64,000 nt of DNA from the NCBI RefSeq assembly GCF_001659685.2, contig NZ_LXYE02000020.1, forward strand, positions 248,001 to 312,000. Direction: 5' to 3'. Position numbers and translations under genes: made by a program. Shown here piece by piece: positions 1 to 64,000 of the stretch. The notes beneath the pieces were generated by a model. The model was not told the DNA's origin. It ran no database searches and saw only the letters and a list, made by a program, of their open reading frames with translations. The number at the start of each line of letters is the position of its first letter. The first letter of the stretch is position 1. The stretch is from Labilibacter marinus. GTDB taxonomy: Bacteria > Bacteroidota > Bacteroidia > Bacteroidales > Marinilabiliaceae.

Positions 1-202
1 TATAACTTTATAACTATCAGTAATACAGGGTTTAAATGGTGTTTTACTTGAGTTATTCTTTATAGCTATAAATATTTCATTCTAGGTTAAGTTTAGGCAA
101 TTTATCCTATTTTTATCCAAACTAACAAAATTAGGCTTACTAAAGTTTAATATCTAAAAAATAAGATATTTATATAGGTATAATTATAAATTAAACATAA
201 AT
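1..202. other. AT-rich leader region before dtd
   Basis: No open reading frame or convincing hairpin is visible here. The stretch is very AT-rich and probably holds the promoter of dtd, but I could not find a TTTG / TAnnTTTG pair, so no promoter is called. Confidence 0.4.
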
Positions 203-655
203 ATGAAAGTTGTACTTCAAAGAGTTTCTGAAGCATCAGTTACCATAAATAATAATATTAACGCTTCTATAAATACTGGACTTTTAGTTTTACTTGGAAT
301 AGTGAACGAAGATGATAAAAACGATATTGAATGGTTATGTAATAAAATAGCTAATCTTAGAATTTTTCCGGATGAAGAAGGTGTGATGAATAAATCTTTA
401 TTAGATGTGGAAGGAGAAATGATTGTAGTAAGTCAATTTACGCTTCATGCTAAAACCAAAAAAGGTAATCGACCATCCTATATAGATGCAGCCAAACCTG
501 ATGTATCTATACCGCTTTATAAGGCCTTTGTGAGTAATATGGAACAGATTATAGGAAGGAAGGTGCAAACAGGCGAATTTGGCGCTAATATGCAAGTTTC
601 GCTGATAAATGATGGTCCAGTAACTATTATTATGGATTCAAAAAATAAGACATAA
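203..655 (+). CDS. dtd: D-aminoacyl-tRNA deacylase
   Basis: Hydrolyses D-amino acids (and Gly) wrongly attached to tRNA, recycling the tRNA in the cytoplasm. The 150-residue length is the family norm. It opens with the typical MKVVLQRVSEASV strand, has the SQFTL motif near residues 78-82 that holds the active-site Thr, and the GPVT motif near residue 138 that forms the cross-subunit Gly-cisPro element. It is followed by a hairpin terminator, then a MazG-like gene and deoC on the same strand, an order I recognise from other Bacteroidota; the three are probably neighbours by history rather than one pathway. Confidence 0.96.
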   Translation: MKVVLQRVSEASVTINNNINASINTGLLVLLGIVNEDDKNDIEWLCNKIANLRIFPDEEGVMNKSLLDVEGEMIVVSQFTLHAKTKKGNRPSYIDAAKPDVSIPLYKAFVSNMEQIIGRKVQTGEFGANMQVSLINDGPVTIIMDSKNKT

Positions 656-656
656 A

Positions 657-686
657 AAAAGAGCCTGAATAAAATCAAGCTCTTTT
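657..686 (+). terminator. Intrinsic terminator after dtd
   Basis: Directly after the dtd stop codon, AAAAGAGC (657-664) pairs with GCTCTTTT (679-686) around a 14-nt loop. The T-tract is part of the 3' arm. Confidence 0.75.
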
Positions 687-982
687 GTCTACAATGGTAA
701 TTGTTGATTGGGTAAACTTATCTTACCATTATTTTTTACTCGTATTAAATGAGGTTTTAATATTTGTAAATTTTATTCTGAGTACAAAATTGGTTAAAAT
801 TTAGATACAGACCAAATGGTCGGTTTAGTGTTTTTATGAAAGTGCCACAAAAATAGATAGATACGATATGTATATTAATGATAATTATAGAATGAAAAAT
901 ATTTTCAATAGCTAATTAATGATTTATTTTTTAATATTTGTTCTCGCTATTTTTAGTAATTCATATATAATGTAATGATTTA
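687..982. promoter_or_regulatory. Intergenic region with TetR-operator-like dyad (807-824)
   Basis: About 300 non-coding bases between dtd and the mazG-like gene. Seen: a dyad at 807-824 with core GACCA-AA-TGGTC (810-821) extended outward by AC/GT with one mismatch, which looks like the kind of site bound by TetR-family repressors; and an exact 13-nt direct repeat TTTTAATATTTGT at 755-767 and 929-941. No TetR gene lies in the window. The regulatory role is inference. Confidence 0.4.
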
Positions 983-1306
983 ATGACGATACAAGAAGCG
1001 CAAAATAAAGTAGATGAATGGATTAAAACCATTGGAGTTCGTTATTTTAGTGAGTTAACTAATATGACCATCTTAACGGAAGAAGTTGGCGAATTGGCCA
1101 GGGTGATGTCTCGTAAATTTGGAGAGCAATCTTTTAAGGAAGGGGAAAAGGATAATTTAAGCGATGAAATGGCCGATGTGTTGTGGGTGTTAATTTGTTT
1201 AGCTAATCAAACAGGCGTTGACTTAACGGAAGCTTTGCAAAAAAACATTGAAAAGAAAACCAATAGAGATATAGATAGACACGCAAATAATAAAAAGCTA
1301 CAATAG
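983..1306 (+). CDS. MazG-like nucleotide pyrophosphohydrolase
   Basis: Predicted all-alpha NTP pyrophosphatase that would cleave (d)NTPs to monophosphates, a house-cleaning role. The 107-residue protein has the two acidic helices of the family: EEVGE near residues 34-38 and DEMADVLW near 61-68, matching the ExxE and ExxD metal-binding pattern. It is a single-domain form, much shorter than E. coli MazG. Its stop codon is one base from the start of deoC, so the two are translated from one message; both deal with nucleotide turnover. Exact substrate cannot be read from sequence. Confidence 0.88.
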   Translation: MTIQEAQNKVDEWIKTIGVRYFSELTNMTILTEEVGELARVMSRKFGEQSFKEGEKDNLSDEMADVLWVLICLANQTGVDLTEALQKNIEKKTNRDIDRHANNKKLQ

Positions 1307-1307
1307 A

Positions 1308-2207
1308 ATGATGCAATCAGAAAATATATTAGAGGATTATCCTATTAATTTTAAGTTGGAGAATATTCAGCAAGAAATAGAAAGTATAACAACTAAAAGT
1401 GGGGATTTAAAGGATGATGTAGACGTACTTAAGTCTATTTTTAGTTGTATTGATTTAACTACTTTAAAGGAAACAGATTCTGCCGATTCGGTGACCGCTT
1501 TTGTTCAGAAAGTAAATGATTTTAAGGATAAATATCCTTCATTACCATCAGTTGGAGCAGTATGTGTATTTCCTGTTTTTGCACCTATTATTAAGCAATA
1601 CTTGAAGATAGAAGACGTACAGAAAGCAGTGGTGTCTGCAGGTTTTCCATCCTCTCAAACTTTTTTAGATTTAAAGGTATTAGAAACCAAAAAAGCGGTA
1701 GATTTTGGAGCAAACGAAATTGATGTGGTAATATCTGTTGGTGAGTTTTTAGAAGGTAATTACGAATTTGTATATGAAGAAATTCGTCAGTTAAAAGAAG
1801 CTTGTGGAGACGCTCATTTAAAGGTTATACTAGAAACAGGAGCCATTAAAGAGCCTGAGTTAATTTGGAATGCATCCATCATAGCAATAGATGCTGGAGC
1901 TGATTTTATTAAAACAAGCACAGGTAAAATTCCAACTGCAGCTACCCTAGAAGCAGCGTTTGTAATGTGTAATGCGATAAAAGCTTATCATGCTAAAACA
2001 GGCAAAAAAATTGGCTTTAAGCCTGCTGGAGGCATTGCTGAAACAACAGAATCTATTGCATACTATTCGATTGTAAAAGAAGTGTTAGGAGAAGAGTGGA
2101 CCAATAATAAAATGTTTAGGATTGGAGCCAGTCGTTTAGCTAATAATCTGTTAACAGATATTTTAAAAATAGAGAATAACGCTACCGATGCGGTGAAGTT
2201 TTTCTAA
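1308..2207 (+). CDS. deoC: Deoxyribose-phosphate aldolase
   Basis: Cleaves 2-deoxyribose-5-phosphate to glyceraldehyde-3-phosphate and acetaldehyde, letting the cell use deoxynucleosides. The 299-residue length fits the longer Bacteroidota form with an N-terminal extension of about 60 residues. Visible motifs are VILETG around residues 178-183, FIKTSTGK around 206-213 with the Schiff-base Lys, and GFKPAGGI with the second active-site Lys. It follows the mazG-like gene with a 1-nt gap. Two hairpins downstream end the transcript. Confidence 0.96.
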   Translation: MMQSENILEDYPINFKLENIQQEIESITTKSGDLKDDVDVLKSIFSCIDLTTLKETDSADSVTAFVQKVNDFKDKYPSLPSVGAVCVFPVFAPIIKQYLKIEDVQKAVVSAGFPSSQTFLDLKVLETKKAVDFGANEIDVVISVGEFLEGNYEFVYEEIRQLKEACGDAHLKVILETGAIKEPELIWNASIIAIDAGADFIKTSTGKIPTAATLEAAFVMCNAIKAYHAKTGKKIGFKPAGGIAETTESIAYYSIVKEVLGEEWTNNKMFRIGASRLANNLLTDILKIENNATDAVKFF

Positions 2208-2297
2208 TAGATTAGTTCTTATAAAGAAAATGAGCTAGTCTTTATTTTCTGTGCTAAACATTCCTTTCTTATTGAAAGAAAAGAAAGCCAATACTTT

Positions 2298-2320
2298 AGG
2301 GATATGATCCCTTATTTTTT
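2298..2320 (+). terminator. Terminator after deoC
   Basis: AGGGAT (2298-2303) pairs with ATCCCT (2307-2312) around a 3-nt loop and is followed by a T-run at 2315-2320. It is the first of two terminator-like hairpins behind deoC. Confidence 0.55.
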
Positions 2321-2351
2321 ATCTATTTGAATAATTACAATACAATTAAAT

Positions 2352-2385
2352 AAATGCTATCTCACTTATAAGGATAGCATTTTTT
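2352..2385 (+). terminator. Second terminator hairpin after deoC
   Basis: AAATGCTATC (2352-2361) pairs perfectly with GATAGCATTT (2373-2382), 10 bp, followed by more T residues. The T-run doubles as the -33 region of the next promoter. Confidence 0.8.
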
Positions 2386-2413
2386 GTTTCCATACGTTCT
2401 TTTTATAAGTTTG
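2383..2413 (+). promoter_or_regulatory. Bacteroidota-type promoter for the flippase gene
   Basis: TTTG at 2383-2386, a 19-bp spacer, then TAAGTTTG at 2406-2413: a full match to the -33 TTTG / -7 TAnnTTTG pattern used by the primary sigma factor of this phylum. Transcription would start near 2420, about 14 nt before the ATG. Confidence 0.7.
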
Positions 2414-2433
2414 AAGTTCATTATATTTCCTCA

Positions 2434-3951
2434 ATGAGTGATGTTTTTAATCGGTTTAGGTCAACTGTAATTCAATCTTTCTTTTACAGTGTAGGTAATT
2501 TATTCGGTAAGTTTTCGGGCGTTATCTTATTGCCTATATACTTATTGTATTTACCGGTAGATGAATTCGGTTTATTTGCGCTATTCGAAGGTATTTTCAC
2601 GCTATTTCAGGTATTTTCGGGTTTAGGCGTAAAGCTTGGTTTTGCACGTTGGTTTTGGGATGAGAAAAACACACCCAATAAAAAAAGCCTGTTTTTTACC
2701 ACATTTGTGTTTAATGCCATAATATGTATCATACTTAGTGTTGTTATGTATTTTGGCTTTGATATACTTTCTCAATACTACTTTAAAACCGAAATATCTC
2801 AGCACCTAATATTGTTATTTATCGCAGGTAACTTAATTAAATTATTTACCGAGGTTCCCATGCTGTTGCTACGTTCTCAGCATAAAGCTAAAAAGCATTC
2901 GGTTATTCAGATTGCGCAGTTAGTATCGTTTGTGCTTTTTGTTTATGTGTTTTTAGCTTGGTTTAAACTCGAAATAGAAGGTATATTTTGGGCTACCATC
3001 TTATCGGCAGCACTTCAGTTGGTATTACTTTTACCGGTGATTATTAAGAATAGTGAAGCAAAGATTGAGGGTAAGATATTAAAGGATATCATTAAATATG
3101 GTTTTCCGGTTGCTTTAGGTAATATGGTGAATGTATTGTTTAATTTCACCGATAAGTATTTTATTAATATCTTCTCTAACCTTAAAAATGTAGGTAATTT
3201 TTCACTGGCGCATAAAATATCTAATATTGTTAATCTATTGGTGGTTAATGCCTTTATTAATGCCTATATGCATAGCTATTTTAAGAGTGCCGACTCCCAG
3301 GATAGTGAGCATTTTTTTAGCAAATCGTTTACTTATTTTTTGCTTGTTATTAGCTTTTGTAGTCTTTTGGTAGTGCTGTTTATAGAAGAAGCGTTTATGC
3401 TTTTTGATACAGGAAACTCAGGTTACGATAGTGCAGTTGTTATTGTACCTGTATTAACCATAGGGCTCATTTTTGGTGGTATTAGGCAAATGTTGATTCT
3501 ACCCATTAATAAAGTAAAAAAGACGCGTATAATAGGCATTTTATCTATAGTGGCAGGGTTTATAAATGTTACACTTAACTATCTGTTTATCCCGCAATGG
3601 CATGCTTTAGGAGCCGCTTATGCTACAGGTATTGTGCAAATATTATCTTCGTTGGTATTGCTTTATTTCTGTATAAAATACACCACTCTTCAATTGGAGT
3701 GGAGAAGATTATTTATTCTGAGCATTAGCTTTATTGCTGCTGTTACACCCATGTATTTATATCAATTCGAAAATATATTGAGCAACATTTTATTCAAGAT
3801 AGTTTTAATTATTGTGTGGGTGTTCATTATCTATTCTTCTGGGTTTCTATCAGATATAGAGCAAGATAGAATTTCTTCTTTTTGGAGTAAATGGAAACAT
3901 ATCTCTCAACTTAAAAACAATATTAATTCACTTAGTGATAAGGAAAAGTAG
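2434..3951 (+). CDS. Polysaccharide flippase-like membrane protein (Wzx/MATE type)
   Basis: Predicted inner-membrane transporter of the oligosaccharide flippase superfamily, which moves lipid-linked sugars across the membrane. The 505-residue protein is nearly all hydrophobic segments, about 12-14, and begins with the typical SFFYSVGNLFGKFSGVILLP entry helix followed by the EFGLFALFEGIFT loop/helix. A short polar C-terminal tail follows. It is alone on its strand with its own promoter, but the neighbouring minus-strand cluster (5511-8676) makes or decorates polysaccharides, so a shared surface-sugar role is likely. Substrate unknown. Confidence 0.85.
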   Translation: MSDVFNRFRSTVIQSFFYSVGNLFGKFSGVILLPIYLLYLPVDEFGLFALFEGIFTLFQVFSGLGVKLGFARWFWDEKNTPNKKSLFFTTFVFNAIICIILSVVMYFGFDILSQYYFKTEISQHLILLFIAGNLIKLFTEVPMLLLRSQHKAKKHSVIQIAQLVSFVLFVYVFLAWFKLEIEGIFWATILSAALQLVLLLPVIIKNSEAKIEGKILKDIIKYGFPVALGNMVNVLFNFTDKYFINIFSNLKNVGNFSLAHKISNIVNLLVVNAFINAYMHSYFKSADSQDSEHFFSKSFTYFLLVISFCSLLVVLFIEEAFMLFDTGNSGYDSAVVIVPVLTIGLIFGGIRQMLILPINKVKKTRIIGILSIVAGFINVTLNYLFIPQWHALGAAYATGIVQILSSLVLLYFCIKYTTLQLEWRRLFILSISFIAAVTPMYLYQFENILSNILFKIVLIIVWVFIIYSSGFLSDIEQDRISSFWSKWKHISQLKNNINSLSDKEK

Positions 3952-4140
3952 TTTTTTTGATGTTGTAAAAAGAGCCATGTTTCTATCTTTTTTTCATAAA
4001 AAGGCAACTTTATAACATATAAATCGTAATTTCAAGTGATTTGGTAAAATAGAATATGGTCGCCCTTTGGGTATTGACCACGCAATCATTGTATTTAATA
4101 ATTACACTGTTATATTTTATTAAACTAAATTATCTAGATT

Positions 4141-5433
4141 ATGAAAAGAGTTTATCTTTTTTTCCTTTTGGCCGTTTTGTGCTTTATTACTCCAACTTCT
4201 TTAAAAGCAATCGATGGTTATTTCATGTTAGGTTACGGAACAATTAGTAAAGGTATGGGAGGTACCGGAGTAGCTTATTATAAAACCTCCATTATTGCCA
4301 ATAACCCTGCAGGTAGAGCTTATTTAGGCACGCAGTATAGCGTAGTAGCAAATTTAATGATGCCTAGTGTAAGTTATACGATTACCGGAATGCCAAGTGG
4401 TGCTGATAAAACCTTTCCATTAACACCAGGAACAGTTGATAGTGATATTAGTCTATTGTTTATCCCAAATATTGCGGCCAACTGGCAGTTAAATGAGAAA
4501 AGTGCTTTTGGTTTTTCTATCTCCGGAAGCGGAATTGCAACGGATTATCCTACAATTACGTTTTTTCATCCATTAACAGATGACCCAGCAGTTACTAATA
4601 CGGGTGTTAATTTTATGCAGTTAAATTTTGATCCATCATACTCTTATAAAATTAGCGAAAAGCATAGTTTTGGTGTGTCTGCTATTTTAACGTATCAACG
4701 CTTTAAAGCGGATGGTTTAGCTGCATTTGGTGGATTATCAACTGCTCCAACTAAATTGACGGATAATGATTTTGATTCAGGTTTCGGCTTCGGTTTTAAA
4801 ATAGGTTATATGGGTGAGGTTTTAGATGGATTACATTTAGGAGCTACCTATCAATCAAAATCGGCCGTTAGCGAATTTGAAGAATATGCAGGTTTATTTG
4901 CTGAGCAAGGTTCTTTCCACTCGCCTAGTAATTGGACCGTTGGTTTAAATTATGAGGTTTCTGATAAGGTAAAGGTGCTTTTTGATGTACAACAAATCAA
5001 TTACAGTGAAGTAAAAGCTATTGGAAATCCAATGCAAAAACTTCTAGAAAGCATAGTCAATCAAACCCCTGATGGATTACTTGGTGCTGATGATGGTGCA
5101 GGATTTGGATGGGAAGACATGACTATTTTTAAAGTGGGTGGTGAATTTGCGGCCAACGAAACCCTAAAACTTAGAGCAGGAGCGGCTTTTGCTAAAGAAC
5201 CTATTCCTTCATCGGAGGTAATGTTTAATATTCTGGCACCAGCCATAAATAACAACCATTTTACTTTGGGAGCTACAAAAACATTCGGAACTAAAGCGAA
5301 AGATTTAAATATAGCATTGGTATATGCACCAAAAAATACAGTTAAAGGAGCAAATCCAATGGAAGCACCTAATCAGCAAGAAATAGAATTAGAGATGGGT
5401 GTATTTGAAGTTGAATTAAGCTTAACCTTTTAA
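4141..5433 (+). CDS. FadL/OmpP1-family outer-membrane transporter
   Basis: Predicted outer-membrane beta-barrel that lets long-chain fatty acids or other hydrophobic compounds pass. A signal peptide covers about residues 1-23 (ending SLKA), followed by the family's hatch-like start with YGTISKGMGGTGVAYY and NNPAG near residues 35-58. The rest alternates strands and loops and ends in Phe (ELSLTF), the usual barrel-assembly signal. Length 430 is typical. It is monocistronic, ended by two tandem hairpins. A longer overlapping frame upstream at 4056 is not coding. Confidence 0.92.
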   Translation: MKRVYLFFLLAVLCFITPTSLKAIDGYFMLGYGTISKGMGGTGVAYYKTSIIANNPAGRAYLGTQYSVVANLMMPSVSYTITGMPSGADKTFPLTPGTVDSDISLLFIPNIAANWQLNEKSAFGFSISGSGIATDYPTITFFHPLTDDPAVTNTGVNFMQLNFDPSYSYKISEKHSFGVSAILTYQRFKADGLAAFGGLSTAPTKLTDNDFDSGFGFGFKIGYMGEVLDGLHLGATYQSKSAVSEFEEYAGLFAEQGSFHSPSNWTVGLNYEVSDKVKVLFDVQQINYSEVKAIGNPMQKLLESIVNQTPDGLLGADDGAGFGWEDMTIFKVGGEFAANETLKLRAGAAFAKEPIPSSEVMFNILAPAINNNHFTLGATKTFGTKAKDLNIALVYAPKNTVKGANPMEAPNQQEIELEMGVFEVELSLTF

Positions 5434-5455
5434 AAAATATTGCGTAGTAAAGAAT

Positions 5456-5481
5456 GAGCCCCGAAACCCCGTTCGGGACTC
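5456..5481. terminator. First hairpin between convergent genes
   Basis: GAGCCCCGAA (5456-5465) pairs with TTCGGGACTC (5472-5481) with one C-A mismatch. No T-run follows on the plus strand; on the minus strand the 3' flank is moderately T-rich, so it may serve the glycosyltransferase message. Confidence 0.45.
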
Positions 5482-5496
5482 TTCATGATAAGGTAG

Positions 5497-5526
5497 GCTC
5501 CACTAAGCAATTAGTGGAGCTTTTTT
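5497..5526 (+). terminator. Terminator of the FadL-like gene
   Basis: Perfect 10-bp stem GCTCCACTAA (5497-5506) / TTAGTGGAGC (5511-5520) with a GCAA tetraloop and six T residues (5521-5526). The 3' arm overlaps the stop codon and last codons of the convergent glycosyltransferase gene. Confidence 0.9.
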
Positions 5527-6428
5527 ATGTCTACCTGTGCCTTTATGGTTTTAAACCAATTAATGGTTTTTCGATAAAACGAAGTATTGTAAAAACGTTT
5601 AAATTTCTCTTCAATATATGCATTAAAATCTTCACTTGGGCAAAAGTGGTAATGGCTTTTTTCTTCCAAATTCAGTTTAGAGTCATATTTAAGGCTTTTT
5701 TTCATATGGGTACCACTACCATCCACGCCGAGGTTATTAATGAAAGAAATAGTGGGATAAACGCTAGGTAAGTTATGTTTGTAGGCAGAATAATTAAAAC
5801 GAATAGACCAAGAATGAATTTTTTGTTGCTGCTGCTTTAATAACATGATGGATAAATCATTTCCTCCACGGTCAAACTGATGTCTTTTATCTTTATCCAA
5901 GAAGAAATGGTTAAAATCAGAAACCTGCCAATCAGTTCGTTGCCAGTTCTGTTTCCAGGTAGCCCAACCCCAGCTGCAATTACGGTGTGCCAGATAAGTA
6001 TCGTAACTATAATTTTTAGGTTTATTAATATTGGGCGAATATCCAGCTATGCTCCAAATATGATTTGGATTATAATGCTTCAGTGCCTCATTCATAAAAC
6101 CCAAAAAATAGGGAGAGGTTTCTAAATCATCTTCTAAAACAATAAGTTTAGTTTTTATTTTAAATACATGATTTACACCTTCAATAATAGATTTAGCTAA
6201 ACCTTTATTTGATGAATTAAAAATAGGTGTTATACTTTTGAAACCGCTTAATTTTTGTAGATAATCTCGCACATCTTCTACGGATTTTTGCTCCTCTTCA
6301 TTTCTTCCATAATCCGAAAATACATACAAATCACTTTCCTTAGCCAGTAGGTTATTTTGCAAAGCTTCAACGGTACGGCGAGTGTGTTCTAATCGGTTGT
6401 ATGTAAAAAGAAGTATAGGAGCTGGCAT
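5511..6428 (-). CDS. Glycosyltransferase (GT-A fold, GNT-I-like)
   Basis: Predicted cytoplasmic sugar transferase. The 305-residue protein starts with a Rossmann-like strand (PILLFTYNR) and carries an EDD motif at residues 99-101 within LEDDLETSP, the metal-binding DXD of GT-A enzymes; SWGWATWKQNW near 152-162 is typical of this family. It abuts the pyruvyl transferase stop codon with no gap, so it is the third gene of the 8676-5511 operon. Probably adds a sugar to a cell-surface polysaccharide; donor and acceptor cannot be told. Confidence 0.85.
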   Translation of the reverse strand: MPAPILLFTYNRLEHTRRTVEALQNNLLAKESDLYVFSDYGRNEEEQKSVEDVRDYLQKLSGFKSITPIFNSSNKGLAKSIIEGVNHVFKIKTKLIVLEDDLETSPYFLGFMNEALKHYNPNHIWSIAGYSPNINKPKNYSYDTYLAHRNCSWGWATWKQNWQRTDWQVSDFNHFFLDKDKRHQFDRGGNDLSIMLLKQQQQKIHSWSIRFNYSAYKHNLPSVYPTISFINNLGVDGSGTHMKKSLKYDSKLNLEEKSHYHFCPSEDFNAYIEEKFKRFYNTSFYRKTINWFKTIKAQVDIKKLH

Positions 6429-7604
6429 TTAGTAGTTTATATAGTTAAAAATATTGGATGTTTTTATGGCTTCTAATTGAGTGCTTATTTGTTTACTATA
6501 TTGAGGTAGTTCTTTCAATAATTGGTCCGAAGCATGTATTAAACTATTAATATCAGTAGTCCGTATATCAAAGTAATAATCAGACATATTAAATGTATTC
6601 ATAACATGACTATATTTATTGGCCCAGCCTAAAACTAAACAAGGTTTGCTCATTTTTAAAGCATGAATTAAGCCATGATATCGTGCCGCAATAACCATCT
6701 TCGACGATTCAAATATTTCTTGTAATTCCAATGGATTTAAATCTTCATTAACAAGTTGTACTTGCTCACTTTTTACTTGTTGATATATTAAATCACATAA
6801 TGCTTTGTCATCTGAAGAATGTCTTGCAATAACTACTTTATTTTCGTTTTTAATCAGATGTTTAATTAAATTTGAAAATATTATAACGATCTCCGTTTCT
6901 GGTGTAATTCTGGTTAATTGTTTATTCGGAATAACTACAATTGAATTGGCAGAAATAGGGTAGGAGTTTTGTGTTGGTACAGACTTAAAAATATTATCCG
7001 CCTTAATTTTTTCCGATTGCAATACCAAATCAAATGAATCAATCACTTTTTTGGCATTGATCTTTTCTAGATACTTTCTACAATTGGGTTCGCGAATAAA
7101 AATGGCATCAGGATATTGTAAGTACTTTTTAATTAAAGGCCATACCACCATTTTTCTCCATCCTGTAAAGTCAAACGGACCAATAGATTGCGGCATAAAC
7201 ATAAATGGTACTTGATACTTTTTAGCCAGTTTTACTGGAAACAGTGTGGCATAGGTCCATATAGGTTTTTGATTGTGCGAACTCACACCGTATCCACTAA
7301 TGTCCAACACTAAATCAGCCGATTTAAAATGAGTACTTATTTCTGCTTCTGCATTACTAATGGGCTTAGGTTTAACCAATAACTTAAGGATAGGAAAAGC
7401 CATTCGTAAAATAGTACGCACGTGCATATTCACTACCTGAAAAGTGTATTCTTCCTTTTTATTTCCTTTTAGAGAAGGAAAAATATCAACCATTACTATT
7501 TCGGCTTGTGGATATTTCTTCTTAAGTCCATCCACCAAACAAAACAGCATCGATTGAGCGCCTTTATTGATAAAATTACCACCGGTAATAATAATTTTCT
7601 GCAT
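6429..7604 (-). CDS. Polysaccharide pyruvyl transferase family protein
   Basis: Members of this family (CsaB/WcaK type) add ketal-linked pyruvate to cell-wall or exopolysaccharide sugars using phosphoenolpyruvate. Seen are the N-terminal GGNFINKGAQSM loop near residues 8-19, the FMPQSIGPF stretch near 135-143, and the C-terminal ARYHGLIHALKMSKPCLVLGW segment (given only in outline here) that contains the conserved R-H pair. Length 391 is normal. It lies between the nitroreductase-like and glycosyltransferase genes, with 4-nt and 0-nt gaps. Confidence 0.88.
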   Translation of the reverse strand: MQKIIITGGNFINKGAQSMLFCLVDGLKKKYPQAEIVMVDIFPSLKGNKKEEYTFQVVNMHVRTILRMAFPILKLLVKPKPISNAEAEISTHFKSADLVLDISGYGVSSHNQKPIWTYATLFPVKLAKKYQVPFMFMPQSIGPFDFTGWRKMVVWPLIKKYLQYPDAIFIREPNCRKYLEKINAKKVIDSFDLVLQSEKIKADNIFKSVPTQNSYPISANSIVVIPNKQLTRITPETEIVIIFSNLIKHLIKNENKVVIARHSSDDKALCDLIYQQVKSEQVQLVNEDLNPLELQEIFESSKMVIAARYHGLIHALKMSKPCLVLGWANKYSHVMNTFNMSDYYFDIRTTDINSLIHASDQLLKELPQYSKQISTQLEAIKTSNIFNYINY

Positions 7605-7608
7605 CCTG

Positions 7609-8676
7609 TTAATTGTATTTTCTAAGTTGCTCCAACGGTTTACGCACCGAATAAGCTAATTTACCATCTTCTGCCGCATATCCATAAGCAATCATCATAA
7701 TAGGTCGTTCAAATTCGCTTAACGATAGTAGTTGACGTACTTCTTGGTCTTTTGTTTTATTTTCGGGCCAATTTAGAGGACATGAAGCAATACCCAAGTT
7801 TTCTAAGGCCAGCATAAAATTCATGGCGGCTAAACTGGCATCAATATACATTAAATGACGATCGGATAGGGAAGGAGACACGTTCATTTGTCCTACCACG
7901 GCAACCATAGCTACTAACTCATCCGAGAAGCCTGTTGTACCAGCAGGCAATTTGGCCATTTTCCGAGCTAATTCGGCATCATCAATAATCCTGAAACTAA
8001 AGGGTTGGCGATTACAACTACTCGGGGCTAATCCTGCTAATTCAACCGCTTTATCTACCAAAGTTCTATCGGGTATTTTTCCAGCTTCAAAAAATCGAAC
8101 CGACTTTCTTTTTCTCACCAAGGCATCAAAAGAATTTACGTCTGCTTCAGTATTTTCTGAAACGCCAAAAGGAGCGTACGTTTTTGATGAATGCGAAATA
8201 GGAGAGAGCTGTTTAAAAATATGCTGTGCCTGATCTCTTTTGGGAGAAGACGCTGTTACCTCGAAATACTGCGTAAGAATATCGAAGGCCCATTGTATTT
8301 GCAGGTTATCGTGTTTGTTATTTACCAAGGTTTGTAGCAAAAAAACGGTTTCTTCAATATAATCCAACGCAAATATTTTACGGCGATTTTTCATGATTAA
8401 GCCCTTCTCAATACGATGAATATTTCGGCGCAGTAAAAAGAGGTTTTCTTGCTGACGATGTTGCTTTTTAAGATAGTCTCTACGTGCACCAATAAACATT
8501 TTCATTTCGCTGCCAAACGACTTAGAAAAAAGAAAATATAAATTGGGGGCGTAAGGTATTTTAAGGAGTATTGGGTAGATAAATGCATAGTGCCATTTTT
8601 CCCTGAATCTCAGGTAAGAATGGTAACTATTCTCAATAAATCTTTGCCCAAATATTTTTCGAATAATCGATTTCAT
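7609..8676 (-). CDS. Nitroreductase-family protein with long N-terminal extension
   Basis: The C-terminal half (about 185-355) is a flavin-dependent nitroreductase fold: RKRKSVRFF near 188-196 and APSSCNRQPF near 217-226 form the FMN-binding N-terminus, and IASCPLNWPENK near 295 and the closing IAYGYA region complete it. The first about 180 residues are basic and aromatic with no motif I recognise. The protein heads a three-gene operon with pyruvyl transferase and glycosyltransferase, a grouping typical of polysaccharide loci. Its redox substrate is unknown; it is not a simple 200-residue nitroreductase. Confidence 0.8.
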   Translation of the reverse strand: MKSIIRKIFGQRFIENSYHSYLRFREKWHYAFIYPILLKIPYAPNLYFLFSKSFGSEMKMFIGARRDYLKKQHRQQENLFLLRRNIHRIEKGLIMKNRRKIFALDYIEETVFLLQTLVNNKHDNLQIQWAFDILTQYFEVTASSPKRDQAQHIFKQLSPISHSSKTYAPFGVSENTEADVNSFDALVRKRKSVRFFEAGKIPDRTLVDKAVELAGLAPSSCNRQPFSFRIIDDAELARKMAKLPAGTTGFSDELVAMVAVVGQMNVSPSLSDRHLMYIDASLAAMNFMLALENLGIASCPLNWPENKTKDQEVRQLLSLSEFERPIMMIAYGYAAEDGKLAYSVRKPLEQLRKYN

Positions 8677-9066
8677 TTATATTATTTGCTTTGAAATCGT
8701 AAAATTATAAAAAATGAGGGCATTATTGTGCTTTAGTTTGCAAAGGGAGTTAATAATTTGCAAAGTGAGTCGGCCTGCTTACAAAAAGAAGGAGCTCCTC
8801 AGCAAGCGGAGCCACCCCAATGTTGAACAATTATATATTTTAACTAACAATTTATTAGTTTTACAAAGTGCTTATTGCACGGATTTAAGTTACAAACTCG
8901 CGCTAGTTATAGTATTAAAAATCATGTAAATCTTGTTCATCCTGTCTAAGAGCTATATAAGCTGTAAATTTCCCTTTTACGTTCTGCCTTCTCCTTTTTC
9001 CCGTTCTTCCGTCAGTAGCCGGATAAACCATCTTACCTTTAAACCCTTCAACCTTTTCACCACCCT
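8677..9066. other. 390-bp gap with degenerate repeats
   Basis: No credible gene. Seen: a direct repeat TTTGCAAAGNGAGT near 8739-8772, three 9-nt units of the form ATCNTGTNN at 8921-8947 (ATCATGTAA, ATCTTGTTC, ATCCTGTCT), and a pyrimidine-rich tract from about 8970 to 9060. The 9-nt units resemble a dispersed intergenic repeat common in Bacteroidota. A 71-codon frame at 8714-8929 has no coding character. Confidence 0.5.
8921..8947 (+). repeat. Three tandem 9-nt units ATCNTGTNN
   Basis: ATCATGTAA, ATCTTGTTC and ATCCTGTCT follow one another without a gap. I recognise similar phrases as dispersed repeats in this phylum, but copy number in this genome cannot be known from the window. Confidence 0.5.
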
Positions 9067-11256
9067 TTATTGAATAGAAACCTCCACTCTAAAACCAGGT
9101 TTTTTCAGGTCTTGGGGCATATTATCAAAATCCACATTCAGCGTTTTAATGGAGCTTTCTTTGCATTCTTTGGTGATGGTAAGGTAATCGTACAACAGTT
9201 TGTTTCGCTGCTCATACATGGCTTTAAATTGCTTTTCAATAGTATCCTCACCAGTTATGGCTATATACCTTTGTTCAGGGCTTAACTCAAGCGTTTCTGG
9301 CGATAGTTTATTGATGAACTTCACAAACTTCTCATCGGCATCTTTAACATCTTTCCATGTTTCAATATCGGCAGGCGTTTTTTCGGAAATGTAAAGTTGC
9401 TTCACCGATTTTTCCGCCATTAGCTTCATTTCTTCTTCAACTGCTGACTCTTGGCGGAAACTAAATACGAGGTCTTCTTTTTTAGTAAGGATATGAGCCA
9501 CTTTATCTAATACCTTGCGTTGCTCTACCATCAAAGAATCCTGGGTATATTCAAAGTCAATGTGCTCCAGTTCTTCAGGGTGAGTACCAACCAATTTAGC
9601 CAAAGAAGCAAATGGTTGTGTGGCTGTTTTAGCCAAAAACTTACCAAAAGTCTTCCAAACCAAAGGCCCTAATCTAAAACCAGGTTCCGAAGGATTTCCG
9701 GTAACTGGCAACTCAAACTCTACATTGTCGTCGGCATCTTTAATTAAATACAAGGCTAATTTAAGTGGTACTTTATAAGCGGTTGTATCTTTGGAGTTTT
9801 TACCAAACTCAGGTTCACGAACTATTAAATGGTTGTTGTTCTCTAAGCTGGTTGGCGACATCTCAACCAAACAATCGTAATTAAACATACCCGAAATAAT
9901 AGGGTAACCCAAGTAATATTCTGTATAAGGCGAAAAGCTATGTAAATCTAAATCATTTATTTTAGCATCGTAAAACAATTTATGCGGATTGGCTATGCTA
10001 AACTTAGTTTTTCCGCTATACTTGCCATCGTTATTAAAATCCATGCTAAACTCAATGGGGATAGAATCATTTTGTTCTTCCATCTGATACATGGCAACGT
10101 TAATGTTTTTAATGTTGTAGCTAAACGGACGATTTAAAGTGTTGTCGGCAAATAACAAATGACCGTCATTTACTACAATGGTATCTACACGATAATACAG
10201 GCTACTCGCTTCTTCTGTTTCAACACCTAAAGAATCCGCAGTTTCAGTTTCCAGTGTATCAGCCAATGTGGGTGATAAAAAGTACTCCCAATTACTCATT
10301 TCTTTATTTAAAGCAGCCGATATATAAGGTTGATCTACTTGCACCTTATCAATGGTAAAACGCATTTTATCCAGATTAATAGCATCCATGTTTGTGCTCA
10401 CAGAATTGGCTGAAACAAGCAGCTCCTTTTTATTATCGATTATGGCTAAACTATCTACCTGAACCAAACCAGAAACAACAATACTATCTACTTTATTAAT
10501 ACTTCCATTTATTTGAATATTAGATTGTAAAAAACCCTTTAATTCAGATATATAAACGTAGTCTTTTAAATAATTAGTAAAATCATTAAGCTGTATATCT
10601 TGGGTTCCAAAATTTATTTGATAGGCCTGAGTTTGTTGGTCAATATCTGCATCTATATTTACAATACCTTGCTCACCAATCGAGAATTCAACACCCATCT
10701 TACTATTCTTGCTATTCCATGCTATTAAGGGTAGCTTTAAATTCAGATTATCAAAATCTAATAAATTATCAATTTGTTGGTCATAATATAGAAACTCACC
10801 TTTAACCAACTCAATATTACGGATAGAGAACTTAACATCACTTTCCACCTCCGTACTATCCTGAATAACTGCACTAGTATCTGCAGGAGGAATCATGCTA
10901 TCAAAGTTAAATACCTCTCCATTTTGAATGATATGCACAAAGGGATTTACCAATCGTATTTGCGAAACGGCATATTCGTTGGTTAGCATTTTCCATGGAT
11001 CGTAATTCACCAATAACTCATTAAAATAAACGAAGGTATCTTTTTTGTTTTCCTCGTATAGCGTAAAGTTTTTGGCTGAAACCTGCACTTTAAAGTAATT
11101 AATATGGAGCTCTTCCAGGGTTAAATTTCGTCCGATAAGTTCCTGACTATTATTAACCAGATAGTTTTTTACAAGAGTAGAAAGAAAGAATAGTGTTACA
11201 AATAGAACTAAAGTGATACCACCTAAAATAAGGTATCTTTTTTTAACTTTTGCCAT
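9067..11256 (-). CDS. DUF748/AsmA-like envelope protein
   Basis: Large inner-membrane-anchored protein with one N-terminal membrane segment (about residues 8-28) and the rest in the periplasm. The repeated beta pattern, the LTLEELHINYFKVQVSAKNF start and the C-terminal FEYTQDSLMVEQRKVLDKVA segment are typical of the DUF748 branch of the AsmA superfamily, thought to help lipids cross the periplasm or to organise the outer membrane. Length 729 is in the usual range. It stands alone, with a TACATTTG -7 element upstream. Function is family inference only. Confidence 0.82.
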   Translation of the reverse strand: MAKVKKRYLILGGITLVLFVTLFFLSTLVKNYLVNNSQELIGRNLTLEELHINYFKVQVSAKNFTLYEENKKDTFVYFNELLVNYDPWKMLTNEYAVSQIRLVNPFVHIIQNGEVFNFDSMIPPADTSAVIQDSTEVESDVKFSIRNIELVKGEFLYYDQQIDNLLDFDNLNLKLPLIAWNSKNSKMGVEFSIGEQGIVNIDADIDQQTQAYQINFGTQDIQLNDFTNYLKDYVYISELKGFLQSNIQINGSINKVDSIVVSGLVQVDSLAIIDNKKELLVSANSVSTNMDAINLDKMRFTIDKVQVDQPYISAALNKEMSNWEYFLSPTLADTLETETADSLGVETEEASSLYYRVDTIVVNDGHLLFADNTLNRPFSYNIKNINVAMYQMEEQNDSIPIEFSMDFNNDGKYSGKTKFSIANPHKLFYDAKINDLDLHSFSPYTEYYLGYPIISGMFNYDCLVEMSPTSLENNNHLIVREPEFGKNSKDTTAYKVPLKLALYLIKDADDNVEFELPVTGNPSEPGFRLGPLVWKTFGKFLAKTATQPFASLAKLVGTHPEELEHIDFEYTQDSLMVEQRKVLDKVAHILTKKEDLVFSFRQESAVEEEMKLMAEKSVKQLYISEKTPADIETWKDVKDADEKFVKFINKLSPETLELSPEQRYIAITGEDTIEKQFKAMYEQRNKLLYDYLTITKECKESSIKTLNVDFDNMPQDLKKPGFRVEVSIQ

Positions 11257-11287
11257 TGAGTTAGTTGTTTATAGTTTTGTTTAAGAA

Positions 11288-11295
11288 CAAATGTA
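11288..11295 (-). promoter_or_regulatory. -7 element (TACATTTG) upstream of the DUF748 gene
   Basis: Minus-strand TACATTTG matches TAnnTTTG and lies about 32 bp before the start codon. No good TTTG was found at the expected -33 distance. Confidence 0.4.
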
Positions 11296-11460
11296 CAATA
11301 AATAGGTTGAATGCATGAAACAACAAGAATTACAAATTTGCAAAACCAACACAGATAATCGATTACTCAAGCGAGCACGTAATTAAATTTAACAATCTAA
11401 TAAACTAATGATCTTTCTGATCTCTTTCTCCACTTTTCCTTCTCTGTTCTCCTTTATGGA

Positions 11461-11730
11461 TTAATGTTTTATATAAAAATGCTCAAAACCATATAAAGGA
11501 ATATCATGGATGTAGCAATTGTTTATTTCAGATAAATGAGGGCCTTCTTTGCATTGTAAAATAAAGGTAGATAACTCATTACGATCTCCTTCTGCATCCA
11601 CTTCCACCTCTCCACCAGGTAAATTACGCACGTAGCCTTTAATGCCATTTTGTTTGGCTTTTTCCTGAACGTAATATCTATATCCAACTCCCTGAACTCT
11701 TCCGCAGATAATCATTCTAACCCTTCTCAT
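11461..11730 (-). CDS. Acylphosphatase
   Basis: Small cytoplasmic enzyme hydrolysing acyl phosphates. The motifs GRVQGVGYRYY (catalytic Arg in the phosphate loop) and GYVRNLPGGEVEV (catalytic Asn) are both intact. I chose the ATG at 11730, giving 89 residues, the usual family length; the frame also opens at a TTG seven codons upstream and has another ATG at 11715. It sits between the GT22-like gene and the DUF748 gene on the same strand with gaps of 80 bp and about 200 bp. Confidence 0.93.
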   Translation of the reverse strand: MRRVRMIICGRVQGVGYRYYVQEKAKQNGIKGYVRNLPGGEVEVDAEGDRNELSTFILQCKEGPHLSEINNCYIHDIPLYGFEHFYIKH

Positions 11731-11810
11731 CTTAAGTTTGTTTTTATACAATTTACGCGCAAACCTAGAATAATAAAAGGAATTAGTATATAATTTTCCA
11801 ATGAATTGAA

Positions 11811-13262
11811 TTATTTCTTTCTCTGTATATAGAGCATTTTTACTTTATCATCTAAAGGCGGAAGAAAATTCTTAAAAGCAGTTTCTAACCAGTTTGGTAC
11901 GTTTGTTTTTACCAATTCAAAGGAATGATATTCTAACAGATGTTGGTTTTCTTTTTGTTTTAGTTCTGATTTCTCGATTAATAGGAGGTTGGTTTTATTA
12001 GGTTCAATTAAAGAATCTTGAAAATTATTTAAGTTTAATAGATAATACCCGTCAATATTAGTGCGGTCGTAATAAAAATCGGGAAATAAGCCTCTAATGC
12101 TTCTGTAGTTATTTCCTTCTCGTGTATAAATCAGGTTTACTTGTTTATCTGTATAATTTTTAGAAATAAACTTGGGAATTTCATTCCAGCCTCTACCTGC
12201 ACTTTTGTTGGCATGCCCAATTAAAAGAATAATGTTAAAGATTAGGCAAGCATAAACCAAGAAGTTGATTATACGCATGCTTTTTTCATTGAGCTGTTTA
12301 GTAATATCCTCATATGCAATTATTATCGTAATGGGTATTAGGTATGCTAATGGAAATAAGAAACGTAATTCTTTGTGTGCTACAACTGAATGACCTAAGA
12401 TAAATGGAATAATACACCAAATAAATATATTACTTGGCTGTTTAATAAGTACATAAATAGTCAGTATGGTAATTGGAAATATTAATACAATGTAATAATA
12501 CCAAGGACTTACCCCGAACGATGAAGCAACATCTTCAATAATATTGGCATAAAAGTATTGCCAGGGAGTAAATACAAATTCTCCGTAAAACCATGAGTCT
12601 ATTAAAGTTCCAACTAATACAATTCCAATAATAGAAGAAATGACTTTTATGGTATAGCTTAACATACTTTTTTTGTTAAAAAAAATCCATCCAATAAGCC
12701 CGGCAATTGCAAACGCAATCTGAAATCTAAACAGAAAACTAATTCCTAAAACTAATCCAATAAGCCAGGGACTTTTGTTTTTAAGTAATAATGATAAAGC
12801 CAAAAGAAAGCTTAAACCTGACCAATTTTCAGAGGTAAATCGAACGCCTATAATGGGTATAAAGAAGAATAAGTAAGTTAGAATATAAAATAATGCTTCG
12901 TTCTCTTTTTGCTTTATAAATTGAGATGCAGCTTTCGAGAAATATATCAATACAAGCAAACACGCTAGAGCAGAAATTACACGTAGAATAAATGACTGAC
13001 TAAATGGGGCTGAAATATGTAAACTATTTAATGTAGTAAAAATGCCCATACAAATGGTCGATTGCAATGTTGGACGAATTCTAGCTTCATATTCCCATGC
13101 TAAATTTTCTAAAGGAGTATTACCCATTTTATAATTAGCAAACTCAATTATTTGAAAATGTTCATCCGGATTATAGTAGCCGTCATTCTTATAAGAGAAA
13201 AGCAGGTATATTAAAAATACAACAATAAAGAATAGCTTTTTATACTGAATTATTAATTGCAT
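11811..13262 (-). CDS. GT22-like mannosyltransferase, multi-pass membrane protein
   Basis: Resembles the Alg9/GPI-mannosyltransferase family, which uses polyprenyl-phosphate mannose on the outer face of the membrane. Two hallmarks are present: NPDEHFQ at residues 31-37 after the first membrane segment (the catalytic acidic loop), and HKELRFLFP at 296-304. About ten further hydrophobic segments follow and a soluble C-terminal tail of about 120 residues. Bacterial members are poorly studied. It is divergent from the TonB receptor and has no sugar-pathway partners beside it. Confidence 0.75.
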   Translation of the reverse strand: MQLIIQYKKLFFIVVFLIYLLFSYKNDGYYNPDEHFQIIEFANYKMGNTPLENLAWEYEARIRPTLQSTICMGIFTTLNSLHISAPFSQSFILRVISALACLLVLIYFSKAASQFIKQKENEALFYILTYLFFFIPIIGVRFTSENWSGLSFLLALSLLLKNKSPWLIGLVLGISFLFRFQIAFAIAGLIGWIFFNKKSMLSYTIKVISSIIGIVLVGTLIDSWFYGEFVFTPWQYFYANIIEDVASSFGVSPWYYYIVLIFPITILTIYVLIKQPSNIFIWCIIPFILGHSVVAHKELRFLFPLAYLIPITIIIAYEDITKQLNEKSMRIINFLVYACLIFNIILLIGHANKSAGRGWNEIPKFISKNYTDKQVNLIYTREGNNYRSIRGLFPDFYYDRTNIDGYYLLNLNNFQDSLIEPNKTNLLLIEKSELKQKENQHLLEYHSFELVKTNVPNWLETAFKNFLPPLDDKVKMLYIQRKK

Positions 13263-13321
13263 ATGGGTAGTAAAAAGGTTGTTATTAATGTTGTAAAAAT
13301 AATAATATAAGTAGTCATTTA

Positions 13322-13337
13322 ATACCCGTACGAGTAT
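13322..13337. promoter_or_regulatory. 16-bp near-palindrome between divergent genes
   Basis: ATACCCGTACGAGTAT is a dyad with 7 of 8 pairs matching, lying between the GT22-like gene and the TonB receptor gene. It could be an operator; nothing else supports this. Confidence 0.3.
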
Positions 13338-13511
13338 ATTGTAGATTTTTTTGCGTTAGCATGCAACTATTTAAAGAGGCTGTTGTCCTTATTATAAATT
13401 GAAACTAAAATTAATGCGCGCAATTTTCTTTTCAATGCTCAATAAACAGTTGTCTGGTTTAAACCGAGTGTAATAACCATCATACCTTTTAATGAATTAA
13501 TAATTAGTAAA

Positions 13512-15851
13512 ATGAGAAAATCCATCATTCTTATCATGGGATTGTTATGCCTTAGCGTATCATTTAATGCGCAAGAATTGTCCCAAACTATTCGCGGAAA
13601 AATAGTAGATGCAGATAATAAAATGCCTTTGATAGGAGCAGCCATAGTAATACAAGGAAGTCATCCAATTCAAGGAACGATTACAGGACTAGACGGAACT
13701 TTTAGATTAGAAAAGATACCCGTAGGTAGAGTTAATTTGCATATATCCTTTATGGGTTATGAAGATAGAATCGTATCTAACTTAACCTTGACTTCGGGTA
13801 AAGAAGTTGTTTTAAACTTAGAATTGAAGGAATCCTTACATAGCCTGAACGAGATTGTTGTAAATGGCAGCAAAAAAAAGGGCGAAACCATTAATCAGAT
13901 GGCATTGATAAGTGCACAGTCATTTACAGTGGAGGAATCGGAACGTTACGCTGGTTCGTTAAGTGATCCTTCACGAATGGTAAGTTCATTTGCTGGGGTA
14001 ACTAACGATCCGTCTGGTAATAACGATATTATTATCCGAGGTAATTCGCCAACGGGTTTGCTGTGGCAGATGGAGGGAGTGCCTATTCCCAACCCCAATC
14101 ACTTTTCGGATGAAGGAACAACAGGTGGTCCTATCAATGCTTTAAATAGTTCTATGCTGGCTAATTCCGACTTTTTTACAGGCGCTTTTGCCCCTGAATA
14201 TGGTAATGCCATGTCAGGTGTTTTTGATATTAAACTACGTACTGGTAATAACGAAAAGCGTGAAAATATCTTTGGTTTTGGTGTATTAGGAACAGATATT
14301 ACCACCGAAGGTCCCATTAAAAAAGGATACGGTGGATCTTATCTGGTAAATTATAGATACTCTTCACTAAGCTTGTTAAGTAATCTTGGTTTGGTTGATT
14401 TTGATGGTATTCCGAAGTATCAAGACGCTTCGTTTAAGCTATGTCTGCCCACTAAAAAAGCAGGTTCGTTTTGTCTTTTTGGACTGGGAGGCAATAGCTC
14501 CATTGAAGAGCATGAAGAGGATAATGAAGAGGTGATCAGGAATAAAGGAAAGTATAAATCGTATATGGGTGTAATGGGAGTAAACCATATGATTTCTTTA
14601 GGTGCTTCATCTTACCTAAAATCGTCGTTAGCGGTTTCTGCCAATGGAAGTGAATACTCTGGAAGTGAGCTTGAGAATGGAAGTTTCAGGAAGGACTATG
14701 AAGGAACCTGGGATAAATCGACTGTTTATGGAAGTATAAAATATAACAACAAGTTTAGTGCAAAAAGTACCTTAAGTGCGGGACTTAATTATTCGCAGTT
14801 TTTTTATGACATGCGTGATAATGATTGGAATAGCGAAGATGAGCGATGGGAAAGATTGTTAAATTTTAAAGAAAACGAAGGATTTGTACAGAGTTATGCC
14901 AGTTGGAAATACCGTTTAAATACTGAATTAACTATGGTTACAGGTTTACACTATTCTAACTTTTTATTGAATAATGCTGATGCCCTAGAACCTCGTATGG
15001 CTTTAAAATGGCAGTTTTCACCAAAACAGAGTTTTAATTTTGGAGCAGGCATGCATAGTAAATTGGAGAGTATTACGGCATATCATGCCATTGTTACCGA
15101 AGAGGATGGAAGCACAAGTACGCCCAATAAAAATCTTGAATTGTCTAAATCGAATCATTTTGTGTTGGGTTATGAGCACCGCTTAAGTAATAATTTAAAT
15201 GCCAAGCTCGAAGTTTATTATCAGCACTTATACGATATTCCTGTAGAAAATGTGGATACCAGCTATTTTTCGCTGATCAACTTAAACCATGGTTATGTAG
15301 ATAAGGCTTTGGTAAATAAAGGAACTGGACAGAATTATGGAATTGAGCTTACTTTAGAGCGTTACTTTAATGATAGCTATTATTTTATGCTGACGTCTTC
15401 TTTGTATAACTCTACCTATCAATCTTTAGAAGGTGTAAAACGAAATACACGTTTTAATGGTAATTATGCCATCAACGTGCTGGGAGGCAAGGAATTTAAA
15501 GTAGGTAAAAATGGCAAAAACAATACGCTAGGTGTCAATGGTAAATTATTTTGGAACGGCGGTAGAAGATATGTTCCCTTGGATAGAGAGGCAACTATAG
15601 CTCAGGATGCAGAAGTATGGATGTACGACCAAGCTTTTGATGATAGGTTAGATCATATTTTTCAGTGTAACTTAACTATGACCTATAAAATTAATCGTAA
15701 AAAAGTGGCTCACGAATTCTTTTTAGATGTAGTGAATCTAACTAACAATCAGGCACGAATAAGCGAGTATTACAACGATTATAATCAAGAAATTGAGTAT
15801 TCTACTCAGCTATCAATGTTGCCTAATTTTATGTACCGAATTTATTTTTAA
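13512..15851 (+). CDS. TonB-dependent receptor with carboxypeptidase-regulatory domain
   Basis: Outer-membrane importer for a large ligand, energised by TonB. Order: signal peptide about 1-20 (ending SFNA), CarboxypepD_reg-like beta-sandwich about 27-112 (RGKIVDADNKMPLIGA and following), plug domain about 130-245 containing NDIIIRGNSPTGLLWQMEG-type residues, then a barrel to the C-terminal Phe. At 779 residues it is shorter than SusC proteins, and no SusD partner is adjacent, so it is probably not a glycan-uptake pair; metal or small-molecule uptake is equally possible. Ligand unknown. Confidence 0.92.
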   Translation: MRKSIILIMGLLCLSVSFNAQELSQTIRGKIVDADNKMPLIGAAIVIQGSHPIQGTITGLDGTFRLEKIPVGRVNLHISFMGYEDRIVSNLTLTSGKEVVLNLELKESLHSLNEIVVNGSKKKGETINQMALISAQSFTVEESERYAGSLSDPSRMVSSFAGVTNDPSGNNDIIIRGNSPTGLLWQMEGVPIPNPNHFSDEGTTGGPINALNSSMLANSDFFTGAFAPEYGNAMSGVFDIKLRTGNNEKRENIFGFGVLGTDITTEGPIKKGYGGSYLVNYRYSSLSLLSNLGLVDFDGIPKYQDASFKLCLPTKKAGSFCLFGLGGNSSIEEHEEDNEEVIRNKGKYKSYMGVMGVNHMISLGASSYLKSSLAVSANGSEYSGSELENGSFRKDYEGTWDKSTVYGSIKYNNKFSAKSTLSAGLNYSQFFYDMRDNDWNSEDERWERLLNFKENEGFVQSYASWKYRLNTELTMVTGLHYSNFLLNNADALEPRMALKWQFSPKQSFNFGAGMHSKLESITAYHAIVTEEDGSTSTPNKNLELSKSNHFVLGYEHRLSNNLNAKLEVYYQHLYDIPVENVDTSYFSLINLNHGYVDKALVNKGTGQNYGIELTLERYFNDSYYFMLTSSLYNSTYQSLEGVKRNTRFNGNYAINVLGGKEFKVGKNGKNNTLGVNGKLFWNGGRRYVPLDREATIAQDAEVWMYDQAFDDRLDHIFQCNLTMTYKINRKKVAHEFFLDVVNLTNNQARISEYYNDYNQEIEYSTQLSMLPNFMYRIYF

Positions 15852-15862
15852 TGATAAGAGTT

Positions 15863-15902
15863 CAGGGTGTGAGTATTGATATTTTGTTAGTATCACACTC
15901 TG
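15863..15902. terminator. Hairpin between convergent genes
   Basis: CAGGGTGTGA (15863-15872) pairs with TCACACTCTG (15893-15902), 10 bp with one G-T pair. It lies between the TonB receptor and mutT stop codons. No T-run on either side, so its efficiency as a terminator is uncertain. Confidence 0.5.
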
Positions 15903-15903
15903 A

Positions 15904-16320
15904 CTATACTGTTTCAATGGAATTATTTTTTAAAACATAATCCTTAATAGGAATATCAGCAGGAAGCCATTGTAAATCATTTATTTCCTCCAGTTTAAAC
16001 CATTCAATTTCTTCATGTTCTATAACGCGCGGCAGACTGTTCTTTAAGTGGCAAATAAAAGGGTGAAGGACTACTTCTTTATCAGGGTATTGATAAGGAA
16101 AAAGGGGAAGTGGTTTTACTATATCAATTTGACAGCCCAACTCTTCTTTAATTTCTCTGATTAAGCTTTGTTGAGCGGTTTCGTTAGGTTCTATTTTTCC
16201 TCCAGGAAACTCCCAAAAACCAGCGTGCGGCATATTTTTACTTCGCTTTGCTACAAGAATTTTGTTTTGGTGCTTAATAATGGCACAAACTACATCTATC
16301 GTTTTATTATTTGAAATCAT
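15904..16320 (-). CDS. MutT-type NUDIX pyrophosphohydrolase
   Basis: Probably removes oxidised dNTPs such as 8-oxo-dGTP. The NUDIX box is complete: GGKIEPNETAQQSLIREIKE continuing EELG matches GX5EX7REUXEEXGU, preceded by HAGFWEFPGG, which is typical of the MutT branch. The ATG at 16320 is taken as start (138 residues); a TTG five codons upstream is the only alternative. The C-terminal EHEEIEWFKLEEINDLQWLP pattern is also MutT-like. Confidence 0.88.
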   Translation of the reverse strand: MISNNKTIDVVCAIIKHQNKILVAKRSKNMPHAGFWEFPGGKIEPNETAQQSLIREIKEELGCQIDIVKPLPLFPYQYPDKEVVLHPFICHLKNSLPRVIEHEEIEWFKLEEINDLQWLPADIPIKDYVLKNNSIETV

Positions 16321-16427
16321 ATGAGGTAAAAACAATGTTTAATATTGATTGGCTAATGAGTAACTCCCAAAATTGCCATAAAGCTAAAAATAAAGTAAAT
16401 TGTGGGGCTAAAATCAACGCCTAAATA

Positions 16428-18992
16428 ATGTCAAAAAAAGTAGTTCCCGAAAAGTGGATCCAAACCAAGGTAGCAGTTGGCTTTTCTATTATAATTGCCA
16501 TTGCTGTAGTCATATTTTCCATTACATATTTTTCCGTTATATCTATTGTTCGTGTTCAAAATGAAGATTACGGGCATGAGCACGAGTTTACTTATCTCAA
16601 TCAGTTAATATTCGAAATTATTGAAACAGAGGGGGTAAGTAGGGTTTATAGCATTACTGGTGATAGTGAGTATAGAGAAGAATACCAACAGCATCACGAT
16701 TCGGTTTTGTCGGTTATCAATTATTTACACCTTCTATTTCCAGATAACGTTTCGCAAGGAGGTATTGATGAAATAGAAAGGCTGTATCTGCAAAAAAAGG
16801 AATTAATGGATCAGTTGGTACGTGTAAATCTTAAAAAATTAAACACGGAGACGACCCAAAATATCATTTCATCAATTCCCGATTCTTTAAATTATGAAGT
16901 AACGCAATACACCTATTCCAGTTTAAAAGTAGATTCGGCGCAGCAAGATGTAATATTAGAAGACACGGTAATATTCATTCAGCCTAATAAACAGCCCGAA
17001 AAGAAAGGGTTTTTTAGACGAATGGGCGATTTGTTTGGAAGTAGTAAAAAAGAGAATGAACCAGCTGTTGAACTAGAGGCTGTGGTGAGTAGAAAAGTAG
17101 ATTCTACTGTGATGCGAGAAATTAGGCCCAACGAAAATATTGAAGAAATTAAAAGCAGAATTCAGTATGCCGAAAAACAAGAAAAGCGTATAAACATTAA
17201 GGTACAGCGACACGAGAATGAACTTATACAGTTGGATAGGCAACTGACCGATCAAATTAAAACTATTGTTAGCAACCTGCATAAAACCACCATTAAAAGA
17301 AACGAGGCTAAACGAAAAGAATTAGAGGTTTTACGTAGTGATATGGTGGATAGAATTCTACTGTTGGTGGCTACTGCTGTATTATTAATGTTAATCTTTA
17401 TTTTTTGGATTAGTAGAGATATTGCTAAAAGTACCAAGCTGAAGAATGACATAATTAGAGCGAAAGATAGGGTGGATAAATTACTTAAAGTAAAGGAACA
17501 GTTTGTGGCACATATGAGCCACGAAATACGCACACCATTAACATCTATCATAGGTTTTTCCGAACAACTTTCTGAAATGCTAAAAAGCAAAGAACAGTTG
17601 CAGGTTTCTGAAAGAATTTTACTGTCTGCAGAGCATTTAAATGGATTGATAAATAACGTATTAGATACTTCGGTACTGGAGTCGGGTAATATTGCTTTTT
17701 ATAAGGATAATATTGTTGCAACATCTTTTATGGATGAGCTGCATCAATTATTTGTTTTAAAGGCAGAACAAAATGGTATTAAGCTTACTCATCAGGTAGA
17801 TTCTAATATAGAGGCTTTTGAATCGGATACACTGAGATTGAAGCAAGTGCTCATTAATTTAATAGGTAATGCATTAAAATTCACGCACGAAGGAGAGGTT
17901 TTTTATGAGCTGAAGTTACAAAAGGATAAGCTTATTTTTAGCGTAAAAGATACGGGTATTGGTATTCCTCGCGATAAACAGAAAACCATTTTTAAAATTT
18001 TTAACCAGGTAAATATTAGTCTTTCGCGTAAGTATGCTGGTACGGGTTTAGGCTTGTCTATCAGCCGTCAAATTATCGAAGCCATGGGTGGAGGTATTAG
18101 TGTTGAAAGTAAACCGAACGAGGGGAGTGTTTTTACTTTTGATATTCCTTATGTAAAAGGGGTTATGACTGCAGCCAATAAAACTAGTAGCGAAAAGTTT
18201 TTATTCAAGGATAAAAAGGTAATGGCAGTTGATGATGATGAAATGATTTGCCAGTTGATAGATAGTATTCTTCATAAAAAAGTAGAGAGGCTGGATGTTA
18301 TCTCAACTCCAGAGCCTGCTATACAGGCCATCAATCAAGTAAATTACGATTTATTTATGATTGATTTACACATGCCAAAGGTAGATGGTTTGCAACTATT
18401 AAAGGTTATCAGAGAGAATAAAAAGCTGACTACTCCAGTGCTCTTTTTAACGGCCGATATGGTAAATTCTGAATTAAAAGAAGCCAATAAAGCAGATAAT
18501 GTATGGGTGATGTCAAAGCCTTTTACCCAGAAGAAGATTATGACAAAATTAGCGCAGATATTTAATATCAAGGTAGAAGAAAAAGTTGAGGTGGTAGAAG
18601 AGTTGTCAAAAGAACTGACCGCTGAAATGAAAGAGGATAATAATCAGCTATTTAGTTTAGATGAAGTAAAATCCTTTACAGGAGACGATGATGAGTTTCT
18701 GAATTCTGTTATTCAAACCTTTATTACCAATACCGATCAAGGTATTCTAGACATGAATGAGGCGCTTGAAAAAGCCAGTCCATACCAGGTAGTTTCGGAA
18801 CGAGCACATAAGTTGTTAACGGGATTTCGCCAGTTTAAAATAGAACAAGGAGTGTTGTTATTGGTAGAACTAGAAAAATCTAAATTAAGCAAACCACCTG
18901 TAAATGATCTTGTGCAAACAAAGCAAGCATTTGTAAGTCTTTGGGGAAGGGTTAGAGAAGAATTAATGGATTTTTCTAAGGTTTCACTTTAG
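16428..18992 (+). CDS. Hybrid sensor histidine kinase with receiver and Hpt domains
   Basis: Membrane sensor running a phosphorelay. Layout: TM1 about 15-40; sensor region about 41-305 with coiled-coil character; TM2 about 309-330; HisKA with the phospho-His H365 in HMSHEIRTP; ATPase domain with NLIGNALKF, DTGIGIP and GTGLGLS; receiver from about 598 with phospho-Asp D646 in DLHMP; and a C-terminal Hpt domain with H794 in ERAHKLL. All key residues are intact. The sensor part is unlike known ligand domains. The convergent NtrC-type regulator next door is the obvious candidate partner. Its last codons form half of a long inverted repeat. Confidence 0.93.
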   Translation: MSKKVVPEKWIQTKVAVGFSIIIAIAVVIFSITYFSVISIVRVQNEDYGHEHEFTYLNQLIFEIIETEGVSRVYSITGDSEYREEYQQHHDSVLSVINYLHLLFPDNVSQGGIDEIERLYLQKKELMDQLVRVNLKKLNTETTQNIISSIPDSLNYEVTQYTYSSLKVDSAQQDVILEDTVIFIQPNKQPEKKGFFRRMGDLFGSSKKENEPAVELEAVVSRKVDSTVMREIRPNENIEEIKSRIQYAEKQEKRINIKVQRHENELIQLDRQLTDQIKTIVSNLHKTTIKRNEAKRKELEVLRSDMVDRILLLVATAVLLMLIFIFWISRDIAKSTKLKNDIIRAKDRVDKLLKVKEQFVAHMSHEIRTPLTSIIGFSEQLSEMLKSKEQLQVSERILLSAEHLNGLINNVLDTSVLESGNIAFYKDNIVATSFMDELHQLFVLKAEQNGIKLTHQVDSNIEAFESDTLRLKQVLINLIGNALKFTHEGEVFYELKLQKDKLIFSVKDTGIGIPRDKQKTIFKIFNQVNISLSRKYAGTGLGLSISRQIIEAMGGGISVESKPNEGSVFTFDIPYVKGVMTAANKTSSEKFLFKDKKVMAVDDDEMICQLIDSILHKKVERLDVISTPEPAIQAINQVNYDLFMIDLHMPKVDGLQLLKVIRENKKLTTPVLFLTADMVNSELKEANKADNVWVMSKPFTQKKIMTKLAQIFNIKVEEKVEVVEELSKELTAEMKEDNNQLFSLDEVKSFTGDDDEFLNSVIQTFITNTDQGILDMNEALEKASPYQVVSERAHKLLTGFRQFKIEQGVLLLVELEKSKLSKPPVNDLVQTKQAFVSLWGRVREELMDFSKVSL

Positions 18993-19009
18993 GCAAAACC
19001 TTAGAAAAA
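18971..19009. repeat. 14-bp perfect inverted repeat between convergent kinase and regulator
   Basis: Arms 18971-18984 and 18996-19009 are perfect complements (core CTAAGGTTT / AAACCTTAG with five T and five A outside), 11-nt loop. It covers the kinase stop codon. The T's are on the 5' arm and the A's on the 3' arm on both strands, so it is not a standard intrinsic terminator, although a stable RNA hairpin is expected. Confidence 0.7.
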
Positions 19010-19014
19010 TAACC

Positions 19015-20343
19015 TTAGGCGTCAATTCCGTATTTATATATTTTGTTGTATAAGGTTTTTCTATCTATACCTAAAATGCGGGCTGTTTTAGCTTTATTAT
19101 ATTTGGTTTGTTCCAGCGTTTCAACAATCATCTCTTTTTCCGATTTCTCTTTGGCTTCTCGCAGTTGCACAGGAGCTTGTTCAAATAAAGCTGGCTGCTG
19201 AATTTCAGGGGGTAGTTCGTTCAGTGTTATTTCATTTGTTTTAGCCAATAAAACTGCCCTACGAATAACATTACGAAGTTCACGTAGATTTCCTGGCCAA
19301 TCGTAGCTTAAAAATATTCTCTCCACATCAATGCTTAACAGCACATCGGTTTTATTAAATTCGGTGGATGCCATAGCCAAAAAACGATTTCCATAAATTG
19401 GAATATCTTCCTTTCTACTGCGCAATGGCAACATATTAATAGAGAATTCATTTAAGCGATGATACAGATCTTCTCTAAACTTACCACTAAATGATGTGGT
19501 TCGTAAATCCTCGTTAGTTGCTGCTATTATTCTACAATTAATAGGATATTCTTCATTGCTTCCTAAACGACGACCTTTACGCTCCTGAATGGCTCTTAGT
19601 AGTTTAACCTGAACATCGTAACTCAGGTTTCCTATCTCATCTAAAAAGATGGTTCCATCCTTAACAGCCTCAAAATGGCCTTCTTTATCTTCTAAAGCAC
19701 CTGTAAACGATCCTTTTTTATGGCCAAAAAGTTCGCTGGATGCAATGTCGGTATGTAGGGCACCACAATCCACCGCCACAAATGGCTTAGTATTATGCTT
19801 GCTTAATTCATGAATACGTTGTGCAACAAACTCTTTACCTACACCACTTTCTCCTAATACTAAAACGGATAATTCAGTGGCAGATATAAGTTCTATCTGT
19901 TGGTCTACCTGTTCGGCATACCTACTAATACCTTTAATATAATTACTGGATGGAGTAGGAGGAGCCTGGTCTGGTTCGGCAGAGGCTTTAGCAACACCTC
20001 TATTGATAACGTGTAAAAGCTCGTCGGGATTAACGGGTTTGGCAATATATTCAAAAGCACCCAATTTAATGGCGCTTACTGCTACCCGAATATCAGAGTA
20101 AGCGGTGATTAAAACTACGGGTATTTTGCTGTCTTGTTTTTTTATTTCAGGAATAAGATCAAGTCCAGTTCCTGTGTCTAACCTGTAATCGGTTAAAACT
20201 ATATCGAAAGATTGCTTTTGAATGGATTCAATGGCGGTGTTAAAGGTGCTCACGAAAACTGTTTTAAAGCCTTTTCGCTTTAAAAAGCCTTCTATCATTA
20301 ATCCAAAAGAAGTGTCGTCGTCAACTATTAAAATTTTTGTCAT
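19015..20343 (-). CDS. NtrC-family response regulator (sigma-54 activator)
   Basis: Transcription activator with receiver (phospho-Asp D52 in LTDYRLD), AAA+ domain and Fis-type HTH. The AAA+ part has Walker A GESGVGKE, the sigma-54 contact loop as GSFTGA (usually GAFTGA), Walker B IFLDEIG and arginine-finger segment. The C-terminal KAKTARILGIDRKTLYNKI is a standard Fis helix-turn-helix. Length 442 is typical. It converges with the hybrid kinase gene, probably its signal source, and lies downstream of a 48-codon gene with a sigma-54-like upstream region, a possible target. Confidence 0.94.
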   Translation of the reverse strand: MTKILIVDDDTSFGLMIEGFLKRKGFKTVFVSTFNTAIESIQKQSFDIVLTDYRLDTGTGLDLIPEIKKQDSKIPVVLITAYSDIRVAVSAIKLGAFEYIAKPVNPDELLHVINRGVAKASAEPDQAPPTPSSNYIKGISRYAEQVDQQIELISATELSVLVLGESGVGKEFVAQRIHELSKHNTKPFVAVDCGALHTDIASSELFGHKKGSFTGALEDKEGHFEAVKDGTIFLDEIGNLSYDVQVKLLRAIQERKGRRLGSNEEYPINCRIIAATNEDLRTTSFSGKFREDLYHRLNEFSINMLPLRSRKEDIPIYGNRFLAMASTEFNKTDVLLSIDVERIFLSYDWPGNLRELRNVIRRAVLLAKTNEITLNELPPEIQQPALFEQAPVQLREAKEKSEKEMIVETLEQTKYNKAKTARILGIDRKTLYNKIYKYGIDA

Positions 20344-20453
20344 TCCCGAAAATTACAAAAGCGGCTAAAATTATAAAACATCTTTTTGATGATATATATT
20401 ATTAAAAATCACCTAAATAATTATGCTAAACTAGCTCACTTTAGGGCATAAAA

Positions 20454-20481
20454 AAAGCGAGTCAACGTTTTGACCCGCTTT
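20454..20481 (-). terminator. Terminator of the 48-codon gene
   Basis: Stem AAAGCG-A-GTCAA / TTGAC-C-CGCTTT with loop CGTT. Read on the minus strand it runs straight into six T residues (plus-strand A-run 20451-20456), so it ends minus-strand transcription coming from the small gene at 20611-20757. Confidence 0.75.
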
Positions 20482-20532
20482 AGCCTAGAACTACATTTAA
20501 CTATATATGGTAACTATAATAGTCTAGAGTTA

Positions 20533-20587
20533 GTGGTATCGCTTAATTTTGTGTGTGTTGTGTGTTGTGTCGTTTGATACCGATACC
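20533..20587. repeat. GT-rich 7-nt tandem repeat flanked by inverted GGTATCG/CGATACC
   Basis: GTGTGTT, GTGTGTT and GTGTCGT follow in tandem at 20553-20573. GGTATCG at 20535-20541 is complementary to CGATACC at 20581-20587, and GATACC occurs twice in tandem (20576-20587). It would lie in the 3' untranslated part of the small-gene transcript. Confidence 0.55.
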
Positions 20588-20610
20588 TATTGTGTGATAT
20601 GAGAAATTCT

Positions 20611-20757
20611 TTACTCGTAAATAACTAAACCCTGGTCTTCTACATTGGGTACTGTTACATCAGGAAGACTAGCTGTTTTTAATAGCACAAGACTTATAAC
20701 CACAACTAATGATGTAATAATAAGTGCTGAGAGTTTGTTTATAAATGTCTGATCCAT
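20611..20757 (-). CDS. 48-residue single-pass membrane protein
   Basis: Short reading frame starting MDQTFINKLSALI, with a hydrophobic helix at about residues 9-27 (rich in I, V, L, S), then Lys-Thr and an acidic C-terminal tail ending VEDQGLVIYE. This looks like a small inner-membrane protein with the tail outside. Support for it being real: an ATG start, a membrane helix of the right length, a matching terminator about 130 nt downstream, and a -24-like element 53-58 bp upstream of the ATG. I recognise no family. It lies upstream of the NtrC-type regulator on the same strand, separated by the terminator. Confidence 0.6.
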   Translation of the reverse strand: MDQTFINKLSALIITSLVVVISLVLLKTASLPDVTVPNVEDQGLVIYE

Positions 20758-20800
20758 TGATCTAAAATTTTAATAAAGTTGTTATTCGGTAACTGTATAT

Positions 20801-20815
20801 GTCAAAATTGTGCCA
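20801..20815 (-). promoter_or_regulatory. Candidate sigma-54 promoter of the 48-codon gene
   Basis: Minus strand shows TGGCAC (20815-20810), the perfect -24 consensus, then TGAC at the expected -12 position (20804-20801) where TTGC is usual. Two of the four -12 bases fail, including the G, so this is a weak call. An NtrC-type activator gene is adjacent, and repeats that could be enhancer sites lie 84-150 bp upstream. Confidence 0.35.
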
Positions 20816-20898
20816 TAAATGAGCTTTGAAATCATGATTTTTTCTAATGTGCTGATATTCAGTAATTATATTTGACGAATGTTTTTTATTTGGTGATG

Positions 20899-20965
20899 AG
20901 TGTAGAATTGATTGATAAAAAGTGTAGAAATAATTCCACACTGTGAAGCCACAAAGTGTGGAATT
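20899..20965. repeat. Four copies of AGTGTRGAAWT, two forming an inverted repeat
   Basis: Copies at 20899-20909, 20921-20931 and 20955-20965 are direct; 20932-20942 (AATTCCACACT) is inverted and is a perfect 11-bp partner of 20955-20965. Located upstream of both the 48-codon gene (minus) and blaI (plus). Likely protein-binding sites; the protein is not known. Confidence 0.55.
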
Positions 20966-20997
20966 TACCTATGGGTACCCACTAGTTTAAATAGTCT

Positions 20998-21060
20998 AAA
21001 CTTAAAAATAAATTATAAAACGTAAGAATAAGTTGACAAACTTAAAAATAAGTTGTACGT
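20998..21060. promoter_or_regulatory. Repeated AAACTTAAAAATAA and AAGTT/AACTT half-sites upstream of blaI
   Basis: AAACTTAAAAATAA occurs exactly at 20998-21011 and 21038-21051, 40 bp apart. AAGTT (21030-21034), AACTT (21039-21043) and AAGTT (21050-21054) form alternating inverted half-sites. Candidate regulator sites. Confidence 0.35.
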
Positions 21061-21110
21061 TTGAATTGCTGATTAACTGACTTAGTATTTCTTCCGATGG
21101 TTATAATTAA

Positions 21111-21136
21111 AAAACCTTAAATATATTTATGGTTTT
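21111..21136. promoter_or_regulatory. 26-bp dyad upstream of blaI
   Basis: Arms AAAACC (21111-21116) and GGTTTT (21131-21136) flank a perfect 12-bp palindrome TAAATATATTTA (21118-21129); 12 of 13 pairs match. It lies 57 bp before the blaI start and is a plausible autoregulatory BlaI operator, since BlaI/MecI dimers bind such dyads. Confidence 0.45.
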
Positions 21137-21192
21137 AGGTTACATAATACACATCGGTATAATGCCAAAGTTTAATTTTAAAATGGTATTAA

Positions 21193-21567
21193 ATGGTAAC
21201 TTTAACAAAAGCAGAGGAAAAGATAATGAAGCTTCTTTGGAAGCTGGAGAAAGGATTTATTAAAGATATTATAGAAGAACTTCCAGAACCTAAACCTCCG
21301 TATAATAGTGTATCAACTATTGTTAGGGTGTTGGTGAAAAAAGAAATTGTGGGTTTTAATAAGTACGGTGGAACGTATGAGTATTATCCATTAATATCAA
21401 AAGATGAATACAGGAAGGGCCAAATGAGCAACCTGCTTAATGGGTACTTTAATAACTCTCTTTCTCAGGTAGTCAATTTCTTCTCAGAAAGTAAAAACGT
21501 AAAAATTGATGAAGTTAATGAAGCAATAAAGATGCTCGAAGAACTTAAAAATAAGAAAAATGGCTAA
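21193..21567 (+). CDS. BlaI/MecI-family transcriptional repressor
   Basis: Winged-helix repressor of about 124 residues. The start VTLTKAEEKIMKLLWKLEKG and the NSVSTIVRVLVKKEIV recognition segment (about residues 38-53) are typical, followed by a YYPLISKDEY wing and a C-terminal helical dimer region with many K/N. Family members are cleaved or released by an M56 protease signal; here that gene overlaps its 3' end by 8 nt. A dyad at 21111-21136 may be its operator. No beta-lactamase gene is nearby, so the regulated genes are unknown. Confidence 0.92.
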   Translation: MVTLTKAEEKIMKLLWKLEKGFIKDIIEELPEPKPPYNSVSTIVRVLVKKEIVGFNKYGGTYEYYPLISKDEYRKGQMSNLLNGYFNNSLSQVVNFFSESKNVKIDEVNEAIKMLEELKNKKNG

Positions 21568-23206
21568 GTTTCTATTGTACTTGTTTGAATCGGGTTTATG
21601 CCTGACCTTGTTTTATTTAGGGTATGTTATTTTCTTTCGCAAGGAAACCTATTTTACCTTTAATCGCATTTACCTGTTGACTTCAATGGCTTTAGCCCTG
21701 CTAATGCCATTAATTCCCTTGCAGCTAGAGGCGAATGAAACGGAGTACATAAATGAAGCTCTTACTACGGTTGGAACCTTTAGAAATTATTATGAGGATT
21801 TTGTTTATCATTTTGATGCAGAGTATGATGCTCCAGTTATTAATGATACAAATCAAAACGCTATGCTCAGTCAAAGCTTTGTTAGTTCTTCAGTAAACAT
21901 CATAAAACTAATATTTTATATATACATCGTAGGCCTGCTATTTTTTAGTTTACGACTCATATTTCTCCTTTATCATTTATCCACATATATCAGAAAAAAT
22001 CATATTAGCGTAAGCGATGGTTTTTCTGTAGTATCCATAAAAGAAGAGGCACCATCCTTTTCCTTTTTAAAATGGATTTTTGTTAATGAGGAAAATCTTA
22101 AACCCGAGGAATTTAGGCAGGTATTGGCGCATGAAAAAGTTCATGTGCAGCACAAACATTCGGTGGATTTAATTTTGGCACATATCATTACTATGTTCCA
22201 ATGGTTTAATCCGCTTACATGGCGCATACAGAAATCGCTTAAAACATGCCACGAGTATATTGCCGACAGACAGGTAATTAACCAAGGGCATGAGTTATTC
22301 GATTATCAGTCTCTATTACTGAGTCAGTTAATTAGCATTCGCTCAGTTGAGCTGGTAAACAATTTTAATTTATTATCCATTAAAAAACGAATTGCCATGA
22401 TGAATAAAATAAAATCAGGAAGAATAGCGAAACTAAAGGCAGTTTTGGTTATTCCTATCATAGCGTTTGCATTTATATTTTTTGCAAACTGTACCGAATC
22501 CTTTAATGATTCAGCAGATAATACAAAGGAAAATTCAGCGACCTTAAAATCTGTGTCGATAAATCTTCCTACAGCAAATGAAGTTAAGGAGTACGATAAA
22601 AACTTTATCCTATGCACATTAACTTTAAGTAAGGATGGTTTTTATTATAATGATGCAAAGCACGATTTTGATAAAGTAGATGAATTAATTGCTTCAATTG
22701 ACCTTTCCGAATACGAAGGAAACGGCAAGAAAATGACTGTTTTATTGAATATAGATAAGTCGGTTAAAATGGGCCAAATGGATCAGGTAAGACAAGCTCT
22801 TAGAAATCATAACCTATTAAAAGTTGGATATCTTGTTAAAGATGGAAAGGCTTTGTTTATGTTACTACCACCTAAAAACGCTATGTTGTTGGATGAGGAT
22901 AAAATAGCCAACCTTTTTAAAATTAATCTAAAAGGAGATAAATCTACAACAGATGTAGCTGCTGATTTAACAAACTATATATACGAATATAATGATTGTG
23001 TTTTATCGTATAAGTATGATAACAGTACAACGTACGAAGAGTTTGTTGGTGTGGCGGATATGGTGTTTCATTCTATCAACAATATCAGAAGGGCTGAAGC
23101 CAAAGCAAATGGAGAAAATTTTGATACGCTGGAAGGACAAGCTCAAAAGGTATATCGTAAAAAGTATCCTATTAGGTTAGTACAAATAAACACAGATGTA
23201 GAATAA
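21560..23206 (+). CDS. M56-family (BlaR1-type) membrane protease with ExbD-like C-terminal modules
   Basis: Membrane metalloprotease expected to sense an envelope signal and inactivate the BlaI partner. N-terminal hydrophobic segments occur at about 4-22, 33-53 and 113-140. The zinc motif is HEKVH at residues 191-195, with the downstream CHEYIAD acidic ligand. A further membrane segment at about 295-313 is followed by an extracytoplasmic region. Residues about 330-435 read like the periplasmic domain of ExbD: VSINLP, then LSKDGFYYND, then IDKSVKMGQMDQVRQAL and LLKVGYLV. Residues about 450-530 may be a second weaker copy. BlaR1 penicillin-binding or TonB C-terminal domains are absent. Domain call is by eye. 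Confidence 0.8.
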   Translation: MAKFLLYLFESGLCLTLFYLGYVIFFRKETYFTFNRIYLLTSMALALLMPLIPLQLEANETEYINEALTTVGTFRNYYEDFVYHFDAEYDAPVINDTNQNAMLSQSFVSSSVNIIKLIFYIYIVGLLFFSLRLIFLLYHLSTYIRKNHISVSDGFSVVSIKEEAPSFSFLKWIFVNEENLKPEEFRQVLAHEKVHVQHKHSVDLILAHIITMFQWFNPLTWRIQKSLKTCHEYIADRQVINQGHELFDYQSLLLSQLISIRSVELVNNFNLLSIKKRIAMMNKIKSGRIAKLKAVLVIPIIAFAFIFFANCTESFNDSADNTKENSATLKSVSINLPTANEVKEYDKNFILCTLTLSKDGFYYNDAKHDFDKVDELIASIDLSEYEGNGKKMTVLLNIDKSVKMGQMDQVRQALRNHNLLKVGYLVKDGKALFMLLPPKNAMLLDEDKIANLFKINLKGDKSTTDVAADLTNYIYEYNDCVLSYKYDNSTTYEEFVGVADMVFHSINNIRRAEAKANGENFDTLEGQAQKVYRKKYPIRLVQINTDVE

Positions 23207-23216
23207 AATTAATATT

Positions 23217-23248
23217 AGCCTGGCAGAGGATTATCTGCTGGGCTTTTT
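23217..23248 (+). terminator. Terminator of the blaI-M56 operon
   Basis: AGCC (23217-23220) pairs with GGCT (23241-23244) and GCAGA (23223-23227) with TCTGC (23234-23238), separated by a TG/TG internal loop, with a T-run at 23244-23248. Confidence 0.75.
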
Positions 23249-23258
23249 CTAGTTTAAT

Positions 23259-23903
23259 ATGTTAATAGATGCTCATACACATAGCGCTTCAAAAGGAGTC
23301 GATTTATCCATCATTAATTGTTACCCTTCAGAAGTACAGTTAAATGACTCGTATGTCTATTCCTGTGGAATACATCCTTGGTATATTAAACCTGAAAAAA
23401 CAGAAGAATGGATAAGCGGTATTGATTCTTTATGCAAGAACAATAACATTGTTGCCATTGGCGAATGTGGTTTAGATAAAAACATTGACGATTTAGAATA
23501 TCAAAAAGAGGTGTTTAAAACCCAAATAAGACTTTCGGAGCAATACAAGCTTCCTTGTATTATTCATTCCGTTAAGACGCATCATTTAATACTTGAAATC
23601 AAAAAAGAGACTCGGGCGCAAATGCCTTGGTTGGTGCATGGGTTTAGTGGTTCAATCGAAACGGCTCAACAGTTCGCATCTCAAAATATTTTTATTTCTT
23701 TTGGAGAAAATTTAATCAAGCATCCGGATAAATTTAAAAAGCTGCTAAACCAAGTTGATATGGACTTTGTTTTGTTCGAAACCGATGATAGTGATGTCAC
23801 TATTCAAGAGGTATATCGAGAGGCAGCTAAGCTATTAAATAAAGATTTGGCATGGCTTGAAAATAAAATAGAAATGAATTTTAATAGATTTTTGGGTAAA
23901 TGA
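23259..23903 (+). CDS. TatD-family metal-dependent hydrolase
   Basis: TIM-barrel metal-dependent nuclease/hydrolase family. Metal ligands can be followed along the chain: HTH at residues 6-8, GECGLD near 70-75, IIHS near 107-110, VHGFSG near 130-135 and ETDD near 172-175. Length 214 is at the short end, usual for the Bacteroidota form. Its stop codon overlaps the start of tcdA (ATGA), so the two are translationally coupled, an arrangement often seen in this phylum. Confidence 0.9.
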   Translation: MLIDAHTHSASKGVDLSIINCYPSEVQLNDSYVYSCGIHPWYIKPEKTEEWISGIDSLCKNNNIVAIGECGLDKNIDDLEYQKEVFKTQIRLSEQYKLPCIIHSVKTHHLILEIKKETRAQMPWLVHGFSGSIETAQQFASQNIFISFGENLIKHPDKFKKLLNQVDMDFVLFETDDSDVTIQEVYREAAKLLNKDLAWLENKIEMNFNRFLGK

Positions 23904-24613
23904 ATTGGTTGGAAAGAACAGAACTGCTGTTGGGAGATGAGAAAGTAGAAGCATTATCAAATAAGAATGTATTGGTGGTTGGACTAGGTGGAGTAGGAGC
24001 CTATGCAGCCGAAATGATTGCTCGTGCTGGTATTGGTAAAATGACCATTGTAGATGGAGATACGGTAAATGCGAGTAACCGCAACCGACAATTGCCTGCT
24101 TTAATAAGTACTGATGGTAAAGAGAAAGCCGAGGTAATGGAGGCTAGATTAAAAGATATTAATGCAGCTATTCAACTTACTGTGATATCTGATTTTATTG
24201 CCGAAGAAGATTTTGCTCAATTATTGGATAATGACTTTGATTATGTGGTGGATGCTATTGATACTCTGGCGCCAAAAGTAGCCTTAATTAAAGAGGCTGT
24301 TCATCGAAAAATACCACTTATCTCATCTATGGGTGCCGGCGGAAAAATGGACCCTTCTACAATAGAAATAACAGATATCTCCAAATCCAAATACTGTAAC
24401 TTAGCTCGCATGGTGCGTAAGCGCTTATACAAAGAAGGAATTAGAAAAGGAGTTACTGTGGTGTATTCCTACGAAGAAGCCAATAAAGAGGCAGTTATCA
24501 AAACCGAAGGAGAAAGAAATAAGAAAACGACGGTCGGCACAATTTCTTATATGCCAGCTATTTTTGGTTGTATGGTGGCCAGTAGGGTTATTAGGGATTT
24601 AGCCGAGGTTTAG
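23900..24613 (+). CDS. tcdA: tRNA threonylcarbamoyladenosine dehydratase
   Basis: E1-like ATP-dependent enzyme that cyclises t6A37 of tRNA to ct6A. The ThiF fold is clear: GLGGVGAYAAEM nucleotide loop near residues 28-39, DGDTVNASNRNRQ near 52-64 with the adenylation residues, and SMGAGGKMDP near 142-151. The length of 237 is typical of TcdA rather than of ThiF or MoeB, and no thiamine or molybdopterin genes are nearby. It starts inside the tatD stop codon (ATGA). Confidence 0.92.
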   Translation: MNWLERTELLLGDEKVEALSNKNVLVVGLGGVGAYAAEMIARAGIGKMTIVDGDTVNASNRNRQLPALISTDGKEKAEVMEARLKDINAAIQLTVISDFIAEEDFAQLLDNDFDYVVDAIDTLAPKVALIKEAVHRKIPLISSMGAGGKMDPSTIEITDISKSKYCNLARMVRKRLYKEGIRKGVTVVYSYEEANKEAVIKTEGERNKKTTVGTISYMPAIFGCMVASRVIRDLAEV

Positions 24614-24623
24614 TGTACTCATG

Positions 24624-24655
24624 AGGTGACTATTTAATGATATAAATAGCCACCT
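24624..24655. terminator. Hairpin between convergent tcdA and esterase genes
   Basis: Arms 24624-24636 and 24643-24655 pair at 12 of 13 positions around a 6-nt loop. No T-run follows, so termination strength is uncertain; it may slow polymerase from both sides. Confidence 0.55.
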
Positions 24656-24665
24656 TGTAAATTAT

Positions 24666-25745
24666 TTACCACTTTATATTTTCATCGATAAACGAAATTA
24701 AACTAGCGGCCATCTTTTTATTATCATCCACTCTGGGATGCCCTGATTTATTGATATACGGAAAAACATGAGTATAAATATTACTGTCATCCAGCGAATC
24801 AACAGCTTGCTGCACATAGCCTGGCCATGGTGAACCTTCTTCAGTGGCACTCATACTTCCTAACGCACAAACAATTGGCGTATTAGGGTATACTTCTCTA
24901 ATGCTTGATACAAATTTTGCATAGGCATCAATTATCTTTACTGGGCTTGGAGCTTCATTTCCAAATCGATATTTGAACTGATCGTTATTGGGCAATTTAA
25001 CTAACCAGCTATCATTTTGCATCAGGTTAATAACTACTAGGTTAGGAATTTTTTGAGAGAAATCCCAAATACTCAAAGAATCCAGAGGATTTAAACGGTT
25101 GTATATTTCTGGCATAATAGGGCGATCCCAACTTACCTGAATTCCTATTCCAGAACGCACCGTACAATGTATATCTGCATTAAAATGGCGAGCGGTTAAA
25201 GCTGCGTAGGTTTTATAATTATTGGTGAACGTACTATCCGGAGAGTCGCCACCTGTGTTATCCTCAATGGCATATCCGGCGGTAATGCTATTACCGTAGA
25301 ATTCAATGAATTTTTCCTTTTTAGGCGATGCCTTCAGTACTTTTCCATTTTCTATTATAAACCCATTGAACTGAGTGCTTCCGGTTGGCCATTCGTTGCG
25401 TTTTACAAGTGTTATGCTATGCGCTTTACTCGAATCTAAACTATCGGCCAATACATATGTTTTTGCACCCTTATCCAGTTTAATAGGGTACTCAGCTTGT
25501 CCGTCAATAACCACATTGTAATAGTTTTCGCCGTTTTGGTCAGTTAAGGTAGCCGATATACAACAGCCCTTAAAATTCATGCTAACCGATGATGCACTCC
25601 AGTATAATTCTGGAGAATTAGGATTTTCAAAGTTAATTCTGCCAACATAGCTAAGTTCTGAATTGCTAGGTTCTACTTTTACAATACTCGGTTGACATCC
25701 TGTAATAAGGGCAATTAGTAATAATAAAATGGATATGTTTTTCAT
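24666..25745 (-). CDS. SGNH-type carbohydrate esterase lipoprotein (CE2-like)
   Basis: Secreted lipoprotein, probably removing acetyl groups from polysaccharides. Lipobox LITGC puts the lipidated Cys at residue 17. An N-terminal beta-sandwich (about 30-140) precedes the SGNH hydrolase domain, with the nucleophile in FYGNSITAGY near 149-158, the Asn block in NLMQNDSW near 240-247, and the closing Asp-His area GHPRVDDN near 336-343. This two-domain plan matches CE2 acetyl esterases. It has 24 bp to the upstream lipoprotein gene, so probably one message. Confidence 0.85.
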   Translation of the reverse strand: MKNISILLLLIALITGCQPSIVKVEPSNSELSYVGRINFENPNSPELYWSASSVSMNFKGCCISATLTDQNGENYYNVVIDGQAEYPIKLDKGAKTYVLADSLDSSKAHSITLVKRNEWPTGSTQFNGFIIENGKVLKASPKKEKFIEFYGNSITAGYAIEDNTGGDSPDSTFTNNYKTYAALTARHFNADIHCTVRSGIGIQVSWDRPIMPEIYNRLNPLDSLSIWDFSQKIPNLVVINLMQNDSWLVKLPNNDQFKYRFGNEAPSPVKIIDAYAKFVSSIREVYPNTPIVCALGSMSATEEGSPWPGYVQQAVDSLDDSNIYTHVFPYINKSGHPRVDDNKKMAASLISFIDENIKW

Positions 25746-25769
25746 TTGATGGTAGTATGTTTTTGGTTT

Positions 25770-26432
25770 TTATTTTATTTCTAATCCACTGTAGCCACAT
25801 TTGACTCTGGCAAAATATGGTTTATTGGGGAATTGGTTATTGAATAAATAATCTAATAATTGCTCTTCTCTAGGAGTCTCTATTTTTTCATTGTAATTAC
25901 ATCGTCTATCGTGGTAAATTATCATCTTATCATATAGAATATATGATGAACCTCCTTTAGAAAAAACTTTCCAGTAAAGGTCATTGTTCCAGACGGTACT
26001 ATTTTCGCTAAGTTTAGATTCGGAGTTTAATATTCTATTAAATTGCTGTTGAGCAGAAATAGAATCTTTAAATAGTAGAAAATCAAATGATAAATATTTT
26101 AAATAGGATTTTAGCTCTGTCAGATTCAAAGCTTTTGGACCATAACCAAATCCGATTTCGGGAAATATAAGTGCTGTGTCTGAATTGTAATCATACTCCT
26201 CTTCAATTAGAACTGACCAATCCTTTAAAGTATCAACCTTAGTAATGCTAGTAATTACATAGATACTGTCAATAAATTTAACTATTTCTTCAACGGTCTT
26301 AGTTTCATTGTATGCAATTATTTTAGCGACAGTGTCAATATTCTTCTCTTTAAAATGATTTTTATTTTTATCCTTTTTATTGGAGCAACTTGCTAAAATA
26401 AGAAGTAAAAGAAGGATCAGATATTGGTTCAT
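25770..26432 (-). CDS. Unrecognised lipoprotein
   Basis: Begins MNQYLILLLLLILASCSNKK: a short signal peptide with lipobox LASC, then a lysine-rich linker and about 190 mostly polar residues. No family recognised. The chosen ATG at 26432 lies 11 nt after the Dabb stop; a frame opening at 26465 would overlap the Dabb gene and mask the signal peptide, so it is rejected. Cotranscribed with the Dabb gene and probably the esterase. Confidence 0.75.
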   Translation of the reverse strand: MNQYLILLLLLILASCSNKKDKNKNHFKEKNIDTVAKIIAYNETKTVEEIVKFIDSIYVITSITKVDTLKDWSVLIEEEYDYNSDTALIFPEIGFGYGPKALNLTELKSYLKYLSFDFLLFKDSISAQQQFNRILNSESKLSENSTVWNNDLYWKVFSKGGSSYILYDKMIIYHDRRCNYNEKIETPREEQLLDYLFNNQFPNKPYFARVKCGYSGLEIK

Positions 26433-26443
26433 TGTACAGCATT

Positions 26444-26743
26444 TTAAATAATATAATCCACACAAGATCTTGATTCAAGTATTGGACGGATAATTCCTCC
26501 AACTGCAACGTGATCTGGGTGTTTGGCGTAAATATCCAAGTCTTCTAAAGAATCTACATCCACGGTTAAAGCAATATCAAAAGCTTCAGCTGGATTTGCA
26601 TTTAAGCCGACTTGAAGTGATATGATTTCACTTATTTTGGCAGGAAGGGCATCTAGTGCATCTTTAATTTCATTTAGTTTTTCAGTTTTAGCCACTTCCG
26701 ATTCAAATGGCTGTAGCTTGAATAAAACTATGTGTCTAATCAT
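26444..26743 (-). CDS. Dabb (stress-responsive alpha/beta barrel) protein
   Basis: Small ferredoxin-like barrel of 99 residues. It starts MIRHIVLFKLQP, the family signature, has the VGLNANPAEAFDIALTVDVD middle and YAKHPDHVAV near 71-80, with the conserved His-Pro-x-His. Some relatives are enzymes, many are of unknown function. First gene of a minus-strand set with the lipoprotein; the palindrome at 26776-26795 holds its likely -7 element. Confidence 0.88.
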   Translation of the reverse strand: MIRHIVLFKLQPFESEVAKTEKLNEIKDALDALPAKISEIISLQVGLNANPAEAFDIALTVDVDSLEDLDIYAKHPDHVAVGGIIRPILESRSCVDYII

Positions 26744-26775
26744 CGTATTTTTATTTAATGTTTACTTTTGTTCTG

Positions 26776-26795
26776 CTTATCTTTACAAAGATAAG
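26776..26795. promoter_or_regulatory. 20-bp palindrome holding a minus-strand promoter -7 element
   Basis: Arms CTTATCTTT and AAAGATAAG are perfect complements around an AC centre. On the minus strand it reads TATCTTTG, a TAnnTTTG -7 element, with TTTT 19 bp upstream in place of TTTG. It sits between the divergent Dabb and udk genes, so a bound protein could affect both. Confidence 0.5.
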
Positions 26796-26840
26796 ATTTA
26801 AACAGTTTATTGAAAAAGACTAAAAGATAAACCCAAGCAC

Positions 26841-27455
26841 ATGTTAGTAATTGGTATTGCAGGCGGAACAGGTTCTGGAAAAACAACCGTAGTTAGAAAG
26901 ATAATTGAGCAGTTACCGCCTGGCGAAGTGACTGTACTTCCGCAGGATTCGTATTATAGAGATAATGCAAATATCTCGTTGGAGGAGAGGCAGAAAATTA
27001 ATTTTGATCATCCCAATAGTATTGAGTTTGAATTGTTGAGAGAGCACCTAAAACAGCTGAAAGAATGTAAAACCATTCAACAACCTACCTACTCATACTT
27101 AACCTGTACACGAGGAGAAGAAACCATTCCTGTAAAGCCTACCAAGGTGGTTATAGTAGAAGGGATATTGATATTAGGCAATAAAGAGTTGAGGGATTTA
27201 ATGGACTTGCGCATTTTTGTTGATGCAGATGCCGACGATCGTTTAGCAAGAGTAATTTCACGTGATATTATTGAGCGCGGACGCGATGTTTCGCAGGTGC
27301 TGGAGCGTTACGAAAAAACAGTAAAACCAAGTCACTTACAGTTTATTGAACCAACAAAGCGTTATGCCAACCTTATTGTTCCTCAAGGCGGAAATAACAC
27401 AGTAGCCATCAACCTTTTAAAACAATATATTGAGCAAAATCTGGAATTAGCTTAA
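26841..27455 (+). CDS. udk: Uridine kinase
   Basis: Phosphorylates uridine and cytidine in pyrimidine salvage. P-loop GGTGSGKTT at residues 8-16, LPQDSYYRD near 34-42, FDHPNSIEF near 51-59 and IIERGRD near 147-153 are all standard. Length 204 is normal. Followed after 18 bp by the exonuclease gene. Confidence 0.96.
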   Translation: MLVIGIAGGTGSGKTTVVRKIIEQLPPGEVTVLPQDSYYRDNANISLEERQKINFDHPNSIEFELLREHLKQLKECKTIQQPTYSYLTCTRGEETIPVKPTKVVIVEGILILGNKELRDLMDLRIFVDADADDRLARVISRDIIERGRDVSQVLERYEKTVKPSHLQFIEPTKRYANLIVPQGGNNTVAINLLKQYIEQNLELA

Positions 27456-27473
27456 ACCTTAAAATACTAAATT

Positions 27474-28196
27474 ATGCAAGAGAATTTACATCCTGAGAAT
27501 ATTCTATTTATAGATATTGAAACAGTTCCGCAGCATCCTAGTTACAGCGATGTTGATGAGAATTTGCAAAAGTTGTGGGATAAAAAAGCCCAGTACTTTT
27601 TAAAAGATGAAGAAACGCCTGCGGATATATACCAAAGAGCAGGCATTTATGCTGAGTTTGGCAAAATAGTTTGTATTTCGGCAGGAGTAATTCATCATGT
27701 ACAAGGTGAAATGCATTTTAAGGTAAAGAGTTTTGCCAACGATGATGAAAAGCAGCTTTTGATGGAGTTCAGAGATATGTTGGAGAATTTTATGAGCAAA
27801 GGTCCTGATAAGAATTTATGTGGACATAACGCCAAGGAATTCGACTTTCCATATATCGCACGGCGTATGCTCATTAATGGTTTAAAGCTACCTCAGGCAC
27901 TTAATATTGCAGGTAAAAAACCATGGGAAATTAAGTTTTTAGATACGCTTGACCTATGGAAATTTGGCGACTATAAACATTATACTTCGCTTAATTTACT
28001 AACTACAATATTTAATATTCCTTCTCCAAAAGATGATATTGATGGAAGTCAGGTAGCGGATGTTTACTATAAAGAAAACGACCTGGAGCGAATTGCCATT
28101 TACTGCGAAAAAGATGTATTAGCCACTGCACAGCTTTTACTAAGGTTAATGGGCAAGCCATTGATAGAAGAGGATTATTTTGAAAGGGTGATTTAA
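27474..28196 (+). CDS. 3'-5' exonuclease, PolB-exonuclease-like
   Basis: DnaQ-like fold protein of 240 residues resembling the stand-alone exonuclease of family-B polymerases. The acidic catalytic set is complete: FIDIET (Asp, Glu) near 12-17, GHNAKEFDFPYI (Asp) near 117-128 and YCEKDV (Tyr-x3-Asp) near 203-208. Its substrate, DNA or RNA, cannot be told. Follows udk closely and is probably cotranscribed. Confidence 0.87.
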   Translation: MQENLHPENILFIDIETVPQHPSYSDVDENLQKLWDKKAQYFLKDEETPADIYQRAGIYAEFGKIVCISAGVIHHVQGEMHFKVKSFANDDEKQLLMEFRDMLENFMSKGPDKNLCGHNAKEFDFPYIARRMLINGLKLPQALNIAGKKPWEIKFLDTLDLWKFGDYKHYTSLNLLTTIFNIPSPKDDIDGSQVADVYYKENDLERIAIYCEKDVLATAQLLLRLMGKPLIEEDYFERVI

Positions 28197-28247
28197 GTGT
28201 GAAGTAAGTTTATAGTCATGTTAATGGTATTCTGAAGGATTATAAAT

Positions 28248-28256
28248 AAAGGAGGT
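28248..28256 (+). promoter_or_regulatory. Unusually strong Shine-Dalgarno (AAAGGAGGT)
   Basis: AAAGGAGGT lies 4 nt before the ATG at 28261. Most genes in this window have AT-rich leaders without such a site, as is usual in Bacteroidota. Confidence 0.7.
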
Positions 28257-28260
28257 ACCA

Positions 28261-28605
28261 ATGTTTTGGAATAAACTGAAGAAGAATAAAGCTTTTGCAA
28301 AGATTGAACTCACAGATTTGGGACTTCAAGTATCCTATTATGATGAAATAACAAAAGTTTTTTGGGATGAAATAATTATTTTAAAAGCATTCAAGATTGA
28401 TAATTTGGTAGTGGATGATATTTGTTTAGAAATTCAAACCGACAATAAGGTTGTTGTTGTATCAGAAGAGTTTGAAGGTTGGAGTGAATTATTGATCAAG
28501 ATATTAGATAAATTCCCTATGATCTCTAAGGATTGGGAAAGCAATATTGCTTTTCCACCATTCGAAAGAAAGGAGATGGAATTGTATAATGCAAGTCGAG
28601 AGTAA
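28261..28605 (+). CDS. Unrecognised 114-residue cytoplasmic protein
   Basis: No signal peptide or membrane segment. The pattern of strands with WDEIIILKAFKID, DICLEIQTDNK and EEFEGWSELLIKIL, then PPFERKE near the end, suggests a small beta-rich fold, perhaps PH-like, ending in a helix. I have an impression of similar proteins beside toxin genes, but no toxin is here. A perfect ribosome-binding site precedes it. It starts a run of three unrecognised genes. Confidence 0.75.
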   Translation: MFWNKLKKNKAFAKIELTDLGLQVSYYDEITKVFWDEIIILKAFKIDNLVVDDICLEIQTDNKVVVVSEEFEGWSELLIKILDKFPMISKDWESNIAFPPFERKEMELYNASRE

Positions 28606-28733
28606 ATATACTCAGTATTAAAAATTACAAGAATTATCAATTTAGTGTTAGAGTAGATATTAAAGTTTTATTCTTTAATAAGCTATCTTAGGGCTATACT
28701 CCAATAATAAATTTATAACCAAGACTATAACTA

Positions 28734-29507
28734 ATGGAAGAAACCAAAAAACTCTATTCTCAAACATCTATTGCAATTGCAACTTATTTTGGAGGACCTG
28801 CAGCAGCTGGTTATTTAGTAAAAAAGAATTATGAATCATTTAGTCAGGAGGATAGTGGAAAAAAAGCCTTTCTAATAGGTATTTTTTCTACTCTGTTGAT
28901 ATTTGCTGGTTTATTTTCCTTGCCAGAACATATTGTGGATAAAGTCCCTAATGTAGTAATACCTGCAATATACACAGGGATTATATATCTAATTGTAGAA
29001 AGACTTCAAGGGCAATGGCTTAAGGAACATAAAGAATCTGAGGGTAAATTCCAAAGTGGATGGAAAGCAGCAGGAATCGGAGTAATTTTTATGGTTATAG
29101 TTTTTGCAGTAATAATGCTTGTTGCTTTTATTTCAGGAGACTTATCAAACCAAGATTTTGATGCTAAGGTATATGATGCTGGGATTGAAGAATTTTCTAA
29201 AAATGAAAACCAATCGCTGAAAGTCTTTAGTATTGTTGATAATGAAGAGCCACAAACATTAATAAAGGAATTAAATAAGGGAATTGTTTTATGGGAAGAG
29301 AATAGGACAATAATAACGAACCTTAATACTATTGAAAACCTTCCAGTAGAATTATTAGAACAAAATAAAATCTTGCTAAATTATTGTGAACTAAGAATAG
29401 AACACTATGATTTAATAGTAAGAGCGTTGACGGAAGAGACCGATAAATATGCAGTTGAAATAGAGAAATTAGGTGTAGAAATTAATCAAATAATTGATAA
29501 TCTTTAA
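28734..29507 (+). CDS. Unrecognised membrane protein with C-terminal soluble helix region
   Basis: 257 residues. The N-terminal half has about four hydrophobic segments (about 10-28, 46-64, 72-92, 113-135), beginning with IAIATYFGGPAAAGYLVKKNY, a pattern I associate with uncharacterised Bacteroidota membrane proteins. The C-terminal 120 residues are acidic and helical, probably coiled-coil-like. No catalytic motif is seen. It lies 128 bp behind the previous unrecognised gene. Confidence 0.72.
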   Translation: MEETKKLYSQTSIAIATYFGGPAAAGYLVKKNYESFSQEDSGKKAFLIGIFSTLLIFAGLFSLPEHIVDKVPNVVIPAIYTGIIYLIVERLQGQWLKEHKESEGKFQSGWKAAGIGVIFMVIVFAVIMLVAFISGDLSNQDFDAKVYDAGIEEFSKNENQSLKVFSIVDNEEPQTLIKELNKGIVLWEENRTIITNLNTIENLPVELLEQNKILLNYCELRIEHYDLIVRALTEETDKYAVEIEKLGVEINQIIDNL

Positions 29508-29577
29508 AGTTGAATATAACTATTTACCTGATGAATAGTTCTCTTTGATTCACCACAAAAGAATACAGATAGCAAAA

Positions 29578-30057
29578 ATGAAAAATACTTACATATACAT
29601 TGGAGTATCAATAATACTGGCATTAATAGGGTTTATAACGGGGCCACAGTTTATTAAAATCTCAATTCAACAATTAGATTTAAATAACGTTGATATTGTT
29701 TGGCGAACCATGCGAGGACAGTTTTTACAAAATTTTATTTTTAGCATAGCAATTGGGCTATTACCATTTTTACATCTGATATCAACTAAATTGTCAAAGG
29801 CAGATTCGATGGTTAAAAAGTATGTTTCTATTGGAGTTATTCTTATTATAGGAATTGTTTGTTGGCAGTTAAGAATTTTTCAGTTGAACACGATATTTGA
29901 TTCGTATAATCAATTTGAATCGAGCGAAGATATTACCAATCAATACTCCGCTGAAGATTTGAAATTAGGGTATTATTTAATTTATGGATTCATCATCGGT
30001 TTTTTAATGAATACAATTGTACTTAGAATGGTAAATAGAAGAAGTACTGATTATTAA
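29578..30057 (+). CDS. Unrecognised four-helix membrane protein
   Basis: About 159 residues with hydrophobic segments near 5-22, 48-66, 78-98 and 128-148. Start chosen at ATG 29578 because the longer frame opens with TTG at 29545 and adds a polar stretch before the first helix. No family recognised. It is the last of three unrecognised genes and ends before a bidirectional hairpin. Confidence 0.7.
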   Translation: MKNTYIYIGVSIILALIGFITGPQFIKISIQQLDLNNVDIVWRTMRGQFLQNFIFSIAIGLLPFLHLISTKLSKADSMVKKYVSIGVILIIGIVCWQLRIFQLNTIFDSYNQFESSEDITNQYSAEDLKLGYYLIYGFIIGFLMNTIVLRMVNRRSTDY

Positions 30058-30148
30058 AACTGAAGAGCGGAATAGCATATGAAATTATAAAAAAGATGCT
30101 AGTTTGCTATTTTTGTTGATGTTGAAGAGTTGAAGTTAACTTTATAAA

Positions 30149-30182
30149 AAAAACTTGTCCTATTGAAATAAGACAAGTTTTT
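30149..30182. terminator. Bidirectional terminator
   Basis: AAAAACTTGTC (30149-30159) pairs with GACAAGTTTTT (30172-30182), extendable inward with one mismatch. A-rich on one side and T-rich on the other, between convergent genes, so it can work in both directions. Confidence 0.8.
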
Positions 30183-30193
30183 CATTTTATTTT

Positions 30194-30790
30194 TTACTTC
30201 CACTTAATACTACAACCGATTGCTTTAGTAAAATCTACCTTTACCGTTTTGCCTTCTAGTAGGTTATTAACAGCATTTTCAATATGTTTTTCCTTTACAG
30301 CAGAGGCGTTTTGGGTGTTGTCATCAATAGCGCCAATATATCTTACAAATAGCTCACTACCTTTTTTCTGTAGTACAAAGGCATGTGGAGTTCGGGTTGC
30401 ACCATAAGCTTTACCTATCTCTTGCGATTCATCATATAAATAAGGAAACGTAAAACCTTTTTCAGCCGATCGCTCTTTCATTTTTTCAAAAGAATCTGAA
30501 GGATAAGCTTCTGCATCGTTTGAGCTTATTGCAATAACAGGGTATCCTTTTGTTTTATACTTTTTATCCAAGGCTATAATTCTATCCTCGTATGCAACAG
30601 AATAAGGACAGTGATTGCAAGTAAATATTACAATAAAACCTTTAGCCTGATCATAATTGCTTAATGAAACAATTTTATCATCAATATTCTTTAATTTAAA
30701 ATCGATGGCTTTATCTCCTGGCGAATATCCCTTGGAAAAAACACTTAATGATAACAGCAGGGAGAATGCAGTAATAATTAGCTTTTTCAT
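30194..30790 (-). CDS. Secreted thioredoxin-fold / peroxiredoxin-like protein
   Basis: 198 residues with a signal peptide (about 1-19). The thioredoxin-like domain begins GYSPGDKAIDFKLKNID and carries TCNHCPYS, a CxxC active site with the peroxiredoxin-like surroundings of the family often labelled AhpC/TSA thioredoxin-like. TRTPHAFVL near 128-136 supplies the cis-Pro. Probably a periplasmic thiol-disulfide enzyme. It is 38 bp downstream of a TlpA-like gene, likely the same operon. Confidence 0.85.
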   Translation of the reverse strand: MKKLIITAFSLLLSLSVFSKGYSPGDKAIDFKLKNIDDKIVSLSNYDQAKGFIVIFTCNHCPYSVAYEDRIIALDKKYKTKGYPVIAISSNDAEAYPSDSFEKMKERSAEKGFTFPYLYDESQEIGKAYGATRTPHAFVLQKKGSELFVRYIGAIDDNTQNASAVKEKHIENAVNNLLEGKTVKVDFTKAIGCSIKWK

Positions 30791-30828
30791 GTCTCTAAAA
30801 TTTTATGTTGATTGTTAATGATTGTCGA

Positions 30829-31308
30829 TTATAGTTTAGATTGGATTTTGGTATACAGTTCATCGTAAGATAATTGACCCTCATGAAAGGCTCTGTCCTC
30901 TTTTTTGTAGATAATGGTAGCTGGAATACCTCCACTCCAATCTTTATTGACTAAATCAATCCATGAATTACCATCAGGATCGTTTAATAACACCACCTCT
31001 TCATAAACGTGATGTTTTTTCATAAAAGGAATTAAGCGTGATGTTTTATGACTGGCAAAATCTAGGCTCACAAACAAAAACTTAACTTTTTCTTGTTTTA
31101 GTTCTTCTGCCGTTTGTAAAAAGTGAGGAAGCTCTTCAATACATGGTTTACACCAAGTAGCCCAAAAATTTACTACATAAACAGTGTCAGTATTTTTATT
31201 TAAATACGGCTTTAGCTCCTTAAAATTTAGCTCTTTTACTTCTTGAGCAAATGTGATATTACCAAGGCTAAAGAGTATAAAAAGAAAAAAGATATAATGC
31301 TTCTTCAT
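30829..31308 (-). CDS. TlpA-like periplasmic thiol-disulfide reductase
   Basis: 159 residues: signal peptide about 1-21, then a thioredoxin domain with the active site WATWCKPC near 48-55 and GGIPATIIYKK near 124-134 with the cis-Pro. Family members reduce periplasmic disulfides, often for cytochrome c maturation. It heads a two-gene minus-strand set with another thioredoxin-fold protein. Confidence 0.9.
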   Translation of the reverse strand: MKKHYIFFLFILFSLGNITFAQEVKELNFKELKPYLNKNTDTVYVVNFWATWCKPCIEELPHFLQTAEELKQEKVKFLFVSLDFASHKTSRLIPFMKKHHVYEEVVLLNDPDGNSWIDLVNKDWSGGIPATIIYKKEDRAFHEGQLSYDELYTKIQSKL

Positions 31309-31439
31309 AATAAAAGTCTTTAATTATTATAAAAGAAACAATAAGTAGAGTAATCAGTTCAAATTGCTGATTATTAAATATTTTGTATATAAGGAGTAGT
31401 TCTAAAAATAAGTTTGTTTACAATAGATTTTAGCTTGAA

Positions 31440-32249
31440 CTATATTTCAAGAAAATACTTTAGGGTTTTAATAAACAACTCTGTTTGTTCAGCATGTAAC
31501 CAATGGCCTGCGTTTGGTATATCGGCCAATTGAGCAGAAGGAAAGTATTTGCGCATCTGTTGCATATCTTCATCTTGCACATATGGCGACTTGGCACCAC
31601 GAATCATGATAACCGTTTTTTCTTCAGGAAATTCAGGATTAGCTTCAAATTCGCTAACACCATCCATCAATTCATCTAAATGGGTAGAGATGGCATTCAA
31701 ATTTAATTTCCAAAATAGCTTTTTATCTTCACCGCGACCAATGTTCTTCAGTAAAAAAGAACGTACCATATCATTGGGTATACGCTCTTTCAGTATTTTA
31801 TCAACCGAACTTCTGGAAGCATGTTCCGAAGGATTAACCGACAATAAAGCATCTATAATGGTACGATGGTCGTTGGTAATGTGAGCGTAATTACTAAAGT
31901 TGTTATATGATTTAGGAGCAATATCTAATACCACCAATTTATCCACTAATGTGGGATTTTGCAGTGCAAAAGCCATGGCTGTTTTTCCACCCATAGAGTG
32001 TCCCATAATAATGGCTTTATCTAGTTGCTTTTGCTGCATAAAGTCTTTTAAATCCTGTGCCATTACACCGTAATTCATCTCCTGGCTATGTGGCGACATA
32101 CCATGATTTCGCTGATCGATAATAAATATCTTGAATTTATCCTCTAATAAACGAGCTATACTTAGCCAATTATCCGACGAACCATATAATCCATGTATGA
32201 TGATGAGATTTTGATCTCCTTGTCCTAGCTCACGATAGAAAAGTTTCAT
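31440..32249 (-). CDS. Alpha/beta-fold hydrolase (YbfF-like esterase)
   Basis: Cytoplasmic hydrolase of 269 residues. HGLYGSSDNW near 19-28 is the oxyanion-loop motif, GHSMGGKTAM near 82-91 holds the nucleophile Ser, and GHWLHAEQ near 247-254 holds the catalytic His. This set is typical of the YbfF esterase branch. It lies downstream of pdxJ, separated by a strong terminator, an arrangement common in the phylum. Substrate unknown. Confidence 0.88.
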   Translation of the reverse strand: MKLFYRELGQGDQNLIIIHGLYGSSDNWLSIARLLEDKFKIFIIDQRNHGMSPHSQEMNYGVMAQDLKDFMQQKQLDKAIIMGHSMGGKTAMAFALQNPTLVDKLVVLDIAPKSYNNFSNYAHITNDHRTIIDALLSVNPSEHASRSSVDKILKERIPNDMVRSFLLKNIGRGEDKKLFWKLNLNAISTHLDELMDGVSEFEANPEFPEEKTVIMIRGAKSPYVQDEDMQQMRKYFPSAQLADIPNAGHWLHAEQTELFIKTLKYFLEI

Positions 32250-32261
32250 GCTCTTAAATTC

Positions 32262-32307
32262 AAAAAAAACGGTTCTCCATTACCCCTTGGAGCAACAAAG
32301 AACCGTT
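32262..32307 (-). terminator. Terminator of pdxJ
   Basis: On the minus strand AACGGTTCT and AGAACCGTT form a perfect 9-bp stem with an inner TCCA/TGGA helix, followed by eight T residues (plus-strand A-run 32262-32269). Confidence 0.9.
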
Positions 32308-32326
32308 ATATATTTTAGTAATAATA

Positions 32327-33043
32327 CTATTTAACTAGTTGTTGCTTATATAGCTGTATTGTTTTCTCCAGCCCCATATATAGTGCATCGCAAATTAATG
32401 CATGACCAATAGATACTTCTGCTAAATACGGAATGTTTTGTGAAAAGAACTTCAGGTTTTCCAAACTTAAATCGTGACCTGCGTTTATTTTTAAACCCGC
32501 TTTTTTAGCAATCTCTGCAGCTGCCACAAAAGGAGCAACTGCTGCATCTCTGTCCTTAACAAAATCAGTAGCATATGGTTCTGTGTAAAGCTCTATTCTA
32601 TCCGTATTGGTATGTGCTGCAGCAGCCACATTATCTAAATCGGTATCAATAAAAATAGAAGTACGAATACCCGCCTCGTTAAACTCAGCAATTACATCTT
32701 GTAAAAACGATTTGTTTTTAATTGTGTCCCAACCTGCGTTAGAAGTCAGTGCTTCAGGAGGATCGGGCACAAGCGTAACTTGATGAGGTCGAGCTTTTTT
32801 TACCAAATCGATAAAGTCGCTCGATGGATATCCTTCTATATTAAACTCGGTTTTTATAACGGGCACAATATCAAAAACATCCTGATAGCGGATATGTCTT
32901 TCATCTGGTCTAGGATGAACAGTAACACCATCGCCACCAAAATTTTGTACATCAATAGCTGCCTTTAAAACATTAGGTTCTGTACCTCCACGCGAGTTAC
33001 GAAGGGTGGCTATCTTATTTATATTTACACTTAACTTAGTCAT
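32327..33043 (-). CDS. pdxJ: Pyridoxine 5'-phosphate synthase
   Basis: Condenses 1-deoxyxylulose-5-phosphate with aminoacetone phosphate in de novo vitamin B6 synthesis. TIM barrel of 238 residues with the standard start [28 protein letters not shown] near 41-51 with active-site His/Arg, [11 protein letters not shown] near 95-105 and GHDLSLEN near 191-198. Divergent from the CBS-protein operon and ended by its own terminator. Confidence 0.97.
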
Positions 33044-33108
33044 TCTAATTTATTTTGTCATCATACACAGCGAGTTAGTCTAAAACTCAGAAATAAACCA
33101 ATTAATCA

Positions 33109-33140
33109 TTTGATTGTTTCATTTTATGAGACTAAATTTA
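33109..33140 (+). promoter_or_regulatory. Promoter candidate for the CBS-OMP-recO operon
   Basis: TTTG at 33109-33112, a 20-bp spacer, and TAAATTTA at 33133-33140 (7 of 8 with TAnnTTTG). Confidence 0.5.
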
Positions 33141-33220
33141 ATCCTGTGTCTTATAAAAAAAGGAGAAAATTAAATATCTCTCCTCGGCACAAAGTTAAGA
33201 GTATTTCTTGAAACTGTTAT

Positions 33221-33886
33221 ATGTTAGCGAAAGATTTGATATCAGATATAGTTCCTTCTTTAAGAACTTCCGACACGGGCTTAGATGCCCTAAATTGGAT
33301 GGAGGTTTTTAGGGTCTCTCATTTGCCTATTGTGAATAACAAACAATTTTTGGGTTTAGTTAGCGATACCGATATTTATGACCTGAATAAACCTGAGGAA
33401 CCATTAGGTAATCATGAGTTATCTCTTACTACGCCTTATGTTTTTGACAACCAGCATATTTATACTGTCATTGAGCTAGTTTCGCGCTTACAATTAACTG
33501 TTATACCTGTATTGCAGAGAAACAACGAATACATTGGCTTGATTACGCAGGCTGATTTATTAAAGAATTTTGCCGACTTAATTGCTGTGCATACTCCTGG
33601 AGGAATTGTGGAGATTGAAGTTCCATCTTACGATTATTCGCTCACAGAAATAGCTAGAATCATTGAAGATGCCGACACCAAACCACTGAGTTTTTACATG
33701 AGTCAGGATGTAATTAATGATGTATTAAAGATTACTATTAAGCTTAATAGAGAAGATATATCACCTGTTCTTAGCGCCTTTGATAGATATGATTATAAGG
33801 TGACCGCCTCATATTCAGAAAACGATAGTGTTGATGAAATTGTGAAGAAGAATTATGATGCCTTAATAAGGTATTTGAGCGTATAG
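33221..33886 (+). CDS. CBS-domain-pair protein with ACT-like C-terminus
   Basis: 221 residues. Two CBS motifs cover about 1-125 (LPIVNNKQFLGLVSDTDIYD and VIPVLQRNNEYIGLITQADL regions), usually an adenosine-nucleotide sensor. The C-terminal part (about 130-221), with VEIEVPSYDYSLTEIARIIE, looks like an ACT-type regulatory domain. No enzyme is attached. In other Bacteroidota a NAD kinase gene often follows; here a BamA-like gene follows directly after 18 bp. Confidence 0.88.
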   Translation: MLAKDLISDIVPSLRTSDTGLDALNWMEVFRVSHLPIVNNKQFLGLVSDTDIYDLNKPEEPLGNHELSLTTPYVFDNQHIYTVIELVSRLQLTVIPVLQRNNEYIGLITQADLLKNFADLIAVHTPGGIVEIEVPSYDYSLTEIARIIEDADTKPLSFYMSQDVINDVLKITIKLNREDISPVLSAFDRYDYKVTASYSENDSVDEIVKKNYDALIRYLSV

Positions 33887-33904
33887 AAATTATACACTGT
33901 GTAG

Positions 33905-35344
33905 TTGGATATTAATTGGTTAAATAAAAAAGTTAACTTATCGCTGTTTTGTTTTTTTTGTTTTTGTATATGCCACTTGCACCTGCATGCAAATAATAAA
34001 ACCGTAGCAATTGACCTTTCCAAGGCCGAGGATACCCTTGTGGTGAAAAAAATATACATAGTAGGTAACGAAAAGACCAAAGACAAGATAATTTTAAACG
34101 AGCTTCTTTTCAAGGAAAATCAAGGTATTTCTACCAGCCAGCTGTATTCTATGGTCGGCAAATCTCGCCAAAATTTAAAAAACACCTCTCTCTTTAATTT
34201 TGTATATCTCAACTATTGGCTTTTATCCAATCATGAAATTGCCATTGAAGTAAAAGTGGACGAACGTTGGTATTTGTGGGCTCTACCTATTTTTGAACAA
34301 GGCGACAGAAACTTTAGCTCCTTTGTTGAAAGTGGTGATTGGAGTAGAGTGAATTATGGGTTATACCTAAAACAGGAAAACTTTAGAGGAATGAATGAGC
34401 TCATTAAGCTAAAGCTACAGATGGGCTTTAATAATGAAATTGAACTGAGCTATCGGTCAGCAGATTATAACAATAGGCTGAGTTGGGGAACCGTGATGGA
34501 CTACAATACCAATAATCAGGTTTCTTACAATATTGTCAATAATCAACCTATCAATATTAAACACGAGCATGCTGCCATTCAGCAACGATGGTCAGCTAAG
34601 TTATTTTTAAATTACCGTCGTAATTTCGTTCACAGGCACTCTTTTTCAATTGGTTATAATGCCTACCACGTAAAGGATACTTTGGCCAGTTTAAATCCTA
34701 ATTATTTACTGAATGGCAATACTTCTTTAGTTTATTTATCGCTGGGTTATCGATACAATCACGATAAACGCGATAATAGGCCATATCCTTTAAAAGGACA
34801 TTTAGTTCAAGCATCAGTATTGCAAAGTGGTTTGGGTGTAATTTCCGATGAGTATGCTAATTTTTCGGTGAAACTTGGTTTTGAGCAATATGGAAATATT
34901 AATGGGCGATTTTATTACGGTTGGAATATTGGAGGGACTTTAAATACAGCAGAAGAAAGACCTTTTGTGACTAAATCCGATTTAGGTTTTAAGGATTTTT
35001 TAAATGGCTACGAATACAATGTTATTGAAGGAGGTACATTTGGCTATAGTAAGCAAAAAGTTTCTTTTGAGTTAATTCCAACTAAAACGGCATATCTAAA
35101 CTTTATCAATTTAAATCAATTCTCTAAATTTCATTATGCACTATATTTAAAAGCATTTGTTGATGGAGGATATGTATATAATAAACAGCCACAAATAGGA
35201 AATAACTTAAGTAATACATTTATGTATAGTTTTGGATTAGGTGTTGATTTGGTGACCTATTACGATAAAGTATTATCCGTAAATTATTCGGTGAACAAGC
35301 AAGGCTTGGGAGGTTTTTATATTCATTTAGATATGCCTATGTAA
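33905..35344 (+). CDS. BamA/TamA-like outer-membrane protein with POTRA domain
   Basis: 479 residues. Signal-like hydrophobic start, then a single POTRA-like domain (about 45-115, KIYIVGNEKTKDKIILNELLF) and a C-terminal surface-antigen barrel with YNHDKRDNRPYPLKGH near 300 and a terminal barrel strand. Shorter than BamA, which has five POTRA repeats, so probably a TamA-like assembly or export factor. The only start that keeps the signal region is TTG at 33905; the next in-frame ATG falls inside the POTRA domain. The 18-bp gap to the CBS gene suggests translational coupling. Confidence 0.82.
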   Translation: MDINWLNKKVNLSLFCFFCFCICHLHLHANNKTVAIDLSKAEDTLVVKKIYIVGNEKTKDKIILNELLFKENQGISTSQLYSMVGKSRQNLKNTSLFNFVYLNYWLLSNHEIAIEVKVDERWYLWALPIFEQGDRNFSSFVESGDWSRVNYGLYLKQENFRGMNELIKLKLQMGFNNEIELSYRSADYNNRLSWGTVMDYNTNNQVSYNIVNNQPINIKHEHAAIQQRWSAKLFLNYRRNFVHRHSFSIGYNAYHVKDTLASLNPNYLLNGNTSLVYLSLGYRYNHDKRDNRPYPLKGHLVQASVLQSGLGVISDEYANFSVKLGFEQYGNINGRFYYGWNIGGTLNTAEERPFVTKSDLGFKDFLNGYEYNVIEGGTFGYSKQKVSFELIPTKTAYLNFINLNQFSKFHYALYLKAFVDGGYVYNKQPQIGNNLSNTFMYSFGLGVDLVTYYDKVLSVNYSVNKQGLGGFYIHLDMPM

Positions 35345-35386
35345 GTTTAGGGTAAATAGTCTATTTTTGTGAGTAAATTCACAATT

Positions 35387-36115
35387 ATGATTGAATCCAC
35401 CAGAGGAATTGTTTTAAACTATACCCGATACGCTGAAACTAGTATTGTATCGCATATTTATACAGAACAATTCGGGCTTCAATCGTATATGATTAATCAA
35501 GTACGAAGTCGCAAAAACAAGGGTAAAACTGTTTTTCTTCAACCTCTTACATTACTCGATTTAGAAGTTTATCATTCTGAGAAGAAAACAATACATCGAA
35601 TTAAAGATTTTAAAGTAAGTATGCCTTTTATGCAAGTGCCATTTGAGGCTGTAAGGCGTGGTTTAGCATTTTTTATTGCAGAGGTATTGAACAAGGCACT
35701 AAAGCAAGAAGATAAGGCGGTAGAAGGTTTGTTTGATTTTTTGCATCAATCCATTTCTATATTAGATGGTAATTTACCAGGCGTTCATAATTTTCATCTG
35801 TTTTTACTATTCAGATTAACGCGACTGTTAGGTTTTTATCCACATTTTAAAGATTCAGATAATTGCAAGTTTTTTGATTTAAAAACGGGTATGTTTCAAG
35901 TCACAGAGCCAGTGAGTCAGGAATACATGAATTATGTAGAAACAATGATTCTTTTTCAGCTACAAAATATCGGTATTGATGAACTCGATCAACTAACTTT
36001 ATGCAGCGAAGATCGGAGCTCATTTATTGATAAAATGCTGCAGTATTACCACCTTCATTTATCAGGGTTTTCAAATATTAAATCCTTTGAAGTCCTCAAG
36101 GAAGTTTTCCGGTAG
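35387..36115 (+). CDS. recO: DNA repair protein RecO
   Basis: RecFOR-pathway protein that loads RecA onto SSB-coated DNA. The OB-fold start ESTRGIVLNYTRYAETSIV and VFLQPLTLLDLEVYH near 56-70 are typical, as is the helical middle with FLLFRLTRLLGFYPHF. About 242 residues from ATG 35387; a GTG six codons upstream is less likely. The zinc-finger cysteines of some RecO proteins are mostly absent (one Cys at DNCKFF), as in relatives. Confidence 0.9.
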   Translation: MIESTRGIVLNYTRYAETSIVSHIYTEQFGLQSYMINQVRSRKNKGKTVFLQPLTLLDLEVYHSEKKTIHRIKDFKVSMPFMQVPFEAVRRGLAFFIAEVLNKALKQEDKAVEGLFDFLHQSISILDGNLPGVHNFHLFLLFRLTRLLGFYPHFKDSDNCKFFDLKTGMFQVTEPVSQEYMNYVETMILFQLQNIGIDELDQLTLCSEDRSSFIDKMLQYYHLHLSGFSNIKSFEVLKEVFR

Positions 36116-36208
36116 TAAAATAATAACAGGTGTTTACCTAAGAATAAACTATTTCTATGGGAAACCCTTATAATATCAGAAAAACTTTTGTAAATTGTAT
36201 ATCGCTCG

Positions 36209-36216
36209 TAGTTGTG
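36209..36216 (+). promoter_or_regulatory. Weak promoter candidate before the aminotransferase-like gene
   Basis: TTTG at 36187-36190, an 18-bp spacer and TAGTTGTG at 36209-36216. The 207-bp gap also holds an 11-nt direct repeat AGGTGTTTACC at 36129-36139 and 36251-36261. Confidence 0.35.
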
Positions 36217-36322
36217 AGGCTATAAATAATAATAGCAGATCCTGAAAAATAGGTGTTTACCACTGCTGTAATGCGACTCTTTTTTTGCGAACCAAACTGT
36301 TTTATTAGACCTAATAATTGTA

Positions 36323-37456
36323 ATGATATCACTTAACCTAGAAAATATAACTTCTCCTAAAGCAATTGTAGAATATGCTCGGGAATCTTCTTGTTTAAAC
36401 TTAGCCGAAAGTCATTCGGAAATGAGTTGTAATAAGGAGCTTGAGGACTTGGTGAGTAAATATATTTTGCCTTATGCAAATATGTCCTCTCCAAAGTTTG
36501 GTTTACCAGATTTAAGGAATGCCATCGCGAGTAAAATTGAAAAATTATACGACCATTCTTATAATTCAGATACTGAATTAACGATAACTGCTGGCGTTAA
36601 GCAAAGCGTTTTCTGCACTATTTTGGCTTTGTTGAAAGAAGGCGATGAGGTATTGGTATTTGAACCAGCTCACAAAAGTTATGAAGAAGCCATTAAGTTG
36701 GCTGGTGCGCGTCCTGTATACGTTTCGTTGGAGGCTCCTAAATTTGTGGTTAACTGGGAAGATGTTCAAAAGTTAATTACTACGAAAACGCGGATGATTA
36801 TTGTTAATTCACCGCATTTTCCATCAGGTTCTACTATGTCGGAATTAGATATGATTCGGCTACAGAAAATTTTAAATGGAACCAATATTGTGGTGGTCAG
36901 TGATGAGTCCTTTGAGCATATGGTTTTTGATGCAGAAATGCATCAGAGTGTAGCCTTGTATCCGTTGCTGAGAGAACGAAGTGTAATCGTATCATCGTTT
37001 AATGAAACGTTGAATATTCCCAATTGGCATATTGGATACTGTATTGCTTCGGAAAAATTAATGAAGCAGATTCGAAAAGTGGTATCTATAGTTGGAGAGG
37101 GGATTAACTTGCCTTACCAAATGGCCATTGCCGATTATTTAAAAGACCATAGTAATTTTAGTGAGTTGTCTACATTTTATCAGAAAAAGCGAGATTTATT
37201 TTTTTTTCATATTGAAGATTCAAAGGTAAAGGCAATCCCTTGTAAAGGTTCCTATTTTCAATTGATTACAATAGAGGGCGTTGCGGATAAAACAGATTTA
37301 GCCTTGGCTATCCGATTAATGGAGGAACAAAATTTGGCTACTGTGCCTATTAGCTTTTACTATCACGAAAATAGCAAGAAAAAATATCTTAGAGTTAATA
37401 TTTCTGTTGCAGATGAGGTTTTAGTTGAAGCTGCCTCCAGATTAAAAAAGGTATAG
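36323..37456 (+). CDS. Aminotransferase-fold protein lacking the PLP lysine
   Basis: 377 residues with the whole fold-type I aminotransferase plan (class I/II, methionine-aminotransferase-like): FGLPDLRNAIASKI near 59-72, TITAGVKQSV near 89-98, GDEVLVFEPAHKSYEEAI near 111-128, NSPHFPSGS near 161-169, DESFEH near 193-198 and the C-terminal YLRVNIS with the substrate Arg. The lysine that should form the Schiff base, in a motif normally S-F-x-K-T, is Glu at residue 228 (SFNETLNIPNWHIGY). The DESFEH Phe and HFP also deviate from DEVYEH and HNP. It is therefore probably not a normal aminotransferase. The frame is otherwise intact. Monocistronic. Confidence 0.85.
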   Translation: MISLNLENITSPKAIVEYARESSCLNLAESHSEMSCNKELEDLVSKYILPYANMSSPKFGLPDLRNAIASKIEKLYDHSYNSDTELTITAGVKQSVFCTILALLKEGDEVLVFEPAHKSYEEAIKLAGARPVYVSLEAPKFVVNWEDVQKLITTKTRMIIVNSPHFPSGSTMSELDMIRLQKILNGTNIVVVSDESFEHMVFDAEMHQSVALYPLLRERSVIVSSFNETLNIPNWHIGYCIASEKLMKQIRKVVSIVGEGINLPYQMAIADYLKDHSNFSELSTFYQKKRDLFFFHIEDSKVKAIPCKGSYFQLITIEGVADKTDLALAIRLMEEQNLATVPISFYYHENSKKKYLRVNISVADEVLVEAASRLKKV

Positions 37457-37540
37457 CACCACCCTGTGATTATTTATGCTGCAAAAATGCTGACTAATTG
37501 TATTTTAAGTGCGATTGGTCGAATTCACAATTATTATAAT

Positions 37541-37548
37541 TAAGTTTG
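37541..37548 (+). promoter_or_regulatory. -7 element (TAAGTTTG) of the LytS/LytTR operon
   Basis: TAAGTTTG matches TAnnTTTG and lies 33 bp before the kinase ATG. The -33 position is not a clear TTTG. CGAATTCA lies just upstream (37520-37527), similar to the repeat unit found before the barrel gene at 40555. Confidence 0.45.
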
Positions 37549-37580
37549 TTATAATAATAATGTCTTAAGAATAAACCTGT

Positions 37581-39521
37581 ATGATTTTAGCCCTAATCAA
37601 ACCCAAAATATGGTGTTTGTTATTATTGATCTTACTTATTCATCCATCTCAAATGGTTGTTGGGCAGACCATATCACGAGATGTTTTCTTAAACGACTCC
37701 ATATCACAGCAGATTAAGCTAGCAAAAAGTGACACAACTATGATGTATGGTCTCCTGAAAAGTATCAGAAGACATCGTAGGTCATTAAAAAAATATTACA
37801 AGCCTTTATTGGTAATCTATGTTGGGCTTTCTAAGGATGTTGGATATAGATATGGCGAGATGAAATCGTTGGATATTTTAGGATTGCAAGAGCGTTACGA
37901 TGAGAATTATGATAAATCTATCAGTCTTCATAATGAGTCTCTTCAAATCGCGTTGCAGTTAAAGGACTCTTCACAATTATGCTACAATTATAATAATTTA
38001 GGACAGGCTTATCGCAAGCAAGATTTAAATGAGTTAGCCATCAAATATTTTTATCTGGCTTTAGAAATGTATGAACATAAAGGTATGACTCGCCAAGCGT
38101 CTTATACGCACAATACGTTAGGAGCCACTTATTTTGCGCAAGATGAATACGATAAGTCAGCTTATCATTTAAATGTATCTTTGAATTTAGCCATAGATAA
38201 TAAGGATAAAAGAACGATGTCGTATAATTACGGTTCCTTGGGTGAAATAATGCTGAAACAGAATAAAGGGGATGAAGCCTTAGCTTATTTTAAAAAGGCT
38301 TTAAAGATAAAGGAGGAATTGAATTACGATAAGGGAATGGCCGTAACCTATCATTTAATGGGTGAAGCCTGGTTTATGAAGAAGAATTATCCTGTCTCTA
38401 TTCTTTGGTTTCAAAAGGCAATTAAAATTCATGAAAAGTATAATACACAACGTTACTTATCCCATTGTTATGCATTTTTGGGAAAAATAAGCTTAGCGAA
38501 GAATGAATTAAATAATTCAACTAAATATTTAGATAAAGCTGATCAATGTGCAGAAAATGTGCATTCTATTGAAAATTTAATATTGATTGGTGATGCTAAA
38601 GTAGAATTGTTAGGGAAGCAAAATAGATGGGAAAAAGCTATGCAAATAATGGCTAATACAAATAGCCTTAGAGATAGTATTAGAATGGCCCGATATCAAA
38701 AGGAAATTCAAACATTGGAAATAGGATATCAAACGGAGCAAAAGGAACAGCAAATTGAGATACTGTCGGCAGAAAACCAAATTAAAAATCAACGACTTCG
38801 ACTGGGGATTGCTATTATTGTTATTCTGGTTTTGGGTTTAGCTTTTGCTTATTCAGTAATCGTTTCTCGCAAACGAACGACAAAACTAAAAGAGGAAAAA
38901 TTACAACAGCAGTTGTTGAAATCGCAAATGAATCCTCACTTTATATTTAACGCTTTGGCTAGTATCCAGAATTATATGTATCGTAATGATCCAAAGAAAG
39001 CGGCTCGATTTATGGGTAATTTTGCTTCGTTGGCTCGTTCTATATTAAATAATTCTAGTGCAGATTATATTAGTTTAGAGGAGGAAATTAATACACTACA
39101 AAATTATTTGGAGTTAGAGCAGATGAGAGGGAATGGTTCATTTTCTTATAGCCTAAATTATGATGATGATTTAGAAACTGAGTTTATTCAAATACCTCCA
39201 ATGTTATTGCAACCTTTTATCGAAAATGCCATTAAACATGGTGTTAAAGATATGGATTCAGGAGGTCTTATCGAGTTGAATATATTGGATAAAGAAGATT
39301 TACTTTATGTAGAAGTTGAGGATAATGGAGTAGGTATTAAATCTTCGGAAAACAGAAAAAATAATGGTCATGTTTCTATGGCTACTAGTATATTTAAACA
39401 ACGGATTAGTATTTTAAAAAGTAATTACCCTAATTTACCTGAACCTGAAATGATTGATTTGAGTAATGAAGGGGGTAGGGGAACTTTGGTAAAAGTGTAT
39501 TTACCTATTTTAAACGAATAG
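37581..39521 (+). CDS. TPR sensor histidine kinase, LytS type
   Basis: 646 residues. Signal peptide or first TM about 10-28; about six tetratricopeptide repeats from about 100 to 350 (for example SYNYGSLGEIMLKQNKGDEA and relatives) in the periplasm; coiled coil; TM about 410-430; then the His_kinase domain with phospho-His H453 in QMNPHFIFNAL and ATPase residues PPMLLQPFIENAIKHG and VEDNGVGI. Followed after 4 nt by a LytTR regulator, its evident partner. Confidence 0.94.
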   Translation: MILALIKPKIWCLLLLILLIHPSQMVVGQTISRDVFLNDSISQQIKLAKSDTTMMYGLLKSIRRHRRSLKKYYKPLLVIYVGLSKDVGYRYGEMKSLDILGLQERYDENYDKSISLHNESLQIALQLKDSSQLCYNYNNLGQAYRKQDLNELAIKYFYLALEMYEHKGMTRQASYTHNTLGATYFAQDEYDKSAYHLNVSLNLAIDNKDKRTMSYNYGSLGEIMLKQNKGDEALAYFKKALKIKEELNYDKGMAVTYHLMGEAWFMKKNYPVSILWFQKAIKIHEKYNTQRYLSHCYAFLGKISLAKNELNNSTKYLDKADQCAENVHSIENLILIGDAKVELLGKQNRWEKAMQIMANTNSLRDSIRMARYQKEIQTLEIGYQTEQKEQQIEILSAENQIKNQRLRLGIAIIVILVLGLAFAYSVIVSRKRTTKLKEEKLQQQLLKSQMNPHFIFNALASIQNYMYRNDPKKAARFMGNFASLARSILNNSSADYISLEEEINTLQNYLELEQMRGNGSFSYSLNYDDDLETEFIQIPPMLLQPFIENAIKHGVKDMDSGGLIELNILDKEDLLYVEVEDNGVGIKSSENRKNNGHVSMATSIFKQRISILKSNYPNLPEPEMIDLSNEGGRGTLVKVYLPILNE

Positions 39522-39525
39522 TAGT

Positions 39526-40275
39526 ATGATTTCGGCGGTAATAATTGACGATGAAAAGGATTTAAGAGCTCTTAATGCCTCAATGATTAAAGATAATTTT
39601 CCCGACATTAATATTGTTGGTGAGGCTGACTCTGTTGATGGTGGGGTGAAATTGATTCAAGATACTAAACCAGATATTGTACTATTAGATATTGAAATAA
39701 AGGGAGGTACTGGGTTTAATATTCTGCAAAAATTACATCCTTATAATTTTAAGCTGATTTTTATTACAGCCTTTAATGAGTTTGCCATTAAGGCCATTAA
39801 GTTTAGTGCCATGGATTATATCCTAAAGCCAGTAAATGAGTACGAGTTTATTGAGGCTATTAAAAGAGTAGTGGAGCAAATTTCGGTGGCAGATAATCCT
39901 GTGCAATACAATAATTTTTTATCGCATTACGAGAAAAAAACGCAAACCAGAAAATTAGTTTTGCGCACAGCAGAGGCTTTACATTTAGTGGATGTGAAAG
40001 ATATTATTTATTGTAAAAGTGACAATAGCTATACTACTTTTTACTTAAACAATGCCAATCATGTAATGGTATCTAAATCGATGAAGGAATACGCTTCTAT
40101 TCTGGAGGAATACGAGTTTGTACGTCCACATCAATCGTTTTTGGTAAATCTAAAATACATTAGTAAAATTGATAAAAGTGATGGTGGTTTTATCATCTTA
40201 TCCAATGGGAAAGAAATACCGGTATCATCTAGGCGTAAACAGCCTCTAATTCAGATTCTAGAACAATCGTGCTAA
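39526..40275 (+). CDS. LytTR-type response regulator
   Basis: 249 residues. Receiver domain with DDE at 8-10 and phospho-Asp D55 in LLDIEIKGG, switch Lys in YILKPVN; LytTR DNA-binding domain from about 140 (LVLRTAEALHLVDVKDIIYC and HQSFLVNLKYI). LytTR proteins bind two 9-bp direct repeats with centres about 21 bp apart; three ATTCAA repeats with exactly that spacing lie 165 bp downstream of this gene, upstream of the barrel gene. Confidence 0.95.
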   Translation: MISAVIIDDEKDLRALNASMIKDNFPDINIVGEADSVDGGVKLIQDTKPDIVLLDIEIKGGTGFNILQKLHPYNFKLIFITAFNEFAIKAIKFSAMDYILKPVNEYEFIEAIKRVVEQISVADNPVQYNNFLSHYEKKTQTRKLVLRTAEALHLVDVKDIIYCKSDNSYTTFYLNNANHVMVSKSMKEYASILEEYEFVRPHQSFLVNLKYISKIDKSDGGFIILSNGKEIPVSSRRKQPLIQILEQSC

Positions 40276-40440
40276 AGCTTTCTTTAAATTCATCGATAGA
40301 GAGTTTGTTCATGCGCCTATTATGGTTTTAGTATGCTTTTTTCTATAATATCACTCTCAGTATTAATGTTTCGTTTCTATTTGTAATTTATTCTGTCTGT
40401 TCTAAGTCAATGCTCCTCTAGTTAAGGTATATAAAATCAA

Positions 40441-40488
40441 ATTCAAGATGCTTATGCACGAATTCAAGTATAGACAGTGCATATTCAA
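40441..40488 (+). promoter_or_regulatory. Three ATTCAA repeats at 21-bp period (candidate LytTR sites)
   Basis: ATTCAA at 40441-40446, 40462-40467 and 40483-40488, exactly 21 bp apart; the first two extend to AATTCAAG. They end about 30 bp before the -7 element at 40519, where an activator would bind. Assignment to the adjacent LytTR regulator is inference. Confidence 0.55.
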
Positions 40489-40518
40489 ATATACTTCAAT
40501 AATCATATCGAATAGCTT

Positions 40519-40526
40519 TAGTTTTG
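40519..40526 (+). promoter_or_regulatory. -7 element (TAGTTTTG) of the barrel-protein gene
   Basis: TAGTTTTG fits TAnnTTTG and lies 28 bp before the ATG. The -33 site is poor, as expected for a promoter that needs an activator. Confidence 0.55.
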
Positions 40527-40554
40527 AATCGAAATTAAATTTAAAACTTAAATT

Positions 40555-41145
40555 ATGACATTCAAGATGAGAAGCTTAGTGGTTATTTGTGTATTGTGTC
40601 TTTCTGCTGCGTTTGCATCAGCACAAGAATCAAAATTTATGGCCGGTGGTGGTTTAACTTACGCCACAGAAATTAAAAATGTAGGTATTAATGTAAAAGG
40701 ATTATATCTATTTAATGATAAATGGGAAGCGGATGGAGGATTTACTTACTTCTTTAAAAAAGACTATACTACTTGGTCGGCACTTGATTTTAATGGACAT
40801 TATGTTTTAGCTAGCGCTGAAGGTAAAACCTTATATGCCTTAGCTGGTTTAAATATGACTTTTTATAAGATTGATCTGGATGATGCTGTTGGTGACGCAT
40901 TGGGTAGTTTAGGTGAAGAGTTGGACGGAATGATGGAAGAATATGGAAGTGAGTATAACCCTTATGGAGATTCGTATAGTTCAATGGGAGGTTTCGATGA
41001 TTCTGGTAGCGAAATCGGTATTAATATTGGTATTGGAGGTAGAATGCCTATTTCATCTAAGCTTAACTTAACTGGAGAACTAAAATACACTTTAGGAGGT
41101 GCTGATTATTTAAGCCTCGCGGTAGGTGTAATGTATGCTTTTTAA
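40555..41145 (+). CDS. Small outer-membrane beta-barrel protein
   Basis: 196 residues: signal peptide about 1-23 (ending FASA), then an eight-strand-type barrel ending GVMYAF with terminal Phe. An unusual acidic, Gly/Ser/Tyr-rich loop occupies about 118-148 (GSLGEELDGMMEEYGSEYNP and on), likely surface-exposed. No known ligand. It lies behind the LytS/LytTR genes with its own promoter and upstream repeats, and is the likely target of that system. Confidence 0.85.
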   Translation: MTFKMRSLVVICVLCLSAAFASAQESKFMAGGGLTYATEIKNVGINVKGLYLFNDKWEADGGFTYFFKKDYTTWSALDFNGHYVLASAEGKTLYALAGLNMTFYKIDLDDAVGDALGSLGEELDGMMEEYGSEYNPYGDSYSSMGGFDDSGSEIGINIGIGGRMPISSKLNLTGELKYTLGGADYLSLAVGVMYAF

Positions 41146-41230
41146 TATTTGTAGATAGCGAAAATAAGTGATTTGAGACAAGCGATTACCCTCGGGTTAA
41201 ATAATGATGATTAAGGTTAGGGTAATTTTG

Positions 41231-41259
41231 GCTTCCTCTTTTTTAAGAGGAAGCTTTTT
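41231..41259 (+). terminator. Terminator of the barrel-protein gene
   Basis: Perfect 10-bp stem GCTTCCTCTT (41231-41240) / AAGAGGAAGC (41245-41254) with TTTT loop and T-run 41255-41259, just before the convergent transporter's stop codon. Confidence 0.92.
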
Positions 41260-41263
41260 ATTT

Positions 41264-42856
41264 TCAACCAAATGAGGCTAATATCTGAACACAAATAATT
41301 AATAAAACCATGGCTACTGGATAAACCGTAGCATAAGCAATGGAGGGAGCATTAGTTTCAGTCATAGGGTCAACGGCTGCTAATCCTGGAGTACTAGTCA
41401 TTGAGCCCGTTAAAGCTCCTAACATAGAAAGTACATTCACCTTAAATATCCAACGCGCTACAGCTGCTCCTAAAATCATTGGAATTAAAGTTAAACATCC
41501 GCCAACTAAAAATAGAGTAAAGCCATATTCGTTAAAAGTACTTACAATGTGCGCTCCTGCTTTTGTACCTACACCAGCTAAAAAGAACATTAACCCTAAA
41601 GTTCGTAGTAATTGGTTGGCACCACCTGACATAGACCAAATAATAGGTCCTGTTTTACCAATTCTACTTAAAATCATAGCAACAGTTAAAACGCCTCCTG
41701 TTAAACCTAAAGAAAAGGTAAAAGAATGACCAAAGTTGAGTGAGAATTTACCCAAGAAAAATCCTAATACAATACCTGCTGCAATAGGGAAAAAGTTAGT
41801 ATCAGAAAGCTTCTTACTATTTCCACCAAAAATCTTGGTCACCATTTGCATATGTGCTTTGCTACATGAAATTTTTATTTTATCACCCATCTGTAATCGT
41901 AAGTTTGGAGTAGGTGTAATATCTATACCCGAACGTCTTACTCTGGTGATAGTGACATTATATGTGGCTGTCCATTGATAAATTTCCTTAATGGTCTTAT
42001 TCATCACATTGGCATTAGAAACTAAGATAGATTGTATCTCATAACCTTCCTTTAAAGGAATTTCTTCCTTTGTTTCGCTTCCTATTAATAGTTCTACTTT
42101 ATTTAAAGCATCCTCTGTTCCTACTGCCTTAATAATATCGCCTTGATTAAGCACGGTATTGGAAGAAGGAACCTGAGGTTCTCCTTTGGTTTTAACGCGT
42201 GAAATAACACCCTGTGTCATGGTTCTAACCCTAAGTTCTCCAATAGTTTTGCCTGCAACATTATCGTTTTCTACCACAAAGTGTTTAAAGGAAATTTCAG
42301 GAAAACTTTCTTCTGATGATTTTTCGTACTCCTCTTCTGCTTTTTTCAGATTAATTCGTGTAAACTTTGGGTATAATCGTACAAATAGAATAACACCAAT
42401 AACACCAAAAGGGTAGGCAATACCATAACCAATAGAAACACCAGTAGAGCCAGTGCTCTCAATGGCTGCAGCTAGACCTGGTGTACTAGTGAGAGCTCCT
42501 GTTAGTAAACCAATGGCTACTGGTACTTCAATGTTAAAAAGTACAATAGCTAAATAGGTTAAGATGGATGCCGATATAATAACAACAGTTGCCATTACTA
42601 CTAAAGTACGTCCCTGCTTTTTAAAGGAGTCAAAAAATCCAGGACCAGCCTGAATACCAATTGTATATACGAATAAAATTAAGCCAATTTTTTCAATGAT
42701 AGAAGGCATAACCACGCCATAATGACCAAATACTAAAGCCACAAATATAATAGCCGAAATATCTAGGGATATTCCTTTTATTTTAGCATTTCCGATGATG
42801 TATCCCAAACATATTATAACAAATAAAGCGAAGTAACCTTGTTGTAAGTATTCCAT
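41264..42856 (-). CDS. AAE/YidE-family transporter with two TrkA-C domains
   Basis: 530-residue membrane protein of the aspartate:alanine exchanger (YidE/YbjL) family. Two membrane halves (about 1-165 and 360-530) each hold a GALTxSTPGLAA motif (GALTSTPGLAAA and GALTGSMTSTPGLAAV), showing the internal duplication. Between them lie two RCK/TrkA-C domains (about 195-280 and 285-360). It could exchange amino acids or dicarboxylates; the substrate is unknown. Monocistronic and convergent with the barrel gene. Confidence 0.9.
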   Translation of the reverse strand: MEYLQQGYFALFVIICLGYIIGNAKIKGISLDISAIIFVALVFGHYGVVMPSIIEKIGLILFVYTIGIQAGPGFFDSFKKQGRTLVVMATVVIISASILTYLAIVLFNIEVPVAIGLLTGALTSTPGLAAAIESTGSTGVSIGYGIAYPFGVIGVILFVRLYPKFTRINLKKAEEEYEKSSEESFPEISFKHFVVENDNVAGKTIGELRVRTMTQGVISRVKTKGEPQVPSSNTVLNQGDIIKAVGTEDALNKVELLIGSETKEEIPLKEGYEIQSILVSNANVMNKTIKEIYQWTATYNVTITRVRRSGIDITPTPNLRLQMGDKIKISCSKAHMQMVTKIFGGNSKKLSDTNFFPIAAGIVLGFFLGKFSLNFGHSFTFSLGLTGGVLTVAMILSRIGKTGPIIWSMSGGANQLLRTLGLMFFLAGVGTKAGAHIVSTFNEYGFTLFLVGGCLTLIPMILGAAVARWIFKVNVLSMLGALTGSMTSTPGLAAVDPMTETNAPSIAYATVYPVAMVLLIICVQILASFG

Positions 42857-43181
42857 GAGTATTTTAGATTAGGCTTGCAAATATAACTATTTATCAGGCT
42901 TTTATAATTGATGAAATGAAATTGTAGTGTTTATTAACATTAGTTAAAAGTTGAACATTGTAACATTTGAAACTATGTGCATATGTTGCATACGTTTGTA
43001 ATAAATAATCATTCAGTAAGTTGAGCTGCTTGCAATGTCTCATATTTACAATTCTACGTGTTAGGGGTGCTTACGGCAATTGCTAATTAATGTTAATAAT
43101 TTGATGGTGCGATAACACTTAGGAGCTTTACGCCTTACATTTGCCGCATATTGTAAGAAACACCTATAATCTAGTTACAAA
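42857..43181. other. 325-bp intergenic region with a -7 element
   Basis: No gene. TACATTTG at 43136-43143 fits a -7 element for the histidine-rich barrel gene (ATG 43182), without a -33 TTTG at the right distance. GTGCATATGTTGCATAC near 42975-42991 is a short dyad-like string. Nothing else was found. Confidence 0.4.
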
Positions 43182-43781
43182 ATGAACTTCTTAAAATTAA
43201 TGACGCTATGTTTAGCGTTAGTTTTTGGTGCCGAAATGTCGGCACAGCATGAGGATGTACAACATCATGAACATGGCTCATCGAATCATCACGCTATAGA
43301 AAAACACGAACATGGCAAGCACAAGCTGGCTTTTTATTCGGGTTTTACACATGTTGCAGCGGCTTTTTATGAGCACGAAACACATGAAGAAAGCACCGGA
43401 AAATGGATTCCGACTTTGGGAGCAGAGTATTATTATACGCTATCTAAAAAGTTTGATATTGGTTTAATTGCTGATATTGAGCTGGATGAATATTATATTC
43501 GTGAAAAGAATGAGGATGAGTTATTAAGAAATAATATTGTTATTGCAGCTGCAGTAGCTAGATATAAACCTATACCTAGATTGGGTATTTTTGCAGGGCC
43601 TGGATTTGAAACTGAATTTATTGAGAATGAAGATTCTAAATCCTTTATGGTTATTAAAGTAGGAATTGACTATGAGGTAGAGATAGAAAATGGATGGGAA
43701 CTTACACCTATATTCTCTTACGATTGTAAAGAGGAGTATTCCTCATATTCCTTTGGTATTTCTATAGGGAAGAGATTTTAA
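43182..43781 (+). CDS. Outer-membrane barrel-like protein with His-rich N-terminus
   Basis: 199 residues: signal peptide about 1-21 (ending EMSA), then a 26-residue segment with nine His residues (HEDVQHHEHGSSNHH and on), then a barrel-like domain of about 150 residues ending GISIGKRF with terminal Phe. The His cluster suggests binding of Zn, Ni or Cu at the outer membrane or a metal-linked role. No known family assigned. It stands alone with its own terminator. Confidence 0.75.
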   Translation: MNFLKLMTLCLALVFGAEMSAQHEDVQHHEHGSSNHHAIEKHEHGKHKLAFYSGFTHVAAAFYEHETHEESTGKWIPTLGAEYYYTLSKKFDIGLIADIELDEYYIREKNEDELLRNNIVIAAAVARYKPIPRLGIFAGPGFETEFIENEDSKSFMVIKVGIDYEVEIENGWELTPIFSYDCKEEYSSYSFGISIGKRF

Positions 43782-43805
43782 AACACAATATTACAAGATA
43801 ATCAC

Positions 43806-43838
43806 AAAAAGCATCCTAAATATCTAAGGGTGCTTTTT
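43806..43838. terminator. Terminator shared by convergent genes
   Basis: AAAAAGCATCCT (43806-43817) pairs with AGGGTGCTTTTT (43827-43838), one G-T pair, with a T-run on the plus strand and an A-run on the left. It overlaps the stop of the minus-strand gene at 43816. Confidence 0.85.
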
Positions 43839-44271
43839 TTAATTCAACAAATCGGCTTATTTCTTCGGTTTCGAAACCAAAGGATTTAATCCAATGAAGA
43901 GCTTCGTTTTCCGATTTAAAAACTCTTGTGTTTACATGAATATTGCGCAGATAAAATGAAAAGACATAGGCTTTCATAACATCAAAAAACTTTGAATTAA
44001 CTACAATAGCATTACACTTATAATTAACCGTGTTAGCAATACGTTTTATGGTTTTATTAATCTCAAAGGCAGCCTGATGCTCTGATAATACCATTTCTTT
44101 AAAGTTGCACAAAGTAGCAAATTGAGAATGGTTATATTCGTTCAGCATTTGTTTAGCAATGTTATCAAAATAAAGTGCTTCCTCTTTACCATGATGCCCC
44201 ATGGTTTTAAAGTATGCTAAATCATGATACATACGTATGCAAAAGTGTGAGTTGTCAATCTCAATAGTCAT
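43816..44271 (-). CDS. Unrecognised 151-residue cytoplasmic protein (SpoIIAA-like?)
   Basis: No signal or membrane segment. Its alternation of strands and helices with FKSENEALHWIKSFG near the end resembles the SpoIIAA/STAS-like fold seen in small regulatory proteins, but I do not see a conserved phosphorylatable Ser motif. Upstream of the DUF1456 gene's stop by 99 bp on the same strand. Function unknown. Confidence 0.7.
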   Translation of the reverse strand: MTIEIDNSHFCIRMYHDLAYFKTMGHHGKEEALYFDNIAKQMLNEYNHSQFATLCNFKEMVLSEHQAAFEINKTIKRIANTVNYKCNAIVVNSKFFDVMKAYVFSFYLRNIHVNTRVFKSENEALHWIKSFGFETEEISRFVELKKAPLDI

Positions 44272-44370
44272 AGGCCTGATTTTAAAAATTGAACTTATTC
44301 CTCAAGTTCGGAAAAAGAATTCAATTATTTAATAATTAAGCCAATAAAATTTCAGAAGTGGTGTTTTAAG

Positions 44371-44829
44371 TTATCCTCGGTATTTCTTTTGCAGACCAAA
44401 ACAAAATTTTCTAAGTATTTGGTCTTTACAAACTCTAAATTTATCCTGCGTTGGTTTTCTGAAGAAGGCGCTTAATTCACCTTTACTAATGCTAAAGTCT
44501 GCCAAGGCAAGAATATTAATAATATCCTCATCTTTAAGCTGCAAAGCAATTTTTAGTTTACGTAGTATAATGTTGTTGTTCAAACGCTTTTCATTAACAG
44601 GAGGCTCACCTTCTTTTACACCTCTTTTGTGTGCGATAAATCCGTTTAAGAAAGCAGAAAAATATTGGTCTACAATGGTTTTGTAAGCATCATCATCTTC
44701 TTTTTTTAACCAGTTGCTCACCTCTTCTCGCGTAACTTTTACTTGAGCCAAAGAAAACAACTTGATCATAGCGCTGTCATTCAAATCAAAGGTATATCGT
44801 ATGTTTCTTAAAACGTCGTTATTGTTCAT
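44371..44829 (-). CDS. DUF1456 family protein (YehS-like)
   Basis: 152 residues built of two similar helical halves (about 3-65 and 84-148), each starting NNxxLRxxRxTFxL / NNIILRKLKIAL and containing an LFSLAQVKVTREEVSNWL-type helix pair. This duplicated plan is diagnostic of DUF1456. The biochemical role is not established. Confidence 0.88.
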   Translation of the reverse strand: MNNNDVLRNIRYTFDLNDSAMIKLFSLAQVKVTREEVSNWLKKEDDDAYKTIVDQYFSAFLNGFIAHKRGVKEGEPPVNEKRLNNNIILRKLKIALQLKDEDIINILALADFSISKGELSAFFRKPTQDKFRVCKDQILRKFCFGLQKKYRG

Positions 44830-44867
44830 TTTATATGTACTTTGTTAATGGACGGCAAGATAAAACA

Positions 44868-44900
44868 AAACCTCCAATATAAAGCTGATATTGGAGGTTT
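44868..44900 (-). terminator. Terminator of the TlpA/DUF4369 lipoprotein gene
   Basis: Perfect 13-bp stem with arms 44868-44880 and 44888-44900 (AAACCTCCAATAT / ATATTGGAGGTTT). On the minus strand the 3' arm runs into TTTTGTTTT. Confidence 0.82.
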
Positions 44901-44925
44901 AAAATATTTTTACGACTAAGGATGT

Positions 44926-46329
44926 TTAGCTATTGGCCAGTTCAATTAGTTGTTTTTTAATCACTTCTTCCGATGATGGTCTGTCTGCGTTTGCATTTAC
45001 TAAGTTTCCATTTTTATCGATTAAGATAAAACGAGGAATGCCTTTAATGGCGTAGTTTGTGATGATGTCAGATTTCCATTCGCCTTCTGCAAAAAGTTGA
45101 TACCCTTTCAGTTCTTTTTTGGCTACCATCTTTTCCCAAGCGTCTTTGTCGCCATCAATAGAAATGCTTACAAAGGCAATGTCTTTATTATGAAGTTCTT
45201 CTTCCAAAGCTTTAAGATGAGGAATCTCTCTCATGCATGGTCCGCACCAAGTAGCCCAAACGTCAATGTATATAACTTTACCTTTTAAATCTTCCGAGTT
45301 AATTAATTCTCCATTAATGTCTGTGTAAGCAAAAGTAGGTGCTTTGTTTCCTGGTTTTAAGGCGTCAAGCTTTGCTAATAAAGTTTTAAATTCAGCAATA
45401 TATTCTTCGTTTTTAATCAATTCTGCATATCTACTCTCATAAACCTCTTTAACTTCGTCGTTAGCGTAAGTGTATGACGAGATCATTTGATTTCCTAATT
45501 CATCTTTTATTTCTTGCGTTGCGGCAAGCGCTGTTAAATAGTCAAACTTTTTATTAGCAGCTGCTGCGGATTCTACATCTAATTCTTCATCCTCAATAGC
45601 TTGATTTATTTTAGCATCATACTTTTTAAGCACAAAATACTTATAGGTGTTCAGTTCTTTATATAAAGCTTCGTTATCTAAAGCAATATCATCACCCACT
45701 GTTTTAAAACTCGCTGGAATAGGTAAAGAGTCTTGAGGTGCTAAGCGCTTATGATACATGGTGTAATACATGTATTTTTCGCTTTTTTCAATATTTTTGA
45801 TTAGTTCAATCCTGTCAAAAAAGTGTTGGTCTGCAACGCCAGTTTGTTTAAATGAATCAATAGAACTAATTATACTTGTATGGTAGGTATTAATCAGGTT
45901 TTCAAAACTATCAGAAGGAAGCATGAGGGTATTTCTAAAGTCTTTCATGATAGCACTGTGCTTTTCATTTAACGAAAGCGCAAATTTGCTCTCTTCAAAT
46001 TCTTTACCGCTTAATTCAAGGCTTGTATAGTTACCTTGTTTTAGCTGATCAATATCAAAGTTAATAGTGATATCGGCACCTGGCTTTAGGTAAAGCATAA
46101 ATCCAAATTTACCATTTTTAAGGTAATAGGTACCTGCTTGTTCAACTGTTAAGCTAGCAATAAAGGCTCCGTCGGTAATTTTTAAAGTATCTGATGAATC
46201 TAATAGTTGATTTGATATAACGATTTCATCAGCTGCCTGATTCTGAATTGTTCCACTTATTTTTGCAATAGGTTGGGGGTTACATGCAAAAAGTAAAACG
46301 GCAATTCCTAAATAAATAAAGTTTTTCAT
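44926..46329 (-). CDS. TlpA-family lipoprotein with DUF4369-like N-terminus
   Basis: About 467 residues from the ATG at 46329, which places a signal peptide with lipobox LLFAC at the very start; the frame opens 24 codons earlier but that would bury the signal. An N-terminal beta domain (about 20-115, ISGTIQNQAADEIVI) fits DUF4369, a helical middle follows, and the C-terminal thioredoxin domain has WATWCGPC and KGIPRFILID with the cis-Pro. Membrane-anchored periplasmic thiol reductase of the kind common in this phylum. Confidence 0.9.
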   Translation of the reverse strand: MKNFIYLGIAVLLFACNPQPIAKISGTIQNQAADEIVISNQLLDSSDTLKITDGAFIASLTVEQAGTYYLKNGKFGFMLYLKPGADITINFDIDQLKQGNYTSLELSGKEFEESKFALSLNEKHSAIMKDFRNTLMLPSDSFENLINTYHTSIISSIDSFKQTGVADQHFFDRIELIKNIEKSEKYMYYTMYHKRLAPQDSLPIPASFKTVGDDIALDNEALYKELNTYKYFVLKKYDAKINQAIEDEELDVESAAAANKKFDYLTALAATQEIKDELGNQMISSYTYANDEVKEVYESRYAELIKNEEYIAEFKTLLAKLDALKPGNKAPTFAYTDINGELINSEDLKGKVIYIDVWATWCGPCMREIPHLKALEEELHNKDIAFVSISIDGDKDAWEKMVAKKELKGYQLFAEGEWKSDIITNYAIKGIPRFILIDKNGNLVNANADRPSSEEVIKKQLIELANS

Positions 46330-46486
46330 TTTTGTAATTGGTTTATATTTAAAAACATAGCGAATATAAATAAATGTCGTAATTATTTCCTCAAAACGCA
46401 TATTAATTAATTTCTCACAATTTATTGTAGGCTATCTAAAACAATTATTAAAAGGGTATTATGCATTTGTTCTTTTTTCTATCTTT

Positions 46487-47380
46487 ATGGCCAATTATAT
46501 CATGAAAAAGAAAGATAGTCAACAAACACAACGGCAGCTCCGTAACTCCTATTTTACTACTGTAATTAGTATTGCATTGGTATTATTTTTACTGGGAGCA
46601 GTAGGTTATTTAATGCTAAACGCCCAACGCCTATCCAATTATGTGAAGGAAAACATAGGATTTAATATTGTTTTAAAGGACAATGTTAGAGAGGTAGAGG
46701 TGCGTCGATTACAAAAATATTTAGATGCATCCTCTTATGTAAAGGCTACCGAATACATTGATAAAGATAGAGCTGCCAAAGAACTTCAGGAAGAGTTGGG
46801 AGAGGATTTTGTTGATTTTTTAGGTTATAACCCATTGTTATCGTCTATTGAGGTAAAGCTCTTCGCTGAATATGCTAATCCAGATAGCATTAAAAATGTT
46901 GAAGAGATATTTAATTCTTTTCCGCAAGTTAAAGAGGTTTTCTATCAAAAAAATCTCATTCAAAAAGTAAATGAAAACGTGAATAAAATTAGTTTGGTTT
47001 TACTAACGTTTACCTTTTTGCTTTTAATGATTGCTACTGCATTAATAAATAATACCATAAGACTTTCTATATATTCTAAACGATTTTTAATTAACACCAT
47101 GCAGTTGGTTGGAGCTACCAAAGGTTTTATACGACAGCCATTTGTAAGCACCAGCATTATACATGGTTTGCTGGGTGCATTATTGGCCAACGGAATGTTA
47201 GCTGGAGGCATTTATGTTTTGCACCATGAACTGGGAGGTTTTATTGGTTTTGATAATATTGAATTGATTGGAGTTTTATTTATTTTGGTGGTAGTACTAG
47301 GAATATTTCTTTCGTTAGTGTCCACCTTTTTTGCAGTAAATAAATATTTAAGGTTAAAAACAGATCAGTTATACTTTTAA
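46487..47380 (+). CDS. ftsX: Cell-division protein FtsX
   Basis: ABC-type permease subunit that, with FtsE, transmits a signal to cell-wall hydrolases. 297 residues: TM about 22-45, a periplasmic domain about 50-165 (ENIGFNIVLKDN start), then three TM segments (about 170-190, 220-245, 262-285) with the NTMQLVGATKGFIRQPF coupling helix. ftsE is not adjacent, as usual in Bacteroidota. ATG 46502, five codons in, is an alternative start and would fit better if the TATCTTTA at 46480-46487 is a promoter element. Confidence 0.94.
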   Translation: MANYIMKKKDSQQTQRQLRNSYFTTVISIALVLFLLGAVGYLMLNAQRLSNYVKENIGFNIVLKDNVREVEVRRLQKYLDASSYVKATEYIDKDRAAKELQEELGEDFVDFLGYNPLLSSIEVKLFAEYANPDSIKNVEEIFNSFPQVKEVFYQKNLIQKVNENVNKISLVLLTFTFLLLMIATALINNTIRLSIYSKRFLINTMQLVGATKGFIRQPFVSTSIIHGLLGALLANGMLAGGIYVLHHELGGFIGFDNIELIGVLFILVVVLGIFLSLVSTFFAVNKYLRLKTDQLYF

Positions 47381-47389
47381 CGTAACGCT

Positions 47390-47641
47390 ATGTCGAGTAA
47401 CAAACAAGAAAAGAAATTTGAATTCGCCCTTTCTAAAGAAAACTACATATTAATGGCTATTGGTTTTGCCATCGTAATTCTAGGTTTTATACTCATGATT
47501 GGAGGAAGAAGTGAAGATCCTAATGTGTTTAATGAAGAAATTTACGGATTTCAACGCATTACATTAGCGCCAATGTTGGTGTTAGTCGGTTTTGCTTTTG
47601 AGGTTTATGCCATTATGAAAAAGCCAAAAGAGAAGAAATAA
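47390..47641 (+). CDS. DUF3098 small membrane protein
   Basis: 83 residues with two membrane helices (about 20-40 and 58-75) joined by GGRSEDPNVFNEEIYGFQRI, the DUF3098 signature. Always found with ftsX and uppP in Bacteroidota, which suggests an envelope or division role. It follows ftsX by 9 bp. Confidence 0.92.
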   Translation: MSSNKQEKKFEFALSKENYILMAIGFAIVILGFILMIGGRSEDPNVFNEEIYGFQRITLAPMLVLVGFAFEVYAIMKKPKEKK

Positions 47642-47756
47642 AACTTAAAATATCTAAATCAATATTTCGTTTTAGTGAGTTAGAGCTTACATTGATTTTG
47701 CCTGTCAAACTAATGACTGAAGACTAACGAGCTATTAAACATTATCCTAATTTATT

Positions 47757-48545
47757 ATGAGTGTAATTGAAGCTTTAATTCTTGGAATTATTCAGGGATT
47801 AACGGAATTTTTGCCTGTGAGTAGTAGTGGGCATCTTGAAATTGGAAAACATTTATTGGGAGTGGAGGCTACTGATAATTTAACTTTTACAGTAGTAGTG
47901 CATGGTGCTACAGTGTTAAGTACCATTGTTGTTTTCAGAAAGGATATTGCCCATCTTATTAAGGGTTTGTTCGCTTTTAAATGGAATGAGGAAACACAGT
48001 ATCTTTTTAAAATTGCCGTTAGTATGATACCGATTGGTATTGTGGGAGTATTCTTTAAAGATTACGTTGAAGAGTTATTTAATACAGAAAAAATTATGCT
48101 GCTGGTTGGGTGTATGCTACTAATCACAGCTACGTTATTAGCCTTTACATTTTATGCTAAGTCTAAAGATAAAGAAGTTTCTTTTAAGGATGCATTTATC
48201 ATCGGTATAGCCCAAACTATAGCAGTTCTGCCAGGTATTTCAAGATCTGGTTCAACCATTGCAACAGGTTTATTACTGGGTAATAAAAGAGAGGCTGTAG
48301 CTCGATTTTCGTTTTTAATGGTTTTGATACCTATACTAGGCGAAAATGTTCTTAGTTTTTTAAAGGATGACTTTACCGCTTCTGGTTCTATTGGAGCTAT
48401 GCCCTTGTTGGTAGGTTTTATAGGGGCGTTTGTTGCAGGTTTGTTGGCTTGTAAGGCCATGATCAGTTTAGTTAAAAAAGGTAAGTTAATATACTTTGCT
48501 ATCTACTGTGCCGCAGCAGGTGCAATTGCAATTATCTTTGCTTAA
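47757..48545 (+). CDS. uppP: Undecaprenyl-diphosphate phosphatase
   Basis: Dephosphorylates undecaprenyl diphosphate, recycling the lipid carrier for peptidoglycan and polysaccharides (BacA type). 262 residues, eight or so TM helices, with both catalytic motifs: [13 protein letters not shown] at residues 14-26 and [11 protein letters not shown] near 160-170. Third gene of the ftsX-DUF3098-uppP-truB-queA block. Confidence 0.97.
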
Positions 48546-48569
48546 AGAGATATAAACTAATAAAATACG

Positions 48570-48599
48570 ATTGCCAAGGGATATCTTTCTCTTGGCAAT
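48570..48599 (+). terminator. Terminator-like hairpin between uppP and truB
   Basis: ATTGCCAAG (48570-48578) pairs with CTTGGCAAT (48591-48599), followed by TTGTTTG. Only a weak T-run, so partial termination inside the block is possible. Confidence 0.5.
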
Positions 48600-48623
48600 T
48601 GTTTGTATATAATAGATTTGAAA

Positions 48624-49331
48624 ATGGAAGTTGAAAACATTAAACCCGGTGGGTATGACTTTAAAGAAGGAGAAGTTTTATTGTTTGATAAACCATATGA
48701 GTGGACCTCCTTTGATGTAGTGAATAAGGTGCGTTGGTTAGTACGTAGAGCCTTGGGGGTAAAAAAAATAAAAGTTGGTCATGCGGGTACTTTAGATCCT
48801 TTGGCTACTGGCTTGCTTATTATTTGCACAGGAAAAGCAACTAAAACCATAGATAATTACCAAGCGGAAGAAAAAGAGTATGTAGCCACACTAAAGTTAG
48901 GAGCTACAACGCCATCATTCGATTTAGAATCAGAAATTGATGAAACATTTCCGACCGACCATATTGATAGAAAATTAATAGATGAAACCTTAAAGGATTT
49001 TATCGGAGAACTAGAGCAGATACCTCCAGCATTTTCCGCTGTATGGGTAGATGGTAAAAGAGCCTATGAATTGGCACGACAAGGAAAAGACCCGAAGCTA
49101 AAGGCTAAGAAGCTAGTTATTACAGAAATTGAAGTAATAGATTTTAAAAATGATGAACTTGTTTTAAGAATTGTGTGCAGCAAAGGAACATATATTCGTG
49201 GATTAGCCAGAGATATTGGGAAAGCATTAAATAGTGGGGCTCATTTAATGGCCCTAAAAAGAACGCGTATCGGCCAGTATATCAATGAAAATAGCATGAA
49301 TATCGAAACGTTTGAAAAAAAGTTAAAATAA
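48624..49331 (+). CDS. truB: tRNA pseudouridine(55) synthase
   Basis: Makes pseudouridine 55 in the T-loop of tRNAs. 235 residues from ATG 48624 (a TTG seven codons upstream is unlikely). HAGTLDPLATG near 50-60 contains the nucleophile Asp, DKPYEWTSFDVV near 22-33 opens the domain, and CSKGTYIRGLARDIG near 190-204 is the second motif. Lies between uppP and queA. Confidence 0.96.
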   Translation: MEVENIKPGGYDFKEGEVLLFDKPYEWTSFDVVNKVRWLVRRALGVKKIKVGHAGTLDPLATGLLIICTGKATKTIDNYQAEEKEYVATLKLGATTPSFDLESEIDETFPTDHIDRKLIDETLKDFIGELEQIPPAFSAVWVDGKRAYELARQGKDPKLKAKKLVITEIEVIDFKNDELVLRIVCSKGTYIRGLARDIGKALNSGAHLMALKRTRIGQYINENSMNIETFEKKLK

Positions 49332-49334
49332 TTT

Positions 49335-49368
49335 GCAACCTTTGCAAAAACCTTACGTATAAGGTTGC
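49335..49368 (+). terminator. Hairpin after truB with two alternative pairings
   Basis: GCAACCTT (49335-49342) can pair with AAGGTTGC (49361-49368), or AACCTTA (49349-49355) with TAAGGTT (49360-49366). No strong T-run follows, so it is a modest terminator candidate. The rest of the gap to queA holds inverted GTACACA (49373-49379) / TGTGTAC (49466-49472). Confidence 0.45.
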
Positions 49369-49531
49369 TCTTGTACACACATACGCTAAGTTACACAATT
49401 ACAATTACATAAATTAAATTTAAGCTGTTTGGGCTAATGTAAAATTATCATTGGTGTGAACTTAATGTGTACATACCGAGTTTATTAGTGAGAATATTTC
49501 AGTAGTTGATAAAATATAAAGTAAACGCAAA

Positions 49532-50581
49532 ATGAAGTTATCAAAGTTTAAGTACAACCTTCCTGAAGAATTAATAGCCTTACATCCAACGCATAATCGC
49601 GATGAATCAAGATTACTTGTTTTGGATAAAAAAACAGGTGCTATTGAGCATAAAATCTTCAAGGATGTGGTTGATTATTTTACTGATCAAGATGTTATGG
49701 TCTTCAATAATACCAAGGTTTTTCCTGCCAGATTGTATGGTAATAAAGAAAAAACGGGTGCAGAAATTGAAGTATTTTTGTTACGCGAGCTTAATCACGA
49801 ACAAAAATTGTGGGATGTTTTGGTAGATCCTGCTCGTAAAATTAGAATTGGTAATAAACTTTACTTTGGCGAGAACGATGAGATGGTGGCTGAGGTGATT
49901 GATAATACTACTTCAAGAGGAAGAACTTTACGATTCTTATATGATGGTCCTTACGATGAGTTTAAAAAAGCTTTATTTGCATTAGGAGAAACTCCGCTTC
50001 CAAAAATCATCGATCGTAAGGTTGAGCCAGAAGATAGAGAGAGATTTCAAACTATTTATGCTAAGCACGAAGGAGCAGTTGCTGCACCTACAGCAGGTAT
50101 GCATTTTAGCCGTGAGTTAATGAAACGTTTAGAAATCAATGGAATTAACTTTGCAGAAGTTACGTTACATGTTGGTTTGGGTAACTTCCGCTCGGTGGAT
50201 GTGGAGGACTTAACCAAGCATAAAATGGATTCTGAGCAGATTTACATTACAGATGAAGCTTGTAATATCATTAATAAAGGTAAAGAGGAGCGTAGACGTA
50301 TTTGTGGAGTAGGAACAACAGTGATGAGAACCATCGAAACTTCGGTTTCTACATTTGGTCATGTAAAACCTTTTGAAGGATGGACTAATAAATTTATTTT
50401 CCCTCCATACGAATTTAAGGTGGCAGATTCAATGATCTCAAACTTTCACCTACCATTATCTACTTTAATGATGATGTCAGCGGCATTTGCAGGTTATGAT
50501 AACTTAATGAATGCTTATGATGTAGCCGTTAAAGAAAAATACCGTTTTGGTACTTATGGTGATGCTATGTTAATTATCTAA
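49532..50581 (+). CDS. queA: S-adenosylmethionine:tRNA ribosyltransferase-isomerase
   Basis: Transfers and isomerises the ribosyl group of SAM onto preQ1 in tRNA, making epoxyqueuosine. 349 residues with the full signature set: [15 protein letters not shown] near 18-32, [16 protein letters not shown] near 54-69, [10 protein letters not shown] near 187-196 and [20 protein letters not shown] near 304-323. No preQ1 riboswitch was recognised upstream. Confidence 0.97.
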
Positions 50582-50604
50582 TTAAGGATATTCTAAAAAT
50601 ATAT

Positions 50605-50638
50605 AATGCCGTATACTTTATAGTGTACGGCATTTTTT
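50605..50638 (+). terminator. Terminator of queA
   Basis: AATGCCGTATAC (50605-50616) pairs with GTGTACGGCATT (50623-50634), one G-T pair, followed by a T-run to 50638 that overlaps the convergent photolyase stop codon. Confidence 0.9.
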
Positions 50639-51926
50639 ATTTGATAATAGCCGTTTTGTAAGTCGAAATAGCTCTTTCTCTGGCCGTTTTATGATCTACC
50701 ATTGGTTTGGGGTATTGATTTGTTCCATATTCGGGTATCCACTTTTTAATATATTCAAAAGTAGGGTCAAATCTTTTTTGCTGTAATTCTGGATTAAATA
50801 TTCTGAAATAAGGAACTGCATCGCAACCAGTACTGGCTGCCCATTGCCAATTGCCAATATTGGATGAAAGTTCATAATCCAATAACTTAGATGCAAAATA
50901 AGTTTCGCCCCAACGCCAGTCGATAAGTAAATGCTTGCATAAGAAGGACGCAGTTATCATACGAACTCTATTGTGCATATATCCCGTTGAGTTCAATTGG
51001 CGCATTCCAGCGTCAACCATTGGGAAACCCGTTTTTCCTTCGCACCAAAGCTTAAAATCATTCTCGTTATTATGCCAAGGAATAAATTTATATTGAGGTT
51101 TAAAGCTTTCGGTAATGCTATGTGGAAAATGAAACATGATTTGCATAAAGAATTCACGCCAGATAAGCTCGTTTAAAAATATTTTGCTGTGCTCAGAAGC
51201 AGCTTTGGCTATTTGCCTAATGCTAACGGTCCCAAATCGCAGATGAGGTCCAATATAGCTACCAATGTCTTTTATAGGGTAGTCTCGCTGTTCTTCATAG
51301 ACCCCTAAACAATCTAAATTGTAATCTTTCACCAAATGTCTTCCAGCTTTAAAACCTAAAGAGGTCAAACTTGGAAAATGAAAATTTTCATTTATATATT
51401 CCGCCTTAATATCGTATTCTTCGTCTAGAATTTGTACTTCAAAATTATTTAACCATTGATTTTTGTATGGTGTATAAACCGTATAAGGAGATTGGTCTTT
51501 CTTTACTATTTCAGACTTAGCGAATATTACTTGATCCTTGAATAGATGCAGTTTCGAATTAAAAGAAATTGATAATTCACTTATCTCATTATCTCTTTTA
51601 ATGGCATAGGGTTCGTAATCTTCGTTCGCAAAAATAGAAGGTACATTGTATTCCTGCAGTAAACAGCTGATGATATCTAAAGGATTCCCTTTTTTAATAA
51701 GTAGTGATCTATTCTGTGATCTTAGTTCTAAATGAATTCTTTCTAGTTGTTGGTAGATAAAACTAATCCTGCTGTCATTTTCGGGAAGTTGATTAACAAT
51801 GTTTTCGTCAAATATAAACAGTAATAATACAGGTAGTTTTTCTCTGGCAGCTTGCTTTAAGGCAGTGTTGTGCACTAATCGCAAATCTCGGCGTAACCAG
51901 ACTATATTTACTTTCTTTTTTGTCAT
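50637..51926 (-). CDS. phr: Deoxyribodipyrimidine photolyase (cryptochrome family)
   Basis: Light-driven repair of cyclobutane pyrimidine dimers, using FAD. 429 residues: N-terminal Rossmann domain starting VNIVWLRRDLRLVHN, C-terminal FAD domain with ELIWREFF near 245-252, FPMVDAGMRQLNSTGYMHNR near 302-321 and NWQWAASTGCDA near 359-370 followed by PYFRIFNP. The Trp triad region looks intact. Suggests life in light-exposed habitats. Convergent with queA. Confidence 0.94.
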   Translation of the reverse strand: MTKKKVNIVWLRRDLRLVHNTALKQAAREKLPVLLLFIFDENIVNQLPENDSRISFIYQQLERIHLELRSQNRSLLIKKGNPLDIISCLLQEYNVPSIFANEDYEPYAIKRDNEISELSISFNSKLHLFKDQVIFAKSEIVKKDQSPYTVYTPYKNQWLNNFEVQILDEEYDIKAEYINENFHFPSLTSLGFKAGRHLVKDYNLDCLGVYEEQRDYPIKDIGSYIGPHLRFGTVSIRQIAKAASEHSKIFLNELIWREFFMQIMFHFPHSITESFKPQYKFIPWHNNENDFKLWCEGKTGFPMVDAGMRQLNSTGYMHNRVRMITASFLCKHLLIDWRWGETYFASKLLDYELSSNIGNWQWAASTGCDAVPYFRIFNPELQQKRFDPTFEYIKKWIPEYGTNQYPKPMVDHKTARERAISTYKTAIIK

Positions 51927-52023
51927 ACATCTTCAATTATTAGAATAAAACAGATTGTATACCAATGTGTTTATTTTTTAATAACTTTATACAAGCACAT
52001 ATTTTAAAAATTACCATTTCATT

Positions 52024-52860
52024 ATGATTAAATTTTTGATTCCTGTAAACTTTGCTCCTTATACCATCAATTCCATTAAGTACTGTGCAGCATTAGCTCA
52101 TCACCTTAAAGGAGAAATTACTATGGTGTATTGTTATACACACTTATTGAGTAATGAAGGTAAAGAAGATGAAGGAAATTTTATATCATCTTATGATGAT
52201 GCCTTAAAAGGGTTGAAAAAATTGAAATCAGAAGTTTTAGAGGATTTCGAAAGCATAGATAAAGACCATGTTAAGCTAGAAGTGTTAGAGGGGTATCCCG
52301 AGGATATTATTCCTGAATTTTGTGAAAGTTATGCACCTGATTTAGTAGTGATGGGTACTAAAAGCAAAGGCGAAACCATTAAGGAATTATTAGGAAGTGT
52401 AACTTTAGATGTTATCACAAAAGTGCAAAATCCAGTAATGGCAGTGCCTAATAATTACGAATTTGTGTTAGATAAACTAACGAATATTTTATTTGTAACC
52501 GATTTCGAGAAATGTCAATATACTAGTTTGCATAAATTAGTGAACCTAGTTGGAGCCTTTGATACCAAAATTCATAATGTTCAGTATTGTCCTCATGGTA
52601 AAGATAAAGCGGTTGTTGAAAAGCTCACAGAATATAGTGATTACTGCAAATCTACTTACCGTAATCAACCAATGGTATGCGATTATATCGAAGGAGCTAA
52701 TATTATAGATTCTACAGAAGAATACATTACTGCAAATAATATTGATATGTTGGCAATTACCCGACGAAAAAGAAATGCAATTTCACAGTTGTTACAACCA
52801 AGCAGGACTAAAAAAATTCTTTTTAATGCCGAAATTCCAACGCTCTTCTTTCATCAATAG
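52024..52860 (+). CDS. Universal stress protein, tandem UspA domains
   Basis: 278 residues in two Usp halves. The first (about 1-143) has the start KFLIPVNFAPYTINSIKYCA and DLVVMGTKSKGETIKELLGSV, close to the ATP-binding G-x2-G-x9-G-S pattern. The second (about 150-278) has degenerated, with ITRRKRNAISQLLQPSRTKK at the end. A cytoplasmic stress protein; no operon partner. Confidence 0.87.
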   Translation: MIKFLIPVNFAPYTINSIKYCAALAHHLKGEITMVYCYTHLLSNEGKEDEGNFISSYDDALKGLKKLKSEVLEDFESIDKDHVKLEVLEGYPEDIIPEFCESYAPDLVVMGTKSKGETIKELLGSVTLDVITKVQNPVMAVPNNYEFVLDKLTNILFVTDFEKCQYTSLHKLVNLVGAFDTKIHNVQYCPHGKDKAVVEKLTEYSDYCKSTYRNQPMVCDYIEGANIIDSTEEYITANNIDMLAITRRKRNAISQLLQPSRTKKILFNAEIPTLFFHQ

Positions 52861-52992
52861 GCTATTTACTTCCTAAAGAGGGATTTTTAAATTAAATTTA
52901 CGCTTCAATAATTTTTGGCGATTAACTGTAAAGTGTAATAATCGTTTGGCTTTTTGATGTTTTACTGCATCATATCTAAAAAAACAGAAATA

Positions 52993-54012
52993 ATGAAAAT
53001 AGGAATATTATCAGCAGGAGGTGACTGTCCTGGTATAAATGCAGCGATTAGAGGAGTTGGAAAAACTGCTATCGTTCAATATGGAATGGAAGTAATTGGA
53101 ATTTCTAATGGCTTTAGTGGGCTGATAGATATGAATACAGAAGAATTAACCGAAGATAAACTTTCTGGTATATTAACCCTAGGAGGAACCATATTGGGAA
53201 CTTCAAGGATGAAGCCATTTAAGCCACAAGCTGGTGATACCGTAGAAGATAAGCCTCAGGTAATTAAAGAGAACTACCAAAAATTAGGTTTAGATGCTTT
53301 GGTTTGTATTGGAGGTAATGGTACGCAGCGCACCGCTAACTTACTGGCTAAAGAAGGTTTAAATATTGTTGGTCTTCCTAAAACCATTGATAATGATGTT
53401 TGGGGTACAGATGTTACTTTTGGATTTGATTCTGCCGTAAATATTGCTACTGATGCTATTGATAGACTGCATACCACAGCTAACTCCCACAAAAGGGTAA
53501 TGGTGATTGAGGTTATGGGGCACAATGCAGGTTGGATAGCCTTACATTCTGGTGTTGCAGGTGGAGGTGATATTGTGTTGCTACCAGAAATAGAGTACGA
53601 TATGGAGGTAGTCGCCAATACGTTAATTACAAGAGCTGAACGTGGAAAACCATATTCAATTGTTGTGGTAGGTGAGGGTATTAAAGTGCCGAACAAAAAA
53701 AATGCTGCCAGGTATATTGCTAAACAAATTCAAGAACGCACCGACCTTGAAACACGTGAAACTATTTTAGGTTATGTGCAAAGAGGAGGTACGCCTTCGC
53801 CAGCAGATAGAGTTTTAGCTACTCGTTATGGAGCTTATGCTGCCAAATTAATCAACAATAAAGAGTTTGGCACTATGGTTTGTGTCAGAAACAATGAAAT
53901 TTCGTCAGTACCTTTAGAAGAGGTTGGTGGCAAAACAAAACTTATACAAGCTAACGATAGACTTGTGGATAAAGCCCGAAATATGGGTGTTTGCTTCGGC
54001 GACAAGATATAA
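52993..54012 (+). CDS. pfkA: 6-phosphofructokinase
   Basis: Phosphorylates fructose-6-phosphate in glycolysis. 339 residues from ATG 52993; an upstream ATG at 52954 adds 13 residues with no family match. GILSAGGDCPGINAAIR opens the protein. The phosphoryl-donor site reads GGNGTQ (N109, G110) and PKTIDND (K130). Gly at the position of E. coli G104 favours ATP over PPi, while Lys at the position of G124 is typical of PPi-type or mixed group III enzymes. So the donor is probably ATP but uncertain. Confidence 0.92.
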   Translation: MKIGILSAGGDCPGINAAIRGVGKTAIVQYGMEVIGISNGFSGLIDMNTEELTEDKLSGILTLGGTILGTSRMKPFKPQAGDTVEDKPQVIKENYQKLGLDALVCIGGNGTQRTANLLAKEGLNIVGLPKTIDNDVWGTDVTFGFDSAVNIATDAIDRLHTTANSHKRVMVIEVMGHNAGWIALHSGVAGGGDIVLLPEIEYDMEVVANTLITRAERGKPYSIVVVGEGIKVPNKKNAARYIAKQIQERTDLETRETILGYVQRGGTPSPADRVLATRYGAYAAKLINNKEFGTMVCVRNNEISSVPLEEVGGKTKLIQANDRLVDKARNMGVCFGDKI

Positions 54013-54070
54013 GATTGGTTAATTTTTAGTTAAAATGCCAACTTCAAAACTAATTGCGGTTGTTTGGTGT

Positions 54071-54078
54071 TATTTTTG
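54071..54078 (+). promoter_or_regulatory. -7 element (TATTTTTG) before cysH
   Basis: TATTTTTG fits TAnnTTTG and lies 37 bp before the cysH start. No -33 TTTG at the expected place. Confidence 0.35.
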
Positions 54079-54114
54079 AAACATCATCAGCCGCATTTTT
54101 AAGCTTAAATAATA

Positions 54115-54819
54115 ATGACAAAAGAACAGATAGTTGCCTTGAATGAGCAACTGGCAGGAGCTAGTCCAACAGAAGTAATTCGCTTTTTCGTAGAGAAGTA
54201 TCAAGATAAAATAGCTTTGGCTTCGAGCCTTGGTGCAGAAGACCAGGTTTTAACACAAATGTTAACTTCGGTAACTGATAATGCGCTTATTTTCACTTTA
54301 GATACAGGCCGTTTGTTTTCTGAAACATACGAGTTAATTGATAGAACATCTAAAAAGTATAAATCAAATCTTAAGGTATACTCTCCTAAAGCAGAGGCTG
54401 TTCAGAATATGGTTCAAGCCAAAGGGATAAATTTGTTTTACGATAGCATCGAGAATAGGAAAGAGTGTTGTTATAACAGAAAGTTGGAACCATTGAAACG
54501 TGCCTTTGAAGGATTGGATGCCTGGATTTGTGGATTACGAGCAGAGCAATCGGTAACTAGAACAGATATTCAGGTAGTTGAATGGGACGAAAACAATAAC
54601 ATTTTAAAGATTAATCCTTTAGCCAATTGGAGCGAGAAAGAGGTGTGGGATTATATCAAAGAAAATGGTATTCCTTATAATCCATTGCATGACAAAGGTT
54701 ATCCTAGTATTGGTTGTCAGCCTTGTACCAGAGCCATTATGGAAGGGGAGGATATTAGAGCTGGTCGTTGGTATTGGGAAAATCCAGATACCAAAGAATG
54801 TGGATTACACAAAAAGTAA
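54115..54819 (+). CDS. cysH: Phosphoadenylyl/adenylyl-sulfate reductase
   Basis: Reduces activated sulfate to sulfite in assimilation. 234 residues with the PAPS-reductase fold (SSLGAEDQVLTQML near 38-51, DTGRLFSETYEL near 66-77). The cysteines ECCYNRK near 118-124 and GCQPCTR near 201-207 are the 4Fe-4S ligands of the APS-reductase type, and ECGLH at the C-terminus holds the catalytic Cys. It therefore probably prefers APS. No other sulfate genes are adjacent, which is unusual since cysH often sits with cysDN. Confidence 0.93.
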   Translation: MTKEQIVALNEQLAGASPTEVIRFFVEKYQDKIALASSLGAEDQVLTQMLTSVTDNALIFTLDTGRLFSETYELIDRTSKKYKSNLKVYSPKAEAVQNMVQAKGINLFYDSIENRKECCYNRKLEPLKRAFEGLDAWICGLRAEQSVTRTDIQVVEWDENNNILKINPLANWSEKEVWDYIKENGIPYNPLHDKGYPSIGCQPCTRAIMEGEDIRAGRWYWENPDTKECGLHKK

Positions 54820-54884
54820 TAGAATTTAATGGGAGGGTGTGCCATCATTCAGAAAGGTTTATCATCTCCGAATAAAATATAATT

Positions 54885-56600
54885 ATGAAGATATTCAATA
54901 AACAAAGCCGACTAAAGTGGATTAGTGGAACACTGGTTTTATTAGTTGTTTCAATTGGTTTAGTAGGTTTTAATAATGATGATAAGAGAAACTTTTCCAT
55001 CGTTAAAAACCTAGACATTTTTTATACGCTTTTTCGTGAGTTAAACAGTTACTATGTGGATGAAACAAATCCAGAAGAGCTGATTAAAAAAGGTATTGAT
55101 GAAATGTTAGAGTCGTTAGACCCTTATACCACCTACATCCCTGAGGATGATATGGAGGATTTTAAATTCATGACAACAGGAGAATATGGTGGCATGGGTT
55201 CCTTGATTTCGCGCAATGGAGAACATGTGGTTATTGCTGAGCCATACGAAGGTTTTCCTGCTCAAAAGGCAGGTCTTAAAGCAGGTGATAAACTCATCGA
55301 AATCAATGGCGAAAATGTAGTAGGTAAATCTACTTCCGACGTTAGTGATAAACTAAAAGGTCCTGCTAATACACCTTTAAAGTTAAAGCTTGATAGGCCA
55401 GGAGAAGATAAACCATTGACTATTGAATTAATTCGTAGAAAAATATCTATCAATCCAGTTCCTTATTATGGTATGGTGTCGGATAAAACGGGACTTATCA
55501 TCTTAAATAACTTTACGCAAAACTGCTCTAAAGAAGTAGCTAAAGCGATGAAGGATTTAAAAGATAACCAAGGAGCAGAGAGTTTTGTACTTGACCTGAG
55601 AGGTAACCCTGGTGGGCTTTTAGATGATGCCGTTAAAATCGTAAACTTATTTATTAAAAAGGGGAGCGAAGTAGTTTCTACTAAAGGTAAAGTGAGTCAG
55701 TGGGATAAAGTATATAGAGCAACATCAGAGCCAATTGATACCATTAGTCCAGTATCTGTATTAATCAGTAGAGGTTCAGCTTCTGCATCAGAGATTGTTG
55801 CCGGTAGCCTTCAGGATATGGATAGAGCCGTTTTAATCGGTCAACGCTCATTTGGTAAGGGATTGGTTCAAACTACACGTCCGTTGTCTTACGATGCCAA
55901 ATTAAAGGTAACTACAGCCAAGTATTATATACCTAGTGGTAGATGTATTCAAGCGGTGGATTATAGCAACCGTAACGAAGATGGTAGTGTTGGTTTAATT
56001 CCTGATTCATTAATTACAGAGTTTAAAACCTTTGGCGGCCGTTCGGTATTTGATGGAGGAGGTGTTTCGCCAGATATCACTTTAGACCGCAAAAAATATG
56101 GAAACATTGCCTATGCCTTAGTAGCTCAAAGTATGTTTTTTAATTATGCTACCGACTTTGCTATTCAGCATAAAGAGATTGCGTCTCCTGAAGAGTTTAA
56201 AATTTCGGATGAGACTTTTGAAGAATTTAAGGCTTTTGTAAAAGCTAAAGAGGACTTTACTTATAAATCGGCAACACAAGATGCTTTAAAGAAATTGCTT
56301 AAAACAGCGAAACAAGAGGATTATTATACCAAAGCTAAGGCTGAATTTGAAGAGCTTGAAAAACTACTTACCTTGGATGTGGAGAAGGATTTAAACATCT
56401 TTAAAGAGGAGGTTAGTGAGTTGTTAGCCAATGAAATTATAAAACGATACTACTACCAAAAAGGGGCCATTAGATTATCGTTACAGGATGATGATGAACT
56501 TAAAAAGGCTATTGAAGTGCTTAATGACCCTGCAGAATATAATGGTATTTTAAACGGTACAGTTTTAAGCCATGCAGGTGATAAAAGAGGGGTGAAGTAA
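54885..56600 (+). CDS. S41-family C-terminal processing protease
   Basis: CtpA/Tsp-like periplasmic protease of 571 residues. Membrane anchor about 12-30; conserved N-terminal helix domain with YVDETNPEELIKKGIDEML; PDZ domain about 95-180 (GFPAQKAGLKAGDKLIEING); catalytic domain about 190-400 with Ser in RGSASASE and Lys in SFGKGLVQ, the Ser-Lys dyad; and a C-terminal helical region about 420-560. Lies 65 bp behind cysH; the tandem layout may be accidental. Strong terminator follows. Confidence 0.94.
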   Translation: MKIFNKQSRLKWISGTLVLLVVSIGLVGFNNDDKRNFSIVKNLDIFYTLFRELNSYYVDETNPEELIKKGIDEMLESLDPYTTYIPEDDMEDFKFMTTGEYGGMGSLISRNGEHVVIAEPYEGFPAQKAGLKAGDKLIEINGENVVGKSTSDVSDKLKGPANTPLKLKLDRPGEDKPLTIELIRRKISINPVPYYGMVSDKTGLIILNNFTQNCSKEVAKAMKDLKDNQGAESFVLDLRGNPGGLLDDAVKIVNLFIKKGSEVVSTKGKVSQWDKVYRATSEPIDTISPVSVLISRGSASASEIVAGSLQDMDRAVLIGQRSFGKGLVQTTRPLSYDAKLKVTTAKYYIPSGRCIQAVDYSNRNEDGSVGLIPDSLITEFKTFGGRSVFDGGGVSPDITLDRKKYGNIAYALVAQSMFFNYATDFAIQHKEIASPEEFKISDETFEEFKAFVKAKEDFTYKSATQDALKKLLKTAKQEDYYTKAKAEFEELEKLLTLDVEKDLNIFKEEVSELLANEIIKRYYYQKGAIRLSLQDDDELKKAIEVLNDPAEYNGILNGTVLSHAGDKRGVK

Positions 56601-56626
56601 GGTATCGCAAAAGCAATAAATAATAT

Positions 56627-56670
56627 AAAACTCGGGGTGTAATTTTTAAATTTACGCCCCGAGTTTTTTT
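56627..56670 (+). terminator. Terminator of the S41 protease gene
   Basis: CTCGGGG (56631-56637) pairs with CCCCGAG (56657-56663), extended inward by TGTAA/TTACG with one G-T pair and outward by A/T pairs, followed by seven T residues (56664-56670). Confidence 0.92.
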
Positions 56671-56732
56671 GTGTTTAAAAAAATCTAAACGGGAAATAAT
56701 GATTTTCCATTAATATATGTAAGTAATTGGAA

Positions 56733-56813
56733 ATGACACCTGCCGATCATTTGGAGCGTATTCCTGCCGTATTTAAAAAGGGCCCGTATACCTTTAAGCG
56801 AGTTACAAACTAA
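56733..56813 (+). other. 26-codon frame, possible mini-gene or gene remnant
   Basis: ATG-started frame reading MTPADHLERIPAVFKKGP and ending FKRVTN; its residue mix looks like real protein. An in-frame stop lies three codons upstream, so it is not a direct continuation of a longer frame. A terminator-like hairpin follows at 56834. It may be a very small gene or a leftover C-terminus. Confidence 0.3.
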
Positions 56814-56833
56814 GGTGTATTAATAAGATTACT

Positions 56834-56872
56834 AATGGCTGCTTTTGTTATTTTAAAGAGTAGCCATTTTTT
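56834..56872 (+). terminator. Terminator-like hairpin in the gap
   Basis: AATGGCT (56834-56840) pairs with AGCCATT (56862-56868), extendable inward with G-T pairs, followed by T residues to 56872. Confidence 0.65.
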
Positions 56873-56912
56873 AGATTTATTTTCAATATCGATGAATTCT
56901 TTTATTGATATT

Positions 56913-57055
56913 CAATCCCGCTGGGATTGTATTGATGGGGTTGGTTTTCAAATTCTATAAACATTTAACTTCTCTGAAGTTATTTTAATATCCCCAGAGC
57001 GGATACATATTTATAGAAGTGGAATTTATATTTCAGTACAACTCCAGAGGAGTTG
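56913..57055 (+). repeat. Cluster of three mini-palindromes with 3-nt centres
   Basis: CAATCCC-GCT-GGGATTG (56913-56929), AACTTC-TCT-GAAGTT (56967-56981) and CAACTCC-AGA-GGAGTTG (57039-57055), all perfect arms with a 3-nt centre. I recognise similar strings as dispersed intergenic repeats in Bacteroidota. A fourth of the same type, GGTGTA-TGA-TACACC, is at 57131-57145. Confidence 0.65.
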
Positions 57056-57200
57056 AATAAAATAAATAAAAATATTTTTGACGGTCACTAATGATTTATT
57101 TTATGGAATATTAATAAGGTGTGCATCTTAGGTGTATGATACACCGCATTCGCATTTAAAGATTATCATTTATTTATTGCCTCCTGTCACCCTTTTATTC

Positions 57201-57234
57201 CCTAAAGGAATCCGAGCGCAAGGACTCCTTTAGG
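57201..57234. repeat. Long hairpin CCTAAAGGA/TCCTTTAGG
   Basis: Arms 57201-57209 and 57226-57234 are perfect, with an inner TCC/GGA helix (57211-57213, 57222-57224). No T-run. Probably part of the same repeat-rich stretch. Confidence 0.55.
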
Positions 57235-57308
57235 AGATTAAGAGGTGTGCGATGGGATTCTTGGTTTAAATGCAATTGCCCCGGAGTATGATATAATAAA
57301 AGGCTTCT

Positions 57309-57560
57309 ATGAAAAATATATGTATTAGTTTAATATTGGGGTTTCTAGCTATAGGGAATATGACAGCACAGGAACTAATTGAATACCCTGAAAGTAAAAC
57401 CCAAACGGGAGAGTTGATTTATCTTGGTGCTGATAGTATCGAGTACAGTAAATATTTAGATTACATTCAGGATTGGTGTAGAGAGTTAGAAGGTTCCTGG
57501 AAAGCATTGGAAGATGCTGAATTTAAGTTTAATTTAACATTTCATGAAAAGCCGGTTTAA
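57309..57560 (+). CDS. Unrecognised small secreted protein
   Basis: 83 residues: signal peptide about 1-20 (ending NMTA), then a polar, acidic domain of about 60 residues with a Trp-Cys pair (DWCRELEGSWKALEDAEF). No lipobox, no family recognised. The region upstream is repeat-rich and no promoter was identified. The coding call rests on the clean signal peptide. Confidence 0.6.
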   Translation: MKNICISLILGFLAIGNMTAQELIEYPESKTQTGELIYLGADSIEYSKYLDYIQDWCRELEGSWKALEDAEFKFNLTFHEKPV

Positions 57561-57602
57561 TAGTATAATTGGTATTATAATCAGGAATAGCACAGATAGC
57601 GT

Positions 57603-58520
57603 TTAATCTTTCTTAGATTCCAAAGTGATTCTTGTTTTAGGTAAACTTTCCGGATAGTTATTTTGTATAAACTCAATCATCTTTTCTCGAATATAAACGC
57701 GCAGGTCCCATGCGGTAGGAGAGTTTTTTGCACTTACTAGAATTCTTATTTCTACCGAATGTTCCTTTGAATCGGTCACTTGAAGTACATTTACTTCTTT
57801 ATCCCACAAATCGGTACTATTTAATAATCTGCTTAATTCATTTCTTAATGCTTCAAACGAAATGTTATAATCTGTATAAAGAAAGATAGTGCCTATAATA
57901 TCAGCATTTGAACGTGTCCAATTTTGAAAAGGCTTTTCAAGAAAATAGGTTGAAGGCAATACTAAGCGTCTTTTGTCCCAAAGCCTAATAACCACATAAG
58001 TTAGGTTGATTTCTTCAATCCACCCCCACTCGTTCTCAACTACAACGGCATCATCAATTCTAAAGGGCTGTGCAATGGCAATTTGAATGCCTGCTAACAA
58101 AGCGCCTACCACTTTTTGTGCGGACAAACCAATGATTATACCTGCTAAACCAGCTGAAGCAAAAATTCCAATTCCTATTTTTCTAATGTTCTCAAACGAT
58201 AGTAGAATCAGTCCAATAGCAATAAGGATTATTATTACGATGGTAACTTTTTCTAGAATATTAATTTGTGTATGTAATTTTCGCGATAATAAGTTATCCT
58301 CTTTTGTAATGTCATATCGCCTTAGTGTATAGTGTTTTAGTTTTTTTAGAAGAATGATGATCAGCCACGAAAAACTGGCAATAATTAAATTATCTTTTTG
58401 CGTCATTAATCCATAAAAATCAAACCCTGTGAGTTCAGAAATATAGTTTGATATGGGCTCAATAGCTGTAAAAACAAAAATAAGTAGAATGCTAAAAACG
58501 AGTTGATAGTTGCGCTTCAT
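57603..58520 (-). CDS. MscS-family mechanosensitive ion channel
   Basis: Small-conductance channel relieving osmotic shock. 305 residues with four TM helices (about 7-25, 42-60, 85-107, 112-140). The last one has the MscS pore pattern with small residues (GIGIFASAGLAGIIIGLSAQ), then the beta domain with PFRIDDAVVVENEWGWIEEI and the VLPSTYFLEKPFQNW stretch. The C-terminal domain is of normal length. Monocistronic. Confidence 0.93.
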   Translation of the reverse strand: MKRNYQLVFSILLIFVFTAIEPISNYISELTGFDFYGLMTQKDNLIIASFSWLIIILLKKLKHYTLRRYDITKEDNLLSRKLHTQINILEKVTIVIIILIAIGLILLSFENIRKIGIGIFASAGLAGIIIGLSAQKVVGALLAGIQIAIAQPFRIDDAVVVENEWGWIEEINLTYVVIRLWDKRRLVLPSTYFLEKPFQNWTRSNADIIGTIFLYTDYNISFEALRNELSRLLNSTDLWDKEVNVLQVTDSKEHSVEIRILVSAKNSPTAWDLRVYIREKMIEFIQNNYPESLPKTRITLESKKD

Positions 58521-58714
58521 ATAATATCGTTTAAATGATTTTTATACTAGAATTAAAAATCAATTACCTGAAGTGTAGCTTGATTTTAATTCAATATAAT
58601 GAATAGAGGCATTTTTACCTAAGTTTGTTAAAATTATAGTATTCTGCAGTAGCATTGTATGCTAAAATACAGCTATTTTTAAATTAGAAGTAATATTTAT
58701 AAGTAGCAGTCAAT

Positions 58715-58746
58715 AAAAAAGCTCAACTGTTTCCAATTGAGCTTTT
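58715..58746 (-). terminator. Terminator of the lysC-lysA operon
   Basis: Minus strand: AAAAGCTCAATTG and its partner CAGTTGAGCTTTT form a 13-bp stem with one mismatch, followed by a T-run (plus-strand A-run 58715-58720). Confidence 0.88.
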
Positions 58747-58768
58747 GTAATATTTTAATGTGAGTTAT

Positions 58769-59926
58769 CTATATCAAATCGGAATAGATTGCCTGCGGTA
58801 ATTCACGTAAGTTATACTGATTGGCCATCACCTCGCCATAAGCTCCTGCCGAACGGATTGCCATTAAATCGCCTCTTCCTGTTTTAGGAAGGGTAACAGC
58901 TTTACCAAAGCAATCGGATGATTCGCAAATAGGCCCTACTACATCATATTTATCTTCTTCAAGTGTAGAAGTCAGGTTTTCTATTTTATGATAGGCTTGG
59001 TATAAAGCTGGTCGAATTAAATCGCTCATACCTGCATCAATAATGGCAAAGTGCGTGCTAACACCTTCTTTTACGTATAACACTTTACTCATTAAAGTAC
59101 CACACTGACATACTACCGAACGTCCTAATTCAAAGTGAACTTCCTGTCCTTCTTGTAATTCTAAAAATTCATCAAAAATGGCAAAGAATTTCTCAAAATC
59201 AGGCATGGGATTATCATCTGGATTATCGTAATCGATACCTAAACCACCGCCAACATTTACAATTTTGGGAATGGCTCTGCGCTTGATAAAAATATCTTGC
59301 TGCAGCTCGTTTACTCTTGTACATAGCTGCTTAAAAGAATCTAAATCGTTTATTTGAGATCCGATATGAAAATGAATGCCGACAAAATTAACGTTGTTCA
59401 GTTCTTCAATTTTATCCAGTACTTTTTCAATATCCCAAATATAAATTCCGAATTTATTTTCTTCTAAACCCGTTGTGATGTACTTATGCGTATTGGCTTT
59501 TACGTTAGGGTTAATTCTTAGGGCTATATTGGCTGTTTTTCCCATGCGCTCAGCTATCTCGTTGATAACTTCTAGTTCTGGGATGGATTCTACGTTAAAA
59601 CACGCAATATCATTCTCTAAACCCGTAATTATCTCTTTGTCGGCTTTGCCTACTCCTGCAAATACTACCTTGTCATTTGTAAACCCAGCTGCCAAAGAAG
59701 CGGTCACTTCATTACCGCTTACGCAATCGGCTCCAAAACCAAAAGAGTTTACTCTTTCCAGAATCCGTTTGTTAGCATTGGCCTTTACAGCATAATGAAT
59801 ATGGTAATTGTATTTATTAGCCTCAGTTTGAATTACACTTAATGTGTCATCCAACAACTGCATATTATAATAGTAAAAAGGTGTTTCCACCTCGTTTAAT
59901 TTCTGAATTGGAAATTGACTACTCAT
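58769..59926 (-). CDS. lysA: Diaminopimelate decarboxylase
   Basis: Last step of lysine synthesis, PLP-dependent decarboxylation of meso-diaminopimelate. 385 residues from ATG 59926 (a GTG two codons earlier is the alternative). HYAVKAN near 44-50 holds the PLP Lys, HFHIGSQ near 189-195, GGGLGIDY near 226-233 binds phosphate, and CESSD near 336-340 supplies the active-site Cys. It starts 12 bp after the lysC stop, so lysC-lysA form an operon. Confidence 0.97.
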   Translation of the reverse strand: MSSQFPIQKLNEVETPFYYYNMQLLDDTLSVIQTEANKYNYHIHYAVKANANKRILERVNSFGFGADCVSGNEVTASLAAGFTNDKVVFAGVGKADKEIITGLENDIACFNVESIPELEVINEIAERMGKTANIALRINPNVKANTHKYITTGLEENKFGIYIWDIEKVLDKIEELNNVNFVGIHFHIGSQINDLDSFKQLCTRVNELQQDIFIKRRAIPKIVNVGGGLGIDYDNPDDNPMPDFEKFFAIFDEFLELQEGQEVHFELGRSVVCQCGTLMSKVLYVKEGVSTHFAIIDAGMSDLIRPALYQAYHKIENLTSTLEEDKYDVVGPICESSDCFGKAVTLPKTGRGDLMAIRSAGAYGEVMANQYNLRELPQAIYSDLI

Positions 59927-59938
59927 CTGCACTATCCA

Positions 59939-61249
59939 TTAAAAAAGGTTATCATTTAAGACGTTGAGCGCCTCTTTTTTATATTTCTCGTCAATTAAAA
60001 TTGATACGTTGTAATTGCTACCTCCGTACGAAATCATACGGATAGGAATATTGTTAAGCGCATTAAAAATTTTATCGGCATAACCTTTTGTTTCTGCAAT
60101 TAAATCTCCTACCACACAAATAATTACCTGCTTGGTATCAACATCAACAGTACCAAACTTTTTTAGGTCGTCAACAATATCGTTTAGGTGTTTATCCTCG
60201 TCAATGGTTACCGAAACTCCCACCTCTGAGGTTGTAATCATATCAATAGGTGTTTTATAGGTTTCAAAAATTTCAAATACCTTACGCAAGAAACCGTAAG
60301 CCAATAGCATTCTGCCCGACTTAATTTTAATGGCCGTAATATTGTCTTTAGCTGCTATAGCTGTAATTCTATTTTTTTCTTGCTTGGCAGATATTAATGT
60401 GCCTGGAGATTTAGGCTCCATGGTATTTAATAACCTGACTGGGATGCCACCTATTTTGGCTGGTAGAACACAAGTAGGATGCAAAATTTTCGCTCCAAAA
60501 TAAGCCAATTCCGCTGCTTCATCATACGAAAGATTCGCAATAGAATGGGTTTTTTCAACAAAACGAGGGTCGTTGTTATGCATGCCATCAATATCGGTCC
60601 AAATCTGAATTTCATCTGAACTTATAGCAGCACCAATCAAGCTAGCCGTATAATCACTTCCTCCACGTTGCAAATTATCAATCTCACCAAAAGCATTTCG
60701 GCAGATATAACCTTGCGTTACATAAATATCAAAGCCTTCTTTCTCTTTTAATGTTTTCACCGTATTTTCCTTGATATAAGGAAGGTCTGGCTCATTTTGC
60801 TTGTCAATACGCATAAAGTCAAGCGCTGATAAAAGTGTCGACTTAGTACCGCTTTCTTCTAAAAAGTAGTGGAACATAGCGGTTGAAATCAACTCACCCT
60901 GTGCCAAAATAGCTTTTTCTTCAAAAGCTGTAAACATATCAATGGTGAAAGATTTAATGTAATCGAAGTGATACTCTATCAACTCTTTACCCTTCTGTTT
61001 ATACTCATCTGTAGAATATAAACTGTCTACTTCACCATAATACTTTTGCTCTAACTTTGAGATTAACTCATTGGCACCTTCATGGTTTTGTTTATACAGG
61101 TAATTAGCAATTTCTACCAAGCTATTGGTAGTTCCCGACATAGCAGAAAGCACAACTATATTCTGTTGTCCGTTACATACTAACTCGGCTACTTCTTTCA
61201 TTCGGGTGGCTGAACCAACCGAGGTTCCTCCAAACTTTAATACTTTCAT
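59939..61249 (-). CDS. lysC: Aspartate kinase
   Basis: First step of the aspartate family pathway. Monofunctional 436-residue enzyme: KFGGTSVGS at 4-12, catalytic core with QGYICRNAFGEIDNLQRGGS region near 178-197 and WTDIDGMHNNDPR near 216-228, then two ACT domains (about 300-365 and 370-436) with MITTSEVGVSVTID and the GGSNYNVSILI segment, which bind feedback lysine or threonine. A -7 element TAAGTTTG is upstream; no lysine riboswitch is recognisable. Confidence 0.96.
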   Translation of the reverse strand: MKVLKFGGTSVGSATRMKEVAELVCNGQQNIVVLSAMSGTTNSLVEIANYLYKQNHEGANELISKLEQKYYGEVDSLYSTDEYKQKGKELIEYHFDYIKSFTIDMFTAFEEKAILAQGELISTAMFHYFLEESGTKSTLLSALDFMRIDKQNEPDLPYIKENTVKTLKEKEGFDIYVTQGYICRNAFGEIDNLQRGGSDYTASLIGAAISSDEIQIWTDIDGMHNNDPRFVEKTHSIANLSYDEAAELAYFGAKILHPTCVLPAKIGGIPVRLLNTMEPKSPGTLISAKQEKNRITAIAAKDNITAIKIKSGRMLLAYGFLRKVFEIFETYKTPIDMITTSEVGVSVTIDEDKHLNDIVDDLKKFGTVDVDTKQVIICVVGDLIAETKGYADKIFNALNNIPIRMISYGGSNYNVSILIDEKYKKEALNVLNDNLF

Positions 61250-61303
61250 TTTATTGAGATATGAGACTTAGCAATAAATATTTGCAAGTCTAATTTACGT
61301 ATG

Positions 61304-61311
61304 CAAACTTA
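61304..61311 (-). promoter_or_regulatory. -7 element (TAAGTTTG) of lysC-lysA
   Basis: Minus-strand TAAGTTTG lies 55 bp before the lysC ATG. The -33 region is AT-rich without a clear TTTG. Confidence 0.45.
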
Positions 61312-61413
61312 AAATATTCTTTTTAATTAACGATAGAAGTAATTGAATACAACAACAAAATAACAAATTGTTAAAATATTAACAAATAGTGAAATTTATT
61401 ACATAAAGGAATC

Positions 61414-61446
61414 AAAAAAACGCCCGATACAAAGTACCGAGCGTTT
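61414..61446 (-). terminator. Terminator of manA
   Basis: On the minus strand AAACGCTCGGTAC pairs with GTATCGGGCGTTT (two G-U pairs) around a 3-nt loop, then seven T residues. On the plus strand the same bases would be mismatches, so it serves manA. Confidence 0.9.
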
Positions 61447-61468
61447 GAGTTATGGAATTATAAAATCT

Positions 61469-62455
61469 TTATACTTCTTTAATGTAAACCTCTAACAATT
61501 TAGCTTCACCCTTAGGTTCTACTTTCACATTATCAATAGCGGCTGGAATTAATATAGTTTCTCCTTTAACTATAGTTTCACTTTCTCCGTTAGCACAGAT
61601 AATCTTTGCACTTCCTTCTACGCACATATATACTACAAACGAATTGAGTAAATAAACATCTCTATCAAAAGCTTCAGTTAAATCCAATATGTTGGTAACA
61701 AAGTAAGGGCAAGCTGCAAGGTTTACTGCCTCGTCTTTAGTTCTATTATAAGCTATCTTATCATTGGTGTCTTTAAAATCGATAGCATCTAAAGCTAAGT
61801 CGGTGTGCAACTCACGTGTATTACCTGCATCGTCTTTTCTGTCGTAATCGTAAATACGATAAGTTATATCAGAGGTCTGTTGAATTTCGGCTAATAAAAC
61901 GCCAGCTCCAATAGCATGAATATCGCCCGCAGGAATAAAGAAAGTATCACCTTCTTTTACTTCGTGCGATTTTAATAGCGACATAAGTTTGCCATTATTA
62001 AAGGCTTCGAGATACTCTTTTTTGCTCGATGGTTTTACAAAACCAGAAACCAACTGACTTTTATCTTCTGCTTGAAGTACATACCACATTTCGGTTTTTC
62101 CGTAGGCATTGTGTCGTTCTTTCGATAGCACATCGTCAGGATGCACCTGAATTGAAAGGTCGTCGTTGGCATCTATAAATTTAAACAACAACGGAAATTC
62201 GGTTCCAAACTTTTGGTACACCTTTTCGCCTACCATATCGGCCATGTAAACCTCTATGATTTCTTCTAAATCGTTGCCTGCTAAAAATCCATTAGCCACC
62301 ACAGAAATATTACCTTCAACACTTGATAGTTCCCAGGATTCGCCAAGGTTGTTAAGATTACTCTCCTTGTTTAAAATAGACTTTAACTTATTGCCTCCCC
62401 AAATCTTATCTTTTAAGATGGGGTTAAACTTAATAGGATATAATTGTGCACTCAT
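61469..62455 (-). CDS. manA: Mannose-6-phosphate isomerase, class I
   Basis: Zinc enzyme interconverting mannose-6-P and fructose-6-P, feeding GDP-mannose and polysaccharide synthesis. 328 residues, cupin fold: KDKIWGGNKL near 15-24, SIQVHPDD near 100-107 with metal ligands, GKTEMWYVL near 118-126 and IPAGDIHAIGAGVLLAEIQQ near 174-193. The short length is typical for the Bacteroidota form. It lies downstream of the M1 peptidase gene on the same strand with a 130-bp gap. Confidence 0.95.
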   Translation of the reverse strand: MSAQLYPIKFNPILKDKIWGGNKLKSILNKESNLNNLGESWELSSVEGNISVVANGFLAGNDLEEIIEVYMADMVGEKVYQKFGTEFPLLFKFIDANDDLSIQVHPDDVLSKERHNAYGKTEMWYVLQAEDKSQLVSGFVKPSSKKEYLEAFNNGKLMSLLKSHEVKEGDTFFIPAGDIHAIGAGVLLAEIQQTSDITYRIYDYDRKDDAGNTRELHTDLALDAIDFKDTNDKIAYNRTKDEAVNLAACPYFVTNILDLTEAFDRDVYLLNSFVVYMCVEGSAKIICANGESETIVKGETILIPAAIDNVKVEPKGEAKLLEVYIKEV

Positions 62456-62585
62456 GATCGTTTTTTGTTTTAGATCTGCAAATTAAGAAAAAACTAGTTG
62501 TTTAGTTATGCCATTATGATAGCAATTACTGATACTTTTATGTAATGAACAATAGTTTTTACAAAAAGATGTAATTAAGCTATAA

Positions 62586-64000
62586 TTACTCGTTTAAACT
62601 TAATGATTTTGTATTGTCATCATAGACTCTATCAATTAATAACATCCGTGGATCGATGGCCGCTTTGGCGGGAATAGTATCTACTTCAAAAGTAAATGTC
62701 ATTTGAGGTTGATTAATTTTAACCCGCTTTTGAAACATTAATTCTTCCTCATCCGAATCGGCAAAAACACCAATGTCTATCCAATCGTTCATATCAACTT
62801 TAGTTTCATTTCCTATGGTGTCGGCTTTAATTTTATAAGATTCTACATCCATTGATACCAGATATTTTCCATTGTCTTGAAGAGAATAATTGGCCCTTTT
62901 TACACGATTGTCATATAGTGTTATCTCTTTAAACCAATCGTTTATTAGATATGTTAGAGAATCTGGCACTTGTGGTTCTAGATATTTTAAGAAATCTAAT
63001 GAAGTTGGATACGGAGGCTTCTCATATCTGTATTCTTCCAAGAAAGCTCGCATGGCTGTATTCACTTTATTCTCCCCTATATAATCTTGCAATGCATAAA
63101 GAATTACACTTCCTTTCCCGTAATGAATATACATTTGGTTTTCTACTTTGTATAGCGGTAGTTCTTTTTCTGTTTCAGAACCTCTTCCACGTAAATAACG
63201 ATTATGATCATACTTAATGAAATCACGCATTTTCATGGGAGTTTTTGCAATTGACTTCATGGTCATTAACGATGAATACTCGGCGAAACTTTCACTCATC
63301 ATGGTGGATCCTTGCATTTCAGCACCAATTACTTGATGAGCCCACCATTGGTGGGCAATTTCATGCGCAATAACCGCATCAATAATATTATTATCATTTT
63401 CATCTTCTAAGTTGATGATGAATCCCATAGATTCCGAATAAGGCATGGTTCCAGGAAAAGCCTGTGCGAAAGAAGCATATCGGGGAAATTCGATAATACG
63501 ACATTGATTGTGATAGTAAGGTCCAAATTCTTTGGTATAGTATGCCAAAGAACGTTCAACAGCATCTAACATCATATCTACATTTACCTTATGCTTTTCG
63601 TCGTAGTAAACCTCTATGTCAACATCATTCCATTTACGTTTGGCTACTTCAAATGTAGCAGAAGTAAATGAGAAAAAGTTCTGGGAAGGATGATCTACCT
63701 TGTAATGAAAGTAGTTTCTTCCATTTTCTTTCCATTCTTTCATTAACGAACCTGGCGCTATGGCTATTTGGTCGGGCGATGTTGAAATAATGGTTTCTAC
63801 GTTTAAAAAATCTGAACTTCCATCGGTTAGATAGTTGGCCATGCAGCTACAAGAGCATTCTTGCTGTAATTCAGGCATTCTATCTTTAGGCTTTAGCCCA
63901 TGTTTCTTACGATCGTTTTTGTCGTTTAGCTCTTTCGATTTATTGTAACCTAGAGATGGTAATATTTCAAAATTGTTTAAAAAAGTGCCATTGTTTACAA
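62586..64000 (-). CDS. Permease/M1 aminopeptidase fusion, 3' part only (truncated by window end)
   Basis: The reading frame is open to the window edge: about 40 codons lie upstream of the first internal ATG at 63878, reading NNGTFLNNFEILPSLGYN and on to RMPEL, which matches the linker of Bacteroidota proteins that join a multi-TM ABC-2 permease to an M1 peptidase. What is here is the M1 domain: zinc site HEIAHQWW with SESFAEYS about 20 residues on, followed by the C-terminal part. Such proteins are around 1,200 residues, so most of it, including the membrane part, would lie beyond 64000. The ATG at 63878 is not the real start. Confidence 0.82.
   Translation of the reverse strand, partial: VNNGTFLNNFEILPSLGYNKSKELNDKNDRKKHGLKPKDRMPELQQECSCSCMANYLTDGSSDFLNVETIISTSPDQIAIAPGSLMKEWKENGRNYFHYKVDHPSQNFFSFTSATFEVAKRKWNDVDIEVYYDEKHKVNVDMMLDAVERSLAYYTKEFGPYYHNQCRIIEFPRYASFAQAFPGTMPYSESMGFIINLEDENDNNIIDAVIAHEIAHQWWAHQVIGAEMQGSTMMSESFAEYSSLMTMKSIAKTPMKMRDFIKYDHNRYLRGRGSETEKELPLYKVENQMYIHYGKGSVILYALQDYIGENKVNTAMRAFLEEYRYEKPPYPTSLDFLKYLEPQVPDSLTYLINDWFKEITLYDNRVKRANYSLQDNGKYLVSMDVESYKIKADTIGNETKVDMNDWIDIGVFADSDEEELMFQKRVKINQPQMTFTFEVDTIPAKAAIDPRMLLIDRVYDDNTKSLSLNE

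Follow-up and report, generated by a model that had tools for sequence, protein, structure and literature searches.

Pseudoenzymes have been best studied among kinases. The fold class considered here is dimeric with shared active sites, and it includes SPTLC1/LCB1, a fold-type-I subunit of serine palmitoyltransferase that lacks the Lys and is kept for structure and regulation. In the excerpted account of PMC8987622, ColD, E1, and SpnQ are PMP-dependent sugar 3-dehydratases with the aminotransferase fold, in which the Schiff-base Lys is changed to His. Rv3778c of M. tuberculosis, a PLP-enzyme homolog without the conserved Lys, is judged likely non-catalytic in the excerpt of PMC12910592, and the yeast aminotransferase homolog ScAlt2 was, according to the excerpt of PMC5960717, retained after losing its ancestral activity. 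Neither a Lys-less YbdL homolog nor a recO-linked aminotransferase appeared by title or abstract among the literature matches listed, which is weak evidence of absence, as few subscription journals are covered.

Here we describe a gene from a 64,000-nucleotide stretch of Labilibacter marinus DNA (the window), whose product carries Glu at the position of the Schiff-base Lys. The aminotransferase fold and the replaced Lys are shared with ColD, E1, and SpnQ, but these proteins have His at the site, keep a PMP site, and act in sugar-nucleotide pathways, as far as the excerpted source describes them (PMC8987622). His occupies the site in only 1 of 47 genomes of the family of L. marinus (Marinilabiliaceae), and the cofactor-binding residues at 93, 117, 166, 197, and 236 are changed or variable, the comparison being with canonical aminotransferases and not with ColD itself. 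Rv3778c differs in being kin to cysteine desulfurases and selenocysteine lyases and not YbdL-type, on the excerpt of PMC12910592. The likeness to ScAlt2 would be that the ancestral activity is lost and the protein still kept (PMC5960717, in the part excerpted).

A YbdL-type protein with Glu at the Schiff-base position

The open reading frame begins with ATG, encodes 377 residues before its stop, and has no internal stop (Table 1). By sequence, the closest solved structure is 1u08, YbdL of E. coli (phmmer, E 5.3e-73), and the alignment is free of gaps across the motifs: SSFNET is aligned with SSFGKT, HFPSG with HNPSA, and DESFEH with DEVYEH. The Lys of SSFGKT is presumably the Schiff-base (PLP-binding) Lys of YbdL. 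An earlier note on this DNA had read Glu in place of the PLP-binding Lys and drift in the two neighboring motifs; the GAA codon and the gapless YbdL alignment confirm the first reading, and the 1u08 alignment bears out the second.

The fold appears to be intact. An AlphaFold2 model from 52 input sequences has a mean pLDDT of 92.8 and a pTM of 0.91, and its top Foldseek match is again 1u08 (TM 0.95, 32% identity). The protein passes the gathering score of Pfam Aminotran_1_2, the model of the fold-type I superfamily (138.3 bits against 19.7, residues 57-374). DegT_DnrJ_EryC1 also scores above its cut-off (28.5 bits against 19.8) but is restricted to residues 104-194, and with this partial 28.5 bits against 138 for Aminotran_1_2 the protein is not placed in the DegT-type subfamily, to which we take ColD, E1, and SpnQ to belong. 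The best NCBIfam model is NF006569 (methionine aminotransferase; 368.2 bits, residues 17-377), whose curated cut-off of 420 is not reached, as is the case for every NCBIfam cut-off among the matches listed (best 25 of 73 models).

Table 1 Features of the locus, in window positions
Feature	Position	Strand	Basis or comparison
recO, conserved upstream neighbor	35369..36115	+	RecO_N and RecO_C; 47/48 own-family carriers
Conserved promoter-like block AAAAACTTTTGTAAATTG	36180..36197	+	Nine same-genus loci, between recO and the gene
Probable Lys-less YbdL-type pseudo-aminotransferase, 377 aa	36323..37456	+	ORF, 1u08 match, Aminotran_1_2
Phe166, at the presumed PLP-ring Asn position	36818..36820	+	HFPSG versus HNPSA; variable in own family
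Residues 174-187 (helix 174-184 and turn), strongest conservation gain	36842..36883	+	Invariant columns, permutation
Phe197, at the presumed PLP-O3' Tyr position	36911..36913	+	DESFEH versus DEVYEH; Phe in 38/41 Glu-bearing copies
GAA, Glu228, at the presumed Schiff-base Lys position	37004..37006	+	Alignment to YbdL, own-family table
His236, at the presumed PLP-phosphate Lys/Arg position	37028..37030	+	Gln in 31/41 Glu-bearing copies
Arg357, presumed substrate-carboxylate Arg, retained	37391..37393	+	40/41 Glu-bearing copies

The absence of Lys extends to the whole family. The gene is present in 48 of 71 own-family genomes, the carriers spanning 15 genera. Of these, 47 have a readable site, with Glu in 41, Gln in 3, His, Thr, and Ile in 1 each, and Lys in none. 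The Gln, His, Thr, and Ile that replace Glu228 all fall within one own-family subclade. The search for a clade that conserves Glu228 and the structural modeling suggested in the earlier note yielded a YbdL-type protein from a clade with mostly Glu and never Lys, and a confidently predicted fold. Since GAA (Glu) and AAA (Lys) differ by one base, a mutation or a sequencing error confined to one genome could be imagined; it is refuted by Glu in eight of the nine same-genus genomes, the ninth (G008) holding residues 1-115 only, cut before the site by a contig end, and we give it practically no weight.

Two outcomes were named in advance as contrary to the absence of the Lys, namely close relatives with a normal Lys and another conserved Lys at the Schiff-base position. 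The former were not found in the 47 readable own-family genomes, nor was the latter among 33 members, in which Lys is absent from invariant columns and from columns conserved at ≥90%. Lys71 was considered as a replacement and rejected: it occurs in 38 of 41 Glu-bearing copies and just as well in the Lys-bearing ones (28/28).

Cofactor pocket, conservation, and selection

The PLP and substrate positions 93, 117, 166, 194, 197, 225, 236, and 357 were compared according to their canonical roles. In canonical homologs, we take 166 to be an Asn contacting the PLP ring, 197 a Tyr contacting PLP O3', 236 a Lys or Arg binding the PLP phosphate, and 357 the substrate-carboxylate Arg. YbdL and the Lys-bearing homologs of the order share with the window protein the fold (TM 0.95), the gapless motifs, Ser225, Trp235, and Arg357. 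At the cofactor site, the window protein has Glu where YbdL has Lys, Phe where it has Asn, Phe where it has Tyr, and His where it has Lys. Among the Glu-bearing own-family copies, position 93 is Thr, Ala, Lys, Ser, or Gln; 117 is Asn, His, Tyr, or Cys; 166 is Asn, Ala, Phe, or Ser; 197 is Phe; and 236 is Gln or His. Ser225 (40/41), Trp235, Asp or Glu at 194, and Arg357 are mostly retained.

Over eleven PLP and substrate positions, mean conservation is 0.966 in a canonical set (n=51) and 0.671 in the own family (n=45), against all-column means of 0.690 and 0.637, respectively. The canonical set has one member per family, chosen for Lys228, Tyr197, and Arg357 and for the lack of a recO link; without the selection positions 197, 228, and 357, the pocket still averages 0.95 versus 0.61. 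The 108 other columns that are equally conserved in the canonical set have an own-family mean of 0.773, and 704 of 20000 matched random column sets were as low as the pocket, so the change in the pocket exceeds general drift only moderately. Copies of ≤340 aa were excluded from the conservation counts.

A gain in conservation is the clearer signal. Among stretches of 14 columns, residues 174-187 gain the most, and none of 2000 column permutations was as high, with the proviso that the columns depend on one another and that a single clade makes up the own family. E174, D176, R179, L180, and Q181 show no variation among the 33 own-family members compared. In the predicted secondary structure, the stretch is a helix and turn preceding strand 190-194, which would put it on the side of the sheet opposite the cofactor loops; judging by this topology, the helix probably faces away from them.

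Purifying selection on the protein is strong in the own family, as estimated by the Nei-Gojobori method, for which each set was represented by at most its 25 most similar pairs. In the own family, four pairs with dS <0.4, one of them Gln-bearing, gave dN/dS values of 0.033, 0.042, 0.052, and 0.063, and eight pairs with dS of 1.3-3.0 gave rough values of 0.016-0.025; Lys-bearing pairs of other families gave 0.027-0.108. Reading frames are intact in the listed full-length own-family copies, in agreement with the earlier remark that the gene has no signs of decay. A search at E ≤ 1e-60 gave no match in 24 of the 71 own-family genomes, including one in which a contig end cuts the gene short, and some of these assemblies are incomplete; the gene is thus dispensable in some lineages. 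These absences would fit a dying enzyme gene on its slow way to loss, but the dN/dS values of 0.033-0.063, the intact frames, the new invariant positions, and the spread over 15 genera make such decay very improbable.

With the Lys absent family-wide, the fold predicted to be intact, and purifying selection acting, the protein is probably a YbdL/methionine-aminotransferase-type pseudoenzyme that is retained for binding or regulation. This was one of the possibilities raised in the earlier note, and the absence of Lys from the clade, the lack of any invariant Lys, the changes in other PLP contacts, and the purifying selection support it well. However, the predominance of Glu228 and the retention of Arg357 would also be expected of a Lys-independent enzyme, which could use PMP, non-covalent PLP, or another substrate with Glu228 as acid/base, in the manner of the His of the PMP-dependent 3-dehydratases. 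Such an enzyme is suggested by the Glu that 41 of 47 own-family genomes have there, by the mostly retained Arg357, Ser225, Trp235, and Asp/Glu194, and by the existence of Lys-to-His PMP enzymes with the same fold (PMC8987622, as excerpted). On the other hand, one subclade has Gln, His, Thr, or Ile instead of Glu, other lineages have Pro, Val, Ile, or Arg, and there are no sugar-nucleotide genes among the eight window neighbors scanned. The canonical phosphate, stacking, and ring contacts at 93, 117, 166, 197, and 236 are also replaced or variable. Because several PLP contacts are gone and Glu228 drifts, a PMP enzyme, as proposed earlier, becomes less likely, and we regard Lys-independent catalysis in general as rather unlikely. 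The variable phosphate, ring, and stacking contacts and the drift of Glu also disfavor the proposed PLP/PMP sensor. The protein may sense an amino acid or another ligand, as the presumed substrate-carboxylate Arg357 is retained in 40 of 41 Glu-bearing copies.

Another possibility is that the protein, itself without catalysis, pairs with an active aminotransferase paralog in a heterodimer, similar to SPTLC1. The dimeric class with its shared active sites and the eight more distant homologs in the own genome are in line with this arrangement. SPTLC1/LCB1 itself belongs to the alpha-oxoamine synthase lineage and has an obligate active partner. However, the next homolog in the own genome is 28% identical to the window protein and the others are no closer, so no Lys-bearing YbdL-type copy coexists there. 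Own-family genomes have no second copy at E ≤ 1e-60 except for two pieces of one split gene, and Tyr55, which we take to reach the site of the neighboring subunit, is retained in just 11 of 40 Glu-bearing copies. A heterodimer is therefore improbable, and a pseudoenzyme acting as a binding or regulatory protein is still the reading we prefer.

Changes of the Lys state in the order and class

In the sample of the order (Bacteroidales), a search at E ≤ 1e-60, in which at most five candidates per genome were scored, matched 142 of 393 genomes. Every match beyond the own family was inspected, 140 copies from 56 families. The site is Lys in 131, Pro in 3, Ile in 2, Arg in 2, Val in 1, and Glu in 1. 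Set against these 131 of 140, the lack of Lys in 47 of 47 readable own-family genomes exceeds chance. In the class sample, 320 of 395 genomes match at E ≤ 1e-100; among the best-scoring 29 loci, which were fetched and inspected, 28 of 28 outside the own family have Lys and one own-family copy has Glu.

The single Glu outside the own family is found in one f90 copy, in a genome where a Lys-bearing copy coexists. Family f72 has Pro in 3 of 3 copies, and the fold of one such Lys-to-Pro homolog is also predicted to be intact (pLDDT 92.0, pTM 0.91). In family f97, represented by one genus, the site reads Lys, Lys, Val, and Ile (L019, L043, L153, and L180), and each of these copies has Gly in place of the substrate-carboxylate Arg. 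Arg occupies the site in one of three f82 copies and one of four f55 copies, and Ile in one of two f11 copies.

In a tree of 74 rows, the Lys-bearing rows form one side of a branch (100/99), and five changes, the minimum possible, account for the six residue states. When atypical copies were added and the tree was rooted with YbdL (103 rows), the Lys state needed seven changes, a count of changes on a quick tree without bootstrap in which 40 of 99 inner branches are weak; well-supported branches require at least five of them, all inside a single subclade of 63 rows (SH-aLRT 96). The changes in the order would most simply be read as losses. L009 and L017 were left out of the first tree and L009, L016, and L017 out of the second; L130 (an 876-aa frame) was left out of the later alignments and L002, a distant paralog, out of all.

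recO and the surroundings of the gene

In 47 of 48 own-family carriers, the gene is preceded on its own strand by the DNA-repair gene recO; in the 48th, the contig ends 78 bp past the gene. The gap between the two genes ranges from 64 to 626 bp and is 130-254 bp in 35 of the 47. recO clustered in 39 of the 41 loci compared, and the next most common neighbor in 19. In the own-family locus L077, the whole recO was missed by the frame-based scan and found by similarity, which may reflect a frameshift or an assembly error. As the Lys-less gene is intact across the family beside recO, a different, non-enzymatic job is probable.

Outside the own family, 15 of 140 homologs are recO-linked. Lys is absent from 5 of the 15 linked copies versus 4 of 125 unlinked ones (Fisher p 0.0007, a count that treats related genomes as independent and from which contig ends can hide links). 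Counted per family, 2 of 6 recO-linked families (scored by the linked copy) are Lys-less, versus 3 of 50 without a linked copy plus one unlinked f82 copy, so the independent evidence for the association is thin. The linkage appears to be common in lineages that gave up the enzyme role.

The Lys-bearing homologs of the order keep different company from the window protein with its recO: 67 of 121 unlinked copies adjoin a carbon-nitrogen hydrolase gene (NF007757 amidohydrolase), which we take to be omega-amidase-type. Such a gene adjoins none of the 10 recO-linked Lys-bearing copies and none of the 9 Lys-less copies of the order. A loss of the gene together with its pathway was rejected as an explanation, as 61 of 71 own-family genomes have an omega-amidase-type homolog (36-46% identity). 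In every genome with both genes, the two are on separate contigs or more than 1 Mb apart. Two of these omega-amidase-like genes, G449:C1:227899-228642 and G455:C163:137-886, have one in-frame stop each.

Other neighbors were considered and set aside. Some 3 kb from the gene, on the opposite strand, is pdxJ (vitamin B6 biosynthesis; window 32327-33043), but it is near recO in just 4 of 41 loci, the window included, and PdxJ was rejected as a partner. A GH3-family gene directly follows drifted homologs in f97, f82, and f64 (L228:334-1890, L019:1-1392, and L224:467-1981), and the one copy tested is related to the OlsH (lyso-ornithine-lipid synthetase) model, below its cut-off; the GH3 homolog of the own genome is on another contig. 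By clustering, with one copy tested (L228:3939-5108), porZ (type IX secretion) immediately precedes recO in four other families; the own genome has it about 100 kb off on the same contig. No Rfam match at gathering score was found within window 30000-44000.

The earlier note had also given the gene its own promoter-like element. In support of this, GTAAATT within the block AAAAACTTTTGTAAATTG is unchanged in nine same-genus loci, in a spacer that mostly drifts, and a pattern derived from these loci matches the 6.03-Mb own genome once, at the block itself. A sigma-70 consensus scan, however, gave 7 matches against 6.6 expected, which is the level of chance. A terminator scan near the gene was not above chance. 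The spacer also contains a perfect 11-bp direct repeat, AGGTGTTTACC (window 36128-36138 and 36251-36261), which is absent from the other spacers searched and was dropped as a conserved element.

On the preferred reading of a pseudoenzyme, the window protein would form no internal aldimine without the Lys and would not transaminate, and it would be retained as a folded, probably dimeric binding protein. Its newly constrained surface would be helix 174-187, on the opposite side of the sheet from the old cofactor loops, and the remodeled pocket, with Arg357 and mostly Glu228, may still hold a small ligand, e.g., an amino acid. The state of this ligand could be passed to a partner, and a physical link with RecO is possible. 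A more specific proposal is that a recO-coupled non-enzymatic protein binds an amino acid or metabolite without PLP and signals it to a partner, possibly in RecO-dependent repair, and that such proteins arose repeatedly in the order once the enzyme adjoined recO; taken as a whole, this is unlikely, and we offer it tentatively.

From a biological perspective, the homologs of this group comprise Lys-bearing relatives, copies with the Lys and a drifted pocket, species of one genus that carry Lys (two copies), Val, or Ile, and losses on several separate occasions, and they form a series ready for testing the transition from enzyme to non-enzyme in a protein that is still selected. They also provide a warning, as the protein passes the Pfam aminotransferase cut-off and yet is probably no aminotransferase across a bacterial family. 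For this family, the near-constant recO neighbor provides a concrete candidate partner.
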